Assembly (NCBI GenBank): GCA_020073005.1
Contig: JAIQFX010000059.1
Span: forward strand, 1-64,000
DNA: 64,000 nucleotides
Source of the DNA: Terriglobia bacterium
Lineage (GTDB): Bacteria; Acidobacteriota; Vicinamibacteria; Vicinamibacterales; CAVVIG01
Direction: 5' to 3'
Part shown: in pieces, positions 1 through 64,000 of the stretch
Position numbering within the stretch: position 1 is the stretch's first letter
Layout: every line of letters begins with the position of its first letter
Made by a program: the position numbers and the translations under genes
Notes under the pieces: model-generated
What the model saw: the letters and a program-made list of their open reading frames with translations, nothing else
Told to the model about the DNA's origin: nothing
Database searches by the model: none

Positions 1-476
1 CCGGCATAGCCGCCGAAGTACACGGCCGCCGCCGTCCAACTGATCGCGCGCTGCAGCAGCACGTCCCGCATTGCCGCGGTACGCGGCCGATCCAGGGCTT
101 CGCGATAGAAACGGAAGTCGAGGTACGCGCAGCGGAGCATGACACCGATGGCAATCGGGGCCAGCACGGACAGCGTCACCGGCGCTTCCGCCCAGTCGCT
201 GATTTGTCGTGGCGTGAAGACCGACGCGACGGCCGCCGTGGCGACGAGGAAGATCGCCCACGGCCGCCGGCCCGCGCTGAAGAGATCAAGATCGCGCGCG
301 AACGTCCGGATGCTGCGCGCGCGGCGCCTGACGATCGCGAACGCGGCGACCTCGAACGCCGGAATGAAACTCCACGCGATCGCGCCGCCGATGACGAGCC
401 GCGCCGTCAGCCGGCCCGACACGATCAGCGAGACGCAGCAGCCAAGTAGAAACGCGAACGAGACGGTCTTCTTCAG
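1..476 (-). CDS. Partial integral membrane protein (3' end outside window)
   Basis: An open minus-strand frame runs off the left edge; about 158 residues are visible. It begins with a Lys-Lys pair, then a hydrophobic helix (SFAFLLGCCVSLIVSG), an amphipathic Arg-rich stretch (IVRRRARSIRTFARD), further hydrophobic segments (WAIFLVATAAVASVF, VTLSVLAPIAIGV) and a last helix leaving the window. I do not recognise the family. It lies 27 bases downstream of, and in the same frame as, the NHL-protein gene, so it may be co-transcribed. The start is uncertain: there is no ATG near the front. A CTG at 476 follows a G-rich repeat, and a GTG at 422 is the first conventional alternative. Confidence 0.5.
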   Translation of the reverse strand, partial: MKKTVSFAFLLGCCVSLIVSGRLTARLVIGGAIAWSFIPAFEVAAFAIVRRRARSIRTFARDLDLFSAGRRPWAIFLVATAAVASVFTPRQISDWAEAPVTLSVLAPIAIGVMLRCAYLDFRFYREALDRPRTAAMRDVLLQRAISWTAAAVYFGGYA

Positions 477-499
477 CCTTGAGCCCTCAGCCCTCAGCC
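472..499. repeat. Tandem heptamer array (4 copies)
   Basis: Four head-to-tail heptamers TTCAGCC, TTGAGCC, CTCAGCC, CTCAGCC fill the gap between two minus-strand genes, reaching to within 5 bases of the NHL gene stop codon. Read on the minus strand they give GGCTGAG-type units that include Shine-Dalgarno-like purines ahead of the partial membrane gene. The same seven-base periodicity with other sequences recurs at 9197, 18463 and 54361. Confidence 0.7.
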
Positions 500-503
500 C
501 TTC

Positions 504-1781
504 TTACTTCTTCGGCCACACAACGCCCTGATCCTTCTTCGTAATGGGCGCGAGACCTTTGTACATGAACCGCTGCACGCGCTGGCCGCGGTAGGTTTCC
601 GTCGTGTAGATGTTGCCTTTCGAGTCGACGGCGATGCTGTGCACGCCGTAGAACTCGCCCGGCTGCCGCCCGCCTTCGCCGAACGTCGTCAGCATCTCGA
701 GCGAGTCGCGCTCGAGAATGTGGACGCGATCGTTTTCGCCGTCCGCGAGGTAGATGTACTTCTGCTGCGCGTCCTTCGAGAACGCGATGTCCCACACCGA
801 GCCCGAGCCCAGCGTGTCCTTGTTGATGAACATCTCCTTCACGTACGTGCCGTCCGGCTTGAAGACCTGGATGCGATCGTTCACGCGGTCGCAGACGTAG
901 AGCAGCCGGTCGACGGACATCTCGGCGCAGTGCACGGGATTCCTGAACTGCTGCGGCGGCGGCGCGCTCGGATTGTAGCGGCCGAGGTCGACGTCCTCCG
1001 GCCTGTGGCCGTACGCGCCCCAGTGCCGCTTGTACTTGCCGGTGTCCGCGTCGTACACGATGACGCGATGATTGCCGTAGCCGTCGGACACGTAGACTTC
1101 GTTCGCGACCTTGTCGATGAACGTTTTCGCCGGCAGCCGCAGATTCTCGGTGTCGTTGCTGCCCTTGCTCTGGCCGGGCTTGCCGATCTGCATCAGGAAC
1201 GTGCCGTCCTGCGTGAACTTCAGGATCATCGCGTCGTTGAAGTAACCCTGGATGCCGCCGGTCTGGCTCTCGTTGAGCACGTTGCTGCCCGCGACGCCGC
1301 GCTGACCGCGGCCCGCGCCGCGCCCGCCTGGAGGCGTGCCGCGTCCGTTGCCGCCGATCCAGACATTGCCTTTGTAGTCGACCGTGATGCCGTGGTTCGA
1401 CTCGGGCCAGTCGTAGCCTTGTCCCGGTCCGCCGAAGTGGCCGATGAGATTGCCTTCCATGTCGAACTCGAGAATCGGCGGGGCGGGCGCGCAGCATTGC
1501 GCCGTCGGTGGATTCGTCGTCGCGTGGACCTCGCCGGGCTCGAGCGAGCCGGCGCGGTGGATGATCCACACGTGATCCTGCGCGTCGACCGAGACGCCGA
1601 TCGTCTGGCCGAGGATCCAGTGGTTGGGCAGCGGCTTCGGCCACAACGGATCCACCTCGAACCTCGGCGCCGTCGTCGTGGCGGCCTGCAGCCGCATCTG
1701 TTTCTCGAGCACGCTGCTGCCGGCGCCGAGCGCGACGGCGAGCGCGAGGAGGATCGTGCCGGTCAGGAGATGGCGTCGCAT
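504..1781 (-). CDS. Secreted NHL-repeat beta-propeller protein
   Basis: Predicted exported six-bladed propeller of about 425 residues. The chosen ATG at 1781 (MRRHLLTGTILLALAVALG) gives a clean signal peptide and has GAAAGGA six bases upstream; a longer frame to 1829 lacks these. NHL-type blades recur with the phrase form 'V-D-x-x-G-N-V/I-W/Y': DYKGNVWIGGNG, DKVANEVYVSDGYGNHRV, DRLLYVCDRVNDRIQVF, KYIYLADGENDRVHI, DSKGNIYTTETYRGQRV. Such proteins resemble the peptidylamidoglycolate-lyase/NHL family but no catalytic role can be read here; ligand scaffolding or a lyase activity are both possible. The insert GRGTPPGGRGAGRGQRG is glycine/arginine-rich. The first gene of a minus-strand unit diverging from the thioredoxin gene at 1888. 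Confidence 0.85.
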   Translation of the reverse strand: MRRHLLTGTILLALAVALGAGSSVLEKQMRLQAATTTAPRFEVDPLWPKPLPNHWILGQTIGVSVDAQDHVWIIHRAGSLEPGEVHATTNPPTAQCCAPAPPILEFDMEGNLIGHFGGPGQGYDWPESNHGITVDYKGNVWIGGNGRGTPPGGRGAGRGQRGVAGSNVLNESQTGGIQGYFNDAMILKFTQDGTFLMQIGKPGQSKGSNDTENLRLPAKTFIDKVANEVYVSDGYGNHRVIVYDADTGKYKRHWGAYGHRPEDVDLGRYNPSAPPPQQFRNPVHCAEMSVDRLLYVCDRVNDRIQVFKPDGTYVKEMFINKDTLGSGSVWDIAFSKDAQQKYIYLADGENDRVHILERDSLEMLTTFGEGGRQPGEFYGVHSIAVDSKGNIYTTETYRGQRVQRFMYKGLAPITKKDQGVVWPKK

Positions 1782-1834
1782 AGAGGTCCTTTCTCTTCGC
1801 GTGGAGCCGTCGCGGATCCCGGGATGCATGGCGT

Positions 1835-1852
1835 AGTTTAAAGGAATAAACT
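1835..1852. promoter_or_regulatory. Perfect dyad in divergent promoter region
   Basis: AGTTTA (1835-1840) and TAAACT (1847-1852) form a perfect inverted repeat around a six-base centre. It lies in the 106-base gap between the divergent NHL gene (start 1781) and TlpA-like gene (start 1888), an AT-rich island in GC-rich DNA. The position suits an operator or overlapping -10 elements for both genes. No regulator is assigned. Confidence 0.4.
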
Positions 1853-1887
1853 CGGGGTAGACGGGTTAATCCGCGAAGGAGTCGTTG

Positions 1888-2514
1888 ATGCGCAAGGGGT
1901 TGATGATTGGCGCGGTGGCCGGCGTGGCCGTCGCGGTGGCGATGGGCATCGCCGTGCCGCGCATGCGGACTGCGCCGAAAGCCGCCGAAACGCAGACCGC
2001 GAAAGCGCTCGGGACGACGACCGCCAAGGCGCCGGACACGGCGTCGTGTCCCGCCGACGCGAAGCCGGCCAACTTCAACTTCACGCTCAAGGACCTCGAG
2101 GGCAAAGAAGTGAAGCTCGCGGACTACAAGGGCAAGGTCATCCTGCTCGACTTTTGGGCGACGTGGTGCGGCCCCTGCAAGATCGAAATCCCCGCCTTCA
2201 TCGAGCTCTACACCAAGTACAAGCCGCAGGGCTTCGAAGTGGTCAGCGTCGTCCTGCTGGATCGGTTCGTCAACGCGAAGCCGTTCGCCGAGAAGATGAA
2301 GATGAATTACCCGGTCCTCGACGGCGATCCGCAGCAGGACAAGATCGACGATGCGTATGGGCCGCTGTTCGGTTTGCCGATGTCGTTCATGATTTCACGC
2401 GACGGCCGCGTGTGTCAGAAGCACCTCGGCTTGCCGGCGATGAAGGACGGCACGGAGCCGGACGAGAAGACCGTCAAGGACATCTTCGAAGCCGAGATCA
2501 AAGCGCTGCTCTGA
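1888..2514 (+). CDS. TlpA/ResA-like exported thioredoxin
   Basis: Thiol-disulfide oxidoreductase of about 208 residues. An N-terminal hydrophobic helix (GLMIGAVAGVAVAVAMGIAV) acts as signal anchor or signal peptide, so the catalytic domain should be periplasmic. The domain opens with the typical 'NFTLKDLEGKEVKLADYKGKVILLDFWATWCGPC'-type front (given here only as landmarks: ADYKGKV, then WATWCGPC with the CxxC pair) and has the cis-proline region GLPMSF. An extra Cys occurs in RVCQKH. The ATG at 1888 has GAAGGA seven bases upstream; a TTG three bases earlier is less likely. Followed after 13 bases by a Pro-rich secreted protein, so probably an operon. Likely role: reduction of periplasmic disulfides or cytochrome maturation; the substrate is not visible. 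Confidence 0.9.
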   Translation: MRKGLMIGAVAGVAVAVAMGIAVPRMRTAPKAAETQTAKALGTTTAKAPDTASCPADAKPANFNFTLKDLEGKEVKLADYKGKVILLDFWATWCGPCKIEIPAFIELYTKYKPQGFEVVSVVLLDRFVNAKPFAEKMKMNYPVLDGDPQQDKIDDAYGPLFGLPMSFMISRDGRVCQKHLGLPAMKDGTEPDEKTVKDIFEAEIKALL

Positions 2515-2527
2515 AAGGACCCGAAAT

Positions 2528-3133
2528 ATGAAAGCGATCCTCGTCGTCCTCGGCATGCTGGCGGCTCCGGCGCTCGGGTACGCGGGGCAGCAGCCGCCGC
2601 CGCGTCACGAGCCGGCGCGATCGCCGGAGTCCGGCGGTCATCATCACGGCGCGAGGTCGCAGCCGGACGCGCCGCCGGCGGCGCCGGCGATGCCGGGACT
2701 GTCAGCCGCGCAAGTGCTGTCCGGCCCACTGCCGATGTTTCCTCAGCCTGCGTCGCCGTTCGACGCCGCGCCCTCGACGTACGTGCCGCACAAAGGTCTC
2801 TCTCCGTTCCTTCGTCCGCGCCGATCGATTGTGATCGGCGGCTTCGCGTTTGGCGGCGACGCTTCGCCCGAGATGCCGTCCGCGCTCAGTCCAATAGAAA
2901 CGCCGGCGATCGAAATGCCTGCCGCGGCGCCGCAGCCGCCGAACCCACAGCCGCCAGACGCGCAGCCGCCGGTCGCGCCGCCCGATACGCCGGCGAGTGT
3001 TGCGCCGCCGAACACTGCGCCCGTCACGTTGTATGTGATTCCCGGTTGTTACGCCGGCGACAAACCGCCTGCTGATGGAATGCTGCCGTCGGGATGCGAC
3101 GTGGCGAACTTGCGGATCGTGCGGATCAGATAG
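2528..3133 (+). CDS. Secreted proline-rich hypothetical protein
   Basis: A 201-residue protein with signal peptide (MKAILVVLGMLAAPALGYAG) followed by long Pro/Ala-rich, probably unstructured segments (repeated PQPPNPQPPDAQPPVAPP-like stretches). A short ordered C-terminus carries two cysteines (VIPGCYAGDKPP ... LPSGCDVANLRIVRIR), a likely disulfide. A similar 'Y-V-I-P-x-C-Y-x-G-x-x-P' end occurs in other acidobacterial exported proteins by my recollection, but I cannot name a family. It sits 13 bases behind the thioredoxin gene, so the Cys pair might be a substrate of that enzyme (inference). Confidence 0.7.
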   Translation: MKAILVVLGMLAAPALGYAGQQPPPRHEPARSPESGGHHHGARSQPDAPPAAPAMPGLSAAQVLSGPLPMFPQPASPFDAAPSTYVPHKGLSPFLRPRRSIVIGGFAFGGDASPEMPSALSPIETPAIEMPAAAPQPPNPQPPDAQPPVAPPDTPASVAPPNTAPVTLYVIPGCYAGDKPPADGMLPSGCDVANLRIVRIR

Positions 3134-3159
3134 GACGAGAGATCAATCAATCGCCGACG

Positions 3160-3522
3160 ATGTGCCGGGAAGTCGGCAGATTGTCTGGCATCCCGCTTGC
3201 GACGATCGCCAGTATGGTGGTCGTGTCGAACGTCACGTACTGGCATCGCGAGCTGCCGCCCGTGGACGCCGAACCCATCGGCGATCACACGCTCGAAGCC
3301 GCGAGCCGGCGCATTCCTGACACCATCGCGCGCCGCGACGATCTCTGGACCGCGTGTCACGCGGAATTGATGGAGCACGCGCGCGAACGCCTGGAGCAGG
3401 AAGTCATCCGGCTCGGCGGACGTTACGCGCACGTGCTCGACGAGACGATCGAGCCGAAACACGATCCGATCAGCGGCGAAGCCTGGCTGCACGGACGGTT
3501 CAGGTACGTGCTGTATCGCTGA
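3160..3522 (+). CDS. Hypothetical protein, possibly 5'-truncated
   Basis: About 120 residues from ATG 3160; the open frame extends back to 3094, inside the previous gene. The N-terminal stretch GIPLATIASMVVVSNVTYWH looks like a buried strand or membrane-adjacent segment, and the C-terminal half is well ordered: ARERLEQEVIRLGGRYAHV, then GEAWLHGRFRYVLYR, an ending that resembles small alpha/beta domains in which a 'GA-Y-V-H/V-L' strand follows an amphipathic helix. No signal peptide is evident with either start, although the context is exported proteins, so an N-terminal portion may be missing. Function unknown. It ends one base before the convergent lipoprotein gene. Confidence 0.55.
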   Translation: MCREVGRLSGIPLATIASMVVVSNVTYWHRELPPVDAEPIGDHTLEAASRRIPDTIARRDDLWTACHAELMEHARERLEQEVIRLGGRYAHVLDETIEPKHDPISGEAWLHGRFRYVLYR

Positions 3523-4218
3523 CTAGCGTCCCACGACCTTCAGCGCCGTTTCCAGCTTGAACGTGAGCTCGGTGTCCGCGGGAATCTTGATCGATCCGCC
3601 CTTGGTCAGCACCTGGGCCAGCGCGCCTCCGCCGGCACCGGCGCCGGCGCCGATGGCCGCGCCCTTCCCGCCGCCGGTGATCGCACCGATGACGGAGCCG
3701 ATCGCCGCGCCGCCACCAAGGAACTCCGCCGTGCGCTTGTTCTTGCCGATCCCTTCGCGCCCCTTCTCGGCGAGGTCCACGGTGTTGAGCGCGTACTGCC
3801 GCCCGCCGACCGCGACCGACTTCAGATCGAGGATCAGATCCGAGGCGCCCTTGGTCTCTCCGCCGCCCGCGGATTTGATAATGATGAGCGCGTCCGCGCC
3901 GTCCGGAATGACGACCTTGCCGTCGGCGTCCAGCACGTCCTTCGTCACGTCGGCCTCGAACGTCTGGCCTTCCGTCGCCGTCGACGAATCGATCGCCACG
4001 GCGTTGCGCACGCTGATCTCGGCGCCGGCCGGCACTTCATAGGTCTTCGTCGTGATGTGCTCCTGCGTCGGACGCGGGCGGGCCGGCCGCGTCGCCTGCG
4101 GTGCCGTGCCCGCCGGCGCCGCGGCGGGAGGCGCCGCGGTCGCGGGAGGCGCCGGCTCCGGTGACGAACCGCAGGCGGCAACCAACAACAGCAAGGGGAG
4201 TATCGCGAGGCGTTTCAT
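3523..4218 (-). CDS. Glycine-zipper lipoprotein
   Basis: 231 residues. The signal peptide ends in a clear lipobox (LLLLVAAC, Cys 16), then a Pro/Ala-rich spacer of about 35 residues, a compact domain (about 50-150; features DVTKDVLDADGKVVIPDGA, QYALNTVDL), and a glycine-zipper segment (GGGAAIGSVIGAITGGGKG..., about 165-200) of the kind that inserts in or lies on membranes. The C-terminus (IKIPADTELTFKLETAL) is a 'pressure for beta-strand' ending common to this lipoprotein group. Expected location: inner leaflet of the outer membrane. GGAG lies seven bases before ATG 4218. Function otherwise unknown. Confidence 0.8.
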   Translation of the reverse strand: MKRLAILPLLLLVAACGSSPEPAPPATAAPPAAAPAGTAPQATRPARPRPTQEHITTKTYEVPAGAEISVRNAVAIDSSTATEGQTFEADVTKDVLDADGKVVIPDGADALIIIKSAGGGETKGASDLILDLKSVAVGGRQYALNTVDLAEKGREGIGKNKRTAEFLGGGAAIGSVIGAITGGGKGAAIGAGAGAGGGALAQVLTKGGSIKIPADTELTFKLETALKVVGR

Positions 4219-4276
4219 GAGTGGCTCCAGTTCAAAAGGGGGGGCGGATCAACGGTACGGTGCAGCGGGCGCCGAG

Positions 4277-5467
4277 TCAAGACTCCAGACGGCGGACGTC
4301 CACATCAGGCAGAAACGCGGCGAGCGCGCCAATCAGTGGCAGAAATGCGCACAGCCGGTAGACGAACTCGATGCCGGTGTGATCGGCAAGCGCGCCGAGG
4401 ACGGCGGCGCCGAGGCCGCCCATCCCGAACGCGAATCCGAAGAACACGCCCGAGATGAGACCGATGCGGCCCGGGACGAGCTCCTGCGCGTAGACGACGA
4501 TCGCGGAGAACGCTGAGGCGAGCACGAGGCCGATCAGGACGGTCAGAATCGGCGTCCAGAACAGATTCGCGTAGGGCAGCGCGAGCGTGAACGGGAAGAC
4601 GCCGAAGATCGATCCCCAGATCACGTACTTGCGGCCGAAGCGATCGCCGATCGGTCCGCCGAGGATCGTGCCGGCGGCGGCCGCGGCGAGAAAGACGAAC
4701 AGGTTGATCTGCGCGGTGCGGACCGAGACGTGGAACTTCTCGATCAAGTAGAACGTGTAGTAGCTGTTCAGGCTCGCCAGATAGAAGTACTTGGAGAAGA
4801 TCAGCGCCGCGAGAATCGCCAGCGGCCAGCCGACGCGCCGAAGCGCCGGATTATCGGAGTGGCGCGAAGGCGGGCGCGGCGGCGCGACCGGCCTCGACTT
4901 GTACCAGCCGCCGATCCGCCACAGGACGATCATCGCGACGAGCGCGAGCGGCGCGCACAGCGCCACGCTCCAGAGTCCGCGGGGCGCGACGAGGAACGCC
5001 GCGAGCAGCGGACCGAACGACGACCCGGCGTTGCCGCCGACCTGGAAGAGCGATTGCGCGAGGCCGTGCCGTCCGCCGGACGCCATGCGCGCGACGCGAG
5101 ACGACTCGGGATGAAAGACGGCCGAGCCGATACCCATCAGCCCCGCGGCCACGAGCAGCACGGCGAACGTGCCCGCGATCGAGAGCAGCAGAATGCCGGC
5201 CAGCGTGACGCCCATGCCGGCGACGAGCGAGTACGGCGTCGGCCGCCGATCGGTGTAGTGGCCGATGATCGGCTGCAGCAGCGACGCCGTCACCTGCAGC
5301 GTGAGCGTCATCAGGCCGATCTGCGCGAAGCTCAGCGCGAACGCCGACTTGAGCAGTGGATAGATCGACGGGACGACCGCCTGGACCGTGTCGTTGAGGA
5401 GGTGGGAAACACTAATCGCGGCCAGGACGGCAAACGCCGTGGTTTCTCGTCCCTGGCCGCGATTCAT
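4277..5467 (-). CDS. fsr: MFS exporter, fosmidomycin-resistance (Fsr) family
   Basis: 396-residue 12-helix major facilitator. Family hallmarks are strong: the N-terminal SHLLNDTVQAVVPSIYP, the GHYTDRRPTP loop 2-3 motif, and the segment FHPESSRVARMASGGRHGLA followed by SLFQVGGNAGSSFGPLLAAF, which is nearly diagnostic for Fsr-type pumps. The central loop (YKSRPVAPPRPPSRHSD) separates the two six-helix halves. In E. coli Fsr exports fosmidomycin; here the natural substrate is unknown. It starts 24 bases after the Mo-oxidoreductase stop on the same strand, so the two are probably one operon. Confidence 0.9.
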   Translation of the reverse strand: MNRGQGRETTAFAVLAAISVSHLLNDTVQAVVPSIYPLLKSAFALSFAQIGLMTLTLQVTASLLQPIIGHYTDRRPTPYSLVAGMGVTLAGILLLSIAGTFAVLLVAAGLMGIGSAVFHPESSRVARMASGGRHGLAQSLFQVGGNAGSSFGPLLAAFLVAPRGLWSVALCAPLALVAMIVLWRIGGWYKSRPVAPPRPPSRHSDNPALRRVGWPLAILAALIFSKYFYLASLNSYYTFYLIEKFHVSVRTAQINLFVFLAAAAAGTILGGPIGDRFGRKYVIWGSIFGVFPFTLALPYANLFWTPILTVLIGLVLASAFSAIVVYAQELVPGRIGLISGVFFGFAFGMGGLGAAVLGALADHTGIEFVYRLCAFLPLIGALAAFLPDVDVRRLES

Positions 5468-5491
5468 TCGAGCGACGGTTCGCGGACTGCG

Positions 5492-6655
5492 CTACGCGAT
5501 CTTCACTTTGCGCGGCGCCTGTGAATCTTCTTCGAGGAAGGATTTCTTCGTCTCGTTCTCCTGCGCTGTCTTCTGGACCCTGCCGCTGACGTCGGTCACG
5601 CGCGAGATGAGCGTGTGATCGCCGGGCGTCGCGTTGGTCCACGTGTAGGTGTAGAACTTCCAGCCGTACTTGTCCTTCGTCGACGCGTCCGCCGCAGCCA
5701 GCTGCCACGGGCCGTCGTCGACTTTCACTTCGACCGACTTGAGCGGCGTGCCGTCGTTCAGCACGACCGCGAGCACCTTGTACTGGCTGCCGGTCTTGGT
5801 GACGCGCGCGATGAACGACTTCAGGTTCATGTGCGTGACGGCCGTTTCCTTCCACATCATCTCGCCGTCGATCATCTCGCCGCGCAGCGTGCGGTACCAG
5901 CGCGCCTGGAAGCGGCCGAGGTACGCGTCTTCCTGCAGGTGGATGTGCTGGAGCCACTTGACGTTGCACACGCCGTAGTAGCCCGGCACCAGCAGGCGGA
6001 GCGGGGCGCCCTGATGCTTCGTCAGCGGCTCGCCGTTGAGCGCGTAGGCGAGGAAGATTTCGGGCGACAGCGCCTTCTCGCGCGGGAGGCTGCGGCCGAA
6101 GTTCTGCTCGAGCGTGAACTTCTGCGTCCGCCACTCGATCTCTTCCTGACCGTGATCGGCGCCGAAGAACACGAACTCCTTCGCGCTCGCCTTCACGCCC
6201 GCCGCGTCGAGCACGCTCTTGAGCGGCAGGCCGGTCCAGCGTCCGTTGCCCGCCAGGCCGTTCAGCGGCCCGCGGTTGCCGGAGCACTCGAAGCCGGCGA
6301 CGAACTCTCTGCCGCCCATCTTCTTGAGATCGTCGAGCGAGAACGACTTCGTCTGGTTCACCAGACCGGTGACCTTCAGCTTGTAGGTCGCCATGTCGAC
6401 GTCCGGGTGCCCGTAGTGCTGCGTCGTCGCGAATTTGTTCGCCGGCGTGAACGGACCATCGATCGTCCGGATGTCGAGCGTCCGCCGATCGGGCGGAACC
6501 TCCCAGCGGACGTTTTCGGGAATATCGGTGAACGGCACGAGCGTTTCGCCTTGCGCGAGCACCGGCAGCGCCCACTCGGGCACCGCGAACATGCTCATGC
6601 CCGCCACTGCCAGGCCGCCCTTGAGGATGTCGCGACGAGTCTGGTGCATGGTCAT
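5492..6655 (-). CDS. Tat-exported sulfite-oxidase-family molybdoenzyme
   Basis: 387 residues. A twin-arginine signal (QTRRDILKGGLAVAGMSMFA) precedes an oxidoreductase molybdopterin-binding domain (about 70-250) with the Mo-ligand cysteine in EFVAGFECSGNRG, the His-containing GHPDVD segment, and LRLLVPGYYGVCNVKWL. The C-terminal 130 residues are the Mo-co dimerisation Ig-like domain (SFIARVTKTGSQYKVLAVVLNDG). This is the SoxC/sulfite dehydrogenase catalytic-subunit type; the physiological electron acceptor, normally a small cytochrome, is not encoded next door. Expected to fold in the cytoplasm with cofactor and act in the periplasm. Confidence 0.9.
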   Translation of the reverse strand: MTMHQTRRDILKGGLAVAGMSMFAVPEWALPVLAQGETLVPFTDIPENVRWEVPPDRRTLDIRTIDGPFTPANKFATTQHYGHPDVDMATYKLKVTGLVNQTKSFSLDDLKKMGGREFVAGFECSGNRGPLNGLAGNGRWTGLPLKSVLDAAGVKASAKEFVFFGADHGQEEIEWRTQKFTLEQNFGRSLPREKALSPEIFLAYALNGEPLTKHQGAPLRLLVPGYYGVCNVKWLQHIHLQEDAYLGRFQARWYRTLRGEMIDGEMMWKETAVTHMNLKSFIARVTKTGSQYKVLAVVLNDGTPLKSVEVKVDDGPWQLAAADASTKDKYGWKFYTYTWTNATPGDHTLISRVTDVSGRVQKTAQENETKKSFLEEDSQAPRKVKIA

Positions 6656-6715
6656 CTTGAAGGTCCCTTTCCGGCTGTTTGTCGCCTGGCAGATGCTAAC
6701 GCGTCGACCCTGTAC

Positions 6716-6742
6716 TTGTCACCAGAGACGTGCGAATATATG
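6716..6742 (+). promoter_or_regulatory. Possible sigma-70-type promoter
   Basis: TTGTCA at 6716-6721 is followed 15-17 bases later by TATATG/TATGGC (6737-6744) in the divergent gap between the Mo-oxidoreductase and the outer-membrane-protein gene. The AT-rich element is unusual for this DNA. It would give a 5' leader of about 75 bases for the gene at 6826. Pattern match only. Confidence 0.3.
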
Positions 6743-6825
6743 GCCTCGCTCTAAAGGATGACGGGCGGTCCGCCGAAAGACAGATGTCACAAGTTGTCCG
6801 CGCGTCATCATTGTGGAGGTTCAGC

Positions 6826-7674
6826 ATGCGAAGGTTGAGTTTCGTGGCGGTGGCGGTGGTCGTGATCAGCGCGCTCCTGCCGCTCCAGAGTTCTGCCCAG
6901 ACCCCGTCTCTCTCGACATCGACGGTCCCGGAATCGGTCGTCATGTCGTCCTCGAGTGCGACCGCGCTCGACACCACGTTCGAGCAGGGCGGCAGCCGTT
7001 CGACGTCCGGCAGCCCGGCTGTGGGCGTTGGCGTCAAGATCGGCACGCTCGGTATCGGTCCTCAGGTGGCGGTGGAAGTCGCCAACCGGGTCAACGTGCG
7101 CGGCGGGTTCAACCTGTTCAGCTACAGCCACACCTTCGACCAGAGCGGCGCCAGCATCGACGGCTCGCTCAAGCTCCAGTCGGTGGAAGCGAACCTTGAT
7201 CTCTTGATCGGCGGCGGCTTCCGCTTCAGCCCTGGCGTCCTGCTCTACAACAACAACCACGTGGACGGAACGCTGAGCGTCCCGGCCGGGAACTCGTTCT
7301 CGATCGGCGGCCAGAACTACACGAGCCTGGCGGCTGATCCGATTAAGGGCACGGCGTCGATGACATTCAACAAGTTCTCGCCGATGCTCGCGATTGGCTT
7401 CGGCCAGCTCGTGCCGCGCAGCGGCCGCCATTTCAGCATGGCGTTCGACATCGGCGTGGTCTTCGAGGACGCTCCGACGGTGGGGCTCACGTATGCGGGC
7501 ACCGGCTGTCTCGTGACGACGCCGGCGCTGCCGGCGTCGATTGCGTGCAAGCCCATCAACACGCAGGCCAACATCACGTCCGCGATCGCCGACGAGCAGA
7601 CGAAGTTCAGCGATGCGGTGAGCATCCTCAAGTACTACCCGATTGTGTCGCTCGGCTTCGGCTGGCGCTTCTAG
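6826..7674 (+). CDS. Outer-membrane beta-barrel protein
   Basis: 282 residues from ATG 6826, preceded by GGAGG six bases upstream; the longer open frame to 6730 has no signal peptide at its front and is disfavoured. Signal peptide MRRLSFVAVAVVVISALLPLQSSAQ. The mature part has alternating-pattern strands (GPQVAVEVANRVNVRGGFNLFSYSHTF, LLIGGGFRFSPGVLLYNNNHV, FSPMLAIGFGQLVP) and ends in an aromatic-terminated strand (SLGFGWRF), the usual BAM recognition signal. A short loop contains a Cys pair (TGCLVTTPALPASIACK). Resembles small OmpA/OmpW-like barrels; no transported substrate is evident. Confidence 0.75.
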   Translation: MRRLSFVAVAVVVISALLPLQSSAQTPSLSTSTVPESVVMSSSSATALDTTFEQGGSRSTSGSPAVGVGVKIGTLGIGPQVAVEVANRVNVRGGFNLFSYSHTFDQSGASIDGSLKLQSVEANLDLLIGGGFRFSPGVLLYNNNHVDGTLSVPAGNSFSIGGQNYTSLAADPIKGTASMTFNKFSPMLAIGFGQLVPRSGRHFSMAFDIGVVFEDAPTVGLTYAGTGCLVTTPALPASIACKPINTQANITSAIADEQTKFSDAVSILKYYPIVSLGFGWRF

Positions 7675-7692
7675 ATTCCTCGGCGGTTTGAC

Positions 7693-8856
7693 ATGCACCG
7701 GCGCGACTTCTTACGCCTTCTCGGAGTCGCGCCGGTGACCTCTCTCTCGGTTCCAGCCGCGCAGCGTTCAAAACGTTCACCAGGCGCCACCGTTCTCTAC
7801 GACGATCGCGCCGTCACGCTGACGGACGTGCGCGCCGATCCCGCACGCGCCGTCGACGCGCTGTGGGTGCGCAAGTCGGATCTCCCGCGCATCAACGAAT
7901 TCGAGCTGAAGCCGCAGGGCGCCTGCCGCGCCGACGTGTGCGTGCCGATCCCGAAGTCGATGGCGAGCGGCGCGTACTTCAACCTCACGGCGTTCGCGAA
8001 GAAAGTCGGACAGGCCGTCGTCGCCGATCCCGGCGTCCGCCTGTGGAGCTTCGGCGAGATTCCCGTCGTCCGCGGCGCGTACCTCGAATCGCGCATGGCG
8101 CCGGACGTCGTCGTGCCGGATCGCGCGGGACGCCCCGTCCGGCTCTCGAGCTTCAGAGGCAAGAAGGTGCTGCTGGTCACCTGGGCCTCGTGGTGAGGGT
8201 GCCGCTTTGATCTGCCAGGTTGGCAGAAACTCTACGACGAGCTGAAAGACAAGAATTTCGAGATCGTCGCCGCAGCCCAGGACGTCGCGGGCGAAAAAGC
8301 CGCCGGCCACTGGTACGATCTCGCGCACGCGACCTTCACGACGCTCGTCGACTCGCAGCACGCCGTCAGTTCCGCGTTTCAATTCATCAACGTGCCGACC
8401 GGCGTCTGGATCGACGAGCGCGGACGCGTCGTCCGTCCCGGCGAGCCGGCGTGGACCGAAAGCCGCACGGACACGTACGGCGGGAAGGCGCTCGTCCTCG
8501 AAGGCGCCGAGTATCTCGCCGCGATTCGCGACTGGGTGGCGAACGGCGACCGCAGCATCTTCGCACTGTCGGACGAGGAATTCGCGCGGCGCGTGAAGCC
8601 GCGATCGCCGGCCGAGATGGAAGCCGACGCCAGCTTCAAGCTCGCGGTCTGGCTGCAGCAGGCGGGCGACGCGGAACGCGCGGCGAAGTACTTCACGCGC
8701 GCGCAGATGCTCAACCCGGACGACTGGAATTACTTCCGGCAGGACTGGAGCTTCACGCCATCAGAGGCCGGACGGAAGTGGCTCGAGAAATTCCGCGCGC
8801 TGGACACGCCGTACTATCCGAAGCTCGATCTCAAACCCAAGGACGGCAAGGGCTAG
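7693..8856 (+). CDS. Probable selenocysteine-containing thioredoxin-fold protein (TGA 8194-8196 read as Sec)
   Basis: One 387-residue protein if the in-frame TGA at codon 168 is decoded. Front: a Tat-like signal (MHRRDFLRLLGVAP). About residues 35-130 form an N-terminal domain with Cys pair GACRADVCVP. From about 137 it is a TlpA/redoxin domain: RAGRPVRLSSFRGKKVLLVTWASW-U-GCRFDLPGW. The TGA takes the place of the first Cys of the usual WATWCxxC motif (compare the neighbour at 1888), leaving U-G-C. The protein continues with redoxin features: NFEIVAAAQDV, the cis-proline NVPTGVWIDERGRVVRP, and a TPR-like C-terminus (AERAAKYFTRAQMLNPDDW). Reading frame and codon usage are unbroken on both sides. 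A hairpin fitting a bacterial SECIS follows at 8212. Alternative: nonsense pseudogene, but the exact position at the catalytic Cys argues against it. Confidence 0.8.
8212..8226 (+). promoter_or_regulatory. Putative bacterial SECIS hairpin
   Basis: CTGCCA-GGT-TGGCAG is a perfect six-base-pair stem with a GGU apical loop (or five pairs with an AGGUU loop); flanking TTT (8206-8208) and AAA (8227-8229) can extend the helix across a three-base bulge. The loop begins 21 bases after the UGA at 8194-8196. Bacterial SECIS elements are expected to lie just downstream of the UGA with a G/GU in a small apical loop, which this satisfies. It lies within the coding region, as bacterial SECIS elements do. 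Confidence 0.7.
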
Positions 8857-8921
8857 CAACCACAGAAGAAAAAGCAACCGCTGAATCCTCCGTTCCTCCG
8901 TCGTCCTAGTTACCGAGTCTT

Positions 8922-9192
8922 TGAAGCGGGACGCCGGCCGCGCACAGATGAACTCGACGCCGAGCTCCTCGGCGGCCATCAGGCCGACGTACGCGCCCTC
9001 GACGAGCGGACCGCACACCATGTCGACGTCATACGGACCAAGACGCGCGGCGATCCGCGCGGCCAGCGGACGGATGCGCGCGGGCTGAAGGCAGAGCGAC
9101 TCCAGATCGAACCAGAGATCCGCATGATGGCCCGACTCGAGCGCGAAATGACCGCGCCGGGCGCCGATGGACTTCAGCAAGTGATCGGACAT
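8922..9192 (-). pseudogene. pyrE: Truncated orotate-phosphoribosyltransferase-like gene
   Basis: From ATG 9192 about 90 residues match the front of orotate phosphoribosyltransferases: LLKSIGARRGHFALESGHHADLWFDLE, then DMVCGPLVEGAYVGLMAAEELGVEF and CARPAS. After about 8925 the similarity stops and the frame runs antisense through the 3' end of the selenoprotein gene. The second half, including the PRPP loop (usually D-D-x-x-T/S-x-G), is absent. The gene is therefore cut off by a deletion or by an assembly join at about 8922-8935. A working copy may exist elsewhere. Confidence 0.7.
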
Positions 9193-9196
9193 GAGA

Positions 9197-9226
9197 TTTC
9201 AGAATTCAGAATTCAGATTTCAGATT
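9197..9226. repeat. Tandem heptamer array (4 copies)
   Basis: TTTCAGA, ATTCAGA, ATTCAGA, TTTCAGA, TT in direct tandem, between the truncated phosphoribosyltransferase (start 9192) and the small gene at 9249. AT-rich relative to its surroundings. The core TTCAG is shared with the array at 472. Confidence 0.75.
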
Positions 9227-9248
9227 GGGAGAGTACACTGATTGTGCG

Positions 9249-9551
9249 ATGCGCGAGCGTCTGATCGAGGCGATCGAGCGCGAGATTGCCAGCTGGCCCG
9301 GCGTGTCCGCGGAGCCGCACCGCTTCGGCGGAACCGAATTCCGCGTCGGCCGCCGCGAGATCGGTCACCTGCATCGGCACGGCCTCGCCGATCTGCCGTT
9401 TCCGAAGAGGACGCGCGAGCAGCTCGTGCGCGAAGGACGAGCGGAGCCGCACCACATCCTGCCCGAGAGCGGCTGGGTCAGCCACGCCGTGCACGACGAT
9501 GCGGACGTCGCGGAAGTGATCGAGTTGTTTCGACTGAACTACAAGCGCTAG
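9249..9551 (+). CDS. Luciferase-like-domain small protein (DUF5519 type)
   Basis: 100 residues from ATG 9249. The sequence has the compact pattern of the bacterial 'luciferase domain' family (PF17648/DUF5519): EIASWPGVSAEPHRFGGTEFRVGRREIGHLH near the front, LADLPFPKRTREQLV in the middle and HHILPESGWVSHAVHDDADVAEVIELFRLNYKR at the end. The family name comes from a fungal bioluminescence relation and implies no light emission here; the biochemical function is unknown. No signal peptide or membrane segment; likely cytosolic. Confidence 0.8.
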   Translation: MRERLIEAIEREIASWPGVSAEPHRFGGTEFRVGRREIGHLHRHGLADLPFPKRTREQLVREGRAEPHHILPESGWVSHAVHDDADVAEVIELFRLNYKR

Positions 9552-9554
9552 CGA

Positions 9555-11999
9555 CTACTCGTAGCGCAGCGCGATGACGGGGTCGAGTCTCGTCGCCTTC
9601 CGCGCGGGCCAGAAGCATGCGGCCACCGACACCACAATCATCACGGTCGCGATGAACGCGATCGTCAGCGGATCGCGCGAGCTCGTCTGCACGAGCAGAC
9701 TCTGCAGCAGCCGGCCGACGCCGAACGCGCCCGCCATCCCGACCGGCAATCCCATCGCGAGCTGAATCAACGACCGGCGCAGCACGAGCCACAGCACCTG
9801 CTCCGGCTGCGCGCCGAGCGCCATCCGGATCCCGATCTCCGACGTCCGCTGCGACACGGAGTACGCCGTCACGGCGTAGAGGCCGACCGCCGACAGGACG
9901 AGCGCAATGCCCGCGAAGATTGCGAACATCGATCCGAACACGCGCATCGGCCATCGCGTCTGCGCGAGCAGCGCGTCCATCGTCTGGATACTGAAGAGCG
10001 GCAGGTCCGGCTCGACGAGGCGCATCTCCTCGCGGACGAGCGGCGTGATCGTGCCGGGCTCGGACGCGGTGCGCACGATCAGCACCGAGAACCGCTGCGG
10101 GTCCGCGCGGTACGGCACGTACACGATCGGATCCGGATCGGGATCCTGAAAATTGCGCTGCCGCACGTTCGGCACGATCCCGACGATCGAGGCGTCGAGC
10201 GGCGGCGATTGATTGGGTCCGGGCGGCGCCGTGTCGATGAGACGGATGCGGCGCCCGATCGGATCCTCGCCGGAGAAGTGCATCGCGACGAAGCGCTGAT
10301 TCACGATCGCGCTCGGCGATGACGGCGTGCCGTCCTGATCGGCCAAGGCGCGTCCGCGGACGATGGGTATCCGCATCGTTTCGAAGTAGCCGCTGCTGAT
10401 ACCGAGCACGGTGACCTCGGGCACGGGGACGCCGTCGGGCTGCGCGCGTCCCTCGACCGAGAGCTGCCGCACGAAGCCGCCCTGCATCGGCGCGTTCGTC
10501 GTCAGGCCGAACGCCTGCAGCGAGCGGACGCCGTGCAGCCGCTCCTCGAAATGCTGGTAGACCGCCGTGCGCGGATCGCGCTGCGGGTACTTCGTCAGCG
10601 GCAGCGTCAGGCGCATCGTCAGCAGGTGCGACGAATCGAATCCCATGTCCATGCGATAGAGCGTGAGGAAGCTCCGCATCATGAAGCCCGCGCCCGCGAG
10701 CAGCACGAGCGTCAGGATCACTTCGGTGACGATCAGCGCGCCGGTCCATCGTTTGGCGCGCATGCCGCCGGTACCGCTTCGGCCGCCGCCTTCCTTCATC
10801 ACCTCGTTGACGTCGGTCTTGGAGACGTGGAGCGCCGGCGCCAGGCCGAAGACGAACGCCGTCGCGACGCACACCGCGGCCAGGAACACGATGACGATGG
10901 GATCGACCGTGAATTTCATCCAGTACGGCTTGCCTACATCCGTGAGCACGGCATCGAAGATCCGGATGCCGCCGAGCGCGAGGCCCAGGCCGAGCACGCC
11001 GCTAATGATCGCCAGTAGGATGCTTTCGACGAGGAGCTGACGCACGATCCGCCAGCGGCTCGCGCCGAGCGACACGCGGACCGCGATCTCGCGTGTCCGC
11101 TGCGCCGATCGCGCCAGCAGGAGGTTCGCGACGTTCGCGCACGCGATCAGGAGCACGAACGCGACGGCGCCCATCAGCGACCAGAAGATCAGCTTGATCT
11201 GCGGACCGGTCACGCTGTCGTTGTACTTGAGCAGGTTCGGACGAATGTTCTTGTTGGTGTCGGGGAAGTCGTGCGCGAGCTTTTCTTCGATGTTCTGCAG
11301 CTCGGCGCGCGCCTGCGCCAGCGTCACGCCGGCGTTCAAGCGGCCCATCACCGAGAAGGACCGGACGCTGCGCTTGGAGTTGGTGTAATCGGGCGGCAGC
11401 ATCGACACCGGAATCCAGAGATCGGTGTTGAACGGGAACCGCATGTCCGGCGCCATCACGCCGATCACCGTCGCGACGAGGCTGTTGACCTTGATGCTGC
11501 GGCCGATCACCGCCGGATCGCTGCCGTACCGGTTCTTCCAGAGGCCGTTGCTGAGGATGACCGTCGGATCCGCGCCGGGGCGATCATCGGTCGCGCTGAA
11601 GTCGCGGCCGATCACCGGCCGCTGGCCGATCATCTGAAACGTGTTGGCCGAGATGTAGGCGCCGCCGAACTGCTCGGCCGCCTTGCCTTCGTCCGCCACG
11701 TTGACGCCCGCGCCCATGAACATCGTCAGGCCGGAGTAGGACCGCGCGGCCTCGCGGATGTCGAGGAAGTCGAGCCGCGAGACGCCCAGATTGCGGCCGC
11801 GCGCGTCGAGGCTGCCGATTGAGACGATGCGATCGGGGTCGTCGAAGGGGAGGCCGCGCAGCAGGACGGCGTTCACGAACGTGAAGACCGCGGCGTTGGC
11901 GCCGATGCCCAACGCGAGCGCAATCGCCGCAACTGCCGTGAACCAGCGGTCCTTTATTAACAGCCGGACCGCGTACTTGACGTCCTGCCACAGCGCCAT
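9555..11999 (-). CDS. MacB/FtsX-like permease, acidobacterial 'orphan' (ADOP) type
   Basis: 814 residues with two FtsX/MacB units. N-terminal helix RWFTAVAAIALALGIGANAAVFTFVNAVLLR, a MacB periplasmic core domain (about 60-250), three helices (about 270-400, including the signature LIACANVANLLLARSAQRTREIAVRVSLGASR), then a second helix-core-helix unit (about 420-814) ending YAVTAYSVSQRTSEIGIRMALGAQPEQVLWLV and ACFWPARKATRLDPVIALRYE. No ATPase is fused or adjacent on the same strand, which is typical for ADOP proteins. It follows the PadR and small membrane genes (12778-12099) on the same strand, a recurrent PadR-permease arrangement. Likely substrate: envelope lipids, peptides or drugs; unproven. 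Confidence 0.9.
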   Translation of the reverse strand: MALWQDVKYAVRLLIKDRWFTAVAAIALALGIGANAAVFTFVNAVLLRGLPFDDPDRIVSIGSLDARGRNLGVSRLDFLDIREAARSYSGLTMFMGAGVNVADEGKAAEQFGGAYISANTFQMIGQRPVIGRDFSATDDRPGADPTVILSNGLWKNRYGSDPAVIGRSIKVNSLVATVIGVMAPDMRFPFNTDLWIPVSMLPPDYTNSKRSVRSFSVMGRLNAGVTLAQARAELQNIEEKLAHDFPDTNKNIRPNLLKYNDSVTGPQIKLIFWSLMGAVAFVLLIACANVANLLLARSAQRTREIAVRVSLGASRWRIVRQLLVESILLAIISGVLGLGLALGGIRIFDAVLTDVGKPYWMKFTVDPIVIVFLAAVCVATAFVFGLAPALHVSKTDVNEVMKEGGGRSGTGGMRAKRWTGALIVTEVILTLVLLAGAGFMMRSFLTLYRMDMGFDSSHLLTMRLTLPLTKYPQRDPRTAVYQHFEERLHGVRSLQAFGLTTNAPMQGGFVRQLSVEGRAQPDGVPVPEVTVLGISSGYFETMRIPIVRGRALADQDGTPSSPSAIVNQRFVAMHFSGEDPIGRRIRLIDTAPPGPNQSPPLDASIVGIVPNVRQRNFQDPDPDPIVYVPYRADPQRFSVLIVRTASEPGTITPLVREEMRLVEPDLPLFSIQTMDALLAQTRWPMRVFGSMFAIFAGIALVLSAVGLYAVTAYSVSQRTSEIGIRMALGAQPEQVLWLVLRRSLIQLAMGLPVGMAGAFGVGRLLQSLLVQTSSRDPLTIAFIATVMIVVSVAACFWPARKATRLDPVIALRYE

Positions 12000-12098
12000 G
12001 AGGCCTCCCGCGGACGAGTTGGACGCTTAGACACCTGTTATTACGAAATGGCCGGGGTCAGGTTAGCGACGGGGCAGGTGGGGCAGGTGGACCAAATC

Positions 12099-12458
12099 CT
12101 ACAGCCGCACATCGACTTGAGCCCGGGCCATCATGTGCGCGAACAGGCTGACGGTTCCCGCGACGAGGTAGAAGCCGAGCCATGCTTCAAGCACGTTGTC
12201 GGCCGAGGTGATCGAGACCCCGCCAAGGAGCACGACACTCAGCGCGAGTGCGACCGCGCACGGCGTCAATCGCGCATGATGGCGCGCATGTGCAGCGAAT
12301 GCTGACCAGTACAATCCGACCAGCTGATGGCAGAGCCACCATCGTGATCGGCCGTGGGCGAGCTCTTCCAATAGATCGCCGATGAGCGCCTCACGCGTGC
12401 CAGACCGGTCAGCGCGCGCCAAGAGCCCCAACGCAAATCGAGGACAGACCATGTTCAT
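12099..12458 (-). CDS. Small membrane protein of PadR-permease operon (permease-prefix-like)
   Basis: 119 residues. ATG 12458 overlaps the PadR stop (ATGA), indicating translational coupling. The front (LLARADRSGTREALIGDLLEELAHGRSRWWLCHQLVG) matches the 'permease prefix' segment found at the N-terminus of, or beside, acidobacterial MacB-like permeases. Two or three hydrophobic helices follow (TPCAVALALSVVLLGGV, AWLGFYLVAGTVSLFAHM). It probably assists the permease at 9555-11999. A longer frame upstream on the same strand reads through PadR out of frame and is not coding. Confidence 0.75.
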   Translation of the reverse strand: MNMVCPRFALGLLARADRSGTREALIGDLLEELAHGRSRWWLCHQLVGLYWSAFAAHARHHARLTPCAVALALSVVLLGGVSITSADNVLEAWLGFYLVAGTVSLFAHMMARAQVDVRL

Positions 12459-12778
12459 CCCTCGTGAACGGGTATTCCTCGCCACAGCACCGTCAGCGCC
12501 TTCTTCGCGGCTCTGACCTCCCGCAACCCTGCCACGGTAATCGAAAAGTACCGTTTGGCACGGCCGCCGCGCTCTGGGGTCGGCTGACCGACCGTCGAAC
12601 GGACCAGGCCTTTCTCTTCGAGTCGTTCGAGCGTGTTGTAGACGCTCGCGAGGATCACCGGCTTGCCGGTGCTGTGCTCGATCGCATGCGCAATCGGCAC
12701 GCCGTACGCTTCGTCTCCGTGACGGAGGAGCGCGAGCAGGACGAGCAGCTCGAAATGCCCCAACGATTCCCTTGACAT
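12455..12778 (-). CDS. PadR-family transcriptional regulator
   Basis: 107 residues. Winged-helix PadR domain: LGHFELLVLLALLRHGDEAYGVPI, the recognition region PVILASVYNTLERLEEKGLV, and the wing RGGRAKRYFSITVAGLREVRA. PadR proteins usually repress their own operon and a linked transporter and are released by small ligands or membrane stress. The gene heads the minus-strand permease operon and is only 31 bases from the divergent ABC transporter start (12810), so it may control both. Confidence 0.9.
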   Translation of the reverse strand: MSRESLGHFELLVLLALLRHGDEAYGVPIAHAIEHSTGKPVILASVYNTLERLEEKGLVRSTVGQPTPERGGRAKRYFSITVAGLREVRAAKKALTVLWRGIPVHEG

Positions 12779-12788
12779 ATGGCCACCT

Positions 12789-12800
12789 TTTACTACTAAA
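12789..12800. promoter_or_regulatory. Possible PadR operator
   Basis: TTTACTACTAAA is a partial palindrome (TTTA...TAAA) flanked by GCCA (12782-12785) and TGGC (12801-12804), giving a wider interrupted dyad. It sits in the 31-base gap between divergent padR-like and ABC transporter genes, where a PadR box would be expected. Pattern only. Confidence 0.35.
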
Positions 12801-12809
12801 TGGCTGTCG

Positions 12810-13592
12810 ATGCAAGCCGGCCTCGACGCGCGACACCTGACGAAGTACTACTCCGCTGTGCCGGCGATTCGCGATGTCAGCTTCACGCTCGCGCCGGGCA
12901 CGATCCTCGGGCTGCTGGGGCCGAATGGCTCCGGAAAGTCCACGACGGTCTCGCTGCTGACCGGGCTCCGCGAACCCTCGGCTGGCCAGGTCTGGTTCGA
13001 TGGGCGCAACATTGCCGATGGTCTGGTCGAGTACAAAGCCCGAGTCGGCTACGTATCCGAGGAAGCGCACCTCTACACGTTCTTGTCCGCGCGCGAGCAT
13101 CTCGACCTCATCGGCCGCCTGCGTCGACTCCCCTCGCACCTCATGACGCACAAGATCGCGACGCTGCTGGATCTATTCGGTCTGACCGGCGCCGCCGATC
13201 AGCCGATCAGCGGGTACTCCAAAGGCATGAAGCAGAAGGTGTTACTCATTGCGGCGCTGTTACACGATCCCGATCTGCTGATTCTGGACGAGCCGGAGTC
13301 CGGCCTGGATCTCACGGCGGGTCTCATGCTGCGCCATCTGATTCCGATCCTGGCGGCGCGCGGCAAGACGATCCTGTACAGCTCTCACGTGCTCGATCAT
13401 GTCGAACGCGTGTGCGCCGAAGTCGTGGTGCTCCATCACGGCCGCATCGTGGCTGAAGGGCGCGTGTCTCAGCTGCGCGCCATGACGCAGCGCAACGCAT
13501 CGCTCGAGGACGTCATCGCGCAGCTGGTCACCACTGTCGATCCAGCCGGCACGGCGCGCGACATCGCCGACGTCGCCGGTCTTCGCGCATGA
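12810..13592 (+). CDS. ABC transporter ATP-binding protein
   Basis: 260 residues. Walker A GPNGSGKST (about 34-42), a Q-loop-equivalent region (VGYVSEEAHLYTF, with Ser in place of the usual Gln), signature YSKGMKQKV (canonical LSGGQ replaced, as in many ABC-2/bacitracin-type exporters), Walker B LLILDEP, D-loop SGLD, switch His in SSHVLDH. A C-terminal extension of about 40 residues. The stop overlaps the permease start (ATGA at 13589-13592), so the two are one exporter. The gene diverges from the PadR operon. Confidence 0.9.
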   Translation: MQAGLDARHLTKYYSAVPAIRDVSFTLAPGTILGLLGPNGSGKSTTVSLLTGLREPSAGQVWFDGRNIADGLVEYKARVGYVSEEAHLYTFLSAREHLDLIGRLRRLPSHLMTHKIATLLDLFGLTGAADQPISGYSKGMKQKVLLIAALLHDPDLLILDEPESGLDLTAGLMLRHLIPILAARGKTILYSSHVLDHVERVCAEVVVLHHGRIVAEGRVSQLRAMTQRNASLEDVIAQLVTTVDPAGTARDIADVAGLRA

Positions 13593-15418
13593 GGGCGTTC
13601 ACGGGCGACGATGATGCCGCGACGGGCCGTCTGGTGACGCGCCTGTTTCTTCGACGCCTCATCGACAACGACGTGATCTCGCCTCATGCCGACCGTCACG
13701 AGTCACTGGCGGTGCTCTGCGCGCTGGTCGTGTCGCTCGCGGTCTTCGTGACGTTCTTCGTCTCGACGGACTACCTGGCCGCGTTCATCCAGTTGCCCGG
13801 GCCGACGGCGCTGCACGCGTTGTCGGATCGCTTCCTCTTTGTTTCGGCGTCGATTGCCGTCAGCGCGCTGGCCGCGCTGATGGTCTGGGACGCCCTCGCG
13901 CTCGAACCGCGTGACGCGGCGATTCTCGGGCCGTTGCCGATTCCGGCGCGCACGATCACCCGCGCGAAGCTCGCCGCCGCCCTCGTGTTCGGCACCGTCT
14001 TCGCGTTCGCGCTGAATGCGGTCCCCAGTGTGCTGTATCCGGTGTTTCTCACCTTGAATATGCGCGGCATGAATGGTCGCGGGATCCTTCAACTGATCGT
14101 CGGCCACGCAACGAGCGTGGTGATGGCTGGTCTCGTCGGCTTTTTCGGTGTCCTGGCGGCGCGCGGCGTCCTTCGCTTGATGGTCGGAGAGCGCGGATTC
14201 CGGCACGTCTCGAGCACAGTGCAGAGTTCGCTCGTGGTGTGCATGGTCACTGCGCTGCTCCTGGCGCCGACGGTTCGAGCGGCTGTCGTGCGCGACTGGG
14301 TCGCAGGTGTGATGCCGGCGCGATGGCCGGCTGTTCCCGTGCTGTGGTACCTGGGCGTGAACGAAACGCTCGCCGGACACATCGTGGCCGAAACGCCCAT
14401 CGTGCCCCCACCGCGATTTTCGTTGGTCGCGTTTCCCAGACAACAGGATGATGCCAGTCGAGCCGCCTATCGCGTGCTGGCGCCGCGCTTTGCCGCGCTC
14501 GCCCGCCGAGCGTGGCTGTCGGTGCCGGTGGTCACGTTTCTCGCGATCGTCACATTCCTCTGGAACAATCGCCGCCTTCCCGATCAAGCTGCGGGCGGCC
14601 GCGCCCGATCGCGCCTCCGCGCCAGTGTTCGCAGAATGGCTGAATGGGCAACTGACGGAAACCCAGAGACTCAAGCTGGTTTCTTTTTCACGTGGCAGAC
14701 GCTGACCAGAAGCGTACCCCACCGCACCATCGTCGCGATTGCTGTCGCCGCGGGATCCACACATCTGTTGATGGCGCTGGCCACGACCGGCGCGCACAGG
14801 CTGGCAATCTCCTCCATGCCGCTCGGGCTGTTGGGCATCAACATCCTGGCGCTGGCATCGCTGATGGCGGGTTTCCGGTACGCTGTGACGGTCCCGGCAG
14901 CACTGGCGTCGAACTGGACGATTCGTCTGGCATGGCTCGGCGACGAACGTGGCTATCTGGCCGGCGTCAAACGTGCGGCCATCGTCGGACTGGTGACCGT
15001 GCCGCTGCTGGTGCTGCTGCCGTTGCACGTCGCAGTCTTTGGATTCGCCATCGCCGTGGTGCATTCGATCTACGGCTTCATGCTCGCCATAGCAATGCTG
15101 GATGTGCTGTTTCTGGGCTACCGGCAATTTCCTTTCGCCTGCAGCTATGTGCCCGTCGAGAATCCGAAGCTGCTCTGGCCGACCGGGCTGGCGGCCGTTC
15201 TGTTCGTCAGCTACGGTTTTGCCGACGTGGAGCGGCTGGCGTTGCAATCAGCGACGCGGACGGTGGCGCTCGGCGCCGCGCTCGGCGCCATCGTGCTGCT
15301 GGTCAAGATCATCGATCGGACGACGCGGCGCGAGCGGCGGCCCGTCAATTTCGACGAACGGCCGGCGCTGGCGACACAACGATTGGGCCTGTTCGAGCGC
15401 ATGGTGCATCCCGACTAG
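13589..15418 (+). CDS. Large ABC transporter permease
   Basis: 609 residues with about ten to twelve predicted helices in two groups (about 40-230 and 375-590) separated by an extracytoplasmic/soluble region (about 250-360). Examples: VLCALVVSLAVFVTFFVSTDY, LLGINILALASLMAGF. The segment LALEPRDAAILGPLPIPARTI matches a phrase often seen in large acidobacterial ABC-2-like permeases paired with this ATPase type. Translation is coupled to the ATPase. Substrate unknown. Confidence 0.8.
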   Translation: MRAFTGDDDAATGRLVTRLFLRRLIDNDVISPHADRHESLAVLCALVVSLAVFVTFFVSTDYLAAFIQLPGPTALHALSDRFLFVSASIAVSALAALMVWDALALEPRDAAILGPLPIPARTITRAKLAAALVFGTVFAFALNAVPSVLYPVFLTLNMRGMNGRGILQLIVGHATSVVMAGLVGFFGVLAARGVLRLMVGERGFRHVSSTVQSSLVVCMVTALLLAPTVRAAVVRDWVAGVMPARWPAVPVLWYLGVNETLAGHIVAETPIVPPPRFSLVAFPRQQDDASRAAYRVLAPRFAALARRAWLSVPVVTFLAIVTFLWNNRRLPDQAAGGRARSRLRASVRRMAEWATDGNPETQAGFFFTWQTLTRSVPHRTIVAIAVAAGSTHLLMALATTGAHRLAISSMPLGLLGINILALASLMAGFRYAVTVPAALASNWTIRLAWLGDERGYLAGVKRAAIVGLVTVPLLVLLPLHVAVFGFAIAVVHSIYGFMLAIAMLDVLFLGYRQFPFACSYVPVENPKLLWPTGLAAVLFVSYGFADVERLALQSATRTVALGAALGAIVLLVKIIDRTTRRERRPVNFDERPALATQRLGLFERMVHPD

Positions 15419-15424
15419 ACCGGA

Positions 15425-17035
15425 CTACGCGGACGCAGAGGCCAGCGTCGCTTCGTACTCTTCGGACCCGCCCTTGAAGTCGTGGATCGTGCCGTGGTCG
15501 AAGTGCCACACGCGCGTGCCGACTTCGTCCATTACGTCCTCGTCGTGCGTGACGAGCAGCACCGTGCCCTCGTACTTCTGCAGGGCGATGTTGAGCGCGT
15601 TGATGGACTCGAGGTCGAGGTGGTTCGTCGGCTCGTCGAGGACGAGCACGTTCGGCTTCTGCAGCATGATGCGGCAGAAGAGCAGCCGCGCGGTTTCTCC
15701 GCCCGACAAGGCGTCGGTCGGCTTCAGCCCTTCTTCGCCGCTGAACAGCATCTGGCCGAGCAGGCCGTGGATGTCCTGGCGCGACGCGTCGGGATCGAAG
15801 CGGTGCAGCCACTCGACCGCGGTCAGGCCTTTCTCGATCTCGCCGGTGTGGTCCTGCGGGAAGTAGCCGATTGACACTTCGTGGCCCCAGCGCACGGCGC
15901 CGGCATCGAGATCGGCGGGCGACGCCTTCAGGTTCGGCGTCTCCGCCAGCAGCGCCTTGAGGAGCGTCGTCTTGCCGAGGCCGTTGCGGCCGACGAGGAC
16001 GATCTTCTCGCCGCGGTTCACGATCGCGCTGAAGCTGTTCACCACCTTCGCGCCGCCGAACGCCTTCGTCACGCCGGTGAACTCGAGCGCGACGCGGCCC
16101 GACGGCCGGCTCATCGCGAACTTGATGTACGGGCGCTGGATGTTCGATCGCGCGAGCTCGGTCGTCTGCAGGCGCTCGACTTCCTTCTTGCGCGACATCA
16201 CCTGGCTGGCGCGCGTGCCGGCCGAGAAGCGCGCGATGAAGTCCTGCAGCTGCGCGATCTTCTTCTCGCGCTGCGTGTTGTCCTTCTCGATTTGCGAGCG
16301 GATCTGCGTCTTCGCCAGCACCATGTCGTCGTAGCCGCCGGTGTAGGTGATGATCGTCTCGTAGTCGATGTCGGCGATGTGCGTGCAGACCGCGTTCAGA
16401 AAATGCCGGTCGTGCGAGATGACGATCAGCGTGCCTTCGTAGCGAACCAGGAACTCGCGCAGCCAGTGGATCGAATCGAGGTCGAGGTGGTTCGTCGGCT
16501 CGTCGAGCAGAAGCGCTTCCGGATGGCCGAAGAGCGCCTGCGCCAGCAGCACGCGGACCTTCTGTCCGCCCTGCAGCTCGGCCATCGTCCGATGGTGCAG
16601 CGCGTCGGGAATGTCGAGACCCTGCAGCAGGATCGCCGCGTCGCTCTCCGCGCCGTAGCCGTCCTCTTCGCCCACGATGCCCTCGAGCTCGCCGAGGCGC
16701 ATGCCTTCGGCGTCGGTCATCGCGTCCTTCGCGTAGAGGCGCTCGCGCTCTTCGAGCGCGCTCCACAGCCGGTGGTTGCCCATGATCACGGTGTCGATCA
16801 CCCGGAACTGGTCGAACGCGAACTGATCCTGCCGCAGCACGCCCAGCTTCGCCGGCCGCGCGACCGTGCCTTTCTGCGGCGGCTGCTCGCCGGTCAGCAG
16901 TTTCATGAACGTGGACTTGCCGGCGCCGTTCGGGCCCGTCAGGCCGTAGCGGCGGCCGGTGGAGAAGGTCGTGGTCACGTCGTCGAAGAGCACCTTCGAC
17001 CCGAACCGCATGGAAACGTCCTGAACAGAAATCAT
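15425..17035 (-). CDS. ABC-F family ATPase (YbiT/EttA-like)
   Basis: 536 residues, two ABC domains without membrane segments. Domain 1: Walker A GPNGAGKST, signature MAELQGGQKVRV, Walker B LLLDEPTNHLD. Linker about 245-310 with the basic SRKKEVERLQ P-site-tRNA-interaction-type helix pair. Domain 2: Walker A GRNGLGKTT, signature ALSGGETARLL, Walker B VLVLDEPTNHLD. Domain 1 carries an arm-like insertion (WSALEERERLYAKDAMTDAE). ABC-F proteins bind the ribosomal E site and relieve stalls or protect against antibiotics; no resistance-specific extension is visible, so a housekeeping role like YbiT is more likely. Confidence 0.92.
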   Translation of the reverse strand: MISVQDVSMRFGSKVLFDDVTTTFSTGRRYGLTGPNGAGKSTFMKLLTGEQPPQKGTVARPAKLGVLRQDQFAFDQFRVIDTVIMGNHRLWSALEERERLYAKDAMTDAEGMRLGELEGIVGEEDGYGAESDAAILLQGLDIPDALHHRTMAELQGGQKVRVLLAQALFGHPEALLLDEPTNHLDLDSIHWLREFLVRYEGTLIVISHDRHFLNAVCTHIADIDYETIITYTGGYDDMVLAKTQIRSQIEKDNTQREKKIAQLQDFIARFSAGTRASQVMSRKKEVERLQTTELARSNIQRPYIKFAMSRPSGRVALEFTGVTKAFGGAKVVNSFSAIVNRGEKIVLVGRNGLGKTTLLKALLAETPNLKASPADLDAGAVRWGHEVSIGYFPQDHTGEIEKGLTAVEWLHRFDPDASRQDIHGLLGQMLFSGEEGLKPTDALSGGETARLLFCRIMLQKPNVLVLDEPTNHLDLESINALNIALQKYEGTVLLVTHDEDVMDEVGTRVWHFDHGTIHDFKGGSEEYEATLASASA

Positions 17036-17104
17036 GAAAGAAGACTCAAGCCGCGAAAAAGTTGATCGGACGAACTCACCATTATACCGCGGTCGACTCG
17101 TAGC

Positions 17105-17125
17105 GCGCCGCCTTCGCGGCGGCGC
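17105..17125. other. GC-rich hairpin in divergent intergenic region
   Basis: GCGCCGCC and GGCGGCGC form a perfect eight-base-pair stem around TTCGC. It lies in the 200-base gap between the ABC-F gene (start 17035) and the RidA gene (start 17236), so it cannot be an ordinary end-of-gene terminator; it may structure one of the two leaders. Nothing else is evident in 17036-17235 apart from the likely promoters. Confidence 0.5.
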
Positions 17126-17235
17126 CGCTTCGGCGTGCCGCGCCGTAGCTCGTTCGACGATCGATCGAGCGGAGGCGGGAGGTTTCAGCCGAGCGCACTC
17201 GTGTTAGAGTGAGCCTCTTTTCCTGAGGTGATCTC

Positions 17236-18462
17236 ATGCGCATGTCCAGAGTCGCTCTGATCGTTGTTGCCGGGGTTGCCGGGGTCGCAGGGGTGTTCCT
17301 CGTCGCCGGTGTCTCGGCGCAGGCCGCCAAGCAGTTCGTGCGTCCGCTGCCCGGACAGACGCCGCCGTACAGTCTCGGCATCAAGGCGGGCAACGTGATC
17401 TACGTCGCCGGCCAGCTGCCGACCGACGACAAGAACACCCTCGTCGGCACCGACATCACCACGCAGGCGAAGCAGGTGTTCGAGAACCTGCGCTACGTGC
17501 TCAAGGAAGCGGGCTCGTCGCTGGACAACGCGGTCCACGCGACGGTGATGCTGCAGAACGCGGCGGATTTCCCCGCGCTCGACGCGGTCTACCGCGCGCA
17601 GTTCAAGGGCGTTCCGCCGGCGCGGACGACGATCATCGGGTCGATGGTGCGGGCGGGCGCGCTGCTCGAAATCCAGGTGACGGCGGTGCCGAACGGCGTG
17701 CAGCGGAAGGCGATTCTGCCGGCCGGCTGGGTGAAGCCGACCAGCCCGTACAGCTACGCCATCCAGGCGGGCGACACCTTATATATGTCGGGCCTCGTCT
17801 CTCGGAACGGCAAGGACAACTCGCAGGTGCAGGGCGACATCGCCGTGCAGACCAAGACGGCGATGGACAACGCGGGCGAGATCCTGAAAGCCGCGGGCAT
17901 GTCGTACGGCGATCTCGTGACCGGTCACGTCGCCCTGCGCAGCATGGACAACTTCGCGCCGATGAACGATGTCTACCGCACGTACTGGCCGAAAGACCGC
18001 CCGGCGCGCGTCAGCTGCGAAGCCGCGCCGCCTGGAACGTTCGACGTCGAGATCACGTTCATGGCGATTAAGGGCTCGGCGCCGCGCGAAGTCATCATTC
18101 CGAATCGCCCCGACGGGACGCCGGGAACGGCCGGTCCGAATTTCAGTCCCGCGATCAAGGTCGGCAACCGCCTCTTCATCTCGGGCGGAACGGGCACGAC
18201 GCCGCAGAACGCCGGCGACATGAAGGCGCAGACGACCGAGACGCTCAATCGCTTCGGTCCCGCGCTCAAGGCCGCCGGCTTCGACTACAAGGACATCGTG
18301 TCGAGTGAAGTGCTCGTGACGGACGTCGCGAAGTTCAACGACATGAACGACGGCTACCGGCCCATCTTCCCGACGAACCCGCCCGTGCGCGCGACGGTGG
18401 GCATCAGCCGCCTCGCCGGCGCGGGCGCGCTCGTCGAGATCATGGTGACGGCAGTCAAATAA
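17236..18462 (+). CDS. Exported protein with three RidA domains
   Basis: 408 residues. Signal peptide (VALIVVAGVAGVAGVFLVAGVSAQA), then three consecutive RidA/YjgF/UK114 domains: about 35-152, 160-272 and 285-408. Each has the family landmarks 'G-x-x-I/L-Y/F-x-S/A-G', an amphipathic helix, and the conserved substrate-carboxylate arginine near its end (PPARTTIIGS, RPARVSCEA, PPVRATVGIS). RidA is normally a cytosolic homotrimer that hydrolyses reactive enamine/imine intermediates. Here a single polypeptide could form a complete intramolecular trimer outside the cytoplasm. GAGG precedes the start region. Convergent with BlaR1. Confidence 0.85.
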   Translation: MRMSRVALIVVAGVAGVAGVFLVAGVSAQAAKQFVRPLPGQTPPYSLGIKAGNVIYVAGQLPTDDKNTLVGTDITTQAKQVFENLRYVLKEAGSSLDNAVHATVMLQNAADFPALDAVYRAQFKGVPPARTTIIGSMVRAGALLEIQVTAVPNGVQRKAILPAGWVKPTSPYSYAIQAGDTLYMSGLVSRNGKDNSQVQGDIAVQTKTAMDNAGEILKAAGMSYGDLVTGHVALRSMDNFAPMNDVYRTYWPKDRPARVSCEAAPPGTFDVEITFMAIKGSAPREVIIPNRPDGTPGTAGPNFSPAIKVGNRLFISGGTGTTPQNAGDMKAQTTETLNRFGPALKAAGFDYKDIVSSEVLVTDVAKFNDMNDGYRPIFPTNPPVRATVGISRLAGAGALVEIMVTAVK

Positions 18463-18575
18463 GGTGCTGGGTGCTTGGTGCTAGGTGCTGGGTGCAGGCC
18501 GCACGCCACCCCGCACCTCGCACGCCGCACCTGGCACGGCACGCCGCACCAGGCGGCACCCCGCACTCAGCACCC
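18463..18575. repeat. Inverted heptamer array, possible bidirectional terminator
   Basis: Immediately after the RidA stop come five tandem heptamers GGTGCTG, GGTGCTT, GGTGCTA, GGTGCTG, GGTGCAG (18463-18497). They are followed by units of opposite orientation (CGCACCT, CGCACGC, CGCACCT, GGCACGG and others) ending GCACTCAGCACC at 18564-18575, whose reverse complement matches the first array at 11 of 12 bases. A long imperfect stem can therefore form between the convergent RidA and BlaR1 genes. No U-tract is seen. Confidence 0.7.
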
Positions 18576-18583
18576 GCTCTTGC

Positions 18584-20221
18584 TCACTGCGCCACGAAAC
18601 TCGCCGTCACGTGCATCGTCACCTCGACGGGCACGCAGTCCAGTTTGGTCTGCGAGAACTGCCACTGCTTGACGGCGTCGACGAGCGCGTTGACGAAATC
18701 CGGATCGGCGGGTGAGGTCTGCCGGAAGTCCTTCGTGAAGCCGTCGATGCCGATCCGCGTGTCGATCGTCACCTTCGCGCCCACGCCGGCCGCCTGCTGA
18801 TTCGCCGGGTAAATCGGCTTGCGATCGAAGAGTTTCAGCGGCGGCACGATCTCCCCGCCGATGGACGGCGGTGTGCACGCGTCGATGCTCGACTGATTGA
18901 TCATCTTCGCGGCCTTCGGCTTCGCTGGTGACTGGGCGGGGCCGCCTCCATAAATCGTGATCGTCTCCTCCAGATCGCCGACCTGGAGCGCGACGTCGCG
19001 CACGAGGTTCTGTCCCGCCTCGAGTGACACGCGTCCCTGTGACGTCTTGAAGCCCATGCGCGTGGCTTCAAGCGTGTAGTCGCCGGCCGCGAGCCCAGCG
19101 AACGCGAAGTGCGCCGTCGCGTCGCTGTGGATTTCCTTCGTCTCCTTCGACTGCACGTTGACGAGGACGAGCGTCGTGTCCGGCATGATGCGGCCGACGG
19201 CGTCGACCAGGACGCCGGAGAACGACGCCGTGCTCGACTGCGCCGACGCGACGAGGCCGGCCAGCGGAATGGTGATCGCGGTGAGCGTGACGGCGATGGC
19301 GACACCGGCGGCGCGGGTGAGCGGCGTGCGGACCGATTGCGTGTTCAACATGGCGCGAACTCTCCTCTCGAGACTCGATGGGCGCGCCATTGCAGGCGCG
19401 GGGATCCAGACGGAGCGGGATTGCCTGAACGCGCGGGCGATCTCCAGCAGGTGCGTCGCGTAATCGGGGCCCTCGACGCCCAGCGCGAGCACGGCATCGT
19501 CGCACGCCTGCTCGCTTTCGAGGCGCAGCTGGCGGCACGCGATCCACACGAGCGGATTGAACCAGTACGCGGCGCGCAGGAGCGCCGAAGCCAGATGCAC
19601 GATCCAGTCGTGGCGGCGGATGTGGGCGAGCTCGTGGCCGAGCACGATCCGCACGCGATCGTCGGGCCATTCGCCCGCGACCTTCGGCAGAATGATGGTC
19701 GGGCGCCTCAGGCCCCACGTGACGAGCAGCGACGGATGATCGCTCTGGAGCAGCCGCACGTCGCGCCGGATGCCGTAGTCGCGTGACATCGCGGTCAGCA
19801 GCTGCGTCCAGCGCGCATCGGTGACGCGCGTGGCCCGCGCCGCCAGCCGCGCAAGCCGCGCGAGGCCGACGACGAGAATGACGGAGCTGATCGCGGCGCC
19901 GGTCAGCCACAACCACCCGAGGACGCGTCCCGCGATCGCGCGCAGCGTGAAGCCGGACGTCGCCGCCGCCGACGCGGTCAGATCTTCTTCGGGCCGCGTC
20001 ACCTTGACCGGGATGAACAGCGTGAGCGGCTGGACCGTCGAGCCCAGGAGCGACGGATGCAGCGGCACCTGCACCGCGGGGACGAGCGGTTCGAGCAACG
20101 GCGTCAGGCCGGCGCAGAGAATCGTGGCCGCGAGGACGCCGTGGCGAAGCGCCGCGGAGCGGCGGCGCAGCCCGAGCGTCGCGAGGAGTCCGCACAGCAG
20201 GATCAGCGAGACCTTGATCAT
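18584..20221 (-). CDS. BlaR1-type M56 metallopeptidase with carboxypeptidase-regulatory and TonB C-terminal domains
   Basis: 545 residues from ATG 20221, which overlaps the BlaI stop (ATGA); a longer frame upstream is out of frame with BlaI and not coding. N-terminal helices, then the M56 zinc protease domain with HELAHIRRHDW (HExxH) and the second ligand region LESEQACDDAVL. Helix AAGVAIAVTLTAITIPLAGLVA leads into a CarboxypepD-regulatory-like beta-sandwich (about 330-425: FSGVLVDAVGRIMPDTTLVLVNV) and a TonB-C-like end (about 455-545: VGAKVTIDTRIGIDGFTKDF). Classical BlaR1 carries a beta-lactam sensor here instead; the ligand of this version is unknown. Expected action: on activation it cleaves BlaI. 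Confidence 0.88.
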   Translation of the reverse strand: MIKVSLILLCGLLATLGLRRRSAALRHGVLAATILCAGLTPLLEPLVPAVQVPLHPSLLGSTVQPLTLFIPVKVTRPEEDLTASAAATSGFTLRAIAGRVLGWLWLTGAAISSVILVVGLARLARLAARATRVTDARWTQLLTAMSRDYGIRRDVRLLQSDHPSLLVTWGLRRPTIILPKVAGEWPDDRVRIVLGHELAHIRRHDWIVHLASALLRAAYWFNPLVWIACRQLRLESEQACDDAVLALGVEGPDYATHLLEIARAFRQSRSVWIPAPAMARPSSLERRVRAMLNTQSVRTPLTRAAGVAIAVTLTAITIPLAGLVASAQSSTASFSGVLVDAVGRIMPDTTLVLVNVQSKETKEIHSDATAHFAFAGLAAGDYTLEATRMGFKTSQGRVSLEAGQNLVRDVALQVGDLEETITIYGGGPAQSPAKPKAAKMINQSSIDACTPPSIGGEIVPPLKLFDRKPIYPANQQAAGVGAKVTIDTRIGIDGFTKDFRQTSPADPDFVNALVDAVKQWQFSQTKLDCVPVEVTMHVTASFVAQ

Positions 20222-20613
20222 CGCCCGCCTTCCTTTCGCGCTTTCGAGACGAGATCGGCAATTCGCTTCAGGTCCTCGTCGGACAGCCGCGTGCCTTCGC
20301 CGCCGAGCAGCGCGGCGACCGCCTGTTCGGACGAGCCGTCGAAGAACGTGTCGACCAGATGCCGCAGGGCCGACTTGCGCGCCGCATGACGCGGCACGGC
20401 CGGCATGTAGACGTAGCGCAGCCCGTGCTCCTCGTGGTGGATGTGGCCCTTCTCCTCGAGGACACGCAACTGCGTGCGGACGGTGGAGTAGCTGGGATCG
20501 CCCGTGAGCTCCTCCATGACCTCGCCGGCGGTGGCGCGGCCGCGCCGGTAGAGGATGTCCATGATCTGGCGCTCGCGGCGCGAGAGCGTGACGTGTGGCT
20601 GCGTCTTGGCCAT
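20218..20613 (-). CDS. blaI: BlaI/MecI-family repressor
   Basis: 131 residues. Winged helix with LSRRERQIMDILYRRGRATAGEVMEEL, the recognition helix SYSTVRTQLRVLEEKGHI, and the C-terminal dimerisation helices with the usual protease-sensitive region (SALRHLVDTFFDGSSEQAVAALL). BlaI proteins repress their own operon and targets until cleaved by the partner BlaR1, encoded next with a four-base overlap. Targets beyond this operon are not evident. Confidence 0.92.
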   Translation of the reverse strand: MAKTQPHVTLSRRERQIMDILYRRGRATAGEVMEELTGDPSYSTVRTQLRVLEEKGHIHHEEHGLRYVYMPAVPRHAARKSALRHLVDTFFDGSSEQAVAALLGGEGTRLSDEDLKRIADLVSKARKEGGR

Positions 20614-20653
20614 ATGTTATTTTTGTAGCATACATGCGAGAGAAATAGCATGT
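20613..20653. promoter_or_regulatory. Double dyad upstream of blaI, probable operator
   Basis: Two inverted repeats abut the blaI start. TATGtTA-N6-TAgCATA spans 20613-20632; ACATGC (20632-20637) and GCATGT (20648-20653) form a perfect six-base dyad with a ten-base centre. The region is AT-rich. BlaI/MecI operators are dyads with TACA/TGTA arms; this is similar in form and is the natural autoregulatory site. Confidence 0.5.
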
Positions 20654-20690
20654 CAAGGGGTGTGTAGCGCGAGGCTTCAGCCGAGCGGAA

Positions 20691-21683
20691 TCAACACGCC
20701 GGCAGCGTGAGGCGCGCGCGGAGGCCGCCGTCGGGCGAGCTGTCGAGCGCAATCGATCCGTTGTACACGTCCGCCAGATCGCGGACGATCGCGAGGCCGA
20801 AGCCGGAGCCCGGCGCCGCTTCGTCGGCGCGGACGCCGCGCTGCAGCACGCGCTCGCGCATCGACGGCGGCAGTCCAGGGCCGTCATCGTCGACCGTGAT
20901 GACGATCGCGCCGCCGTTCTGGGCGCGCCGCGCCGACGAGAGCGTGATGCGCGATCGCGCCCACTTGCACGCGTTGTCGAGCAGGTTGCCGAGCATCTCG
21001 TCGAGATCCTCGCGCTGCGCCGGCACGGCGTGATCGGGCGGCACGTCGACCTGGATCGTGAGGCCGCGTTCGGCGTGCAGCCGTCGCAGCGTGCGCGCGA
21101 TGCCGTCCGCTGATTCCTCGACCGCGCAGCGCGCGCCCGGCGCCGCGCCCGACGCGGCCGCGCGCGCGTGCGCGAGGTGATAGTCCACCTGCCGCTTCAT
21201 GCGGTCGACCTGTTGATCGATCGCCTCGGCGATCTCCGTCTGACCCGAGCGCCTGGCGCGCTCGGCTTCCTGCGCGAGCACGGCGAGCGGCGTCTTGAGA
21301 CCGTGCGCGAGATCGCCCGCCTTCGCGATCGCGCGCGTGACCGCCTGCTCGCGCTGATCCAGCAGCGCGTTGAGATCGTTGACGAGCGGCTGGACTTCGG
21401 CGGGATACTCGCCCTCGAGCCGGCGCTCCCGCCCGTCGCGCATCGACGACAGGCGCGACCGCAGTTCGGTGAACGGCGACAGGCCCGTCCGCATCTGCAG
21501 GAACCCGGCGATCATGAATCCCAGCGCGACCGCGACGCCGACGAGCGTCATGTGGTTAAGCCGCACGACCGGGTAGTAGTGCGCGAGGGCGATCGACGTC
21601 ACGTGTCCGACGAAGAGCAGCCCGCCGGTCCACATGATCGATCCGAGGAGCAGGCGCACGCGAAACGATCGCGGGCGCGTCAT
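20691..21683 (-). CDS. Two-component sensor histidine kinase (PhoQ/EnvZ class)
   Basis: 330 residues from ATG 21683, which overlaps the regulator stop. Two membrane helices (LLLGSIMWTGGLLFVGHVTSIAL and MTLVGVAVALGFMIAGFLQM) with almost no periplasmic loop, a HAMP-like linker, H-box DLAHGLKTPLAVLAQEAE with phospho-His, N-box NLLDNACKWARSRI, G1 DDDGPGLP and G2 GSGFGLAIVRDL. The short loop suggests sensing within the membrane. Its cognate OmpR-type regulator, just upstream, lacks a receiver domain here (see 21680-21976), so the pair as it stands could not signal. Confidence 0.88.
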   Translation of the reverse strand: MTRPRSFRVRLLLGSIMWTGGLLFVGHVTSIALAHYYPVVRLNHMTLVGVAVALGFMIAGFLQMRTGLSPFTELRSRLSSMRDGRERRLEGEYPAEVQPLVNDLNALLDQREQAVTRAIAKAGDLAHGLKTPLAVLAQEAERARRSGQTEIAEAIDQQVDRMKRQVDYHLAHARAAASGAAPGARCAVEESADGIARTLRRLHAERGLTIQVDVPPDHAVPAQREDLDEMLGNLLDNACKWARSRITLSSARRAQNGGAIVITVDDDGPGLPPSMRERVLQRGVRADEAAPGSGFGLAIVRDLADVYNGSIALDSSPDGGLRARLTLPAC

Positions 21684-21976
21684 GGCTCCGCGCCGATCCG
21701 GTAGCCAAGCCCGCGCACGGTTTCGATGAACGACGCGCCGAGCTTGCGCCGCAGCCGCGCGATGAAGACTTCGACCGTGTTCGAGTCGCGGTCGGCGCCC
21801 TGCGCATAGATGTGTTCGGTCAGCTCGCCCTGCGACACGACGCGGCCCCGCTGGTGCATGAGGTACGACAGCACGCGGAACTCGTGGCTCGTGAGTTTCA
21901 CCGGCGCGCCGTTCCGCGTGACTTTCGCCAGTCGCGGGTCGAGTGCGACGGCGCCGCAGCGCAGCTCCGGCGATCT
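21680..21976 (-). pseudogene. OmpR-family response regulator lacking its receiver domain
   Basis: Only the winged-helix output domain remains: VALDPRLAKVTRNGAPVKLTSHEFRVLSYLMHQRGRVV, then HIYAQGADRDSNTVEVFIARLRRKLG and FIETVRGLGYRIGAEP. Family-type coding extends back past the first possible GTG start (21901) to about 21965, then meets a stop at 21977-21979. The missing N-terminal 120 residues and the abrupt change to a plus-strand permease tail show a deletion or misjoin at about 21965. If translated from GTG 21901 a 73-residue DNA-binding fragment would result. Confidence 0.75.
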
Positions 21977-22118
21977 TCACCTGCTGCGCGGCGTCATCTA
22001 TCTGCCGGTCTTCGCCGGCGTCCCGGCGCTGCTGCTCCTCATCGCGACGGCCGCCTGCTGGATTCCCGCCCGCCGCGCGGCCGCGATTGACCCGCTCGCG
22101 GCCCTCCGGCAGGACTAG
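21963..22118 (+). pseudogene. C-terminal remnant of MacB/ADOP-like permease
   Basis: The plus-strand frame ending at TAG 22116-22118 encodes a final helix and tail, LPVFAGVPALLLLIATAACWIPARRAA followed by AIDPLAALRQD. This matches the end of FtsX/MacB-type permeases (compare FWPARKATRLDPVIALRYE at the end of the gene at 9555). Nothing permease-like lies upstream, where the sequence becomes the minus-strand regulator. It is a remnant joined at about 21965. Confidence 0.7.
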
Positions 22119-22140
22119 ACCCCAGGACGCAACCAAGACG

Positions 22141-22192
22141 CCGCCTCGTCCGTCTAACGCCATAACCCCCAGAGGGTTCCACCCGGAGGCGG
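22141..22192 (+). other. Inverted repeats in leader of small zinc-ribbon gene
   Basis: CCGCCTC (22141-22147) and GAGGCGG (22186-22192) are a perfect seven-base inverted repeat; inside it AACCC and GGGTT (about 22164-22178) form a smaller stem. The right arm contains the GGAGG Shine-Dalgarno of the gene at 22194, so folding could hide the ribosome site. Confidence 0.4.
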
Positions 22193-22193
22193 C

Positions 22194-22367
22194 ATGTCAT
22201 TGTTGAAACGGCTGTTGGGCAAATCCACCGAACCCCCGAAAGCCCGCGTGCGCATCTGCGTCGAATGCGGGATGCCGATTGCGGATCACAAAGACTGGTG
22301 CTCTATCCTGCGCGGCCAGATGGAGATGCAACGCAAGACCGCCGAGTCGCCCGCCCGCCCGTCCTGA
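22194..22367 (+). CDS. Small Cys-rich (zinc-ribbon-like) protein
   Basis: 57 residues: a basic amphipathic front (MSLLKRLLGK), then CVECGMPIADHKDWC with Cys-x2-Cys, His and a further Cys, a plausible single zinc site, and a short Gln/Met-rich tail. GGAGG lies four bases before ATG 22194. It is too short for routine gene finding but has good start signals and a balanced composition. Possible role: RNA or protein binding regulator. Function unknown. Confidence 0.6.
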   Translation: MSLLKRLLGKSTEPPKARVRICVECGMPIADHKDWCSILRGQMEMQRKTAESPARPS

Positions 22368-22398
22368 CCGGCCTCGACCTCGATTCACCCGGCGCCTT

Positions 22399-24696
22399 TC
22401 ATCGGGCGCTCACGATGCGTCCGTGGCCGGACGCCTTCGCGCGATACATGGCCGCGTCCGCGGCGCGCAGGAGATGCTCGGCTGAACTGCCGCCGGGCGC
22501 GCTCAGCGCGATGCCGATACTTGCCGTCAACGCCACCCGCCGCCCGTCGAGCTCGAACGGCTCGTCCAGGGCCTCCTTGATGCGCTCGGCGACCACCGTG
22601 GCGTCCGACGCATCGCCCAGCTTCTCGAGCAGCATGGCGAACTCGTCGCCGCCGAAGCGCGCGACGGTGTCGCCGGGCCGGACGCATCGTCGCAACCGCC
22701 GCGCCGCGGCGACCAGCAGCCGATCCCCGATCACGTGACCGTACGTATCGTTGATGGCCTTGAACTGATCGAGGTCCGTGAACAGCACCGCCACGGCGAC
22801 GGCTGCCTTCTTCGCCCGCGCCGTCGCGTCACGCAGCCGGTCCATGAACGCCTGACGGTTGAACGATTCGGTCAGCCCGTCGTGCGACGCGCGGAACGCC
22901 AGCTGCTGCATCAGGTGCCTCTGCTCGGTGATGTCGCGCAGGAACCCCGTGAACATCGGCCGTCCACCCCACGGCACTTCCGTGATCGACATCTCGACTG
23001 GAAACTCGGCGCCGTTGGCGCGTATCGCCGTCATCTCCAGACGGCGGCCGATCACGCCGTCGGCGCCGGTCTTGAGGTACCGCGCGAGCCCCTGGCGGTA
23101 CTCGGCGCGCTGGCACTCCGGAATGATGAGCTCCGCCATCTCGCGGCCCAAGACTTCGCGCCGCCGGTAGCCGAACGTGCGCTCGGCCGCCGGATTGAAT
23201 TCGACGATGCGCCCGTCCTGATCCGTCGTGATGATGCAGTCGAGCGCCGCCTCCATCATGCCGGCCTTGCGCGCCTCGCTGTAGCGGATCTCCTGCTCGA
23301 CGCGCTTGCGCGCGAGGAACTGGCCGGCTTCGGCACCGACGTTGGACAGCATCCGGAGCAGATCCGCGTCCGGCTTGCGCAGCGCGCACGAGAGGAACTC
23401 GAACACGCCGAGCACCTCGCCGCCGACGGTAATCGGGAAGGCGAACGCGGCGTGCAGCCCCTCGACGGCCGCCGCGCGCAGGCGCGGGACGCCGCCGACC
23501 TTCGGCACGTCGTCGATCCATTGCGGCTCGTTGCGTGCCCAGACGCTGCCCGGCAGCCGCTCACCGGAGGCGAACGTGCGCGTCTGGCTGATGCGCTCGA
23601 ACTCCGGAAACGCGCGGCCGGCGCGCCGCCGGATGTCGGCGTTGCGCAGGACCTGGGCGTCGCGATCCACGTACCACAGCAGGCCGACGTCCCAGTCGAG
23701 ATCCTTGTTGATCACGTCGATGATCCGGCTGGTCGCGTGCTGCTCGCTCTCGGCGTAGGCGAGGACGTGCGTCACGGCGTGCGCGGCGTCGCGCCGTCGC
23801 GCGGCCGCGGCCTGCTCCGATATGGCGGCGCCCAGCAGCAGCCCGGTCGCCGCCGCGACGCTCATGAAGACCTGGAGCAGCCTGAGATGACCGACGATGT
23901 CGCCGTTGGCGTACGGTCCGGCGCCGTGCACCGTGCCCCAGACGGCGAAGCCGGCGGTGAGCACGTTGGCGATCGCGGCGCCCGGCGCGCCGAAGCGGAT
24001 GGCCGCCCAGATCAGGCACGGAAAGACCGTGTACTCGAGGCCGTACTGCGTGGCCGCGCCGGAGGTGAGGTGCCGATCGAACACGCCGACGCTCGTGACG
24101 ATGAGGCTCCCCGCGAGCAGCGCCGCCTCGGTCGCGCGCGCGTCGCGCCGGAGCGTCTTCCACGCCTGCCAGGTCAGCAGCACCGGCGCGACGAGCAGAT
24201 CGCCGGTGGCGTCGCCGAGCCACCACGTCCACCACAGCCCGCCGAACGCGCTCCACGGCTGCACGCCGCCGAGGCACAGGCTCGTCATGCCGAGCGTCGC
24301 GCTGATCGTCGTGCTGACGAACGCGCCGCCCACCACGAGCGCGAGCGCGTGCCGCACGGTCTCGATCGAATCGCCGACCTGCGCGTAGCGGCGCATCAGC
24401 CACGCGGCGGCCGCCGCTTCGGCCGTGTTCCCGCAGGCGATCGCGATCGCGACCAGCACCGGCTCGTGCGACGTGACGTTGGCGAGGAACGCGCCGAGCA
24501 GGACGCCCGGCCAGAGGGGCAGGCCGAAGACCAGCAGCACGGCGAGCGACAGCCCGCTCGGCGGCCAGACGAGCGTCACCTGTTCGGCGGTGAACGCCAT
24601 CGTGAAGCCGAACTTCGCGGCCGCGACGTACGCGGCGGCGACGAGGCCGATTCTGACCGCCTGTGACCGAATGTGCATGAACGGGCGCGTCGACAT
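22399..24696 (-). CDS. MASE1-GAF-PAS-GGDEF diguanylate cyclase
   Basis: About 765 residues. MASE1 membrane sensor (about 10-300) with the family opening VAAAYVAAAKFGFTMAFTAEQVTLVWPPSGLSLA and about eight helices. GAF-like domain about 310-460 (RLPGSVWARNEPQWIDDVP). PAS domain about 470-590 (ALDCIITTDQDGRIVEFNPAAERTFGY). GGDEF domain about 600-765 with an intact active site (ARFGGDEFAMLLEKLGD) and the inhibitory I-site RPGD five residues ahead. It should make c-di-GMP in response to membrane and small-ligand cues. Three PilZ-type or regulated proteins in the polysaccharide locus (44861, 57019) may read this signal. ATG 24696 is preferred over TTG 24705; ATG 24678 is a further option. Confidence 0.92.
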   Translation of the reverse strand: MSTRPFMHIRSQAVRIGLVAAAYVAAAKFGFTMAFTAEQVTLVWPPSGLSLAVLLVFGLPLWPGVLLGAFLANVTSHEPVLVAIAIACGNTAEAAAAAWLMRRYAQVGDSIETVRHALALVVGGAFVSTTISATLGMTSLCLGGVQPWSAFGGLWWTWWLGDATGDLLVAPVLLTWQAWKTLRRDARATEAALLAGSLIVTSVGVFDRHLTSGAATQYGLEYTVFPCLIWAAIRFGAPGAAIANVLTAGFAVWGTVHGAGPYANGDIVGHLRLLQVFMSVAAATGLLLGAAISEQAAAARRRDAAHAVTHVLAYAESEQHATSRIIDVINKDLDWDVGLLWYVDRDAQVLRNADIRRRAGRAFPEFERISQTRTFASGERLPGSVWARNEPQWIDDVPKVGGVPRLRAAAVEGLHAAFAFPITVGGEVLGVFEFLSCALRKPDADLLRMLSNVGAEAGQFLARKRVEQEIRYSEARKAGMMEAALDCIITTDQDGRIVEFNPAAERTFGYRRREVLGREMAELIIPECQRAEYRQGLARYLKTGADGVIGRRLEMTAIRANGAEFPVEMSITEVPWGGRPMFTGFLRDITEQRHLMQQLAFRASHDGLTESFNRQAFMDRLRDATARAKKAAVAVAVLFTDLDQFKAINDTYGHVIGDRLLVAAARRLRRCVRPGDTVARFGGDEFAMLLEKLGDASDATVVAERIKEALDEPFELDGRRVALTASIGIALSAPGGSSAEHLLRAADAAMYRAKASGHGRIVSAR

Positions 24697-24787
24697 GCGC
24701 GCCAACGAGGGGGGCGAGATCCAGCGTACGGCCCGTATCTTACCGAGTCAAGGCCGCCGCCGCGCGGTTGTGTGCAGGAATGGTGCC

Positions 24788-24821
24788 TGCTATGGTTTTC
24801 CTATGGACGCTGCTATGGTTT
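24788..24821. promoter_or_regulatory. Helically phased direct repeats upstream of stressosome operon
   Basis: TGCTATGGTTT occurs at 24788-24798 and again at 24811-24821; CTATGG also occurs between them at 24801, so CTATGG appears at 24790, 24801 and 24813, spaced 11 and 12 bases. This lies in the 271-base gap between the GGDEF gene and rsbR. Phased hexamers of this kind often bind an activator or repressor. The rest of the gap holds no gene I can support. Confidence 0.45.
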
Positions 24822-24967
24822 CCCGATTGCCGCATGCGCGTGCCACGGACGACACTGCCTGTCGCACTGTCGGCCGTTTCCCCACGAAGCGTTCCTTGGC
24901 GAGCGTCAGCGTCGTACGAAGCGCGTGTGCGTGCTGGGCATTTCGAACAGAGTGAGGACACTGACTT

Positions 24968-25799
24968 ATGGATCAGATTGACTCCCAGGCTAACGTTCCA
25001 GAAGCCACACTAGAGCTCCTCCGGGCGCTCGTCTCGCACCTGCGCGAGAACCGCACACAGCTGCGCGAAGAATGGGCACGGCGCATCACGGAAGCGCAGC
25101 TGCTGACGGCGATGAGCAAGGAAGAAATCTTCGCCGAGGCGACGTCGATTTACGACAACTACGTCGACGTGCTCGAGACCGGCAGCGTCGAGGCGCTGCT
25201 CGCCTACGCGCGCAACCTGTCGGAACGCATCATTCCGCGAGGCGTTGAAACGAACGAAGTCGTCGGGATCGTGCTGCCTCGACGCGTACGAGCCGGCCGC
25301 GAACCGCATCGCCGTGACCGTGTCGGTCGGCTTCGTCCAGGAGCGCGAGCGCGTCATCCGCGAGCAGCAGGAAGCGATTCGCGAGCTGTCCACGCCCGTG
25401 CTGCCGGTCCGGGAACGGCTGCTGATTCTGCCCATCATCGGCGTCATCGATCCGCTGCGCGCCCGCCAGTTGACCGAGCAGTTGCTGCGCGGCATCCGCC
25501 TGAACCGCGCGAAGGTCGTCGTCATGGACATCACCGGCGTGCCGACGATCGACACCAAAGTCGCCAACCACCTCGTGCAGACCGTCGAGGCGGCGCGCCT
25601 CCTCGGCGCCACGGTCATCGTCACGGGCCTGTCGTCGGAAATCGCGCAGACCCTGGTGAACATCGGCGTGGACCTCGGTAAGATGAACACGGTCGGCGAC
25701 CTGCAGGGCGGCATCGAAGAGGCGGAACGCCTGCTCGGGTACAAGGTCGTGCCGATGATCGAGTCGATCGAGCAGCAGATCATTCAGCAAAAGGCATAG
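24968..25799 (+). pseudogene. rsbR: Stressosome scaffold RsbR, frameshifted by an internal deletion
   Basis: The first 100 residues (from ATG 24968) form the RsbR N-terminal helical domain: LLRALVSHLRENRTQLREEWARRI through LSERIIPRGVETNEVVGIVL. The STAS half continues in the next frame: LDAYEPAANRIAVTVSVGFVQERERV, RERLLILPIIGVIDPLRARQLTEQLL, the phosphoacceptor-type TGVPTIDTKVANHL and GLSSEIAQTLV. At about 25278 the frame changes and, judged from memory of the family, some 20-30 residues between the halves are missing. Both halves are otherwise well conserved, so the event is recent or is an assembly error. The RsbR dimer normally forms the stressosome core with RsbS and captures RsbT. Confidence 0.8.
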
Positions 25800-25809
25800 G
25801 GTCCCCGAG

Positions 25810-26205
25810 ATGGAAGTCCCCATCCTCAAGCAGGGGGAGTATCTGATCGCGTCGATTCAGTCGGCGCTGACGGATGCCGACCTCCTGCAGTTGCGCGACG
25901 TGCTCGTCGAACACGTCGGCCGGTATCGCTCCCGCGGCGTGATCGTGGACGTGACCGCGCTCGACGTGATGGATTCGTTCGCCACGCGCACGCTGCGCGA
26001 CATCGCCCACATGATTCGCCTGCGCGGCGCCGAGACGGTCATCGTCGGCATCCAGCCGGAAGTGGCGTTCTCCATGGTCCAGCTGGGGCTGACGCTCGAG
26101 GAGGTGGTGACGCGGCTCGACTTCGAGGAGGGCATCGCCTACTTGAACAGCAAGAAAGGCGCTAGCACGAAACTTGGATCGTCATTGCCACGACGAACGA
26201 GATGA
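25810..26205 (+). CDS. rsbS: Stressosome STAS protein RsbS
   Basis: 131 residues, a lone STAS domain: MEVPILKQGEYLIASIQSALTDADLLQL, the phosphoacceptor region VTALDVMDSFATRTLRDIAHM (Ser in DSF), and ETVIVGIQPEVAFSMVQLG. RsbS forms the stressosome with RsbR and is phosphorylated by RsbT when stress is sensed. It starts 10 bases after rsbR and overlaps rsbT by four bases. Confidence 0.93.
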   Translation: MEVPILKQGEYLIASIQSALTDADLLQLRDVLVEHVGRYRSRGVIVDVTALDVMDSFATRTLRDIAHMIRLRGAETVIVGIQPEVAFSMVQLGLTLEEVVTRLDFEEGIAYLNSKKGASTKLGSSLPRRTR

Positions 26206-26633
26206 GTGCGAAAGACTTGGGCATCTCCGTTCTGGGGGCGGATGCGCGAGTACAGATCCGTTCGGACAGCGACATTGTCGTCGCCCGCCAGAAGGGACGG
26301 GCGATGGCGACGGCGTCGAGCTTCGCCCCGGCGGAAGCCACGCTGATCGCCACCGCCATCTCGGAACTGGCGCGCAACATCGTGTTGTACGCGAAGACCG
26401 GCGAAGTCATCCTGAAGATCGTTGACAACGGCAACCGGCACGGCATCAAAATCATCGCGGCCGACGAAGGTCCAGGGATCGCGGACCTCGACCGCGCGAT
26501 GCAGCTCGGGTACTCGACGTCGGGCAGCCTCGGCCTCGGCCTGCCCGGCGTGAAGCGGCTCATGGACGAATTCGAAATCGTGTCGGCGCCCGGCAAGGGC
26601 ACGCGCGTGACGGTGCTGAAGTGGCGGACCTGA
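26202..26633 (+). CDS. rsbT: Serine/threonine kinase RsbT
   Basis: 143 residues, GHKL/HATPase fold. Key motifs: N-box TAISELARNIVLYAKTGEV, G1 ADEGPGIADLDRAMQLGYSTSGSLGLGLPGVKRLMDEFEI (the last part being the G2 lid). RsbT phosphorylates RsbS/RsbR, leaves the stressosome and binds the N-terminal domain of an RsbU-type output protein. Here that output is the histidine kinase at 27144 rather than a phosphatase. Overlaps rsbX-like coding by 13 bases. Confidence 0.93.
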   Translation: MSAKDLGISVLGADARVQIRSDSDIVVARQKGRAMATASSFAPAEATLIATAISELARNIVLYAKTGEVILKIVDNGNRHGIKIIAADEGPGIADLDRAMQLGYSTSGSLGLGLPGVKRLMDEFEIVSAPGKGTRVTVLKWRT

Positions 26634-27137
26634 CGCGTGGACTGCTCGACTGCGGCGTGTCGGTGGCGAAGCTGCACGGGCAGAGTGTCCTCGGCGACCG
26701 CCACGTCATCCAGTCAGGCCCTGGCGCGCGAGTCGGTCATCAAGATCCTGCGCGCGTGTCACGAGGCGCTGCGCCACACGAGGGGCGTCGTGATGAGCCT
26801 CGCGTCGTTCAACGTCGCCGACCAGACGATGGTCTGGATGGGCGTGGGCAACGTGGAAGGGCTGCTGCTGCGGGCCGACAGCACGGCGACCCCGGTGTCC
26901 GAGATGCTGACGTTGCGCGGCGGCGTCGTCGGCCTCAACCTGCCGCCGCTGGCCGCCGCCATCATTCCGGTCTCGCGCGGCGACACGCTGGTCTTCGCCA
27001 CCGACGGCGTGGGCATCGGCTTCTGGCGCGGGCTCCATCCCAACGAACAGCCGCAGCGCATGAGCGACCGCATTCTCTCGGCCTACGCGACCCGCGCCGA
27101 CGACGCGCTCGTCGTCACGGCACGCTACTGCGGATGA
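26621..27137 (+). pseudogene. rsbX: RsbX-like PP2C phosphatase, frameshifted by an internal deletion
   Basis: The front (GTG 26621; frame encoding ADLTRGLLDCGV and QSVLGDRHVI) and the rest (SVIKILRACHEALRHTRGVVMSLASFN, DTLVFATDGVGIGFW, DDALVVTARYCG) lie in different frames with the break at about 26715. The intervening part, which in PP2C phosphatases bears the metal-binding Asp-Gly (D-G-L-G-H), is missing. The C-terminal metal site DG-V and DDAL remain. RsbX normally dephosphorylates RsbS/RsbR and resets the stressosome; this copy should be inactive as written. Confidence 0.78.
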
Positions 27138-27143
27138 CCTGTC

Positions 27144-28100
27144 ATGAATGGCACCGTCCAGGATCTGGCCCGCGACTACGCCTCGGTGCTGCGCACCTAT
27201 CTCACCGATGAGGACGAGGCGTGCCTGCATCGCGTCTACGAGCTCGGCCGCCGCGCGCTGAACGCCGACTGCGGGATTCTGGACATCACCGTGCTCCACC
27301 AGAAGGCCCTGATCGTCGCCCTGCGGCAGGCGAGCACGGACGAAGAGCGCGAGCGCGTCCTTCGCCTCGGCCACGCGCTCTTCCTGGAGGCGCTGTCGCC
27401 CTTCGACATGTCGCAGCGGCAGTGCCGCGACGCGAGCGTCGGATTGCGGCGGCTGAACGAAACACTCGAGGGGGAAGTGCGGCGCATCGCCCACGCCCTG
27501 CACGACGAGGCCGCGCAGCTGCTGGTCTCGGTCGACCTCGCGGTCGACGAGGTGGCGTTCGGCCTGCCGGCGCACGTCCGCGATCGGCTCGACAAGATCC
27601 GTGCGCCGCTCCGGCAGTGCGCCTCCGAGCTGCGGCGCCTCTCCCACGAACTGCGCCCGCCGGTCCTCGACGACCTCGGCCTGATCCCCGCGCTCGAGTT
27701 CCTGGCGGACGGCGTGTCCAGCCGCATCGGGATTCCCGTGGTCGTGACCGGATCGACCGACGGCCGCCAGCCCGGGGCGGTGGAGATCGCGGTGTACCGG
27801 GTCGTGCAGGAGGCGCTGTCGAACGTCGCCAAGCACGCCCACGCCTCGAACGTGGTCATCGAGATTCGCCAATCGGAATCCGCGTTGCACTGCACGGTCC
27901 GGGACAATGGCACCGGGTTTGATATGTCCGCAGTCGGCGCGAAACCGGCCGAGCGCGGACTGGGTTTGCTCGCCATTCGCGAGCGCATCGACGCCCTGGG
28001 CGGTACGCACCAGATCGTGACCGCTCCGGGCGAAGGCACCGAGCTGCTTCTGACGGTTCCGCTGGGAGGCACCAATGGCGATTCACGTTCTGCTCGCTGA
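27144..28100 (+). CDS. Histidine kinase with RsbU-like N-terminal domain (stressosome output)
   Basis: 318 residues, no membrane segment. Residues 1-80 (VQDLARDYASVLRTYLTDEDEACLHRVYELGRRAL) match the RsbU N-terminal, RsbT-binding domain. From about 105: HisKA_3 dimerisation helix with phospho-His in EGEVRRIAHALHDEAAQLLV, then a HATPase_c domain (YRVVQEALSNVAKHAHASNVVI N-box; RDNGTGFDM; ERGLGLLAIRERIDALGG). So free RsbT would activate a NarL-type kinase instead of the RsbU phosphatase of Bacillus. It starts six bases after rsbX and overlaps the response regulator by 26 bases. Confidence 0.88.
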   Translation: MNGTVQDLARDYASVLRTYLTDEDEACLHRVYELGRRALNADCGILDITVLHQKALIVALRQASTDEERERVLRLGHALFLEALSPFDMSQRQCRDASVGLRRLNETLEGEVRRIAHALHDEAAQLLVSVDLAVDEVAFGLPAHVRDRLDKIRAPLRQCASELRRLSHELRPPVLDDLGLIPALEFLADGVSSRIGIPVVVTGSTDGRQPGAVEIAVYRVVQEALSNVAKHAHASNVVIEIRQSESALHCTVRDNGTGFDMSAVGAKPAERGLGLLAIRERIDALGGTHQIVTAPGEGTELLLTVPLGGTNGDSRSAR

Positions 28101-28707
28101 CGATCACACCGTGGTGCGGGAAGGCCTGCGCGGCCTGCTCGAGCGCGAGGGCCTGACCGTCGTCGCCGAAGCTTCGAACGGCCAGGAGGCGGTCAAGGCG
28201 GGCGACGCGACGCAACCCGACATCGCCATCCTGGATCTCACGATGCCGTCGCTGAACGGCTTCGACGCGGCGCGGGAGCTCATCCGCGTGTCGCCGCGCA
28301 CGCGCAGCATCATGCTCACGATGCACGACGAGGATCGCTACGTGCTCGAGGCGCTGCGCGCGGGGGCGAAAGGGTACGTCCTCAAGACGCAGGCGTCGCT
28401 CGAGCTGGCGCAGGCGGTCCGTGAAGTCATGCGGGGCGGCATCTACCTGAGCCCCGGGATCTCCAGCGCCGTGGTCGACGCGTACCTGAAGCGGATCGAC
28501 GTGCCGATCGATCCGTTGACGGCGCGCGAGCGGCAGGTGCTGCAGCTGGTGGCCGAGGGCAAGACGACGAAGGAGATCGCCGAGCTGATCAGCGTCGGCG
28601 CGAAGACCGCCGAGTCCTATCGGGCGCGCATCATGCAGAAGCTCGGCATTCATCACACCGCGGGCCTCGTGCGCTACGCGATCCGCCACGGCATGCTGCA
28701 GCCGTAG
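28075..28707 (+). CDS. NarL/FixJ-family response regulator
   Basis: 210 residues. Receiver domain with acidic pocket LLADDHT, phospho-Asp in DIAILDLTMPSLNGFD, Thr in IMLTMHD and Lys in GYVLKTQ. C-terminal LuxR-type helix-turn-helix: LTARERQVLQLVAEGKTTKEIAELISVGAKTAESYRARIMQKLGI. Translation overlaps the kinase at 27144, a clear cognate pair. It is the end point of the stressosome pathway; the target promoters are unknown. Confidence 0.93.
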   Translation: MAIHVLLADDHTVVREGLRGLLEREGLTVVAEASNGQEAVKAGDATQPDIAILDLTMPSLNGFDAARELIRVSPRTRSIMLTMHDEDRYVLEALRAGAKGYVLKTQASLELAQAVREVMRGGIYLSPGISSAVVDAYLKRIDVPIDPLTARERQVLQLVAEGKTTKEIAELISVGAKTAESYRARIMQKLGIHHTAGLVRYAIRHGMLQP

Positions 28708-28855
28708 CGCGCCGGATGTCTTCGCTTGTCCGCGTAAAAACTTCTTCGCTCAGCAATTCTTACTCGCGATCAGATTCCGCCCCACGATAGACAAAGTTGT
28801 AATTTCATCTCTCACGAACTCCTGGATCGACAGAGGCTTCCTGACGATTTCCGCG

Positions 28856-28870
28856 TGGCATAGCGCTTGC
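28856..28870 (+). promoter_or_regulatory. Sigma-54 (RpoN)-type promoter
   Basis: TGGCAT-AGCGC-TTGC: the GG (28857-28858) and GC (28869-28870) dinucleotides are separated by exactly ten bases, the -24/-12 spacing of RpoN promoters, and the bases around them match the consensus TGGCAC-N5-TTGC but for one. Transcription would begin near 28882, giving a leader of about 80 bases before ATG 28961. An enhancer-binding protein would be required; none is encoded here. Confidence 0.55.
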
Positions 28871-28924
28871 CTGCATCTCTGGCAACCCGTTAACGAATAG
28901 TTTGCGGAGTTGTTCTGAGGGGCT

Positions 28925-28956
28925 CCTCGTGGGGGCGAGGCGTCTCTCGAAAGAGG
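28925..28956 (+). promoter_or_regulatory. Two leader hairpins, the second covering the ribosome site
   Basis: CCTCG (28925-28929) pairs with CGAGG (28936-28940) around TGGGGG. CTCT (28944-28947) pairs with AGAG (28952-28955) around CGAA; AGAGG is the Shine-Dalgarno of the gene at 28961. The second stem is short but would occlude ribosome binding. Confidence 0.4.
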
Positions 28957-28960
28957 TTCT

Positions 28961-31900
28961 ATGAGTCTGCGTGGCCCCCGCTACCCGTGTGTCCGTCCGG
29001 TTCGCTTCGTCCTCCTGAAGAGTTTCCTGATCGGCCTCAGCCTTCTTCATCCGATCGCGGCGCGCGCGGCCGTCATGCCGGCGCCGCCACAGACGTTTCT
29101 CGACACGACGCCCATCGCACCGACCGGCGCGACGATTGCGGTTGCGGCCGGCCAGGACTTTCAAGCGGCGTTGAACGCGGCGCAGCCCGGCGATCAGATC
29201 ACGCTGCAGGCCGGCGCCGTTTATACCGGACCGTTCACGCTGCCCGCGAAAAGCGGCAGCGGCTGGATCACGATCCGCACTTCCGCCCCCGACAGCAGCC
29301 TTCCGCCGTACGGCACGCGCATCACGCCGGCGTACGCGGGCGTGCTGCCGAAGATCGTCAGCTCCAGCACCAGCCCGGCGATCATGACGGCGCCAGGCGC
29401 GCACAACTACCGGTTCGTCGGCGTCGAGGTGACGACCGGCAGCGGCATCACGATGAGCTACAGCCTCATCACGCTCGGCGACGGCTCGTCGGCGCAGAAC
29501 TCGCTCGCGCAGGTCCCGTACGCGCTGATCTTCGACCGCGTGTACGTGCACGGCAACAGCACGCTCAACCTGCAGCGCGCCTTCGCGTTCAACAGCGCGT
29601 CGACGGCGGTCGTGAACTCGTACATCTCCGAGATTCACTACGCCGGCAGCGACTCGCAGGCGATCTGCGGGTGGAACGGGCCCGGCCCGTTCAAGATCGT
29701 GAACGACTACCTCGAGGCGTCGACCGAGAACATCCTGTTCGGCGGCGCGGACCCGTACATCGCCAACCTCGTGCCGTCGGACATCGAGGTCCGCGGCAAC
29801 TGGGTGAACAAGCCGACGTCGTGGATGGGCAGCAGCTGGACGGTGAAGAACCTGTTCGAGCTCAAGAACGCGCGGCGCGTGCTCGTCGACGGCAACATCT
29901 TCGAGCACAACTGGCCGCAGGCGCAGAACGGCTACTCGATCCTCTTCACGGTGCGCGATCAGTACGGCACGGCGCCGTGGTCGATCGTCGCGGACGTGAC
30001 GTTCACGCACAACGTCGTGCGCCACGTCGCCAACGGCATCAACGTGCTCGGCGAGGATGACATCTACACGAGCCAGGAGGAACAGCGGCTCCTGGTGCAG
30101 AACAATCTGTTCGATGACGTGAACGCCGCGAACTGGGGCGGAAACGGCCGGTTGTTCCAGGTGCTCAATGCGGCCGCGAACCTGACGATCGATCACAACA
30201 CGGCGTTCCAGAGCGGTGAGTTCATTCTCGCCTCAGAACTGCCGCAGGTGGCGTTCACGTACACGAATAACATCGCGCCGAACAACCAGTACGGGATTGG
30301 CGGCGACGGCTGCTTCGGTCTGCCGCTCCTCTGCATCTCCACGTTTCTGCCCGGTTCACTCATCACGTCCAACGCGATCGTGGGAGGTGCCGCGGCATCT
30401 TACCCGGTTGGGAATGCCTTCCCGCCGGCGTTGAACGACGTCGGATTCGTGGACCTGACGAACGGCGTGTATCAGCTCAGCGCGTCGAGTCCGTATCGAA
30501 ACGCGGGGACCGATGGCAAAGATCTCGGCGTTGACTGGAACGCATTGACGACGGCCGTCGCCGGCGTCATCAACGGCGTTTTCGGCTCGACCACGCCGCC
30601 CACCAACGACACCACGCCGCCGACCGTTGCGATCACCGCGCCGGCCAACGGCGCCACGATGTCAGGGACCGTGACCGTCGCCGCGAGCGCGTTCGACGCG
30701 AGCGGTATCGCGAAGGTCGTCCTGATGCTCGATGGCGTAGCCTCGGCGACACTGACCACGGCGCCGTATCAGGCGTCGTGGGACACCACCGGCAGCGCGA
30801 ACGCCACGCACACGCTCGCCGCGGTCGCGACGGATACGGCCGGCAACCAGGCCACATCGGCCACCATCAGCGTGACCGTCTCGAACGTCGTCGCGACGCA
30901 ACCGCCGACGATTTCATCCGTCGGCTCGTCCGCTGTCACGTCGTCCAGCGCGACGATCGGGTGGGTGACGAGCACGGCCGCGGATTCGCAGGTGCAGTAC
31001 GGGACGACGACGGCCTACGGATCGACGACGACGCTCGACGGAACGCTCGTCAGCGTCCACTCGCAGAGCCTCTCGGGCCTTGCGCCGTCCACGCTCTATC
31101 ACTACCGCGTGCTCTCGCATGACGCGAGCGGCAATCTCGCGACGTCGGGTGACTTCACGTTTGCGTCGTCGGCGGGTTCGACCACGCAGACGGGTGCCGT
31201 GACGTGGACCTCCCTGGTGAACGTCGCCGCCAACGGCAATTCGCTGACGAAGACGGGCGGCTGCGACGGATGCCAGGACGCCGGCGCCGTGTCGACGCAG
31301 ACGATCGCGTCGGGTGACGGCGACATGGAGTTCACCTACAGCGAGCTCACGTCCGAGCGCGCGATCGGGCTGAGCAACGGCAACACCGACACCTCGATTG
31401 GCGACATCGACTTCGGCCTGCTGATGTGGCCGGGTGGGGAAGTGGACGTGCGCGAGGGCGGCGTCTACAGGGCCGACACTACGGCCGCGACGGGCGACAC
31501 TTTCCGCGTGTCGGTGACCAGCGGCAAGGTGACGTACGCGAAGAACGGGACGGTGTTCTACCAGAGCGCCGGCGCGCCGGTGTATCCGCTCCTCGTCGAT
31601 ACGTCGCTCCTGGGAATGTCGAGCACGATCACGAACGTGAATCTGGTCGGCGGGTCGTCCGCGACCACGACTCCGCCGACGACGACTCCGCCGTCGACGA
31701 CGGCGACGGTCGTCCCCGTCGTGTGGACGTCGCTCGTGAAAACGACCGCGAGCGGGAATTCACTGACGAAGACCGCCGGATGCAACGGTTGTCAGGATGC
31801 CGGCGCGATCTCGTCGCAGGCGATCGCGTCCGGCGACGGCTACGTCGAGTTCACCGTCAGTGAAACGACGACCGAGCGCGCGATCGGCTTCAGCCACGGC

Positions 31901-32644
31901 AACACCGACACGACGATCGGCGACATCGACTTCGCGCTGCTGTTGTGGCCGGGCGGCGAGATCGACGTGCGCGAGAACGGCACGTACCGCGCCGACACGA
32001 CGGCCGCGACCGGCGATACGTTCCGCATCGCGGTGACCGGCGGCAAGGTGACGTACGCGAAGAACGGCACGGTCTTCTACACGAGCGCCGCCGCGCCGGT
32101 GTATCCGCTGATCGCCGACACCTCGCTCGAGACCAAGTCCGCCACGCTGAACAACGTCATGATCACGGGCGGCGCGGTTCCCGTCACGTGGACGTCGACC
32201 GTGAACGTGACGGCGTCGGCCGGCGCGATCCAGAAATCGGCCGGCTGCAACGGCTGCGCGGACGCGGGCGCAGTTTCGGCGCAGGCGATCGCGTCCGGCG
32301 ACGGCTCTGTCGAGTTCACGGTCGCCGAGACGACGACCGAGCGCGCGATCGGCCTGAGCCACGGCAACACGGACACGACGATCGGCGACATCGACTTCGC
32401 GCTGCTGCTGTGGCCGGGCGGCGAGATCGACGTGCGTGAGGCCGGCGTGTACCGAACCGACACCACGGCCGCGACGGGCGACAAGTTCCGCGTCGCGATC
32501 AGCGGCGGGAAGGTGACGTACGCGAAGAACGGCGTCGTGTTCTACACGAGCGCCACGGCGCCCTCGTACCCGCTGCTGGTCGACACCTCGCTCCTGACTT
32601 CGGCCAGCACGCTCGGCGGCGTCGTGATGTCGGGCGGGCAGTAG
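28961..32644 (+). CDS. Giant secreted beta-helix / Ig / Fn3 protein with three CxxC beta-domains
   Basis: 1227 residues. Signal peptide (FVLLKSFLIGLSLLHPIAARAA). A right-handed parallel beta-helix, about 45-520, with the polysaccharide-lyase-like opening FQAALNAAQPGDQITLQAGAVYTGPFTLPAKSG and runs of N-x-F/V rungs (VLVDGNIFEHNWPQAQNG). Thr/Pro linker, an Ig-like domain (about 560-650: PTVAITAPANGATMSGTV), an Fn3-like domain (about 652-742), and three tandem copies of about 145 residues at roughly 745, 919 and 1072. Each begins with W-T-S and GC-x-GC-x-DAGA, and each ends YAKNGTVFY then PLLVDTSL. Good RBS (AAAGAGG). Likely a cell-surface glycan-binding or glycan-modifying protein. Close paralogue of the beta-helix at 46994-49909. 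Confidence 0.85.
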   Translation: MSLRGPRYPCVRPVRFVLLKSFLIGLSLLHPIAARAAVMPAPPQTFLDTTPIAPTGATIAVAAGQDFQAALNAAQPGDQITLQAGAVYTGPFTLPAKSGSGWITIRTSAPDSSLPPYGTRITPAYAGVLPKIVSSSTSPAIMTAPGAHNYRFVGVEVTTGSGITMSYSLITLGDGSSAQNSLAQVPYALIFDRVYVHGNSTLNLQRAFAFNSASTAVVNSYISEIHYAGSDSQAICGWNGPGPFKIVNDYLEASTENILFGGADPYIANLVPSDIEVRGNWVNKPTSWMGSSWTVKNLFELKNARRVLVDGNIFEHNWPQAQNGYSILFTVRDQYGTAPWSIVADVTFTHNVVRHVANGINVLGEDDIYTSQEEQRLLVQNNLFDDVNAANWGGNGRLFQVLNAAANLTIDHNTAFQSGEFILASELPQVAFTYTNNIAPNNQYGIGGDGCFGLPLLCISTFLPGSLITSNAIVGGAAASYPVGNAFPPALNDVGFVDLTNGVYQLSASSPYRNAGTDGKDLGVDWNALTTAVAGVINGVFGSTTPPTNDTTPPTVAITAPANGATMSGTVTVAASAFDASGIAKVVLMLDGVASATLTTAPYQASWDTTGSANATHTLAAVATDTAGNQATSATISVTVSNVVATQPPTISSVGSSAVTSSSATIGWVTSTAADSQVQYGTTTAYGSTTTLDGTLVSVHSQSLSGLAPSTLYHYRVLSHDASGNLATSGDFTFASSAGSTTQTGAVTWTSLVNVAANGNSLTKTGGCDGCQDAGAVSTQTIASGDGDMEFTYSELTSERAIGLSNGNTDTSIGDIDFGLLMWPGGEVDVREGGVYRADTTAATGDTFRVSVTSGKVTYAKNGTVFYQSAGAPVYPLLVDTSLLGMSSTITNVNLVGGSSATTTPPTTTPPSTTATVVPVVWTSLVKTTASGNSLTKTAGCNGCQDAGAISSQAIASGDGYVEFTVSETTTERAIGFSHGNTDTTIGDIDFALLLWPGGEIDVRENGTYRADTTAATGDTFRIAVTGGKVTYAKNGTVFYTSAAAPVYPLIADTSLETKSATLNNVMITGGAVPVTWTSTVNVTASAGAIQKSAGCNGCADAGAVSAQAIASGDGSVEFTVAETTTERAIGLSHGNTDTTIGDIDFALLLWPGGEIDVREAGVYRTDTTAATGDKFRVAISGGKVTYAKNGVVFYTSATAPSYPLLVDTSLLTSASTLGGVVMSGGQ

Positions 32645-32646
32645 CC

Positions 32647-32790
32647 TTAGTGAAACCGGTCGGCCTTGTGATCGGCGAGCCAGTCGTCGCTCACAGGGCC
32701 GACCTCGACTCGATCCCGCCCCGCGCGCAGCCGTCGGGCGAGCGCCAACACGCACAACACTCCCAGCAGGATTCCTGCAAGCCAGCGCAC
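32647..32790 (-). CDS. Possible small single-helix membrane protein
   Basis: 47 residues from GTG 32790: a hydrophobic helix (WLAGILLGVLCVLALARRL) followed by a charged tail (DDWLADHKADRFH). Positive residues after the helix predict the tail in the cytoplasm. It fills most of the 160-base gap between the giant secreted protein and the next minus-strand gene and has a sensible composition. No strong RBS is seen, and conservation is unknown. Confidence 0.4.
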   Translation of the reverse strand: MRWLAGILLGVLCVLALARRLRAGRDRVEVGPVSDDWLADHKADRFH

Positions 32791-32804
32791 GGCGATGCAC
32801 GCGT

Positions 32805-33284
32805 TTACTGGCCGCTCGGCGCCGTCCTCAACGTGCGGCTGGTCTTGATGTCGGACGCCGCTTCATCCTCGGCCGCCTTCGCCGCCGCGTTGGCGTTCGT
32901 CTCCGACTGCAGCTCGTGAATGGCCTGGCCGAGCGTCTTGTGACCGATGATCTTCGACCGGATCAGCCCGAAGCTGATGTTCAGGTTCTTCGACGCGTGC
33001 AGCGCCGCGAGGAACTGCCCCTCATTCTTGAATCCCTCCGCGGCGGTCTTCAGATCGACGCCGGCCGGCAGCAGCGCGTGGACGCGCGACGCGAGCTGCG
33101 GGTTGCGCTCGATGCGCTCGCCGAACTCGGACGCCTTGCTCGTCGTGACGGTCGTCGGCGTCGATGCCTTGACCGCCGGCGTGGCGTGCCGCGCCGCCTG
33201 GCCGGCCGACGCCCCGGCGGGACTCAGCGCAACGGCCGCCATCAGAGACAGCGTCATCAGCAGGGGAAGGGGGAGTCGTTTCAT
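32805..33284 (-). CDS. Secreted alpha-helical hypothetical protein
   Basis: 159 residues from ATG 33284 (a frame to 33314 adds residues before the signal peptide and is disfavoured). Signal peptide LPLPLLMTLSLMAAVALSPAGASA. The mature part has a Thr/Ala linker and a helical domain with FGERIERNPQLASRVHALLPAGVDLKTAAEGFKNEGQFLAALHASKNLN, then LGQAIHELQSETNA and an Ala-rich coil. I recognise a recurrent acidobacterial form of exported 'helix bundle' protein but no named family. The 145 bases upstream (33285-33429) show nothing beyond a likely promoter. Confidence 0.7.
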   Translation of the reverse strand: MKRLPLPLLMTLSLMAAVALSPAGASAGQAARHATPAVKASTPTTVTTSKASEFGERIERNPQLASRVHALLPAGVDLKTAAEGFKNEGQFLAALHASKNLNISFGLIRSKIIGHKTLGQAIHELQSETNANAAAKAAEDEAASDIKTSRTLRTAPSGQ

Positions 33285-33429
33285 AACAAGCACCTCGCCT
33301 CCGGATGGTCGCAAGTCGCATGCCGCGATGCCGGGCGCAGAAGTGACGATCGTTCAAAACGTTAGCGACGCGATGGGGAAAACATAGCAGCGGCGCGGGC
33401 GTGAACCGTGTCGAAACAACACTCCGATC

Positions 33430-33885
33430 TCAGCCGAAAACGGCGTAGCGATACACGTTGGTCTCACGCCGCACGAATCCCAGCCGCCGGTAGAGCCGGT
33501 TCGCGACGACTTTGGCCGGCCGCGACGTCAGGTCGATGGCGCGCGCGCCACTCTCCCCGGCCCGCTTGATCGCGGCCCGCACCAGCTGCTCACCGACGCC
33601 GCGCCCGCGCACCCGCTCGTCGACGATGACGTCTTCAATCCACGCGCGCGTGCCGGTCGGGATCGGAAAGACGACGAGCGTGAGCGTTCCGACGATCTGG
33701 CCTTCTGTGTCGCGCGCCACGAACAGCGTGTTGCCCGGCGCCGCCAGAATCTCGCCCACCTTCTGCGCCGAGAGCATCAGCGCCGTGTCGGACAACTGCG
33801 GCAGGAGCCGGTTGAGCGCTTCGACCAGCGCGGGGTCGCCCCCGTACACGACTGCGATCTCAACGTTTGGATGTGACGGCAGCAT
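33430..33885 (-). CDS. GNAT-family N-acetyltransferase
   Basis: 151 residues. GNAT fold with acetyl-CoA loop VDERVRGRGVGEQLVRAAI (R/Q-x-x-G-x-G/A), preceded by strand TRAWIEDVIV, and the C-terminal strand-helix NRLYRRLGFVRRETNVYRY. No signal or membrane segment. Last gene of the long minus-strand unit, overlapping the membrane gene at 33860 by 26 bases. Substrate not evident; amine acetylation of the aminocyclitol made by the same operon is possible but unproven. Confidence 0.88.
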   Translation of the reverse strand: MLPSHPNVEIAVVYGGDPALVEALNRLLPQLSDTALMLSAQKVGEILAAPGNTLFVARDTEGQIVGTLTLVVFPIPTGTRAWIEDVIVDERVRGRGVGEQLVRAAIKRAGESGARAIDLTSRPAKVVANRLYRRLGFVRRETNVYRYAVFG

Positions 33886-34306
33886 CGGACACCTCCCTCG
33901 CCGGCGCGCAACACCGCGCGACGACGACGGCCAGCAGCACGAGCTCGGTGCCGCCGGCGGCGATCCAGGTGGCCAGCAGAGCGTAGGGCACCGGATAGAG
34001 CACGGCCTGGACGCAGGCGGCCGGGACCACCGTCAGCAGCGTCATGATGACGCCGAAGCGCGCGCCCCGCTTCACCCAGGATCCATCGTCGTCCATCAGC
34101 GTGTACACGCGGATGAAAGCGACCAGGAACAGCAGTTGACCGAACGCGAGCATCCACGTCTTCGGCGCGGACACGGAGGCGAGGCTCCAGAACAGTTCGT
34201 AGTGGCTGTAGATCGGAATCACCCACGTCGTTCTGAGCACGTGGCTCACGACGCCGAGCAGCACGAAGCCCGCCACGATCGCCGCGCCGGTCTGCTTGAA
34301 GGTCAT
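33860..34306 (-). CDS. Four-helix membrane protein of unknown function
   Basis: 148 residues from ATG 34306, overlapping the previous stop (ATGA). Four hydrophobic segments: AAIVAGFVLLGVVSHVL, WMLAFGQLLFLVAFIRVYTLM, FGVIMTLLTVVPAACVQAVLY, ALLATWIAAGGTELVLLAVVVA. It resembles small DoxX-like or DUF membrane proteins in layout only. Coupled on both sides to neighbours in the polysaccharide directon. Role unknown. Confidence 0.7.
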   Translation of the reverse strand: MTFKQTGAAIVAGFVLLGVVSHVLRTTWVIPIYSHYELFWSLASVSAPKTWMLAFGQLLFLVAFIRVYTLMDDDGSWVKRGARFGVIMTLLTVVPAACVQAVLYPVPYALLATWIAAGGTELVLLAVVVARCCAPAREVSDAAVTSKR

Positions 34307-35451
34307 GAGCCCTGGAGCGCTCCTGACGTCGATCGATAACTGATTCGATAGATCGCGCCGGCGAGATCGTCCGACACGAGCAGCGCGCCGTCCGGCATGA
34401 CGAGCACGTCGACGGGCCGGCCCCACGCGTGCCGTCCCTGCAGCCAGCCGTCGGCGAACGTGCCGTATTCCACCGGCCGGTGGCCGTCGAGCCGCACCCG
34501 CGTGAGACGATATCCGAGCGGCGCCGTGCGGTTCGTCGAGCCGTGCTCCGCGATGAAGATCTGGCCGCGGTACTCCGGCGGAAACTGGCGGCCCGTGTAG
34601 AACCTCAGGCCGAGCGGGACGACGTGCGGGCCGAGCGCGGCCGCGGCCGGCTCAAAGGCGGCGCAGTCATGCCCGGCCGCGAAGAACGGATCGGGGATCG
34701 ACTGCGCGTGACAGTACGGATATCCGAAGTGCAGGCCGGCGCGCGCCGCCCGGTTGAGCTCCTCGGGCGGCAGGTTCTCGCCCAGCAGATCGATTCCGTT
34801 GTCGGTGAACCAGAGTTCATGCGTCGCTGGATGCCAGTCGAATCCGACGCTGTTGCGGATACCGCGCGCGAACGTTTCCAGCCCCGTGCCGTCCGGGCGC
34901 ATCCGTGCGATCGTGCCGAAGCGCGGGTCGTCGGGCTCGCAGCGATCGCAGGGAACGCCGATCGACACGTAGAGCCAGCCGTCAGGGCCGAAGCGCAGGA
35001 CCTTCGACGCGTGGAGATCGCGCGCGGGCAGATCGTCGCGCACGACGGCCGGCGCGGGCGGATCGTCCAGCCGCGACTCGATGGCGTCGAGGCGCAGCAC
35101 CCGCGTCGGCTCCGCGACGAAGAGCGCGCCGTCGCGGAATGCCACGCCGTCGGGCTGGTGAAACCCCCGCACGACGGCGCGCACGCGGCCCTGCGGCGCG
35201 GCGCCGCCACGGGTGGCAACGGCGTACACGGCACCCTCGGCCCGCGAGGCGACGAAGAGCGTTCCGGCGTCGCCCAGCGCCATCGATCGCGCGCCGCGGA
35301 CGCCGCCGGCGTACAGGTCGATCGCGAATCCGGCGGGCAGCCTGATCGTGTCGAGCCTGAGGCGATCGGACCGCGCGTCGCCGGCCGCGCACGCGCACGC
35401 CGGCGCCGCGAGGAGCGTGAGGGCGAGCGCGCGCCGCCAGCAGCAGGTCAT
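34303..35451 (-). CDS. Exported sorbosone-dehydrogenase-like (PQQ-type) beta-propeller
   Basis: 382 residues from ATG 35451 (a longer out-of-context frame upstream is rejected because it overlaps the epimerase). Signal peptide ALALTLLAAPACACAAG. Six-bladed propeller of the L-sorbosone dehydrogenase/soluble glucose dehydrogenase group: LPAGFAIDLYAGGVRGARSMALGDAGTLFVAS, FHQPDGVAFRDGALFVAE, HASKVLRFGPDGWLYVSIG, then FARGIRNSVGFDWHPATHELWFTDNGIDLLGENLPPEELN. A Cys pair (PCDRCEPDD) sits in one blade. Possible oxidation of an extracellular sugar or cyclitol. Overlaps its neighbours on both sides by four bases. Confidence 0.88.
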   Translation of the reverse strand: MTCCWRRALALTLLAAPACACAAGDARSDRLRLDTIRLPAGFAIDLYAGGVRGARSMALGDAGTLFVASRAEGAVYAVATRGGAAPQGRVRAVVRGFHQPDGVAFRDGALFVAEPTRVLRLDAIESRLDDPPAPAVVRDDLPARDLHASKVLRFGPDGWLYVSIGVPCDRCEPDDPRFGTIARMRPDGTGLETFARGIRNSVGFDWHPATHELWFTDNGIDLLGENLPPEELNRAARAGLHFGYPYCHAQSIPDPFFAAGHDCAAFEPAAAALGPHVVPLGLRFYTGRQFPPEYRGQIFIAEHGSTNRTAPLGYRLTRVRLDGHRPVEYGTFADGWLQGRHAWGRPVDVLVMPDGALLVSDDLAGAIYRISYRSTSGALQGS

Positions 35452-36506
35452 GCGCGGATCGTCGCGTCGGCCGGCGATCGCGCCCGGTCCGCGACGTCGG
35501 TCAGGTAGTAGGTGAGCAGATCCTGGCAACTGCGCCGCAGCGAGTATTTGCACCGGAAGCCCATGCCCGCGAGGCGGCTGATGTCGGCGCGCTGCCGGCG
35601 CACGGCGCCCGGCGGCTGCGCGATCGCCTGCACGGCCATCCGGCCCTGGAGGTCGGCGAGCCTGAGGAAATCGTTCAGGACCGTCTCGATGCTGGTTTCC
35701 CGCCCGCTGCCGACGTTCACGATCGGGCTGGCCCGCTCGCGCTGCGCGATGACGGTCAGCGCGCGCACCGCGTCCCGGACGTCGATGAAGTCGCGCGTCG
35801 TGTGGAGATCGTCGACCGTCATCGCGGGCGGCGCCTCTCCGCGCATGACGGCCGCGATCTGCGATGCAAACCGCCCGGCGACGTGCCGCTCGTCCTGCCC
35901 GGGCCCGATCACGTTGAACACGCGCGCACACGTCACCGGCACGCGATGCTGCGCCGCCAGCAGCCGCGCGGCATACTCGGCCGCCAGCTTGCTCGTCGTG
36001 TAGAGATCGGAAGGGAGGCAGGCGGCGTCCTCGCGCAGCGGCGGCGCGGCGTCGGCCGGCTGTCCGTACACGCCGCCCGACGAGACGAGGACGGCCATGC
36101 GCGCCCCGCACTTCGGCTGCGCCAGGGCCTCGATCAGGTGCATCGTGCCGAGCACGTTGGACTCGAACAGCGCGCGCGGCGGATCGTCGCGGAGCGCCGA
36201 CGCGAGATGGAAGACGAACTGCGGCCGGAAATCGGCGACGACGCCCGAGAGGGCGCGCGCGTTGCGGAGATCGACGCGGACGTAGGTGACCTGGCTCCTG
36301 CGCAGCCGGAGCGCCATCGGCATCGGCGCGGGCAGCGCCCGGCCTCCCCAGTGCACGGAGTGGGTGAAGGCGTCGGACGGACCCGGCGACCGCCCGAGGC
36401 CGAGAATCTGCGCAGCCGGAAACGTTTCCGTGAGCCACGCCGCCAGGTACCGGCCGAGCAGCCCCTGCGAGCCGGTTACGAGGATCCGTTCGATGTCCGT
36501 ATCCAC
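35448..36506 (-). CDS. NAD-dependent epimerase/dehydratase (extended SDR)
   Basis: 352 residues from GTG 36506. Rossmann GxxGxxG in RILVTGSQGLLGRYLAAW; catalytic Ser region VSSGGVYGQ and Y-x3-K in SDLYTTSKLAAEYAARLL; substrate region RVFNVIGPGQDERHVAGRFASQI; D-x-RDFIDVRD. Similar to nucleotide-sugar 4-epimerases/4-reductases such as GDP-mannose dehydratase-type and Rmd. It overlaps the upstream SDR by 31 bases. Together they may tailor the nucleotide-linked cyclitol or a companion sugar. No better substrate assignment is possible from sequence. Confidence 0.88.
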   Translation of the reverse strand: MDTDIERILVTGSQGLLGRYLAAWLTETFPAAQILGLGRSPGPSDAFTHSVHWGGRALPAPMPMALRLRRSQVTYVRVDLRNARALSGVVADFRPQFVFHLASALRDDPPRALFESNVLGTMHLIEALAQPKCGARMAVLVSSGGVYGQPADAAPPLREDAACLPSDLYTTSKLAAEYAARLLAAQHRVPVTCARVFNVIGPGQDERHVAGRFASQIAAVMRGEAPPAMTVDDLHTTRDFIDVRDAVRALTVIAQRERASPIVNVGSGRETSIETVLNDFLRLADLQGRMAVQAIAQPPGAVRRQRADISRLAGMGFRCKYSLRRSCQDLLTYYLTDVADRARSPADATIRA

Positions 36507-37447
36507 GCGATGGTGGCCTCCAGGCCGTCCTCGAGCGACACGCGCGGCGCCCAGCCGAGCGTCCGCAGCGCACGCCGCGGGTCGGCGACGAGGTGAAGGA
36601 TGTCGCTCTGTTCGGGCCGCGACGGCGCATCGGCCCGCTCGATCGGCGCGCTTCGTCCGATCACTGTCAACACGAGGGACGCGAGCTCGGCGACGCTCGT
36701 CCCGCAGCCCGTGCCGATGTTGACGGTCAGGTCGCGGTGATCGCCGGCGCACGCCAGCACGGCGGCCCTGGCCACATCGTCGACGTAGCAGTAATCGCGC
36801 ACGGGACGGAGATCGCGCACCGTCACGCGCGTCCCGCCGCACGCCTGCCGCACCAGCGTGTCGATCAGCGAGCCGCGGGGCAGGCGGGGGCCGTAGATCG
36901 AGAAGGGCCGCAGAATCGCCGCGCGCACGTACCCGGCGCCGGCGAACGTCCGCACGAGGTGCTCGGCGCCGATCTTCGCGGCGGCGTACGGCGAGCGCGC
37001 GTGCGGATGGCTCCGTTCGGTCACGCGCCGCGTCGCCGGCGCGCCGTAGACCTCGGCCGACGAGATGTAGACGACGCGCCGCACGCCGGTGCGGCGGCAC
37101 GCGTCGAGGGCCGTGGCCGTGCCGACGGTGTGGACGCGCGCGTACTCCGCGGGCCGTTCGAACGACGCCGCGACCGACGGCGGCCCGGCCGCGTGAATCA
37201 AGACGTCGGCGCCCTCCGCGATCGACCGCACCGCGCCGCCATCGGTGATCTCGCCTCGCAGCGTGACCATGGCGCCAGGGTCGTCACGATCGCCGGGCAT
37301 GTCCGCTCCGGACGACGCCGGCGGTCCGACGAACGCCCGCACGGAGGCGCGCGCGCGCCTGAGCGCGGAGACGATCGCACCGCCGAGGAAGCCATTGGCC
37401 CCCGTGACGGCGACCGTCAGACCCCTGAGATCAGTTACGCGATCCAT
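36476..37447 (-). CDS. NAD-dependent epimerase/dehydratase (extended SDR)
   Basis: 323 residues. GxxGxxG in VAVTGANGFLGGAIVSAL; ISSAEVYGAP with Ser; Y-x3-K in RSPYAAAKIGAEHLVRTF; LRPFSIYGPRLPRGSL; RDYCYVDDVARAAVLA. A typical UDP-sugar epimerase layout. Overlaps the GT4 gene (37435) by 13 bases at its start and the second SDR at its end. Two SDRs side by side after a nucleotidyltransferase and GT suggest stepwise editing of one nucleotide sugar. Confidence 0.9.
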   Translation of the reverse strand: MDRVTDLRGLTVAVTGANGFLGGAIVSALRRARASVRAFVGPPASSGADMPGDRDDPGAMVTLRGEITDGGAVRSIAEGADVLIHAAGPPSVAASFERPAEYARVHTVGTATALDACRRTGVRRVVYISSAEVYGAPATRRVTERSHPHARSPYAAAKIGAEHLVRTFAGAGYVRAAILRPFSIYGPRLPRGSLIDTLVRQACGGTRVTVRDLRPVRDYCYVDDVARAAVLACAGDHRDLTVNIGTGCGTSVAELASLVLTVIGRSAPIERADAPSRPEQSDILHLVADPRRALRTLGWAPRVSLEDGLEATIAWIRTSNGSS

Positions 37448-38643
37448 GGTCCGTCCGCGCGTGCGCGCGCGAGGGATTCCAACAGCGCTTCCAGTCGTCC
37501 GGTCATGACGTCCGGCCGGTATTCGTCGCGATACCGGTCATGCGCCGCCTCGGCGAGGCGGCGCGCGCGGTCCGGATCGTCCAGCAGGCGCAGCAGCGCC
37601 GCGGCGAGATCGTCCGGACAGTCCGGCCGCACGACGAGACCGGTGCGACCGTGCTCGACCGCGTCCGGAATGCCGCCGACCGCGGTGACGACCGCCGGCT
37701 TGGCCAGCGCCATGCCTTCGAGAATGGCGTTGGGCAGCGAGTCGAACAGCGTCGCGTGCGCGTGCACGTCGACGATGCTCCAGATGTCGCCGATCGGCCC
37801 CGGATAACTCACGATGCGCGTGTGCGCCGCCACGCCGAGCGCGGCGGCCTCGCGCTGCAGGTGCGCGGCGTAGCCGCTGCCCGGCCGCTCGAAGCCGACG
37901 AGGAGGAAGTACACGTCGCGACGCGCCGCGAGGATGAGGCGCGCCGCGTGGAGCAGCACGCCGTACCCCTTGTACGGCACGAGCCCGCCGATCTGCGCGA
38001 CGACGCGGACGTGCGCGCCGCACGGGATGGCGAGACTGCGCCGGACCTCGTCGGGCGGGCGCGCGGGCCGCGGCGGGACGACGCCGTTGGGAATCACGAA
38101 GACGCGGACGCGCGCGGGCCGCATCCACGTCCGGATGTCGTCGGCGCGCACGTCGGAGTCGGTGATCGTGGCGCGCGCGTTCCAGATCGCGAAGCGCCCG
38201 ATCGCGTCCCACGCCGGCACGGCGGCCGGCGGCCGCGCGCTGTAGAGCGTCAAGGCGCACGGCACGGGAGTGCCGGCCGTCGCCAGGGCGGCCACCACGC
38301 CGGCTGATTCCAGATGCGCGTCCACCACGTCGACACGCTGGTCGCGCATGACGCGGCGCAGGCGGCGGACCTTGCGGGCCAGACGCCGCGCGGCGCCGGG
38401 CACGCGGGCGGCGAGCGGGCGGCCGCGGGCGGCGTCGCCTTCGCCGAGATCGACGACGTTCACGCCCGCCGCCGCATACTGCGCGCGCATCGCCGACGAC
38501 TGCGGCGGGCACGCGGCGGCCGCGCGGATCGCCAGGACGGAATGCCGGAAGCGGCGCCGGTCGATCGTGCGCGCGAAGGTCAGCAGGCGGTTCTCGCCGC
38601 CGCCGAATCCGAGATCGTCAATGACCGAGAGGACGTGCGTCAT
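37435..38643 (-). CDS. GT4-type glycosyltransferase
   Basis: 402 residues from ATG 38643. N-terminal Rossmann half with the GG acceptor loop (VIDDLGFGGGENRLLTFARTI), C-terminal donor half: VIPNGVVPPRP, VAQIGGLVPYKGYGVLLHAARLI, and the E-x7-E motif in SLPNAILEGMALAKPAVVTAVGGIPDAVEHGRTGLVV. Overlaps the nucleotidyltransferase by four bases, the strongest candidate for the enzyme that transfers the activated cyclitol. Retaining mechanism is expected for GT4. Confidence 0.9.
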   Translation of the reverse strand: MTHVLSVIDDLGFGGGENRLLTFARTIDRRRFRHSVLAIRAAAACPPQSSAMRAQYAAAGVNVVDLGEGDAARGRPLAARVPGAARRLARKVRRLRRVMRDQRVDVVDAHLESAGVVAALATAGTPVPCALTLYSARPPAAVPAWDAIGRFAIWNARATITDSDVRADDIRTWMRPARVRVFVIPNGVVPPRPARPPDEVRRSLAIPCGAHVRVVAQIGGLVPYKGYGVLLHAARLILAARRDVYFLLVGFERPGSGYAAHLQREAAALGVAAHTRIVSYPGPIGDIWSIVDVHAHATLFDSLPNAILEGMALAKPAVVTAVGGIPDAVEHGRTGLVVRPDCPDDLAAALLRLLDDPDRARRLAEAAHDRYRDEYRPDVMTGRLEALLESLARARADGPWIA

Positions 38644-39416
38644 TGCCCGGTGCCGCCGAACTCGGCGGCGTGCTCGCGGACGAGCCGCTCGGCGCGGGAG
38701 ACGTCGAACGCGTCGTTCACGTCGATCCACGGGGCGTGATGGACGAACGCGGACACCGTCGCGCCGCGCCGCGTCAGCAGATCGAAGAGGTCCGGCACGT
38801 TCACGGCGCGATCGGGCGCGATGTGCCCGCACGCCTCCGGCGAGAGGACGTAGGTGCCGCTCGAGATGCGGATCGGCCGCGCGGGCTTCTCGAGGTACGC
38901 CGTCACCGCGTCGCCCTGCACGACGACTTCGCCGTACGGGATCGTGAACGGCTCCCAGTGCGTCGCGATGGTCATCGCCGCCATCTGATCGCGGTGCCAG
39001 CCGATGAAGCGGCGCAGGTTCAGCGTCGTCAGGTTGTCGACGTTGACGACGAGCAGTGCCGCGCAATCGGTTCCGGCCGCCCGCGCCGCGCCGATCGTGC
39101 CGAGCGGCTGTTCCTCGATGAAGATGTCGACGCGCGCGCCGGACGCCTCCGCGCAGCGGCCGCCGATCTCGCGGCACGCGTCCGCGAGCGCGGGCTCGCG
39201 CGCGCTCACCGCGATCGTGATCGCCGGCAGCCCCTGCCGCAGGAGCATCCGGAGATTGCGCTCGAGGAGCGAGATCCCGAGCACGGGCGTGAGGGCCTTG
39301 TGCGCGGCTCCGCTGGACTTCCGCATGCGGGCCGCGCGGCCGCCCGCCATCACCAGCGCTTTGACGCCGGCGATCTGCGGCGCCGCGACGTCGATCGTCA
39401 TGGGCGTGGCGGTCAT
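38640..39416 (-). CDS. Sugar (cyclitol) phosphate nucleotidyltransferase
   Basis: 258 residues from ATG 39416. RmlA/ManC-like fold: signature VKALVMAGGRAARMRKSSGAAHKALTPVLG (G-G-x-x-x-R-M, then K), EEQPLGTIGAARAAG, the metal Asp in LLVVNVDNLTTLNL and EKPARPIRISSGTYVLSPEA, with a second Asp in HHAPWIDVNDAFDVSRAE. It should activate a 1-phosphate with NTP. In validamycin- and acarbose-type pathways the C7-cyclitol 1-phosphate is activated by such an enzyme; here the gene lies in the cyclitol cassette. The nucleotide base cannot be told. Confidence 0.88.
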   Translation of the reverse strand: MTATPMTIDVAAPQIAGVKALVMAGGRAARMRKSSGAAHKALTPVLGISLLERNLRMLLRQGLPAITIAVSAREPALADACREIGGRCAEASGARVDIFIEEQPLGTIGAARAAGTDCAALLVVNVDNLTTLNLRRFIGWHRDQMAAMTIATHWEPFTIPYGEVVVQGDAVTAYLEKPARPIRISSGTYVLSPEACGHIAPDRAVNVPDLFDLLTRRGATVSAFVHHAPWIDVNDAFDVSRAERLVREHAAEFGGTGQ

Positions 39417-40516
39417 GCGCCGAAGAACGCGCGCACGGTGTCGACGACGAACTCGATCTCCGGCAGGGCCAGGTCCGGCCGGATCGGCAGGCACAGCAGC
39501 TCGTGCGCGAGCCGCTCGGCCACGGGGAACTGGCCGCGCCGCCACCCGAGGTCCGCGAACGCCGGCTGCAGGTGAATCGGCGTCGGATACCGCACGACCG
39601 CGTCGACGCCGGCCGCCCGCAGGTGCGCGAGCAGCGCGTCGCGCCGATCCGTGCGCACCGTGAACAGATGAAAGACGTGCGCTTCGTGCGGCGCCCACGC
39701 CTGGAACGAGAGCGGCAGGCCCGCGAGCCCGTCGTGATACAGCCGCGCCACGCGCCGCCGTTGCGCGTTCCACGCGTCGAGGCGCGGCAGCTTCCACGAC
39801 AGGATCCGCGCCTGGAGCGCGTCGAGCTTGCTGTTCGCGCCGGCCACGACGTGCTCGTTCTGCGCGCGCTGTCCGAGATTCCGCCGTTCCGCGATGCGGC
39901 CGGCGAGCGCGCGATCGCCGGTCGCGATGGCGCCGGCGTCGCCGGCCGCCGCGAGGTTCTTGCTGGGGTGAAAGCTGAAACAGCCCGCCGTCCCGAGACT
40001 GCCGACGCGACGGCCGTCGATCCGCGCGCCGTGGGCCTGCGCGGCGTCCTCGACGATCGCCAGCCCGGCGCGGTCCGCCAGCGCGCGCAGGGCGGCCAGC
40101 GGCGTCGGCTTGCCGTACAGATGGACGGGTACGACGGCTCGGGTGTCCGGACCGACGGCCGCCGCGACCTGCGGCTCGTCGATGAGATACGTGCGGTCGT
40201 CGGCGTCGACGAGATCGGGCGTCGCGCCGCTGAGGCGGATCGCCGCGACCGTGGCGTTGAACGTGTTCGCCTGCGTGATCACGCGATCGCCCCTGCCGAT
40301 GCCGAGCGCGGCGAGCGCGATCGTCAGCGCGTCGGTGCCGGTGTTGACGCCCTGCACGCAGCCGACGCCGAGATACGCGGCGAACTCCCGTTCGAACCGG
40401 CGCACGTCCTCGGTGAGCACGTACCGGCCGTCGACGAGCATGCGCTGGAGCTCGGCCATGAGGCACTCGACGCCCTCGCCGAATTGATGCGCGTAGTTGT
40501 AGCGGTGGACGTCCAT
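39413..40516 (-). CDS. DegT/DnrJ/EryC1/StrS-family aminotransferase
   Basis: 367 residues from ATG 40516. PLP-dependent sugar or cyclitol aminotransferase: GVGCVQGVNTGTDALTIALAALGI, the cofactor Asp in GLAIVEDAAQAHGARIDGRRVG, and the Schiff-base lysine in CFSFHPSKNLAAAGDAGAI. The C-terminus (AHVFHLFTVRTDRRDALLAHLRAAGVDAVVRYPTPIHLQPAF) is typical. In C7N-aminocyclitol and aminoglycoside pathways this family aminates a keto-cyclitol with Glu or Gln as donor. Start and stop overlap the neighbouring cassette genes. Confidence 0.92.
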   Translation of the reverse strand: MDVHRYNYAHQFGEGVECLMAELQRMLVDGRYVLTEDVRRFEREFAAYLGVGCVQGVNTGTDALTIALAALGIGRGDRVITQANTFNATVAAIRLSGATPDLVDADDRTYLIDEPQVAAAVGPDTRAVVPVHLYGKPTPLAALRALADRAGLAIVEDAAQAHGARIDGRRVGSLGTAGCFSFHPSKNLAAAGDAGAIATGDRALAGRIAERRNLGQRAQNEHVVAGANSKLDALQARILSWKLPRLDAWNAQRRRVARLYHDGLAGLPLSFQAWAPHEAHVFHLFTVRTDRRDALLAHLRAAGVDAVVRYPTPIHLQPAFADLGWRRGQFPVAERLAHELLCLPIRPDLALPEIEFVVDTVRAFFGA

Positions 40517-41511
40517 CACGCGTGGGTCGCGTCGGACACATCCCGGAGCGGGTCGCCGATGTGGGCGGGGCGTCCGGAGGCCATCGACTGCCGCACGGCG
40601 TCGACGACGAGCTGGGTCCGCAGCGCGTCCGCGTAGTCGCACGCGACGGCACCGTGCGCGTTGTCGCCGACGGCGCGCAGGAATCGATCCGTCTCGATCG
40701 TGAAGATGGGTGTGGCGCCGTCGCCGGCCGGCGGCGCCTTCAACAGCGTCGACGCGATCGCGAACTCCCACCCCGACAGATCGACGCTGCCGTCGGCGGT
40801 CAGGACGCGGACGCCGATCTGCTTCTGCTTCTCGCGCATGCCGCACGTGTAGAGCAGCGTGCCGGCCTGGCCCGCGGCGAAGCGCAGCGCGATCGCCGCC
40901 GTCGCTTCGGGCGCGCTCCTGCGCGCGTTCGCCGGAATCGCCTGCACCAGGTCGATGTCGCCCAGCAGGAACCGGCAGACGTCGATCACGTGCGTCGCCT
41001 GCTCGTTGACGGGCCCGCCCGACAGCGCGGCGTCGAGCCACCACGGCACGTCGTAGATCCGCCCCGCCCAGTGACAGGCGACGCCCAGGACGTGCAGCCC
41101 GGCCAGCAGCGCGCGCGCCTGCTGGACCGACGCGCGGCACCGATTCATATAGCCGACCGCGTGAATGAGCGGACGCCGCGCCAGTTCGCGCGCGATCGGA
41201 CCGCCGCCCTCCGCCGTCACGCCGATCGGCTTCTCGACGAAGAACGGCACGCGCGCGCGGAGAAACGTGTGGAGGAACTCCGTCCGGAACGCCGGCGGCG
41301 TGCAGAGGAATACCGCGTCGAGCGTCTGCCAGTCGTCGTCGTGCAGCCGCGCCGCGACGCGCGCGCCGGGCACCGCCGCCGCCAGCTCGAGCGCGAACGC
41401 CAGGTTGGCGTCGTGCAGCCAGGCGACCTGATGGCCGAGCGCGATCACCGCCAGCGCGCGCTCCCGCCCCATGCGCCCGCAGCCGATCACGCCGACGCGC
41501 AGCGGCTTCAT
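40516..41511 (-). CDS. Gfo/Idh/MocA-family oxidoreductase
   Basis: 331 residues from ATG 41511. N-terminal Rossmann VGVIGCGRMGRERALAVIALGHQVAWLHD, DAVFLCTPPAFRTEFLHTFL, and the catalytic-lysine motif VPFFVEKPIG. C-terminal alpha/beta domain with GYMNRCRASVQQAR and ALSGGPVNEQATHVIDVCRFLLGDID (family His). These enzymes oxidise or reduce cyclitols and sugars with NAD(P); inositol dehydrogenase and several aminoglycoside enzymes belong here. It would supply the keto group for the neighbouring DegT enzyme. Confidence 0.92.
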   Translation of the reverse strand: MKPLRVGVIGCGRMGRERALAVIALGHQVAWLHDANLAFALELAAAVPGARVAARLHDDDWQTLDAVFLCTPPAFRTEFLHTFLRARVPFFVEKPIGVTAEGGGPIARELARRPLIHAVGYMNRCRASVQQARALLAGLHVLGVACHWAGRIYDVPWWLDAALSGGPVNEQATHVIDVCRFLLGDIDLVQAIPANARRSAPEATAAIALRFAAGQAGTLLYTCGMREKQKQIGVRVLTADGSVDLSGWEFAIASTLLKAPPAGDGATPIFTIETDRFLRAVGDNAHGAVACDYADALRTQLVVDAVRQSMASGRPAHIGDPLRDVSDATHA

Positions 41512-42707
41512 GCCGTGTGCCTCAATCCCGCCGGCGCGTGCGAGACGATCTCGCCGACGAGGTCCGCGATCACGTCTGGCGCCGTGATCCAGGGATGGAC
41601 GCGCAGCGCGGCCGCGAGCGCGGCCGGGTCGCGGTCCATCACCGCGTCGCACGCCAGCGCTTCGTACTGCGTGAACGCCTGGACGGCGCGCAGAACGTCC
41701 GGCGGCGCCGCGGCTCTCGGGCCGCGCTTCCGCAGACGTCCCCCGGCCGCCTCGTGCGGAATCTCGAGGACATCGTCCGATCGGAATCCGGGATGCCAGC
41801 CGGCGTTCGGGCACGACAGGAAGAACGGCGTGTCGACCTCGCAGCCCGCGCGCGCCAGCAGGAGCGGGCCGACGGCCTCGGCGTACCACGGCGCGCTGCG
41901 CCGGCCGAGCGCCGCGTGGACGGCGGCGAGATCGCCGTCGAGGTATGCCGTGAAGCTGCGCTCGCTGACGCGCTCCAGCCACCGCGCGCGCGACTCGACG
42001 AGCGCGCGCTGCTCGCGCAGCACGGCGGCCGCGTCGTCGTGCAGCCGCACGTACTTCGTCGCGACGGCGCCGGGCACGGCGTGCCGGCCGGCCGTCACGC
42101 CGTGCAGCCAGCCGAGGTGATTGACGCCCACGTAGTCGAAGTCCAGCGACGCGGCCGGCACGCCGAGGCCGTCGGCGATCCGGCGGAGCGCGAGCCACGG
42201 CACCTCGCAGATGCCGTAGAGGCGCAGTTGCGGAAACGCGCGGAACATGCCGCGCGCGAGCACGCCGACGGGCGACGTCATCAGCAGGATCAGCGCGTCC
42301 GGACAGCACCCGGTCAGCAGTTCGCCGATCAGCGCCAGATGCGGCCACGCGCGCCACGCCGCCGAGAGGCCGCCCGGGCCGAGCCCTTCGTCTCCGCACA
42401 AGTCGTACTTGAGCGGAAACGTCTCGTCGAAATGCCTCGAGGCGAAGCCGCCGGGCCGGATCTGCACCAGCACGGTGTCCGCGCCGGCGAGCGCCGCGCG
42501 CAGGTGCGGCGCCTGCATCGTGGACGTGCGAATCGCGATCGGCGCCTCGCCGGCGCACAGGCGGGACGCGCGCGCCACCGCGGCGAGGTGGCGCGGCGTC
42601 CGTCCGGCCAGCGTCACGTCGATCGGGACGGCGTGGCGCCGCCGGCTCAGCCAGGCAAACAGCGCCGGCGTGCTCTGGGCGCTGCCGCCGAGAATGACGA
42701 GCTTCAT
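41508..42707 (-). CDS. Glycoside-hydrolase family 4-like NAD-dependent enzyme
   Basis: 399 residues from ATG 42707. GH4 layout: N-terminal MKLVILGGSAQSTPALFAWL; TVLVQIRPGGFASRHFDETFPLKYDLCGDEGLGPGG (canonical GH4 has Q-E-T-T-G-x-G-G here, so Gln-Glu is Asp-Glu); LMTSPVGVLARG (usually N-P); the metal Cys in LYGICEVPWLALRRI (usually C-H/N); GVNHLGWLHG. GH4 enzymes use NAD and Mn for oxidation-elimination-reduction at C3. The substitutions and the cassette context suggest a dehydrogenase or epimerase on a cyclitol rather than a glycosidase (inference). Confidence 0.8.
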   Translation of the reverse strand: MKLVILGGSAQSTPALFAWLSRRRHAVPIDVTLAGRTPRHLAAVARASRLCAGEAPIAIRTSTMQAPHLRAALAGADTVLVQIRPGGFASRHFDETFPLKYDLCGDEGLGPGGLSAAWRAWPHLALIGELLTGCCPDALILLMTSPVGVLARGMFRAFPQLRLYGICEVPWLALRRIADGLGVPAASLDFDYVGVNHLGWLHGVTAGRHAVPGAVATKYVRLHDDAAAVLREQRALVESRARWLERVSERSFTAYLDGDLAAVHAALGRRSAPWYAEAVGPLLLARAGCEVDTPFFLSCPNAGWHPGFRSDDVLEIPHEAAGGRLRKRGPRAAAPPDVLRAVQAFTQYEALACDAVMDRDPAALAAALRVHPWITAPDVIADLVGEIVSHAPAGLRHTA

Positions 42708-43720
42708 GAGGCCACCCGCCGGGCGCAGTGCAGGTGACGCGCGTACGCCGCGGCGCCCTCGAGGCAGACCTCTTCGCCCGGATCCGCGAGCTGGACGAGG
42801 TCGGCCGTCGGACAGGGCATCAGCCGGTAGTCGCAGGCGTCGCGCAGCAACTCGCGGAGCAGCGTGACGTAGACGTCGCCGAGCGCGGACGCGAATCCGC
42901 CCGTGACGACGACGCGCGTGACGCCGGCGGCGAGCACCACCGTCGCGAGCGTCCGCGCGAGCGGGCGCGTGCCGTCGCGCACCACGGCGAGCGACCACCG
43001 ATCGCCCGCGATCGCGGCGGGCACGAGGTGGTCCTCGTTGGTGAGCGTCTCCGCGCGTGCGCCGAACCGCGTGACGCACAGCGATTCGCCGAAGGCCGCG
43101 GGCTCGATCGCGGCGCGCTGCCGGGCCAGGCGCTCGAGGCCGCGGCCGGACGCGATCGCGCCGAGGTGGCCCATCCCGCCGCAGTCGCAGCGGGGCGCGT
43201 CGGGAGCCCAGCTCACCGTGGTGTGGCCGATTTCTCCGGCGTGCGGCGGATCGTCGAGGACGCCGTCGGGATGGCGCGCATCGAAGATTTTGCTGCCGAT
43301 GCCGCTGCTGATCGCGACGACGAGAAACCGGTGCACGCCATAGGTCGCGCTCAGCCGCCACGCGGCCGCCGACAGATCGTTGAGCACGACGACGTCGCGC
43401 AGCGAGTGCCGCCGCAGGTCGGCCGCGAGGTCGGGCGGATCGGGCGCGCGGCCGAACAGGGTCGGCGCGTCGAGCGTGCGCCGGCGCTCCGCCACCGGAC
43501 CCGGGAACGAGACGACGATGGGCGCCACGGGCGAGAGGCCCGCGCGCACCGAGGCTTCGTAGGCCTTCATGCGGGCGACGAGGCGCCGCGCGATCTCGCG
43601 CGGCGGATGGCCGCCGAGGAAGTTGTCGATGCGCACCTTCGTCACGTGGCGCAGCGCCGACGCGTCCGCGACGCCGCAGCGCAGGTGCGTGCCGCCGAGA
43701 TCAAAAACCAGCGCCTGCAT
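42704..43720 (-). CDS. ROK-family sugar/cyclitol kinase
   Basis: 338 residues. Phosphate motif VFDLGGTHLRCGVAD at the front, second motif VVLNDLSAAAWRLSATYGV, GIGSKIFDARH, then HAGEIGHTTVSW with the ROK zinc site in RCDCGGMGHLGAIASGRGLERL (Cys-x-Cys-x2-G; the third Cys is replaced). C-terminal adenosine motif VVVTGGFASALGDVYVTLL. AcbM and ValC, the C7-cyclitol kinases of acarbose and validamycin, are ROK members, so a 2-epi-5-epi-valiolone kinase role is attractive here. It overlaps the cyclase gene by 20 bases. Confidence 0.88.
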   Translation of the reverse strand: MQALVFDLGGTHLRCGVADASALRHVTKVRIDNFLGGHPPREIARRLVARMKAYEASVRAGLSPVAPIVVSFPGPVAERRRTLDAPTLFGRAPDPPDLAADLRRHSLRDVVVLNDLSAAAWRLSATYGVHRFLVVAISSGIGSKIFDARHPDGVLDDPPHAGEIGHTTVSWAPDAPRCDCGGMGHLGAIASGRGLERLARQRAAIEPAAFGESLCVTRFGARAETLTNEDHLVPAAIAGDRWSLAVVRDGTRPLARTLATVVLAAGVTRVVVTGGFASALGDVYVTLLRELLRDACDYRLMPCPTADLVQLADPGEEVCLEGAAAYARHLHCARRVAS

Positions 43721-44861
43721 GGACGGGCCCCGACGGCGGATGGACGCGCGCGTCGATCAGACGCGCGGCGGCGGCGATCTCGTCGGGCGTAACCTCCTGC
43801 AGGAAGCCGGCGTGCCCGACGGCGAGCGGCACCACGAGATTGATCGCGCCGCGGCGGTGACGCCGGACCTCCTGCAGGCAGCGCCACAGCTCCTCCGCCG
43901 TCAGGAGCGTCTGCGTCACCGGAAGCGCCGCGCGATCGCACAGGTGCAGCAGGCGATCGAGCACGCGGTCGCTGCACAACCCGCGCTCGACGCTCAGCGC
44001 CGTCGACAGCGCCATGTCGATCGCGACCGCCTCGCCGTGCGGCAGCCGGAAGCCCGCCGCCGCCTCGAGGCGCGGGCTGACGCTGTGCCCGAAGTCGACC
44101 AGGCGGCTGCGGCACGCTTCGAAGAGGTTGGGCGCGAGTTCGCCGGCCATCAGGCGTTCGGCGTCGACGGCGACTTCGAGCGCCACGCCGATCGGCTCCT
44201 GGAATCGCGAGCGCAACAGCGCGTCGACGTGCGCCTCCAGCGTGTCGAAGAGCCGCTCGCCGCGGACCATCGCGATCTTGATGATCTCGGCGAGGCCGCA
44301 CGAGATCTGGCGCGGCGGCAGCGTGCGCAGCAGCGACAGATCGTTGATCCCGCAGGCCGGCGGATAGAAGGCGCCGAGCGCGCTCTTCTCGCCCATGAAA
44401 TTGACCGCGTGCTTGATGCCCACGCAGACGTCCACCATCCCCACGAGCGTGGTCGGGATGCGGACGTAGGCGACGCCGCGGCGGAACACGGCCGCGGCCA
44501 GGCCGGCGATGTCGAGCGCGCTGCCTCCGCCGACGCCGACGATGACGCCGTCGCGCGGCAGGCGACGCTCGAGGGCCGCCGCGCAGACGCGCTCGACCTG
44601 CGCCCACGACTTGGCGTCTTCGGTCCCGTCGACGAGGGCGATGCCCGCGAGGCGGAGCCGCCGCGCGCCGTAGCGGCGGATGTCGTCGCCGTACAGCTGA
44701 TGAACGCGGTGATCGACGACGATGAGCACGTCGCGGCCGCCCGCGCGCGCCGCGAGCGTGTTCTCCTGCAGATCGAACACGCCGCGCGTCGTGTGCACGA
44801 CCTCGTAGGAGACATCCCGCGCGGCCCCCACGCGAACCGCGGACGCGTCGGCCTGCATCAT
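43701..44861 (-). CDS. Sedoheptulose-7-phosphate cyclase, 2-epi-5-epi-valiolone synthase type
   Basis: 386 residues from ATG 44861 (a second ATG at 44858; GGAGGAG upstream). Dehydroquinate-synthase fold: NAD site VIVGVGGGSALDIAGLAAAVFRRGV, then VRIPTTLVGMVDVCVGIKHAVNF and EKSALGAFYPP (DHQ synthases have G-G-K-T-G-I-N instead). Sedoheptulose cyclase hallmarks follow: AGELAPNLFEACRSRLVDFGHSVSPRLE and HGEAVAIDMALSTALSVERGL, close to the phrases I know from ValA/AcbC-type enzymes. NLVVPLAVGHAGFL closes the fold. Reaction expected: sedoheptulose 7-phosphate to 2-epi-5-epi-valiolone, the first step to C7N-aminocyclitols. EVS or DDGS sister functions cannot be excluded by eye. Confidence 0.85.
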   Translation of the reverse strand: MMQADASAVRVGAARDVSYEVVHTTRGVFDLQENTLAARAGGRDVLIVVDHRVHQLYGDDIRRYGARRLRLAGIALVDGTEDAKSWAQVERVCAAALERRLPRDGVIVGVGGGSALDIAGLAAAVFRRGVAYVRIPTTLVGMVDVCVGIKHAVNFMGEKSALGAFYPPACGINDLSLLRTLPPRQISCGLAEIIKIAMVRGERLFDTLEAHVDALLRSRFQEPIGVALEVAVDAERLMAGELAPNLFEACRSRLVDFGHSVSPRLEAAAGFRLPHGEAVAIDMALSTALSVERGLCSDRVLDRLLHLCDRAALPVTQTLLTAEELWRCLQEVRRHRRGAINLVVPLAVGHAGFLQEVTPDEIAAAARLIDARVHPPSGPVHAGAGF

Positions 44862-45205
44862 CACTCCTCCCGCGCGCCGAACGCCGTGCCGCAGAGCCGG
44901 GAGACGACCTGCCGGGCCAGCGGCGGCATCGCGGTGAACCGCACGCCGACGAGGTAGTCGTTCGCCAGCGGCAGATCCACGGGATCCTCGTTGCGCAGCG
45001 GCTCGGCCCAGACGACGCGCACCATCAGCCGCGCGGGCAGATGCGGCGTGTTGAGAATCAGCTCGTACTCGCGCCCGGCCGAGAGCGGCGTCGCCGTGCG
45101 GACGCGGGCGCCGGTCGCGCTGATGTCGACCAGGCGGCCGAACTCCGACCCCAGCCTCACTTCGAGCGCGGGCGCCACCACGCGCATTGGCCGTAGCAAT
45201 CGCAT
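44861..45205 (-). CDS. PilZ-domain protein
   Basis: 114 residues, one PilZ beta-barrel: LLRPMRVVAPALEVRLGSEFGRLVDISATGARVRTATPL. The second c-di-GMP motif (D/N-x-S-x-x-G) is DISATG, while the RxxxR motif is loose. The C-terminal strand-helix LVGVRFTAMPPLARQVVSRLC fits the family. It precedes the cyclase with a one-base overlap (TGATG), so c-di-GMP could tune the cyclitol/polysaccharide pathway at protein level. Confidence 0.8.
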   Translation of the reverse strand: MRLLRPMRVVAPALEVRLGSEFGRLVDISATGARVRTATPLSAGREYELILNTPHLPARLMVRVVWAEPLRNEDPVDLPLANDYLVGVRFTAMPPLARQVVSRLCGTAFGAREE

Positions 45206-45211
45206 ATCTGG

Positions 45212-46240
45212 TCACCGGACGCGGCGCTGCACCACGAGGCGCACGTCGGTCAAATCGCTGTTGGCGACGGTCACGTGTATCTGTGTCGGCGGCGTCACCG
45301 GCTGAAGCCCGTGCTCGACGCTGCTCGAAATCGGCGGCATGGCGATCACCGTGTACATGCCGCTGGGCACGTTGCCGATTTCGAACCGCCCATCGTCATC
45401 GGTGCGCGTCACGCCGATCGTGCCCGGCATCGCGCCCGCGCCGCGGGGCGTTTCGGCGACCTCGATCGTCACCCCGGCGGCCGGACGCCCGTCATCGTCG
45501 ACCGCGATCCCCGAGACGACGAACGCCGCGGCCAGCTCGAGACGAAAGACGATGTCCGGCACCGTCTGCCCCGATGCCACCGTCGCCGTCTGCGCGGCGG
45601 AGGCGTCTGCGGTGCCGGGATAGAACGTCGCGATCGGCGCGGTGCCCGACGGCCCGGGTGTGTCGAACGCCGTCTGCATGCGCGGCGCCGCGGAGATGTA
45701 GTAGGTGCCGGGCGGAAGACCGGTGATCCGGAATTCTCCGAGATCGTTGGGGCCGAAGCTCTGGCCCACCGGGACGAAGCGATCCGGCGCGCCCCGCACG
45801 GCGAGGCGGCGCAGCGCCGTCACGCGCGCGTCGACGAGGGGCCGTCCGGCCGGGTCGAGGATGCGGCCCGCGATCGCGCCGCCACGGAGCAGGCACAGAT
45901 TGACGCCGTCGAGCACCTGGCCCGCGAGGAGCACGACGCGCACCGGATCGCCCGGACGCACGAAGCCGGGTTTCTCCGCCTCGACGCGGTACTGGCCGGG
46001 CGCGACCCTGGCGAAGACGTACCGGCCGTCCTGATCGCTCACGGCCTGAACGGGCGGGCTGGCCGCCGTCCCCGGGGGCCGTCGCGACTCCGGGAGCAGC
46101 AGCACGTGCGCGCCGGCGACCGGCGCGTTCGCGTCATCGAAGACGCGGCCGAAGAAGCGCGCCGGCGCGATCTCGTCCTGAGACACCGATCCACGCGTCA
46201 GCGCGCCGACGAGCGCGATGCTGGCGAATATCAGAGGCAT
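45212..46240 (-). CDS. Secreted carboxypeptidase-regulatory-like (Ig-fold) protein
   Basis: 342 residues from ATG 46240 (GAGGAAA six bases upstream; a longer frame adds residues before the signal peptide). Signal peptide MPLIFASIALVGALTRGSVS. Three CarboxypepD_reg-like beta-sandwiches: about 20-110 (FFGRVFDDANAPVAGAHVLLL), 115-230 (IAGRILDPAGRPLVDARVTAL) and 240-320 (VSGIAVDDDGRPAAGVTIEV), each ending in 'G-x-Y-x-V/I'. Such repeats are usual in acidobacterial surface proteins and serve as stalks or carbohydrate contacts. No enzymatic domain is visible. Confidence 0.82.
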   Translation of the reverse strand: MPLIFASIALVGALTRGSVSQDEIAPARFFGRVFDDANAPVAGAHVLLLPESRRPPGTAASPPVQAVSDQDGRYVFARVAPGQYRVEAEKPGFVRPGDPVRVVLLAGQVLDGVNLCLLRGGAIAGRILDPAGRPLVDARVTALRRLAVRGAPDRFVPVGQSFGPNDLGEFRITGLPPGTYYISAAPRMQTAFDTPGPSGTAPIATFYPGTADASAAQTATVASGQTVPDIVFRLELAAAFVVSGIAVDDDGRPAAGVTIEVAETPRGAGAMPGTIGVTRTDDDGRFEIGNVPSGMYTVIAMPPISSSVEHGLQPVTPPTQIHVTVANSDLTDVRLVVQRRVR

Positions 46241-46285
46241 TTTCTGTTTCCTCCGTGATCGGGACACAGAGAGCGAGACACGGGC

Positions 46286-46981
46286 TCAGCGCGAAAGAAC
46301 CTCCTCCAGAAAAGCGAACAGGGCGTTGTCGCGATACGGGGAGACGTCCACGTGCGCGCGCATGGCCAGGCGCGTCAGGCTCATCAGCGCCGTCGGCTCG
46401 AAGCCGGCCTTCTCGACGGCGCGGCGCGACGCGGCGTTGTCCTCGCGGACTTTCGTGACGATGCTCGTCATTCCGCCGCGCGCGAGGTCGCCGGCGATGG
46501 CCGACCAGGCGGCCGCCGCGAGGCCGCGGCCGCGATACGCCGGCGCGGCGACCGAATCCTCGAGGCACGCGGTGGCCGGCGGCAGCGGCAGCCAGCCGCC
46601 GCGCGCCGCGAGCACGGGCGTGCGCTCGCGGAAGATCCAGCAGGCAAACGCCGGCGCGCCGTCGTCGAGCACGAGCCAGAGATCGGCGCCGGCGCGGTGG
46701 CGCGCCTGCGCTTCGTGCAGGCCGATCGTCGGCAGATCCTGCAGCAGCGCGATGTCGGCCGGGCCGGCGCGGCGCAACTCGAATCCGCCTGGCATAACGG
46801 CGGCGGGGCGGGCGATCCGGAGATCCAGCGCGTACCACAGATGCCGTTCCCGCAGGTAGCAGGCGCGGCACGCGGCCGTCCACGCGAGCGAGGCGACACG
46901 CGCCAGGCTCGCGGCGATCCCGAAACGGCGCACGCCCCGCTCGACACGTTCGACGGCGCTCGCGACGGCGGATCCTCCCAT
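46286..46981 (-). CDS. GNAT-family N-acetyltransferase
   Basis: 231 residues. The first 65 are a basic helical extension (VERVERGVRRFGIAASLARVASLAWTAACRACYLRERHLWYALDL); from about 67 a GNAT domain: FELRRAGPADIALLQDLP, LEDSVAAPAYRGRGLAAAAWSAI (acetyl-CoA loop) and TKVREDNAASRRAVEKAGFEPTALMSL. Similar extended GNATs are seen in polysaccharide loci (FemAB-like or sugar N-acyl transferases). A transfer of an acyl group to an amino-sugar or aminocyclitol is plausible. Confidence 0.85.
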   Translation of the reverse strand: MGGSAVASAVERVERGVRRFGIAASLARVASLAWTAACRACYLRERHLWYALDLRIARPAAVMPGGFELRRAGPADIALLQDLPTIGLHEAQARHRAGADLWLVLDDGAPAFACWIFRERTPVLAARGGWLPLPPATACLEDSVAAPAYRGRGLAAAAWSAIAGDLARGGMTSIVTKVREDNAASRRAVEKAGFEPTALMSLTRLAMRAHVDVSPYRDNALFAFLEEVLSR

Positions 46982-46993
46982 GTGCTGGCTCCT

Positions 46994-49909
46994 TCAGTGC
47001 CCGTGCCCCAGATGTACGACGCCGCCCGATGGCGCGGACGAGACGTGCGTCGGCTGCCACGCGGCCGGCTGCAGCCCGCGCAGGAATCTGACGAAGCCCG
47101 CCAGCGTCGCCCAGTTCAGCAGGCAGATCACGTACGGCAGCGCGAGCAGGCGCGCGATCCGGCCGCGGCGCCCGCGCGCGAGCACGCCGCCGAGCGCCGC
47201 CGCGTAGAAGAGGATCTGCAGATCCGCCATCGCGCGATAGAACGGCGCGCGCGCGGAGAGCCACACGGCCGCGGCGAGCGCCGCCAGGTGGAGCGGCGGC
47301 AGCAGCAGGCGGAGGCCTTTGTGCGAGACCGTCTGGAACCACAGGCGGTTCCGCAGCGGCGACCACAGCCATCGTTCGCGCGCGAGCAGCTGGAAATTGC
47401 CGGCGCTCGTCCGCACCTTGCGCTCGAGCTCCGCGCGGGCCGAGGGCGCGACACGGTCGAACGCGCGCGCGCCCGGCTCGAAGAGAATGCGGCAGCCCCG
47501 CCGCGCGATCCGCAGCGGAATCAGCACATCGTCGAGGATGGTGTCCGGCGGAATCCGCTCGAAGAGCGCGCGCCGGATCGCGTACACGGCGCCGGTCGCG
47601 CCGATCGTCGAGTCGACGTCGCTCTCGCTCTGCCGGATCACCTTCTCGTAGCGCCAGTACCAGCTCACGCCCCGGCCCGCGGCCGCGCCGGCGCCGTCGT
47701 TCAGCATCAGCTCGCCGGAAACCGCGCCGACGCGCGGGTCGGCGAATGGCGCGACGAGCGCCCAGAGCGCGCCGGCCTCGATCCGCTGGCGCGTGTCGGC
47801 GAGCACGACGATGTCGCCCGTAAGGCGCGGCACCAGGTCGTTCAGCACCGCGGCCTTCCCGCGGCGCCGCGCGAAGGAGAAGACGTGCACGCGCGGCGAG
47901 TCGGCCGCGCGCGCGATCGCCGCCGTGTCGTCGGTCGATCCGTCGGACGCGATGACGACGTCCAGGCGCGGCTCGGGATAGTCGAGCGCCAGCAGGTTGT
48001 CGATCTTGGCCGCGATCGCGTCGCCTTCGTTGTGCGCGATCACGAGAATGCTGACCGACGGCTCGACGCGCCGCCGGCGCCCGGGGCGGGGCCGGATCCG
48101 GGCCCACGCCACGATCAGCAGCGGGTAGCCGGCGTACGTATATATAAGGATGCCGGCCGACGCCCAGAACAGCGCGCGGGCGGCCCGTGCCTGGGCCCCG
48201 TGCAGGGTGCCTGCGCCCGAGCGGCGCGCGCGCGGCGGGTGCGGCGCTGTCGGTTCGGGCCGGGGCTTCAGCACGTCCGCCCCCTGCGCCGCGCCGATGA
48301 GGGCGGCGAGGTCCACACCGGGGGCGCGGCCGTCGGTGCCCGCGTGCAGAAACGGGCTCACGCTGATGAGGCGGAAGTCGTGCCCGCCCCAATCGGCAAA
48401 TCCGACGCCGGCGGGGGAGGCCGGGAAGAAATTGCCCAGCGGATACCGGTCGACCGCGCCCCCGATGATCACGTTGCCCTGGAAGATCGAGTCCGGAAAG
48501 TAGCGATCGATCGACGCGACGCCGAACCCGGCGTCGCCGCCGATGACGCCGTACAGATTGTGCGGGACGATGTTGTTGCGGAACACGAACCGCAGGTGCG
48601 CGATCGTGTCGCCGGCCTGCAGGAAGCTGTCGGTCTGCGCCGCGGCCGTGTTGTGATCGAAGACGACGTCCGACGTGCCGTTCAACAGCTGAAACAGCCG
48701 GCCGTTGCCCCAGGCGCCGCCGATGTCGTCGAACAGGTTGTTCGAGACGAGGATGCGCCGCGTCGGTCCGCTCGGACGGATGTCGTCGCGCCCGAGGACG
48801 TTGAGCCCGCTCGCCGCGTGCCGGACGATGTTGTTGCTGAAGACGACGTCGCCGACCGTCGACCACGGCGCGTGGCCGTCCTGGTTGCGGACCGTGAAGA
48901 GGACGGCGAATCCGTTCTGCGCCGCGGGCCAGTTGTACTCGAACACGTTGCCGTCGACGAGGACGCGCTCCGCGTTCTTCAACTCGAAGAGGTTCTTCAC
49001 GGTCCACGGCGTGCCCGCGTACGTCCGGTCGTCGGCCTTCCACGACAGCGGCTTCACGAAGTGGTTGTGCCGGATCTCGATGTCGGCGGGCACGAGGTTC
49101 ACCGTCGACGGATCGGCGCCGCCGAAGAGCAGGTTCTCGCCCGCCGCTTCGAGATGGTTGTTGACGATCGCGAACGGCCCGGGACCGTCCCATCCGGCAA
49201 TGGCCTGCGAATCGCTGCCGACTTCCTTGAAGTCGGACAGGTACGAATTGATGACCGCCGTCGCGCCGCCGTTCATCGCGACGCCGCGCCGCGAGCCCTT
49301 CACGGGATCGCCGTGCAGGTAGCAGCGATCGAACACGATGTTGGCCGGCGGCGCGAGATCGCGCGACCAGCCGCCGATCAGCACGAGGTTGGTGAGGAAC
49401 TGACCCGGCTCGGGCCGGATCTCGACGCCGACGAAGCGATAGCCGGCGACCCCGGCCGGAATGATGACGACAGGGCCGGGATCGCGAGCCGTGAGCGCCG
49501 GCATCAGGTCGGCGTACGACGGATCGATGCGCGATCCCGCCGGCGGCAGGTCGACCGCCGGCGCGTCGGTCGTGATCACGATTGCGCCCGGGCCCGACTT
49601 CGCGGGCAGCGTGAACGGCCCTTCGTAGACCGCGCCCGCTTCGAGCGCGATCGTGTCGCCCGGCCGCGCCGCGGCGAGCGCGGCGTTCAGATCGCCGTCG
49701 CCTGGCACGGCGATCGTCCGGCCGGTCATCGCGGGCGCCGTGAGGTCGACGTGCACCTGCAGCGCCTGCGGCGGCCGCGCGCGCGTGTCGCGGGCGGGCA
49801 GCGGATGCGTGCCGTCGTACGGCCGGGCGTCCTGGCTCGCGGACGTCGCGTCGAAGACGCCCAGGACGGCGATCGCGAGCGCCAGCGGCAGTCGCATGGT
49901 CTTCGTCAT
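46994..49909 (-). CDS. Fusion of secreted beta-helix domain with membrane GT2 glycosyltransferase
   Basis: 971 residues in one unbroken frame from ATG 49909. Signal peptide MRLPLALAIAVLGVFDATS; beta-helix about 45-545 (LNAALAAARPGDTIALEAGAVYEGPFTLPAKSG; VLVDGNVFEYNWPAAQNG), a close paralogue of the domain at 28961. Pro/Arg-rich linker; helix ALFWASAGILIYTYAGYPLLIVAW; GT2 domain about 620-850 with SVSILVIAHNEGDAIAAKIDNLL, VIASDGSTDDTAAIA, LADTRQRI, TGAVYAIRRALF and DDVLIPLRIARRG; C-terminal helices about 880-955. The topology is consistent: helix outside, GT inside. The alternative is two genes whose intervening stop was lost. Confidence 0.78.
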   Translation of the reverse strand: MTKTMRLPLALAIAVLGVFDATSASQDARPYDGTHPLPARDTRARPPQALQVHVDLTAPAMTGRTIAVPGDGDLNAALAAARPGDTIALEAGAVYEGPFTLPAKSGPGAIVITTDAPAVDLPPAGSRIDPSYADLMPALTARDPGPVVIIPAGVAGYRFVGVEIRPEPGQFLTNLVLIGGWSRDLAPPANIVFDRCYLHGDPVKGSRRGVAMNGGATAVINSYLSDFKEVGSDSQAIAGWDGPGPFAIVNNHLEAAGENLLFGGADPSTVNLVPADIEIRHNHFVKPLSWKADDRTYAGTPWTVKNLFELKNAERVLVDGNVFEYNWPAAQNGFAVLFTVRNQDGHAPWSTVGDVVFSNNIVRHAASGLNVLGRDDIRPSGPTRRILVSNNLFDDIGGAWGNGRLFQLLNGTSDVVFDHNTAAAQTDSFLQAGDTIAHLRFVFRNNIVPHNLYGVIGGDAGFGVASIDRYFPDSIFQGNVIIGGAVDRYPLGNFFPASPAGVGFADWGGHDFRLISVSPFLHAGTDGRAPGVDLAALIGAAQGADVLKPRPEPTAPHPPRARRSGAGTLHGAQARAARALFWASAGILIYTYAGYPLLIVAWARIRPRPGRRRRVEPSVSILVIAHNEGDAIAAKIDNLLALDYPEPRLDVVIASDGSTDDTAAIARAADSPRVHVFSFARRRGKAAVLNDLVPRLTGDIVVLADTRQRIEAGALWALVAPFADPRVGAVSGELMLNDGAGAAAGRGVSWYWRYEKVIRQSESDVDSTIGATGAVYAIRRALFERIPPDTILDDVLIPLRIARRGCRILFEPGARAFDRVAPSARAELERKVRTSAGNFQLLARERWLWSPLRNRLWFQTVSHKGLRLLLPPLHLAALAAAVWLSARAPFYRAMADLQILFYAAALGGVLARGRRGRIARLLALPYVICLLNWATLAGFVRFLRGLQPAAWQPTHVSSAPSGGVVHLGHGH

Positions 49910-51225
49910 GCCGGCTCTAGGACCGCCGGCCGAAGTTGCCCCCGGAGCTGCCCCCGGGTGAGATCCACGACGATGTGGCGTTCGTCGGACGCGTCGAGGA
50001 CGCGCGCGGCGTCGATGCCGGCGTTGCCGATGACGAGCACCTCGGCGTGCCGGAGGATCTCGTCGTGGTCGTCGCACATCAGCGAGGCGATGTGCGGGAT
50101 CTGCTCCTGGATGTAGCGCCGGTTGGCGCCGACCAGGCGCGTCAGCGCGACGCCGTGGTCCAGAATCCTGACGTCGCAGCCCTTGCCGATGAGCGCCTCG
50201 ACCAGCGCGACCATCGGGCTCTCGCGGAGATCGTCGGTGCCGGCCTTGAAGGCGAGTCCGATCACGCCGACGCGGCGCTTGCCGGTGTCGATCACGCTGT
50301 CGACCGCCTTGCGCACGCGCGCGTGGTTGGCCGGCAGCAGCGCCGACAGCAGGGGCAGATCCAGATCGACGCTGCGGCCCGCGGCGAGGAGCGCGCGCAG
50401 ATCCTTCGGCAGGCACGAGCCGCCGAACGCAAAGCCCGGACGCAGGTACGCCTCCGAGACGTTGAGCTTGCGGTCCATGAGGAAGATGCGCATCAGCTCC
50501 TGCGGGTCCACGTCGAACGCCTCGCACACGTCGCCGATCTCGTTCGAGAAACCGATCTTGAGCGCGTGAAACGCGTTGCACGCGTACTTGACGAGCTCCG
50601 CCGTGCGGATGCTGGTCGGGACGAACGGCGCGGTCACCTTGGAGTACAGCGACCGGACGAGCGTGGCGGTCTCCGGATCCGCGCTGCCGACCAGCGTCAT
50701 CGGCGGCTGCGCGAAGTCGCGCAGCGACGATCCCTCGCGCATGAACTCGGGGTTGACGGCGACGCGCACGCGGCGCGCCGCGTCCGCGCCCGCGCCGTCG
50801 AGCAGCGCCGGCAGCAGCGCGCGCTCCGTCGTGCCCGGCAGCACGGTGCTGCGGACGACGACGGTGTACGGAGTGCTGCGAGCGGGCAGCGCGCAGAGGG
50901 CCGTGCCGATGTCGCGCGCGACGCGCTCGACGGCGCCGAGCGACAGCCGGCCGTTCGGACCGCTCGGCGTGCCGACGCAGATCAGCGCGAGGTCCGACGC
51001 AGCCACCGCCTCCTCGACGCTCGTGGTCGCGCGCAGGCGCCCCAGGTGGACGGCGCTCGCGAGCAGCTTGGGCAGTCCGGGCTCGCCGACCGGCGACTCG
51101 GCGTCGTTCACCTGCCCGACCTTCTCGGCGTTCACGTCCGCGCCGGTGACCGTGTGCCCTTCGCCAGCCAGCGACACCGCCGTGACGCAGCCGACGTAGC
51201 CGAGTCCGAACACGCTAATGCGCAT
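49906..51225 (-). CDS. Nucleotide-sugar 6-dehydrogenase, AlgD (GDP-mannose) type
   Basis: 439 residues from ATG 51225. NAD domain RISVFGLGYVGCVTAVSLAGEGHTVTGADVN; middle domain TAELVKYACNAFHALKIGFSNEIGDVCEAFDVD; catalytic Cys in RPGFAFGGSCLPKDLRALL; C-terminal substrate domain VGVIGLAFKAGTDDLRESPMVALVEALIGKGCDVRILD. The run MDRKLNVSEAYLRPGFAFGGSC is closer to AlgD than to UDP-glucose dehydrogenases. Expected product: GDP-mannuronate (or UDP-glucuronate), a uronic building block for the polysaccharide. It fits the lyase-like beta-helix and heparinase-like proteins nearby. Overlaps both neighbours. Confidence 0.9.
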   Translation of the reverse strand: MRISVFGLGYVGCVTAVSLAGEGHTVTGADVNAEKVGQVNDAESPVGEPGLPKLLASAVHLGRLRATTSVEEAVAASDLALICVGTPSGPNGRLSLGAVERVARDIGTALCALPARSTPYTVVVRSTVLPGTTERALLPALLDGAGADAARRVRVAVNPEFMREGSSLRDFAQPPMTLVGSADPETATLVRSLYSKVTAPFVPTSIRTAELVKYACNAFHALKIGFSNEIGDVCEAFDVDPQELMRIFLMDRKLNVSEAYLRPGFAFGGSCLPKDLRALLAAGRSVDLDLPLLSALLPANHARVRKAVDSVIDTGKRRVGVIGLAFKAGTDDLRESPMVALVEALIGKGCDVRILDHGVALTRLVGANRRYIQEQIPHIASLMCDDHDEILRHAEVLVIGNAGIDAARVLDASDERHIVVDLTRGQLRGQLRPAVLEPA

Positions 51226-52450
51226 GCGCTGCCTCCGTGCAGGCGGACTCGAACGCGCGAGCGACCTGCGTCCATGAATACTTTTTCTCGACGAGAAGAC
51301 GTCCGGCCTCACCCAGCGCGCGCCGGCGCTCCGGATCGCGCAGCAGCGAGACCACCGCGTCGGCGAACGGCTGCGCGCCGTCGGCCTGCATGAAGTGGAC
51401 GCCTGAGGTGATCGGCAATCCTTCGGCGCCGACCGAGGTCGACACGACGGCTTTGCCCATCGCGAGCGCCTCGAAGATCTTCAGGCGCGTGCCGCCGCCG
51501 ATGCGCAGCGGCACGACGTACACGCACGCGCGCCCGACGTACGGACGCACGTCGGGCACCGTGCCGGTGACGCGGCCGCCTGCCGCCTCGACCGTTTCGC
51601 GCAGCCGCGCGCTCGGCGTGCGGCCCACGACGCTGAACGTCGTCGAGGGCACCGCCGCGCGGATTCGCGGCAGGATGCCGTCGACGAAGTGCAGGATCGC
51701 GTCTTCGTTCGGATACCAGTCCATCGAGCCGGTGAAGACCAGCTCCGGCCCGGCCGGACGCACGCCGTTGGGGTGGTAGTACGAGGTGTCGACGCCCGTC
51801 GGCACGACGCGCAGCCGCGCGCCCGCGTCCGGCGCCAGCGCGGCCAGGGCGGCGCGATCGGCGTCGGAGACGGCGAGCGTGAGGCGCGCGGCCGAGCACG
51901 CCTGCGACTCGTAGCGGTACATCTTCCGCCACTCGATCTCGAGCAGCGCGCGGCGCGCGGCCCGGCGCTCCACGAGCGCGAGGCGCTTCCAGATCATGTG
52001 CTCGACGTTGTGCTCGAACAGCACGATGGGCACCGCGGCGTCGCCAGAGGGGCGCGACGCGCGCGACAGGTCCGGCACGTTGGGCACGGCCGCCAGGAAA
52101 TCGGCGACGCACACGTCCACGGCCTGACGCCCGAGCCGCCGCGCGGCTTCGGCGCGCAGCGCCGGCACGCGCCAGCGCCACAGATCCACCGGCAGCGACG
52201 ACAGCCACGAGCGGCCGAGCGCCCACGCGAAGCGCGCGCTGCCGTGCTTCGGGCCGTCGTGCGCGACCGAGACGACTTCCACGCGCGGCAGCCGCTCCGC
52301 GAGAGCGTCCGGATCCTCGTGCGCGCCATGCGTTGTCAGGAGCGTCACGTGATGGCGCTCGGAGAGCTGCTTGAGGATGTGAAAACTGCGCAGCCGTCCG
52401 CCCGCGCTCAGCGGCCAGAGCCCGCCGACCTTCACCCAGAGCATCCGCAT
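51215..52450 (-). CDS. GT4-type glycosyltransferase
   Basis: 411 residues from ATG 52450. N-terminal half VKVGGLWPLSAGGRLRSFHILKQLSERHHVTLLTTHG; linker EIEWRKMYRYESQACSAARLTLAVSDADRAAL; donor half VVPTGVDTSYYHPNG, LVFTGSMDWYPNEDAILHFVDGILPRIRAAVPSTTFSVVGR, and RIGGGTRLKIFEALAMGKAVVSTSVGAEGL. The form matches transferases often found with exosortase/PEP-CTERM polysaccharide loci, but no exosortase is present in this window. Confidence 0.9.
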   Translation of the reverse strand: MRMLWVKVGGLWPLSAGGRLRSFHILKQLSERHHVTLLTTHGAHEDPDALAERLPRVEVVSVAHDGPKHGSARFAWALGRSWLSSLPVDLWRWRVPALRAEAARRLGRQAVDVCVADFLAAVPNVPDLSRASRPSGDAAVPIVLFEHNVEHMIWKRLALVERRAARRALLEIEWRKMYRYESQACSAARLTLAVSDADRAALAALAPDAGARLRVVPTGVDTSYYHPNGVRPAGPELVFTGSMDWYPNEDAILHFVDGILPRIRAAVPSTTFSVVGRTPSARLRETVEAAGGRVTGTVPDVRPYVGRACVYVVPLRIGGGTRLKIFEALAMGKAVVSTSVGAEGLPITSGVHFMQADGAQPFADAVVSLLRDPERRRALGEAGRLLVEKKYSWTQVARAFESACTEAAHAH

Positions 52451-54357
52451 CACGCCGCCTTCATGAGATGCGCCGCGTCCTCGCCCTCGACGACGACGCG
52501 ATGCCAGAGTTCGAGGTTGAGCAGCAGCCAGAGGCGATCGCCGTGGCCGCCGACGCCGGCGCGATGCTCGGCGGCGATCCGCTGCAGCGCCGCGGGATCG
52601 AAAAGGCCGCGCGCGAGCGCGCGGCGCCCCAGCACGAACGTCTCGACGAGCGGAAAGAACGATCCGCCGAGCCAGCGGCCGACCGGGACCGGGAAGCCCA
52701 TCTTGCGCCGCGAGAGGATTTCCTGCGGCACGAGTTCCTTCAGCGCGTCGCGCAGCACGGCCTTCGTGGTCACGCCGCGCAGCTTCAGGCGCGAGGGGAG
52801 GGCGACGACGTGCTCGACGAGCGTGTGATCGAGAAACGGCACGCGGCTCTCGATCGACGCGGCCATGCTCATCTGGTCCTGCTTCGTGAGGAGCCGCGCG
52901 AGGTAGGTCTGCAGATCGGCGCGGCTCATCCGGTTCAGCGCGTCGCCGCCGGCGTCGTCGTACCGGCGCATGATCTCGCCGTAGCGATCGCGCGCGGCCA
53001 TCAGCGCGGGACGCGCGAGCACGCGCTGCAGCAGCGCGGACGGAAAAACGGCGAAGTTCTCGCAGAACTGGGCGCGCGGTCCGGCGTCGACCGCCATGAA
53101 GCTGCGCGACGCGTAGCGCCGCAGCGCGCGCGGCAGGCACTCGGTGAGGCGCGCGATCCGTCGCCGGGCTGCGGCCGGAACGAGCCCCCGGTAAGGGGCT
53201 CCCAGCCGCTCGTTCCAAGCCGCAACCCGGTAGCGGTTGTAGCCAAGGAAGAGCTCGTCGGCGCCCTCGCCGGTGAGCACGACCTTGACGTCTTCTCGTG
53301 CGAGACGGGAAACGAAATAGAGCGGGACACTCGACGGAAACGCCAGCGGCTCGTCCTCGTGCCAGATGAGCCGCGGCAGCTCGCGAAAGAAGTCCCGCGG
53401 CGACACGACGATGTCCCGGTGAATCGCGCCGGCCGCGCGCGCCGCCAGCCGCGCGTAGCGCAGCTCGTTGGCGTCGCGATCGGCGAAGCCGACCGAAAAC
53501 GTCCGCACGGGTCCGGCGGTCAGCGGCGCCATCAGCGCGAGCAGTCCCGCCGAATCGAGCCCGCCCGACAGGAACAGGCCGAGCGGAACGTCGCTCATCA
53601 GATGGCTGCGCACCGCGTCGCGCACGCGCGCCTGGATGCCGGCCGCGGCGTCGCGGCGCGAGGCCGGCGGGGCGGCGCCGTACGCGGGGAGCGCCCAATA
53701 GCGGCGCTCCACGAAGCCCGTGCCGCGCGACCACGTCAGCACGCAGCCCGCGCCCAGCCGTTTCACGCCTCGATAGAACGTCTGCTCGCCCGCGACGTAC
53801 CGGTTCGCGAGGTACTCGGGGAGGATCTCTTCGTTCAACTCCGGCCGCAGGCCGCCGGCGACGAGCGCCTTGATTTCCGACGCGAAGAGCAACTGGCCGT
53901 CGCGGAGGGCGTAGTAGAGCGGCTTGATACCGAGCCGATCGCGCGCGAGCAGCAGCCGCTGCCGGCCGCTATCCCACAGCGCGAACGCGAACATGCCCCG
54001 CAGCTCGTCGACGCAGCGATCGCCCAGCTCCTCGTAGAGATGCAGGATCGTTTCCGTGTCGCTGCGCGTCGCGTAGCGGTGCCCCTTCGCCTCCAGCGGC
54101 CCTCGCAGGTCCGCGTGGTTGTAGATCTCGCCGTTGAAGGTGATCCAGATGCGGCCGTCTTCGTTCGACATCGGCTGCCGGCCGCCGGCGACGTCGATGA
54201 TCGCGAGACGGCGATGGCCGAGGCCGACCGGTCCGTCGATGCGGAGTCCCGTCCCGTCGGGGCCGCGATGGCCGAGGACCGCGAGCATGCGCGTCAGGCG
54301 ATCGGCCGCGACCGCTTCGCGCTCGTCGTGCCGGAGGAAGCCTGCGATGCCGCACAT
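52450..54357 (-). CDS. asnB: Asparagine-synthase-type (glutamine-hydrolysing) amidotransferase
   Basis: 635 residues. Glutaminase domain with catalytic Cys 2 (MCGIAGFLRHD), RLAIIDVAGGRQPMSNEDG, NGEIYN, and TRSDTETILHLYEELG; synthetase domain with PP-loop LFLSGGLDSAGLLALM and the second ATP region LTGEGADELFLGYNRY. A full-length AsnB; in polysaccharide loci such proteins amidate uronic acids or sugars rather than make asparagine. With an AlgD-like dehydrogenase two genes away, uronamide formation is a reasonable inference. Confidence 0.92.
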   Translation of the reverse strand: MCGIAGFLRHDEREAVAADRLTRMLAVLGHRGPDGTGLRIDGPVGLGHRRLAIIDVAGGRQPMSNEDGRIWITFNGEIYNHADLRGPLEAKGHRYATRSDTETILHLYEELGDRCVDELRGMFAFALWDSGRQRLLLARDRLGIKPLYYALRDGQLLFASEIKALVAGGLRPELNEEILPEYLANRYVAGEQTFYRGVKRLGAGCVLTWSRGTGFVERRYWALPAYGAAPPASRRDAAAGIQARVRDAVRSHLMSDVPLGLFLSGGLDSAGLLALMAPLTAGPVRTFSVGFADRDANELRYARLAARAAGAIHRDIVVSPRDFFRELPRLIWHEDEPLAFPSSVPLYFVSRLAREDVKVVLTGEGADELFLGYNRYRVAAWNERLGAPYRGLVPAAARRRIARLTECLPRALRRYASRSFMAVDAGPRAQFCENFAVFPSALLQRVLARPALMAARDRYGEIMRRYDDAGGDALNRMSRADLQTYLARLLTKQDQMSMAASIESRVPFLDHTLVEHVVALPSRLKLRGVTTKAVLRDALKELVPQEILSRRKMGFPVPVGRWLGGSFFPLVETFVLGRRALARGLFDPAALQRIAAEHRAGVGGHGDRLWLLLNLELWHRVVVEGEDAAHLMKAA

Positions 54358-54360
54358 AGG

Positions 54361-54430
54361 AAACTCAAAACTGAAAACTGAGAACTGAAAACTGAAGACT
54401 CTTCACTTTTCTCTTTTCACTTTTCACTTT
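54361..54430. repeat. Ten-copy inverted heptamer array
   Basis: Unbroken period of seven over 70 bases: AAACTCA, AAACTGA, AAACTGA, GAACTGA, AAACTGA, AGACTCT, TCACTTT, TCTCTTT, TCACTTT, TCACTTT. The first five and last four units are near-inverse of each other (AAACTGA against the complement AAAGTGA), so a long imperfect stem is possible. It fills the gap between asnB (start 54357) and the end of the IMDH-like gene, whose last codons lie inside it. Confidence 0.8.
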
Positions 54431-55442
54431 GCAGTTCCTCTCTCACCGCGCGGCTGAAGTCCGCGGCGGTGGCGCGCCCGCCGATCGCGAACGGCCGCGC
54501 CGCGCCGACGAGCGCGCGATCGACGGCCGACATGATCCGCGCGTACGCGGTGTGATGCCCCAGGCAGTCGAGCACGAGCGCGCCGGCCCAGATGGCGCCG
54601 AGCGGATTGGCGTACGGCGCGCCGAGCCATTCCGACTCGACGCCGGCCGTCGCGGTCACGATCGGCGGCTGCCAGCCGGAGACGTCGACCTGGACGAGCG
54701 GATCGAGTCCCGCGCACCCGAAGCGCCCCGCGCAGAGCTCCGCCAGCAGCGCCGCGCGGGCGGTCGTCGTGAGAATCACGTCGAGGTGATGGGGATCGGT
54801 GCGGATGGTGAGCGCGGCGGCGGCGACGTCCGCGGTCTCGACGAGCACGCCGGGAACGTTCACCGCGGCGGCGGCCAGCGTGTCCTTCCACGCCTTCGCG
54901 CCGCCGTCGGGATCGTGGGCGTCGGTGACGCACAGCAGCCGCTGGCGTCGCGCGTCGGCGAGCTCGCACGCGAACAGCGCCAGGCGATCGCGCAGGTCGT
55001 CGTCGTGGCGCGCGGCCGGCGGCGCGAGCAGCCAGCGCGAGTCGAGACCTGCGGTCTGCGGCGGGCGGTCGCACCACCGCGCGCCCGGAACCGCGCGAAT
55101 CGACCGCAGCGAGACGTACGGATCCGCGGCCGCCGCGCCGGTGTGGAGCGGCGGATCAATCGCGTAGACGGCGTCCCACGATCCGTTGAGGTGCCGCGCT
55201 TCCCGAATCGCCGAGCCGGTCCACGGCGCGAACTCCAGCGTCAGGCCGTCCTGCGCGGCGATCGTCTGGAGGATCGCGACGGCGGCCTGGCAGACGATCG
55301 CGCCGGCGCCCGGATCGCCGATGCGCAGCGCCACGCGGTGCGTCGCGTGATGGCGCCGCGAGAGGTCGAGCCCGCCCATCGCGGGGGCGACGCACGGCGG
55401 CGCGATCGCGATCGACGTCGGGCGGCCGGGCACGAGGCTCAT
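54417..55442 (-). CDS. Highly diverged isopropylmalate/isocitrate-dehydrogenase-like protein
   Basis: 341 residues from ATG 55442. The order of landmarks follows the LeuB/Icd fold: THRVALRIGDPGAGAIVCQAAVAILQTIAAQDGLTLEF (for I-P-G-D-G-I-G), WDAVYAIDPP, YVSLRSIRAVPG (for L-R-P), RQRLLCVTDAHDPDGG (for the K-x-N region), HHLDVILTTTARAALLAELCAGRFGCAGLDP (for D-V-I-V-T-x-N-L-F-G-D-I-L-S-D), YANPLGAIWAGALVLDCLG (for N-P-x-A-x-I-L-S). The metal Asp pair after L-F-G is gone (AALLAEL), and catalytic Tyr/Lys are not recognisable. It probably lacks the ordinary activity. Its stop lies in the heptamer array, and its start overlaps the PilT-like gene. Confidence 0.7.
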   Translation of the reverse strand: MSLVPGRPTSIAIAPPCVAPAMGGLDLSRRHHATHRVALRIGDPGAGAIVCQAAVAILQTIAAQDGLTLEFAPWTGSAIREARHLNGSWDAVYAIDPPLHTGAAAADPYVSLRSIRAVPGARWCDRPPQTAGLDSRWLLAPPAARHDDDLRDRLALFACELADARRQRLLCVTDAHDPDGGAKAWKDTLAAAAVNVPGVLVETADVAAAALTIRTDPHHLDVILTTTARAALLAELCAGRFGCAGLDPLVQVDVSGWQPPIVTATAGVESEWLGAPYANPLGAIWAGALVLDCLGHHTAYARIMSAVDRALVGAARPFAIGGRATAADFSRAVREELQSEK

Positions 55443-57022
55443 ACCGCCACCGACTGCCACTTTTCGTCGTCCTCGAGCCGCGTGAGGAGCGCGGGCGGCG
55501 CGGGCGCGGCCGGCCGCCGCGGCCGCGCGGCGCGCAGCCGCCGCAGGAAACGGACGCGGTCGGGCGAATGCCGGTACGCCTCGCGCGCTTCGACGAGCCC
55601 GGCCGTCACGTGCGCGATCAGCGCGTCGTTGAGCGGGACGCAGCCGACGCGGCGGCCCTTCTCGATCGCGCGCGGCACGTGTTCGAAGCGATCCTCGGCG
55701 ATGAGCGTCGTGGGCGCCGCGATGTTGACGAGCACCTCGCGCGCCGCGACGCGGCCGCCGCGCAGGCGGCGCAGCAGCACCTGCGCGACGACGCCGCGCA
55801 GGACCTCGGACGTCAGGCGGCGCACGGCGGCGTCGCCCCGCGCCGGACCGAGAAACGCGTCCAGCGCCTCGCCCGCCGTCGCGCCGTTCACGCTCGCGAG
55901 GATGAGACAGTTCGACGATGCGCCCTCGAGGATGGCCGCCATCAGCCCGGGACCGATCGGGGCGTCGAGCGCGATCACGTCGGGCCCTTCGGCCAGCGCG
56001 GATCGCAGCGCGGCCATCCACATCCGCTCGTCGCCCCGTACGAGGCGCTGGCTGATGAGCGCGCGGTGCCGCTCGTGCACGCGGTGGACGGCCGGTTCGA
56101 GCGTGATGGTGTAGGCCGGACGGGCATGGTTGATCCCGTCGACGAGATCGCCGACGAGACTGGTTTTGCCCTGTCTGGGGGGACTGGCAACCAGCACCAG
56201 CCCGTCCGGTTCGTCGCACAGCCGCCGGATGGCCGGCTCGAGCGGCGTGCTGTCTCGCGCGACCGCGGCCGAGCCCCACGCGGCGACCGTGCCGAGGCCG
56301 TGCTGGTCGCGGAAGCTTCGCAGGCGCACGCGGCCGATGTCGCGCAGGTCCGACACCCACTGAAATCCTTCGGGGGCGAACAGCTCGTCGCGCGACAGGT
56401 CGGGCGCGCACTCGCACAGCCAGCGCTCGATCGTGTGCGCGTCGAGCGCCGGTTCGCCGGCGAGCGTGTCGACGGCGCCGTCGACGCGGATCGCCGGCGC
56501 CTGTCCCGGCGCCAGGTACAGCGCGCGCGCGCCGCGCGCCGCGGCCGCGATCAGCAGCCGCCGCATGTCGGTCGCGGCGGCGGTGGTGGCGGCAGGACGC
56601 GCGTCGACGAAAGGCGCGGATGCCGTGGACGGCGTGGCGAGCGCGGGACGAGCCGGCGCGGGCCGCGCGGGCGCCGCCGCGCGCGCGGGTGGCGCAACCG
56701 GCCGTGCCGGCCGGCGCTCGCGCGCGATCTCCACCCACACGTCATCGCCCGCCCACGTCGCCGTGATCACGAAGGGATCGCCGGCGCTCGTGACGGTGGC
56801 CGGCAGCGTTTCGGTGACCGAGCCCGTCTCGCGCAGGCGCGCGATCGCGTCCTGCGGGAGGTAGCGCGCGAGAAACGACGTGATGGTGTCGATGGCCAGC
56901 GGCGACGCGCTCAGCGCCGTCTGCCCGGCGCGCGAGAGCAGCACGGGCATCTCGCCGGCGTGCAGCAGAAGCGCGTCGCTCTCGGTGTCGACGATGCGCT
57001 GCAGGCTCAGGTCGGTGCTCAT
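55439..57022 (-). CDS. Atypical PilT/GspE-like ATPase with duplicated N-terminal domain
   Basis: 527 residues from ATG 57022. Residues 1-100 (LQRIVDTESDALLLHAGEMPVLLSRAGQTAL) and about 148-250 (LLIAAAARGARALYLAPGQAPAIRVDGAVDTL) both resemble the PilT PAS-like N-domain, joined by a Pro/Ala linker. RecA-type domain from about 265: Walker A LVLVASPPRQGKTSLVGDLV (usual G-P-T-G-S-G-K), the Asp-box equivalent AYTITLEPAVHRVHERHRALISQRLV, and a Walker B-like AEGPDVIALDAPIG where the catalytic Glu of 'D-x-I-L-I-G-E-x-R-D' is Ala. The Walker A Lys-Thr is kept, the catalytic Glu lost: nucleotide binding without efficient hydrolysis is likely. No pilus genes are near. Confidence 0.78.
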   Translation of the reverse strand: MSTDLSLQRIVDTESDALLLHAGEMPVLLSRAGQTALSASPLAIDTITSFLARYLPQDAIARLRETGSVTETLPATVTSAGDPFVITATWAGDDVWVEIARERRPARPVAPPARAAAPARPAPARPALATPSTASAPFVDARPAATTAAATDMRRLLIAAAARGARALYLAPGQAPAIRVDGAVDTLAGEPALDAHTIERWLCECAPDLSRDELFAPEGFQWVSDLRDIGRVRLRSFRDQHGLGTVAAWGSAAVARDSTPLEPAIRRLCDEPDGLVLVASPPRQGKTSLVGDLVDGINHARPAYTITLEPAVHRVHERHRALISQRLVRGDERMWMAALRSALAEGPDVIALDAPIGPGLMAAILEGASSNCLILASVNGATAGEALDAFLGPARGDAAVRRLTSEVLRGVVAQVLLRRLRGGRVAAREVLVNIAAPTTLIAEDRFEHVPRAIEKGRRVGCVPLNDALIAHVTAGLVEAREAYRHSPDRVRFLRRLRAARPRRPAAPAPPALLTRLEDDEKWQSVAV

Positions 57023-57762
57023 CGCGTCAACGTCGCCGTCGCCGGCGACCACGAGCAGGGCTCGAGAAAACTCAGCGCCGCGCGGAAGCGCAGCCGGTCG
57101 GCGTCGAGGTACGACACCTGGCATCGCAGCACCAGCGCGCGCAGCATCGACTTCGTGCCGTCGTCGCCGACCAGCGTCACCTCCTGCGCCGTTCCCGGGA
57201 GCAGCCGGATGCCGCTCTCCGCCAGCAGACCGCCCTTCGACAGGTTGAGCAGCGTCAACGCCTGGCCCGAGCGCAGCCGCGCGGCGGGCAGGCCGCACCT
57301 GTCATGACGAACCGCCGCGCGGCGGTCGGTGACAGGTGCGTCTGGTGGGGCGGGTCCGAGGCGAGGGGACGACCGCGCACGCTCGATGGCGGCGATCAGG
57401 CGATCGGCGACGAGGGGCTGGAAGAGGCAGTCGACGGCGCCATGCTGGAGACTTGTTTCCTTGACGCGCAGATCGCGGCGGCCCGCGATCGTGACGACCT
57501 TGGTCCGCGGCGAGAACGCGTGCAGGTCCTGCATGAACGACGGGCTCGTCTGCCCGTCGCCGATCTGCCTGTCGATCGTCGCGTCGCAGACGGCAATCTC
57601 GGGGCGCGTGCGCGACATCGCGGCGAGCGCCTCGGGCGCGCTGCTCGCGCCGGTCACCTGGTACCCGCGATCCTCGAGCCAGCGGCTCAGCAGTCCGCGC
57701 ATTCCCGGCTCCGGCTCGACGACGAGCACCGCGTTGTCGATCGTGTCAATCAGCTCAGGCAT
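57019..57762 (-). CDS. Receiver-PilZ regulatory protein
   Basis: 247 residues. Receiver-like domain 1-130: AVLVVEPEPGMRGLLSRWLEDRGYQVTGASSAPEALAAM, phospho-Asp position in EIAVCDATIDRQ, then VVTIAGRRDLRVKETSLQHGAVDCLFQPL (Lys replaced by Gln). PilZ domain about 145-235: RRAAVRHDRCGLPAARLRSGQALTLLNLSKGGLLAESGIRLLPG, with R-x3-R and N-x-S-x-x-G. It could link phosphorylation or protein contacts to c-di-GMP. It overlaps the PilT-like gene by four bases and heads the three-gene unit ending in the IMDH-like protein. Confidence 0.85.
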   Translation of the reverse strand: MPELIDTIDNAVLVVEPEPGMRGLLSRWLEDRGYQVTGASSAPEALAAMSRTRPEIAVCDATIDRQIGDGQTSPSFMQDLHAFSPRTKVVTIAGRRDLRVKETSLQHGAVDCLFQPLVADRLIAAIERARSSPRLGPAPPDAPVTDRRAAVRHDRCGLPAARLRSGQALTLLNLSKGGLLAESGIRLLPGTAQEVTLVGDDGTKSMLRALVLRCQVSYLDADRLRFRAALSFLEPCSWSPATATLTR

Positions 57763-57805
57763 CCTGCCTCCAGCGTGTCGCGACTAAGGTAAGGGCGCGG
57801 GCAGA

Positions 57806-57821
57806 CCCCGGCAATCCGGGG
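57806..57821 (-). terminator. Hairpin after heparinase-like gene
   Basis: CCCCGG (57806-57811) and CCGGGG (57816-57821) form a perfect six-base stem with a CAAT loop, just after the stop of the gene at 57824. There is no U-tract, so it may slow or protect transcript ends rather than terminate fully. Confidence 0.4.
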
Positions 57822-57823
57822 GA

Positions 57824-59953
57824 TCACCGCGCCGGCACGGGGGGAATCACATCAGGAGGGGAAAGGAAAACACCCGGCGCCGTCACCTGCACGCCCAGGT
57901 CGTCGAAACGCACGCGTTCGCCGGTGGCGAAGGTCAGGCCGGCCGGCTCGGCGCTCCGGTCGAGGTCGAATTCCGGCGTGACCGCGGGCGCCTCGGCATC
58001 GGGATCGGCCACCGGCTGCAGGACGGTGATGATGCGGAGCGGCAGCGCGGCCGTCGTGGTGTAGACCAGGACCGGCGCCGGCTCACGCTGGCCGTATTCG
58101 CCGGACACCCAGCCCTGGATCGGCGCCAGCGCGCCGCTGAACACGTGCGCGCCGAGCGGCGCCCGGGAAAACGCACGAACGATGAGCGCGTGTTCCGACC
58201 GTCCGCGCGCGCGCGCCTGCAGATCGGTGTCCAGCGACACGGCGATCGGCGCGAACTGGAAGCGCACGTCGATCTTGTGCGTGCCGTCACCCGTCAGATC
58301 GTCGACAACGACCCAGCCGCGGGCTTTCACGAAGACGATGCGGCGGCGATGCACGACGACGCCGCCCAGGCGCCGGAACGCCTCGTGCTCCGCGTCGGCG
58401 TAATCGAACAGCCGGCTCGACCGCCACTCGCGCAGCGTGGCGCGCGGGCGCTCCGACCACTGGAACGGCCCCGTGGAGAACGCCTGCGGTTCATCGTCGA
58501 TCATGACGGTGCTGTGCGCCGCGGTCCCGCGGAAGAACGTGCGGCTGGCGGCGTCGGCCGTGTAGGTGAACGTGCCGGCGTCGACGATGTACGGCTCGCC
58601 GAAGACGGCGCACTGCACGCCGAGCAGATCCGCGTGGCCGTGCCCGCCGGTGATCGGACATCCCAGCGATCCGGCGTCGAAGGTCAACTGATGCCTGGTC
58701 GCCGCCCATCCGCTCTGCATCACGACCCAGCCGCCGTCGGGGAAGCACCGCGAGGACGGCGCCTTCGGCGGCGCGGGCGCCAGCGCGTCGAAGGCCGCGA
58801 GTCCGGCGGGCCCGAGCGTCCAGAGGATCTCCGGCGTCGCGCCGCCCGCGGCCCACGCGCAATCGGCGCGGCCGAACAGCGCGGCGGCCAGCGAGAACAC
58901 GCCGCGGAAGTCGTGCTGCGCGCGCGGCAGCAGCGGCAGCAGCGATCCGCTGTCGGCGTCGCCGATCTGCGGCATCGTGCCGTCGGGCCGGCGGATCGCC
59001 AGCAGGAAATCGAGCAGGCGGTGCAGGCGCTCGATGACGGCGGGCGCCACGGGCTCGCCGGCTTTCGCGCTGAGCATGACGAACTGGAGGTAGATCTCGA
59101 GCGTGTAGCGCGCGTAGCCGGTCGCCTGCTCGAAGTACACGCCGTCGCCGAGGATCTGGCGGTCGCAGTGCTCGACGAGAATGCGGGCGCCGAGCGACCG
59201 CCAGCGCCGCGCGCGCGGCAGGCCGGGCAGCAGGGTGCCGGCGTAGAAGAGCCCGAGCGCTTCGCCGGTCAGGTGCGTGTTCGGCGAGAAGTAGTAGCTC
59301 AGGTACCGCTCGACGTGCGCGGCGTGCCGCTCGATGCCGTTCACGATCAGATCGCGCACCTGCGGCGAGAGCGCCGGCGAGTCGCGGAACAGGCAGAGAG
59401 TCCAGCACCACGAGATCAACCGGAACGCGACCTCGAGGCTGCTGGCCCAGTTGATCCCCATGCCGGGCGGATTCGCGTCGAGCCACCGGCGGATGTTGCC
59501 GGCGGCGATGCAGGCGTAGCGCTCGTCGCGATCCAGCCGGTACGCCTGTGCGAGGCGCACGAGCCACTGGTGCCGGTTCAGCTCCCAGATCACCTTGGCG
59601 TCGCCGACCGCGGCGCTGTCGAGCGGGTTGATGCGGCTCCAGTGGAGCAGCGGCGCGCGGCGGCCCGACACGGGATCGAGATGCCAGTCGATCGGATCGC
59701 CGAAGCCCAGGTTGGCGTAGCCGAGCAGATCGAATTGATGCCGGCACGCGGCGTGGCGCGGCAGATCGGTGCTGCACGCGCCGTCGAAGAAGCGCGCCTC
59801 GGCGAAGGCGGGCGAGCGCGGGCCCAGCGTCGACGGCGCCGCGGCGCGCACCGCGCGCGGCGCCCCCGTCCGCTCGAGCCATTTCCGCGCCTCCTGCCGG
59901 CTCCGGACGACGAGCTCGCCCAATCCCATTTCCCGCAGATGCTGCAGATTCAT
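57824..59953 (-). CDS. Heparinase II/III-family protein (polysaccharide lyase-like)
   Basis: 709 residues from ATG 59953, overlapping the GT4 stop (ATGA). N-terminal alpha/alpha toroid about 90-370: NPLDSAAVGDAKVIWELNRHQWLVRLAQAYRLD, ANPPGMGINWASSLEVAFRLISWCWTL, YYFSPNTHLTGEALGLFYAGTLLPGL and EQATGYARYTLEIYLQFVMLS. Heparinase beta-domain from about 410: GGWVVMQSGW, CPITGGHGHADLLGVQCAVFGEPYIVDAGTFTYTADAASRTFFRGTAAHSTVMIDD (active-site-like His and Tyr). No signal peptide, which is usual for the polysaccharide-locus members. With an AlgD-type dehydrogenase it suggests a uronic-acid-bearing polymer and its lyase. Confidence 0.92.
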   Translation of the reverse strand: MNLQHLREMGLGELVVRSRQEARKWLERTGAPRAVRAAAPSTLGPRSPAFAEARFFDGACSTDLPRHAACRHQFDLLGYANLGFGDPIDWHLDPVSGRRAPLLHWSRINPLDSAAVGDAKVIWELNRHQWLVRLAQAYRLDRDERYACIAAGNIRRWLDANPPGMGINWASSLEVAFRLISWCWTLCLFRDSPALSPQVRDLIVNGIERHAAHVERYLSYYFSPNTHLTGEALGLFYAGTLLPGLPRARRWRSLGARILVEHCDRQILGDGVYFEQATGYARYTLEIYLQFVMLSAKAGEPVAPAVIERLHRLLDFLLAIRRPDGTMPQIGDADSGSLLPLLPRAQHDFRGVFSLAAALFGRADCAWAAGGATPEILWTLGPAGLAAFDALAPAPPKAPSSRCFPDGGWVVMQSGWAATRHQLTFDAGSLGCPITGGHGHADLLGVQCAVFGEPYIVDAGTFTYTADAASRTFFRGTAAHSTVMIDDEPQAFSTGPFQWSERPRATLREWRSSRLFDYADAEHEAFRRLGGVVVHRRRIVFVKARGWVVVDDLTGDGTHKIDVRFQFAPIAVSLDTDLQARARGRSEHALIVRAFSRAPLGAHVFSGALAPIQGWVSGEYGQREPAPVLVYTTTAALPLRIITVLQPVADPDAEAPAVTPEFDLDRSAEPAGLTFATGERVRFDDLGVQVTAPGVFLSPPDVIPPVPAR

Positions 59954-61008
59954 GCGCACGCCTCGGCGTAGACCCGTTCCCATCGTTCGCGTACCTGCGT
60001 CCAGGTGAAGGCTTCGACCTCGGCGCGGGCGCTGCGCGCGAGGCGGCGGGCGAGCGGCTGATGCTCGACGAGCGTCGTGACCGCGTCCGCCATCGCGGCC
60101 GGATCGTCGGGCGGCACGAGGAGTCCGGTCTCGCCGTCGCGCACGAGCGCGGCGAGATCGCCGGCCGGCGTCGACACGACGGGCAGGCCGGCGGCGAACG
60201 CTTCGAGCACCGAGACCGGCTGGTTGTCGAGCGTCGACGAGTTCACGAAGATGTCCGCGGTGTCGTGGAGCGCGGGCATGTCGGCGGGATCCACGCGTCC
60301 GATGAAGCGCACGCCGGTCAGGCCGAGCGCGTCCGCCAGACCGCGGAGCGCGTCGCGCTCGCTCCCGTCGCCCGCGACGGTCAGCGTCGCGTCGCGATAG
60401 CGCCGCTGAATCAGCGCGAACGCGGCGAGGGTGTTGTCGACGCGGTAGTACGGTTCGAGGTTGCGCGTCGAGAGCAGCCGCGGGCCGACCGTCGATCGCG
60501 CCCGGAAGCGGAAGCGCGACGTGTCGACGACGTTTCGCACGACGTGCGCGCAGTAGCCGTGGCGCGCGAAGACGTCACGGAGGTAGTCCGACGGCACGAC
60601 GATCGCGTCCACGAGGCGCAGCCACGGGTGGACCAGCGGTCCCCAGTGCGCAAGATGATCGTCGGCTTCGCCGCTGTGATAGTGGAGGACGATCGGCTTG
60701 TGAAACCGCCGCGCCGCCACGATTGCCGGCACGACGGCCAGCACGAACGAGCAGTACGACGCCGAGAACACGTGGACGACGTCGGCGTCCTGCAGCGTGC
60801 GGAGGCGCGGCAGGTACAGCGCCTGGTTGAGCACCGTGCGCGCGTACGGAAAGCGGCGCACCCACTGGAGCGCGCCGGGAAACGCCGGATCGATGGGCGT
60901 CAGCCTGACGTCATGGCCGGCGTGGCACAGGCCGATGGCGAGCGCCTGGGCCTGCACCGAGTGGCCGCCCACGATGCGCGGGCTCGCGGCGACGAGCGCG
61001 ATCTGCAT
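59950..61008 (-). CDS. GT4-type glycosyltransferase
   Basis: 352 residues. N-terminal VAASPRIVGGHSVQAQALAIGLCHAGHDVRL with the GG acceptor loop; VVHVFSASYCSFVLAVVPAI; VLHYHSGEADDHL; donor half VVRNVVDTSRFRFR, LLSTRNLEPYYRVDNTLAAFALIQRRY, VRFIGRVDPADMPALHDTADIFVNSSTLDNQPVSVLEAFAAGLPVVST (E-x7-E type). First enzyme gene of the minus-strand run after a small protein, coupled to the heparinase-like gene. Confidence 0.92.
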   Translation of the reverse strand: MQIALVAASPRIVGGHSVQAQALAIGLCHAGHDVRLTPIDPAFPGALQWVRRFPYARTVLNQALYLPRLRTLQDADVVHVFSASYCSFVLAVVPAIVAARRFHKPIVLHYHSGEADDHLAHWGPLVHPWLRLVDAIVVPSDYLRDVFARHGYCAHVVRNVVDTSRFRFRARSTVGPRLLSTRNLEPYYRVDNTLAAFALIQRRYRDATLTVAGDGSERDALRGLADALGLTGVRFIGRVDPADMPALHDTADIFVNSSTLDNQPVSVLEAFAAGLPVVSTPAGDLAALVRDGETGLLVPPDDPAAMADAVTTLVEHQPLARRLARSARAEVEAFTWTQVRERWERVYAEACA

Positions 61009-61013
61009 GGCGA

Positions 61014-61250
61014 TCAGTGCGTGGCGCCGCGCCGGCGCTGCAGTTCGGCGACCGCGACTTCGAGAAGATGCGTGACGGCGATCGCCAGTTTCTCCGGCGG
61101 CAGGTTGCGGAGATACGCGACGACCGCGGGCCGGGCCACGCGCAGATCGCGGATGTGGACCGTCTCGCCGTGGACCGTCTCGCCGTTGACGCGCACCTGA
61201 TTCGTCGTCATCGCGGCCGCAAGCGGAACGATATCGATATCGTCGAACAT
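61014..61250 (-). CDS. Small hypothetical protein
   Basis: 78 residues, no signal peptide. Front MFDDIDIVPLAAAMTTNQVRVNGETV with a duplicated GETVH, then a helical end (VVAYLRNLPPEKLAIAVTHLLEVAVAELQRR). GAGGTCC precedes ATG 61250. The helix pair suggests a small adaptor; it lies five bases ahead of the GT4 gene, so it opens the polysaccharide directon. Function unknown. Confidence 0.6.
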   Translation of the reverse strand: MFDDIDIVPLAAAMTTNQVRVNGETVHGETVHIRDLRVARPAVVAYLRNLPPEKLAIAVTHLLEVAVAELQRRRGATH

Positions 61251-61293
61251 CGGGACCTCCTGTGTGGTGAGTGGTGGTGAGCCGTGGATCGCG

Positions 61294-63423
61294 TCAGAAG
61301 CTGGACACGTCGAAGGCGTCGATCCAGACCCAGTCGCAGGCCGACGCCGGGTCGTGATCGCCGGCGACTTCGATCGTGATCGTGTGCGCGCCGTTCGCGA
61401 GCGGACCGCTGTCGAAGATGACGGCCTGCGCCTGCGCGCCGGCGGAGTAGGTGTCGATCGTGATCGCGGGCGCGCCGTCGATCGAGACGCGCGCGAGACC
61501 GCTCCATTGATCGCGGAAGCCGATCCATTTCACCGATGTACCGGTGAACGAGAACATCGCGGTCGCACCGGCGTCCATCGCGAGGACGGCGCCGTCGCCG
61601 CTGTTCCACGATCCGCCGGACGAGTACCAGCTCCCGCTGTCGGTGACGGCCGGATCCGTTTCCTCGTGCCGCATCACCGCGGGCGGATCCTCGCCGCCCG
61701 GATCGGCGCCGCCGATCATGGTCGCGTCGCCGATGGCAGCCGTCGCGTTGAGGAAGGCCGCGGCAAACGACAGGGGATACGTCGTCAGCGGCTTGGTCTC
61801 GAGGTGGTGATAGAACGGGTTGCCGTTCTTCGTGTAGATCACCTGCGTCCAGTAGATCGTCGGCTGTCCATTCTGGTAGCCGACCGGAAACGTCTGCAGC
61901 ACGACGCGGAAGACGTCGCCGGCGGTGGCGCTCGTCTCCGCCCTGTAGATGCCGCCTTCGCGGACTTCGGCCATGCCCGATTGCACGCGGACGCCGTAAT
62001 CGATGGTGGACGGCTCATCGCCGGTGAACGCATGCGCGAGGCCTGCCGTGAAGAGGGGCGCGGCATCGCGGACGCTGAACTGCGCTTCGGCGTACGCTTC
62101 GCCTGGCGGCGACGGCACCTGTTGCGCCGACGCGGCACCGGAATCCGGGCAGCCGTCGCAGCCGCCGGATTTGGCGAGCGTGGCCCCGGACGCCGTGACG
62201 TTGCGACGGTCGGTCCAGTCCGCGTTACTGCCTCCGGGCGCGCGCCCGCGCGACGTGTTGAGCAGGACCGTCCACGCGCCCGCACTCGACGAATCGCGAT
62301 TGAGCACCGCGAGATCCGGCGCGCCGTCGTGATTGACGTCGGCGATCGCCAGCCCGAACACAATGGTGTCCAGATAACCGTGAACGGTGACGATGTCCTG
62401 CCGCGGCTGAAACGTCCCGTCGCCGTTGCCGTCGAACACCGACACGAGGACGGCGTCGCCCGTGACGGCGAGATCCGCGCGGCCGTTGCCGTTCAAATCG
62501 CCGACGACGATCGCACGCGGGATGTCCGGCGCCGGCAGATCCAGCCGCGACGGAGGCTGGAACGTGCCATTACCGTTCCCCGGCAACAGCCAGAGCGCCG
62601 GATGGCCCTGGCTGGCGGCGACGATGTCGAGCGCGCCGTCGTTGTTGAAGTCGACGAGCGCCACCGACGCCATGCCGCTGTCGATCTGATAGGACTGCGG
62701 AGACTGAAACGTCCCATCGCCGTTGTTCATCAGCACGGACAGATGGCGCGTCGCGTCATCGAAGTTTGCGGTGACGATGTCGGGCGCGCCGTCGCCGTCG
62801 AGGTCGCCGACGGCGACAGCCACCGTGCCCGTGCCGGCAGGGAAGCGCGCCGGCGGTGAGAACGTTCCGTCGCCACGACCGAGGAGCACGTTCACCGCCC
62901 CGTCGTCTGCGACGATCAGATCCGGCGCGCCGTCGCGGTTCACGTCACGGATGACCACGGACGTCGGGCCGGCGAACGCCTGTCCGCCTGACGCGGACGG
63001 TGACGCCGTCTGGAACGTGCCGTCGCCGCGACCGAGCAGCACGTAGAGTTTTCCCGTGGTCGTGGGGTTGTACTGGTTCCACGAATCCATCGCGACGATG
63101 TCGGGCCGGCCGTCGCCGTTCACGTCGCCGACCGCGACAATTGATGGCGGGACCACTGTAGTCAGGACTTTCACCGCGGGCTGCAGCGTCGCGTCGGCGC
63201 TGCCGAGCCTGACGTCCACGCCGGCGAAGAACCAATCGGGGACGACGAGATCCGGGAGTCCGTCGCCGTTCAGATCCGCCAGCGCGAATCCCGGCTCGAG
63301 GGTGTAGGCGAAGTCCCTGTGCGGCGCGAACGAGATCGCCTGCGCGGCGGCCGCGCGCACGTCAGCGAGCGAGAGGTGTGTGAAGACACCGAGCGCGATG
63401 ATCGGGAGACGCGCGCTGCGCAT
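61294..63423 (-). CDS. Secreted FG-GAP/VCBS-repeat protein with CxxC beta-domain
   Basis: 709 residues. Signal peptide LPIIALGVFTHLSLADVRAAAA. About seven VCBS/FG-GAP repeats (40-385) with calcium-loop cores such as DLNGDGLPDLVVPDW, DVNGDGRPDIVAMD, DVNRDGAPDLIVADDG and LGRGDGTFSPP, which form an integrin-like propeller. About 395-560 is a copy of the CxxC beta-domain (WTDRRNVTASGATLAKSGGCDGCPDSGAASAQ) also found at 28961 and 63456. The C-terminal 140 residues are a carbohydrate-binding-like sandwich (SWNSGDGAVLAMDAGATAMFSFTGTSVKWIGF). Likely a surface adhesin or glycan binder. Confidence 0.88.
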   Translation of the reverse strand: MRSARLPIIALGVFTHLSLADVRAAAAQAISFAPHRDFAYTLEPGFALADLNGDGLPDLVVPDWFFAGVDVRLGSADATLQPAVKVLTTVVPPSIVAVGDVNGDGRPDIVAMDSWNQYNPTTTGKLYVLLGRGDGTFQTASPSASGGQAFAGPTSVVIRDVNRDGAPDLIVADDGAVNVLLGRGDGTFSPPARFPAGTGTVAVAVGDLDGDGAPDIVTANFDDATRHLSVLMNNGDGTFQSPQSYQIDSGMASVALVDFNNDGALDIVAASQGHPALWLLPGNGNGTFQPPSRLDLPAPDIPRAIVVGDLNGNGRADLAVTGDAVLVSVFDGNGDGTFQPRQDIVTVHGYLDTIVFGLAIADVNHDGAPDLAVLNRDSSSAGAWTVLLNTSRGRAPGGSNADWTDRRNVTASGATLAKSGGCDGCPDSGAASAQQVPSPPGEAYAEAQFSVRDAAPLFTAGLAHAFTGDEPSTIDYGVRVQSGMAEVREGGIYRAETSATAGDVFRVVLQTFPVGYQNGQPTIYWTQVIYTKNGNPFYHHLETKPLTTYPLSFAAAFLNATAAIGDATMIGGADPGGEDPPAVMRHEETDPAVTDSGSWYSSGGSWNSGDGAVLAMDAGATAMFSFTGTSVKWIGFRDQWSGLARVSIDGAPAITIDTYSAGAQAQAVIFDSGPLANGAHTITIEVAGDHDPASACDWVWIDAFDVSSF

Positions 63424-63455
63424 TGCAGTCCTCCGTGGAGCGCGAGGGTCGGCGC

Positions 63456-64000
63456 TTACTGCGGAGTGGCGGCGATCACGACGTTGCCGATCGTGGCGCC
63501 GGCGCTCCAGAGCGTGGTGTCCACGCGCAGTGGGTACGACGGCGGGTTCGTGCTCGCATAGGCGAGCCGGTCGTTCTGGTAGTAATTGACCACGCCGCCT
63601 TCGACGGCGACGCGGAACACGTCGCCGCTCGCATCGTTTCCGCCGCGGTGAAGGACATGAAGCCGTCGCCGGAGTCGATAGTCTGGCGCGAGACCGCGCC
63701 GGCGTCCTGACAGTCGTCGCAGCCGCTGGTCTTCTGCAGCGAGTTCGCAGACGGCGTCGCGTTCACGATGGCTGTCCAGACTGGCGAGGCGGCCACCGCT
63801 GTTCCGGAGATGACGGCATCTGCGATCGTCGCGCCGTTGTTCAGGAGGACCGCATCGACCTGCAGCGGATACAGTGGAAGAAGACCGCTGGTGTACCCAA
63901 CAACGCCGTTCTGCGAATACTGGACGATGCCGCCGGCGACGGCGATGCGGAACACGTCTCCGGCCGCGTACGTGCCGAGGTCCGCCTTCCAGTTGCCGTC
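63456..64000 (-). pseudogene. Partial secreted protein with CxxC beta-domains, frameshifted
   Basis: The gene enters from the right edge and ends at TAA 63458-63456. It holds the end of one CxxC beta-domain (GDVFRIAVAGGIVQYSQNGVVGYTS through GATIADAVISG) and a second (VWTAIVNATPSANSLQKTSGCDDCQDAGAVSRQTIDSGDGFMSFTAAET). At about 63622 the frame changes; the end (ASGDVFRVAVEGGVVNYYQNDRLAYAS) continues in the next frame. Aligned to the copies at 28961, about 45 residues of the domain centre are missing. The 5' part lies outside the window, so the whole architecture is unknown. Confidence 0.75.

Follow-up and report, generated by a model that had tools for sequence, protein, structure and literature searches.

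A pseudo-dehydrogenase related to tartrate/D-malate dehydrogenases, encoded with degenerate PilT-like and receiver-PilZ proteins in a polysaccharide cluster of a Terriglobia bacterium

A gene for a protein with the fold of the beta-decarboxylating dehydrogenases (tartrate, isopropylmalate and isocitrate dehydrogenases), whose active site appears to be lost, lies at positions 54417..55442 on the minus strand of the window, the whole 64,000-nucleotide stretch of Terriglobia bacterium DNA that we analysed. This 341-aa protein, which we call the pseudo-dehydrogenase, is encoded in an operon with a degenerate PilT-like P-loop protein and a receiver-PilZ protein, and the operon stands among genes for polysaccharide synthesis. 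Because the fold is present without its catalytic machinery, and because the operon also encodes two partly dead proteins, the pseudo-dehydrogenase probably has a regulatory or structural role instead of acting as an enzyme. In our best explanation, it would descend from a tartrate/D-malate-type dehydrogenase without being an enzyme itself. We further propose, with confidence a little short of even, that the receiver-PilZ, PilT-like and pseudo-dehydrogenase proteins make up a module that responds to c-di-GMP through PilZ within an XrtA-type exopolysaccharide cluster.

The open reading frame is intact, running from an ATG at 55442 to a stop codon at 54417-54419, and a codon model trained on the neighbouring genes favoured its coding status. 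We discounted long plus-strand frames opposite this gene and its partners as antisense frames, the genes being GC-rich. Pfam Iso_dh (PF00180) matched the protein at 7.8e-11 with 42.2 bits (gathering cut-off 27) and its orthologue in G023, a further genome of the genus, with 40.6 bits. The best NCBIfam match was tartrate dehydrogenase (TTC, TIGR02089; 1.2e-25), at 90.2 bits against an equivalog cut-off of 470 bits, while the leuB model scored lower, at 44 bits, and the PDB returned homoisocitrate dehydrogenase (2.6e-13). These single-sequence matches to Pfam, NCBIfam and PDB entries span residues 152-338 only. The N-terminal half by itself scored 13.5 bits on a profile of the canonical enzymes, where the best of 2000 shuffles reached 7.1, a weak but real similarity. 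Profile-profile comparison using hhalign aligned residues 35-340 with the canonical enzymes over 304 columns (probability 99.8%, E 5e-28). On these scores, similarity to Iso_dh is far above chance.

A preliminary description of this DNA had proposed a degenerate, isopropylmalate-dehydrogenase-like protein at this locus. The degenerate dehydrogenase homologue is real and the fold is the one named, but its nearest subfamily, as judged from sequence, is tartrate/D-malate dehydrogenase and not LeuB. The pseudo-dehydrogenase shares an NPLGAIWAGA-type C-terminal sequence with the tartrate/D-malate enzymes. Four canonical Iso_dh enzymes are encoded elsewhere in the same genome (G000), so the metabolic functions are covered. 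A scan of viral contigs for close TTC relatives found none, and other scans of viral contigs gave few canonical relatives.

Fold prediction depended on the sequences supplied. With the two orthologues alone, AlphaFold2 produced an unusable model (pLDDT 38); with seven added canonical relatives or fragments from viral contigs, it reached pLDDT 71 and pTM 0.69. The latter model matched isopropylmalate, isocitrate and tartrate dehydrogenases (Foldseek 3.3e-18, TM 0.74). IPMDH/IDH structures matched it at VIA Z 28-30 (about 29) over 290-310 residues, and the tartrate dehydrogenase of P. putida (TDH, 3flk) was among the structural matches at Z 29.3. The match to the LeuB/Icd fold that the preliminary description had anticipated from fold prediction was obtained with canonical relatives in the alignment, and because of these sequences the model backs the homology without being an independent proof of it. 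Taken together, hhalign and the model indicate that the two-domain IPMDH/IDH fold spans the full length of the pseudo-dehydrogenase.

We aligned the active site of the pseudo-dehydrogenase with those of the four enzymes from its own genome and eight relatives from the class, and cite residues in T. thermophilus IPMDH numbering. The claim that LeuB/Icd landmarks keep their order over the full length stands except for the arm bearing the catalytic Tyr139, which is deleted (about 20 residues net), and the segment ahead of Arg104, which is shortened. Catalytic Lys185 is replaced by Asp in both orthologues, and the metal ligands Asp217, Asp241 and Asp245 are replaced in the two by A/S, A/A and E/D, respectively. 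The substrate arginines Arg94 and Arg132 are gone, and the NAD loop HGSAPDIAG reads AGVESEWLG. Replacement of phosphate/substrate and metal residues, including the change of LFGDILSD to ARAALLAE, had been reported from a first inspection of the sequence, and our alignment reproduces it exactly. The Arg104 equivalent and the ANP motif are kept. Among positions invariant in TTC-type enzymes, the window protein retains 14 of 62 polar, 24 of 59 hydrophobic and 18 of 36 Gly/Pro residues, a pattern in which the chemistry is less well maintained than the fold. The pseudo-dehydrogenase therefore differs from LeuB and isocitrate dehydrogenase, with which it shares the fold, in having no conserved active site, and from the tartrate/D-malate dehydrogenases in having no catalytic Tyr or Lys, no NAD loop and neither of two metal Asp. 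The sequence strongly supports the view that catalysis has been lost.

The coupling to a PilT-like and a receiver-PilZ gene, also described previously, is borne out by two 4-nt ATGA overlaps, at 55439-55442 and 57019-57022. The PilT-like gene (55439..57022, minus strand, 527 aa) overlaps the start of the pseudo-dehydrogenase gene, and the receiver-PilZ gene (57019..57762, minus strand, 247 aa) overlaps the start of the PilT-like gene. In G023, the latter overlap is kept and the junction of the PilT-like and pseudo-dehydrogenase genes is a gap of about 25 nt. Homology of the partners to a PilT ATPase and a receiver holds, but both are degenerate, the first in its catalytic Glu and the second in its acidic pair. 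The PilT-like protein matched TIGR01420 (PilT/PilU) at 1.2e-42, with 146 bits against a curated cut-off of 319 bits, and PilT structures at 1.7e-39. Its catalytic Glu motif VGELRD reads LDAPIG, its Asp box IEDP reads LEPA and its His box LHTT reads VNGA; the P-loop reads SPPRQGKTS, with GKT kept and the remaining glycines lost. A widespread protein with a shared N-terminal domain is its paralogue. The copy of this paralogue in the same genome (L052:7123-9204, contig C29) has the conserved N-terminal domain, the P-loop sequence GPRSSGKRT and a replaced catalytic Glu, and lies in a different neighbourhood that is conserved between this genome (L052) and the relatives examined (L053-L060).

The receiver domain was matched by Response_reg at 5.3e-14. 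Both orthologues carry EP for the acidic pair DD, Ala for Thr/Ser and Gln for Lys, with only the phospho-Asp kept, so that residues of a phosphorylatable receiver are missing and the domain is predicted to be dead. The PilZ motifs RxxxR and [D/N]xSxxG are present (RAAVR...NLSKGG) and their positions are conserved in both orthologues. Pfam PilZ (PF07238) gave no direct match to the protein at E up to 1; a single pairwise comparison related it to a Pfam PilZ protein of the same genome at 1e-17. Among the recognisable functional sites in the three proteins, only this c-di-GMP-binding signature appears complete. A separate single-domain PilZ protein (PF07238, 6.1e-10) is encoded at 44861-45187 on the minus strand in the same polysaccharide cluster; the genome has only three Pfam PilZ matches, this one included.

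Among the genomes searched, the three-gene set is lineage-specific, confined to a pair of genomes from a single genus. For the pseudo-dehydrogenase and the receiver-PilZ protein, orthologues were found in only two of 193 class genomes (G000 and G023), no further orthologue of either was found in a phylum-wide sample of 396 genomes, and a search of genome contigs for more returned only G023. Nearly all other class-genome matches to the pseudo-dehydrogenase cover its C-terminal half, at no more than 104 bits compared with about 700 for the two orthologues. The eight of these matches that we fetched and aligned are canonical enzymes. Our search of the PilT-like family in 27 genomes identified true orthologues in the same two (72% identity) and more distant paralogues elsewhere. 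Gene order within the set is identical in both genomes; conservation of the three genes as a unit, an idea of the preliminary description, is upheld for this pair but, among the genomes searched, does not reach beyond the genus.

The glycosyltransferase, heparinase and amidotransferase genes are adjacent without the three genes in G007, G009 and G025, and in G018 the site between heparinase and amidotransferase holds a small lipoprotein-like ORF (L123:8471-8983). Given this adjacency in relatives, the three genes seem to have been inserted here as a unit. Searches for repeats around them revealed no convincing target-site duplication or flanking repeat. A sister genome that is closer to G000 by the canonical enzyme, G022, is without the module. 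This assembly is 91% complete and also has no close heparinase match, so the whole region is possibly absent from it.

The G023 orthologue of the pseudo-dehydrogenase is intact and 63% identical. Codon positions 1, 2 and 3 are 73, 81 and 59% identical between the two genes, and the excess of identity at second over third positions points to purifying selection. The NG86 estimate of dN/dS is 0.41 at a synonymous divergence of about 0.67, compared with 0.13 for the canonical tartrate-type enzyme (90% identical) in the same two genomes, synonymous estimates being rough in such GC-rich DNA. With no stops or frameshifts in either genome and a dN/dS of 0.41, a pseudogene was ruled out. In the tree, the pair groups with TTC-type enzymes of the class itself (fork support 83/92) on a shared stem of 4.24 changes per column, so long that this placement is unsure, while the tips measure 0.34 and 0.36. 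This pattern resembles rapid remodelling that gave way to moderate constraint, not free decay. As the gene is intact and constrained without an active site, the reading that holds up best is that the protein was recruited as a sensor or structural partner.

In the working that we propose, the PilZ domain would sense c-di-GMP and signal onwards to the pseudo-PilT protein; the latter may be able to bind nucleotide, but hydrolysis by it is not expected. With its two-domain fold kept, and probably its dimer too, the pseudo-dehydrogenase would be the scaffold or docking subunit of a three-protein complex, and this complex would raise or lower polysaccharide synthesis or export. A dN/dS looser than that of the canonical enzyme weighs against this explanation, as do the absence of the module from G022 in spite of its closer relationship, the failure of Pfam itself to detect the PilZ domain, the need for canonical relatives to obtain an adequate structural model and the small number of orthologues, two being too few to map a functional surface.

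Both halves of this proposal have parallels in known systems. Eukaryotic NAD-dependent isocitrate dehydrogenases include subunits that have this dehydrogenase fold and are regulatory (yeast IDH1, human IDH3 gamma; PMC7752914). By analogy, and not as a member of that group, the pseudo-dehydrogenase may use the fold in a regulatory instead of a catalytic role. Those subunits are paired with an active subunit, whereas the operon here contains no active dehydrogenase of the family, and loss of the active site is deeper in the pseudo-dehydrogenase. For M. xanthus, a passage of PMC11656802 citing PMC5544727 states that PilB ATPase-site mutants alter exopolysaccharide, pointing to signalling by the motor protein itself. 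The placement of a PilT-family protein beside a PilZ protein resembles PilT/PilB ATPases with PilZ partners. It differs from them in that the PilT-like protein is without its catalytic Glu, lies in a polysaccharide cluster and has a pseudo-dehydrogenase as third member.

As a pure scaffold, the pseudo-dehydrogenase would stabilise either a glycosyltransferase complex or the pseudo-PilT assembly and have nothing to do with c-di-GMP; we consider this somewhat unlikely. Better survival of hydrophobic and Gly/Pro fold positions than of polar ones agrees with such a role, and no former ligand site is intact in the protein, but the translation-coupled set includes a receiver-PilZ protein with an intact c-di-GMP signature. 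We doubt more strongly that the interdomain cleft has been remodelled as a binding site for a sugar-nucleotide or organic acid, whose presence the protein would report to the PilZ and PilT-like partners. At some former active-site positions the two orthologues share the same new residue (K185->D, D241->A), and the eukaryotic regulatory subunits have an allosteric site in the same fold (PMC7752914). Against this, the stretches that once formed the active site belong to the less conserved portions of the protein (57-60% identity between orthologues, compared with 73-76% at the C-terminus and in the N-terminal strand/helix), which is not what a maintained ligand site would show.

The least likely explanations are slow decay and residual enzymatic activity. 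Slow decay would make the gene a redundant paralogue carried in the polysaccharide cluster and heading for loss, which the roughly threefold higher dN/dS and the absence from G022 would fit; it is improbable given that the gene is intact in both genomes at a synonymous divergence of about 0.67, that second codon positions are more conserved than third and that the tip branches are far shorter than the stem. An enzyme of altered chemistry could draw on the retained fold, the equivalent of Arg104 and an acidic residue that is kept (D245->E/D), but is very improbable because both orthologues have lost the NAD loop, two metal Asp and the catalytic residues Lys and Tyr.

Recruitment of pseudoenzymes is an already known kind of event, and what is unusual here is the three-gene unit. 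Our searches of an open literature library found no description of a PilZ/PilT/EPS system in Acidobacteria and none of a pseudo-isopropylmalate dehydrogenase of such a kind. It is possible, though we place it well under even confidence, that three concurrently degenerate proteins form an undescribed signalling module that takes c-di-GMP as its input and governs an exopolysaccharide machine, the dehydrogenase fold being its effector or scaffold. If so, this would be a bacterial case in which a dehydrogenase fold of central metabolism has become a non-catalytic part of a c-di-GMP/polysaccharide system, beside a dead PilT-type motor, and signalling by PilB/PilT-type proteins to polysaccharide synthesis would extend beyond active pilus motors. 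The distribution in two genomes of one genus limits the general weight of such a case. The unit is compact and can be deleted and reconstituted.

The polysaccharide setting given in the preliminary description agrees with our annotation of the flanks, where all genes lie on the minus strand. Downstream of the pseudo-dehydrogenase is an XrtA-type asparagine synthase/amidotransferase (52450..54357; TIGR03108 2e-165, below its own cut-off; syntenic in G023), and further genes encode a glycosyltransferase (51215..52450; TIGR03087 9.8e-68, below cut-off) and a UDP-glucose/GDP-mannose dehydrogenase family protein (49906..51225; PF03721, PF00984, PF03720). Upstream of the receiver-PilZ gene are a heparinase II/III family protein (57824..59953; PF07940, PF16889) and a family 4 glycosyltransferase (59950..61008; PF00534 3.6e-33). 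The cluster extends past the window. A second XrtA-type amidotransferase is encoded on the same contig beyond the window (L063:3242-5173; TIGR03108 5e-200), with a deacetylase-like gene nearby. Within the window, an ORF at 46994-49909 (minus strand, 971 aa) matches PgaC-like glycosyltransferases in its C-terminal residues 612-858; no NCBIfam family matches the first half, which gives matches on its own in some relatives. The intergenic DNA between the pseudo-dehydrogenase and amidotransferase genes contains a AACTGAAAACTGAAAACT-like repeat (54362-54407), of which an exact 18-mer occurs in nine copies in the genome compared with none for the reversed control. A similar repeat seems to be present at the same place in G023.
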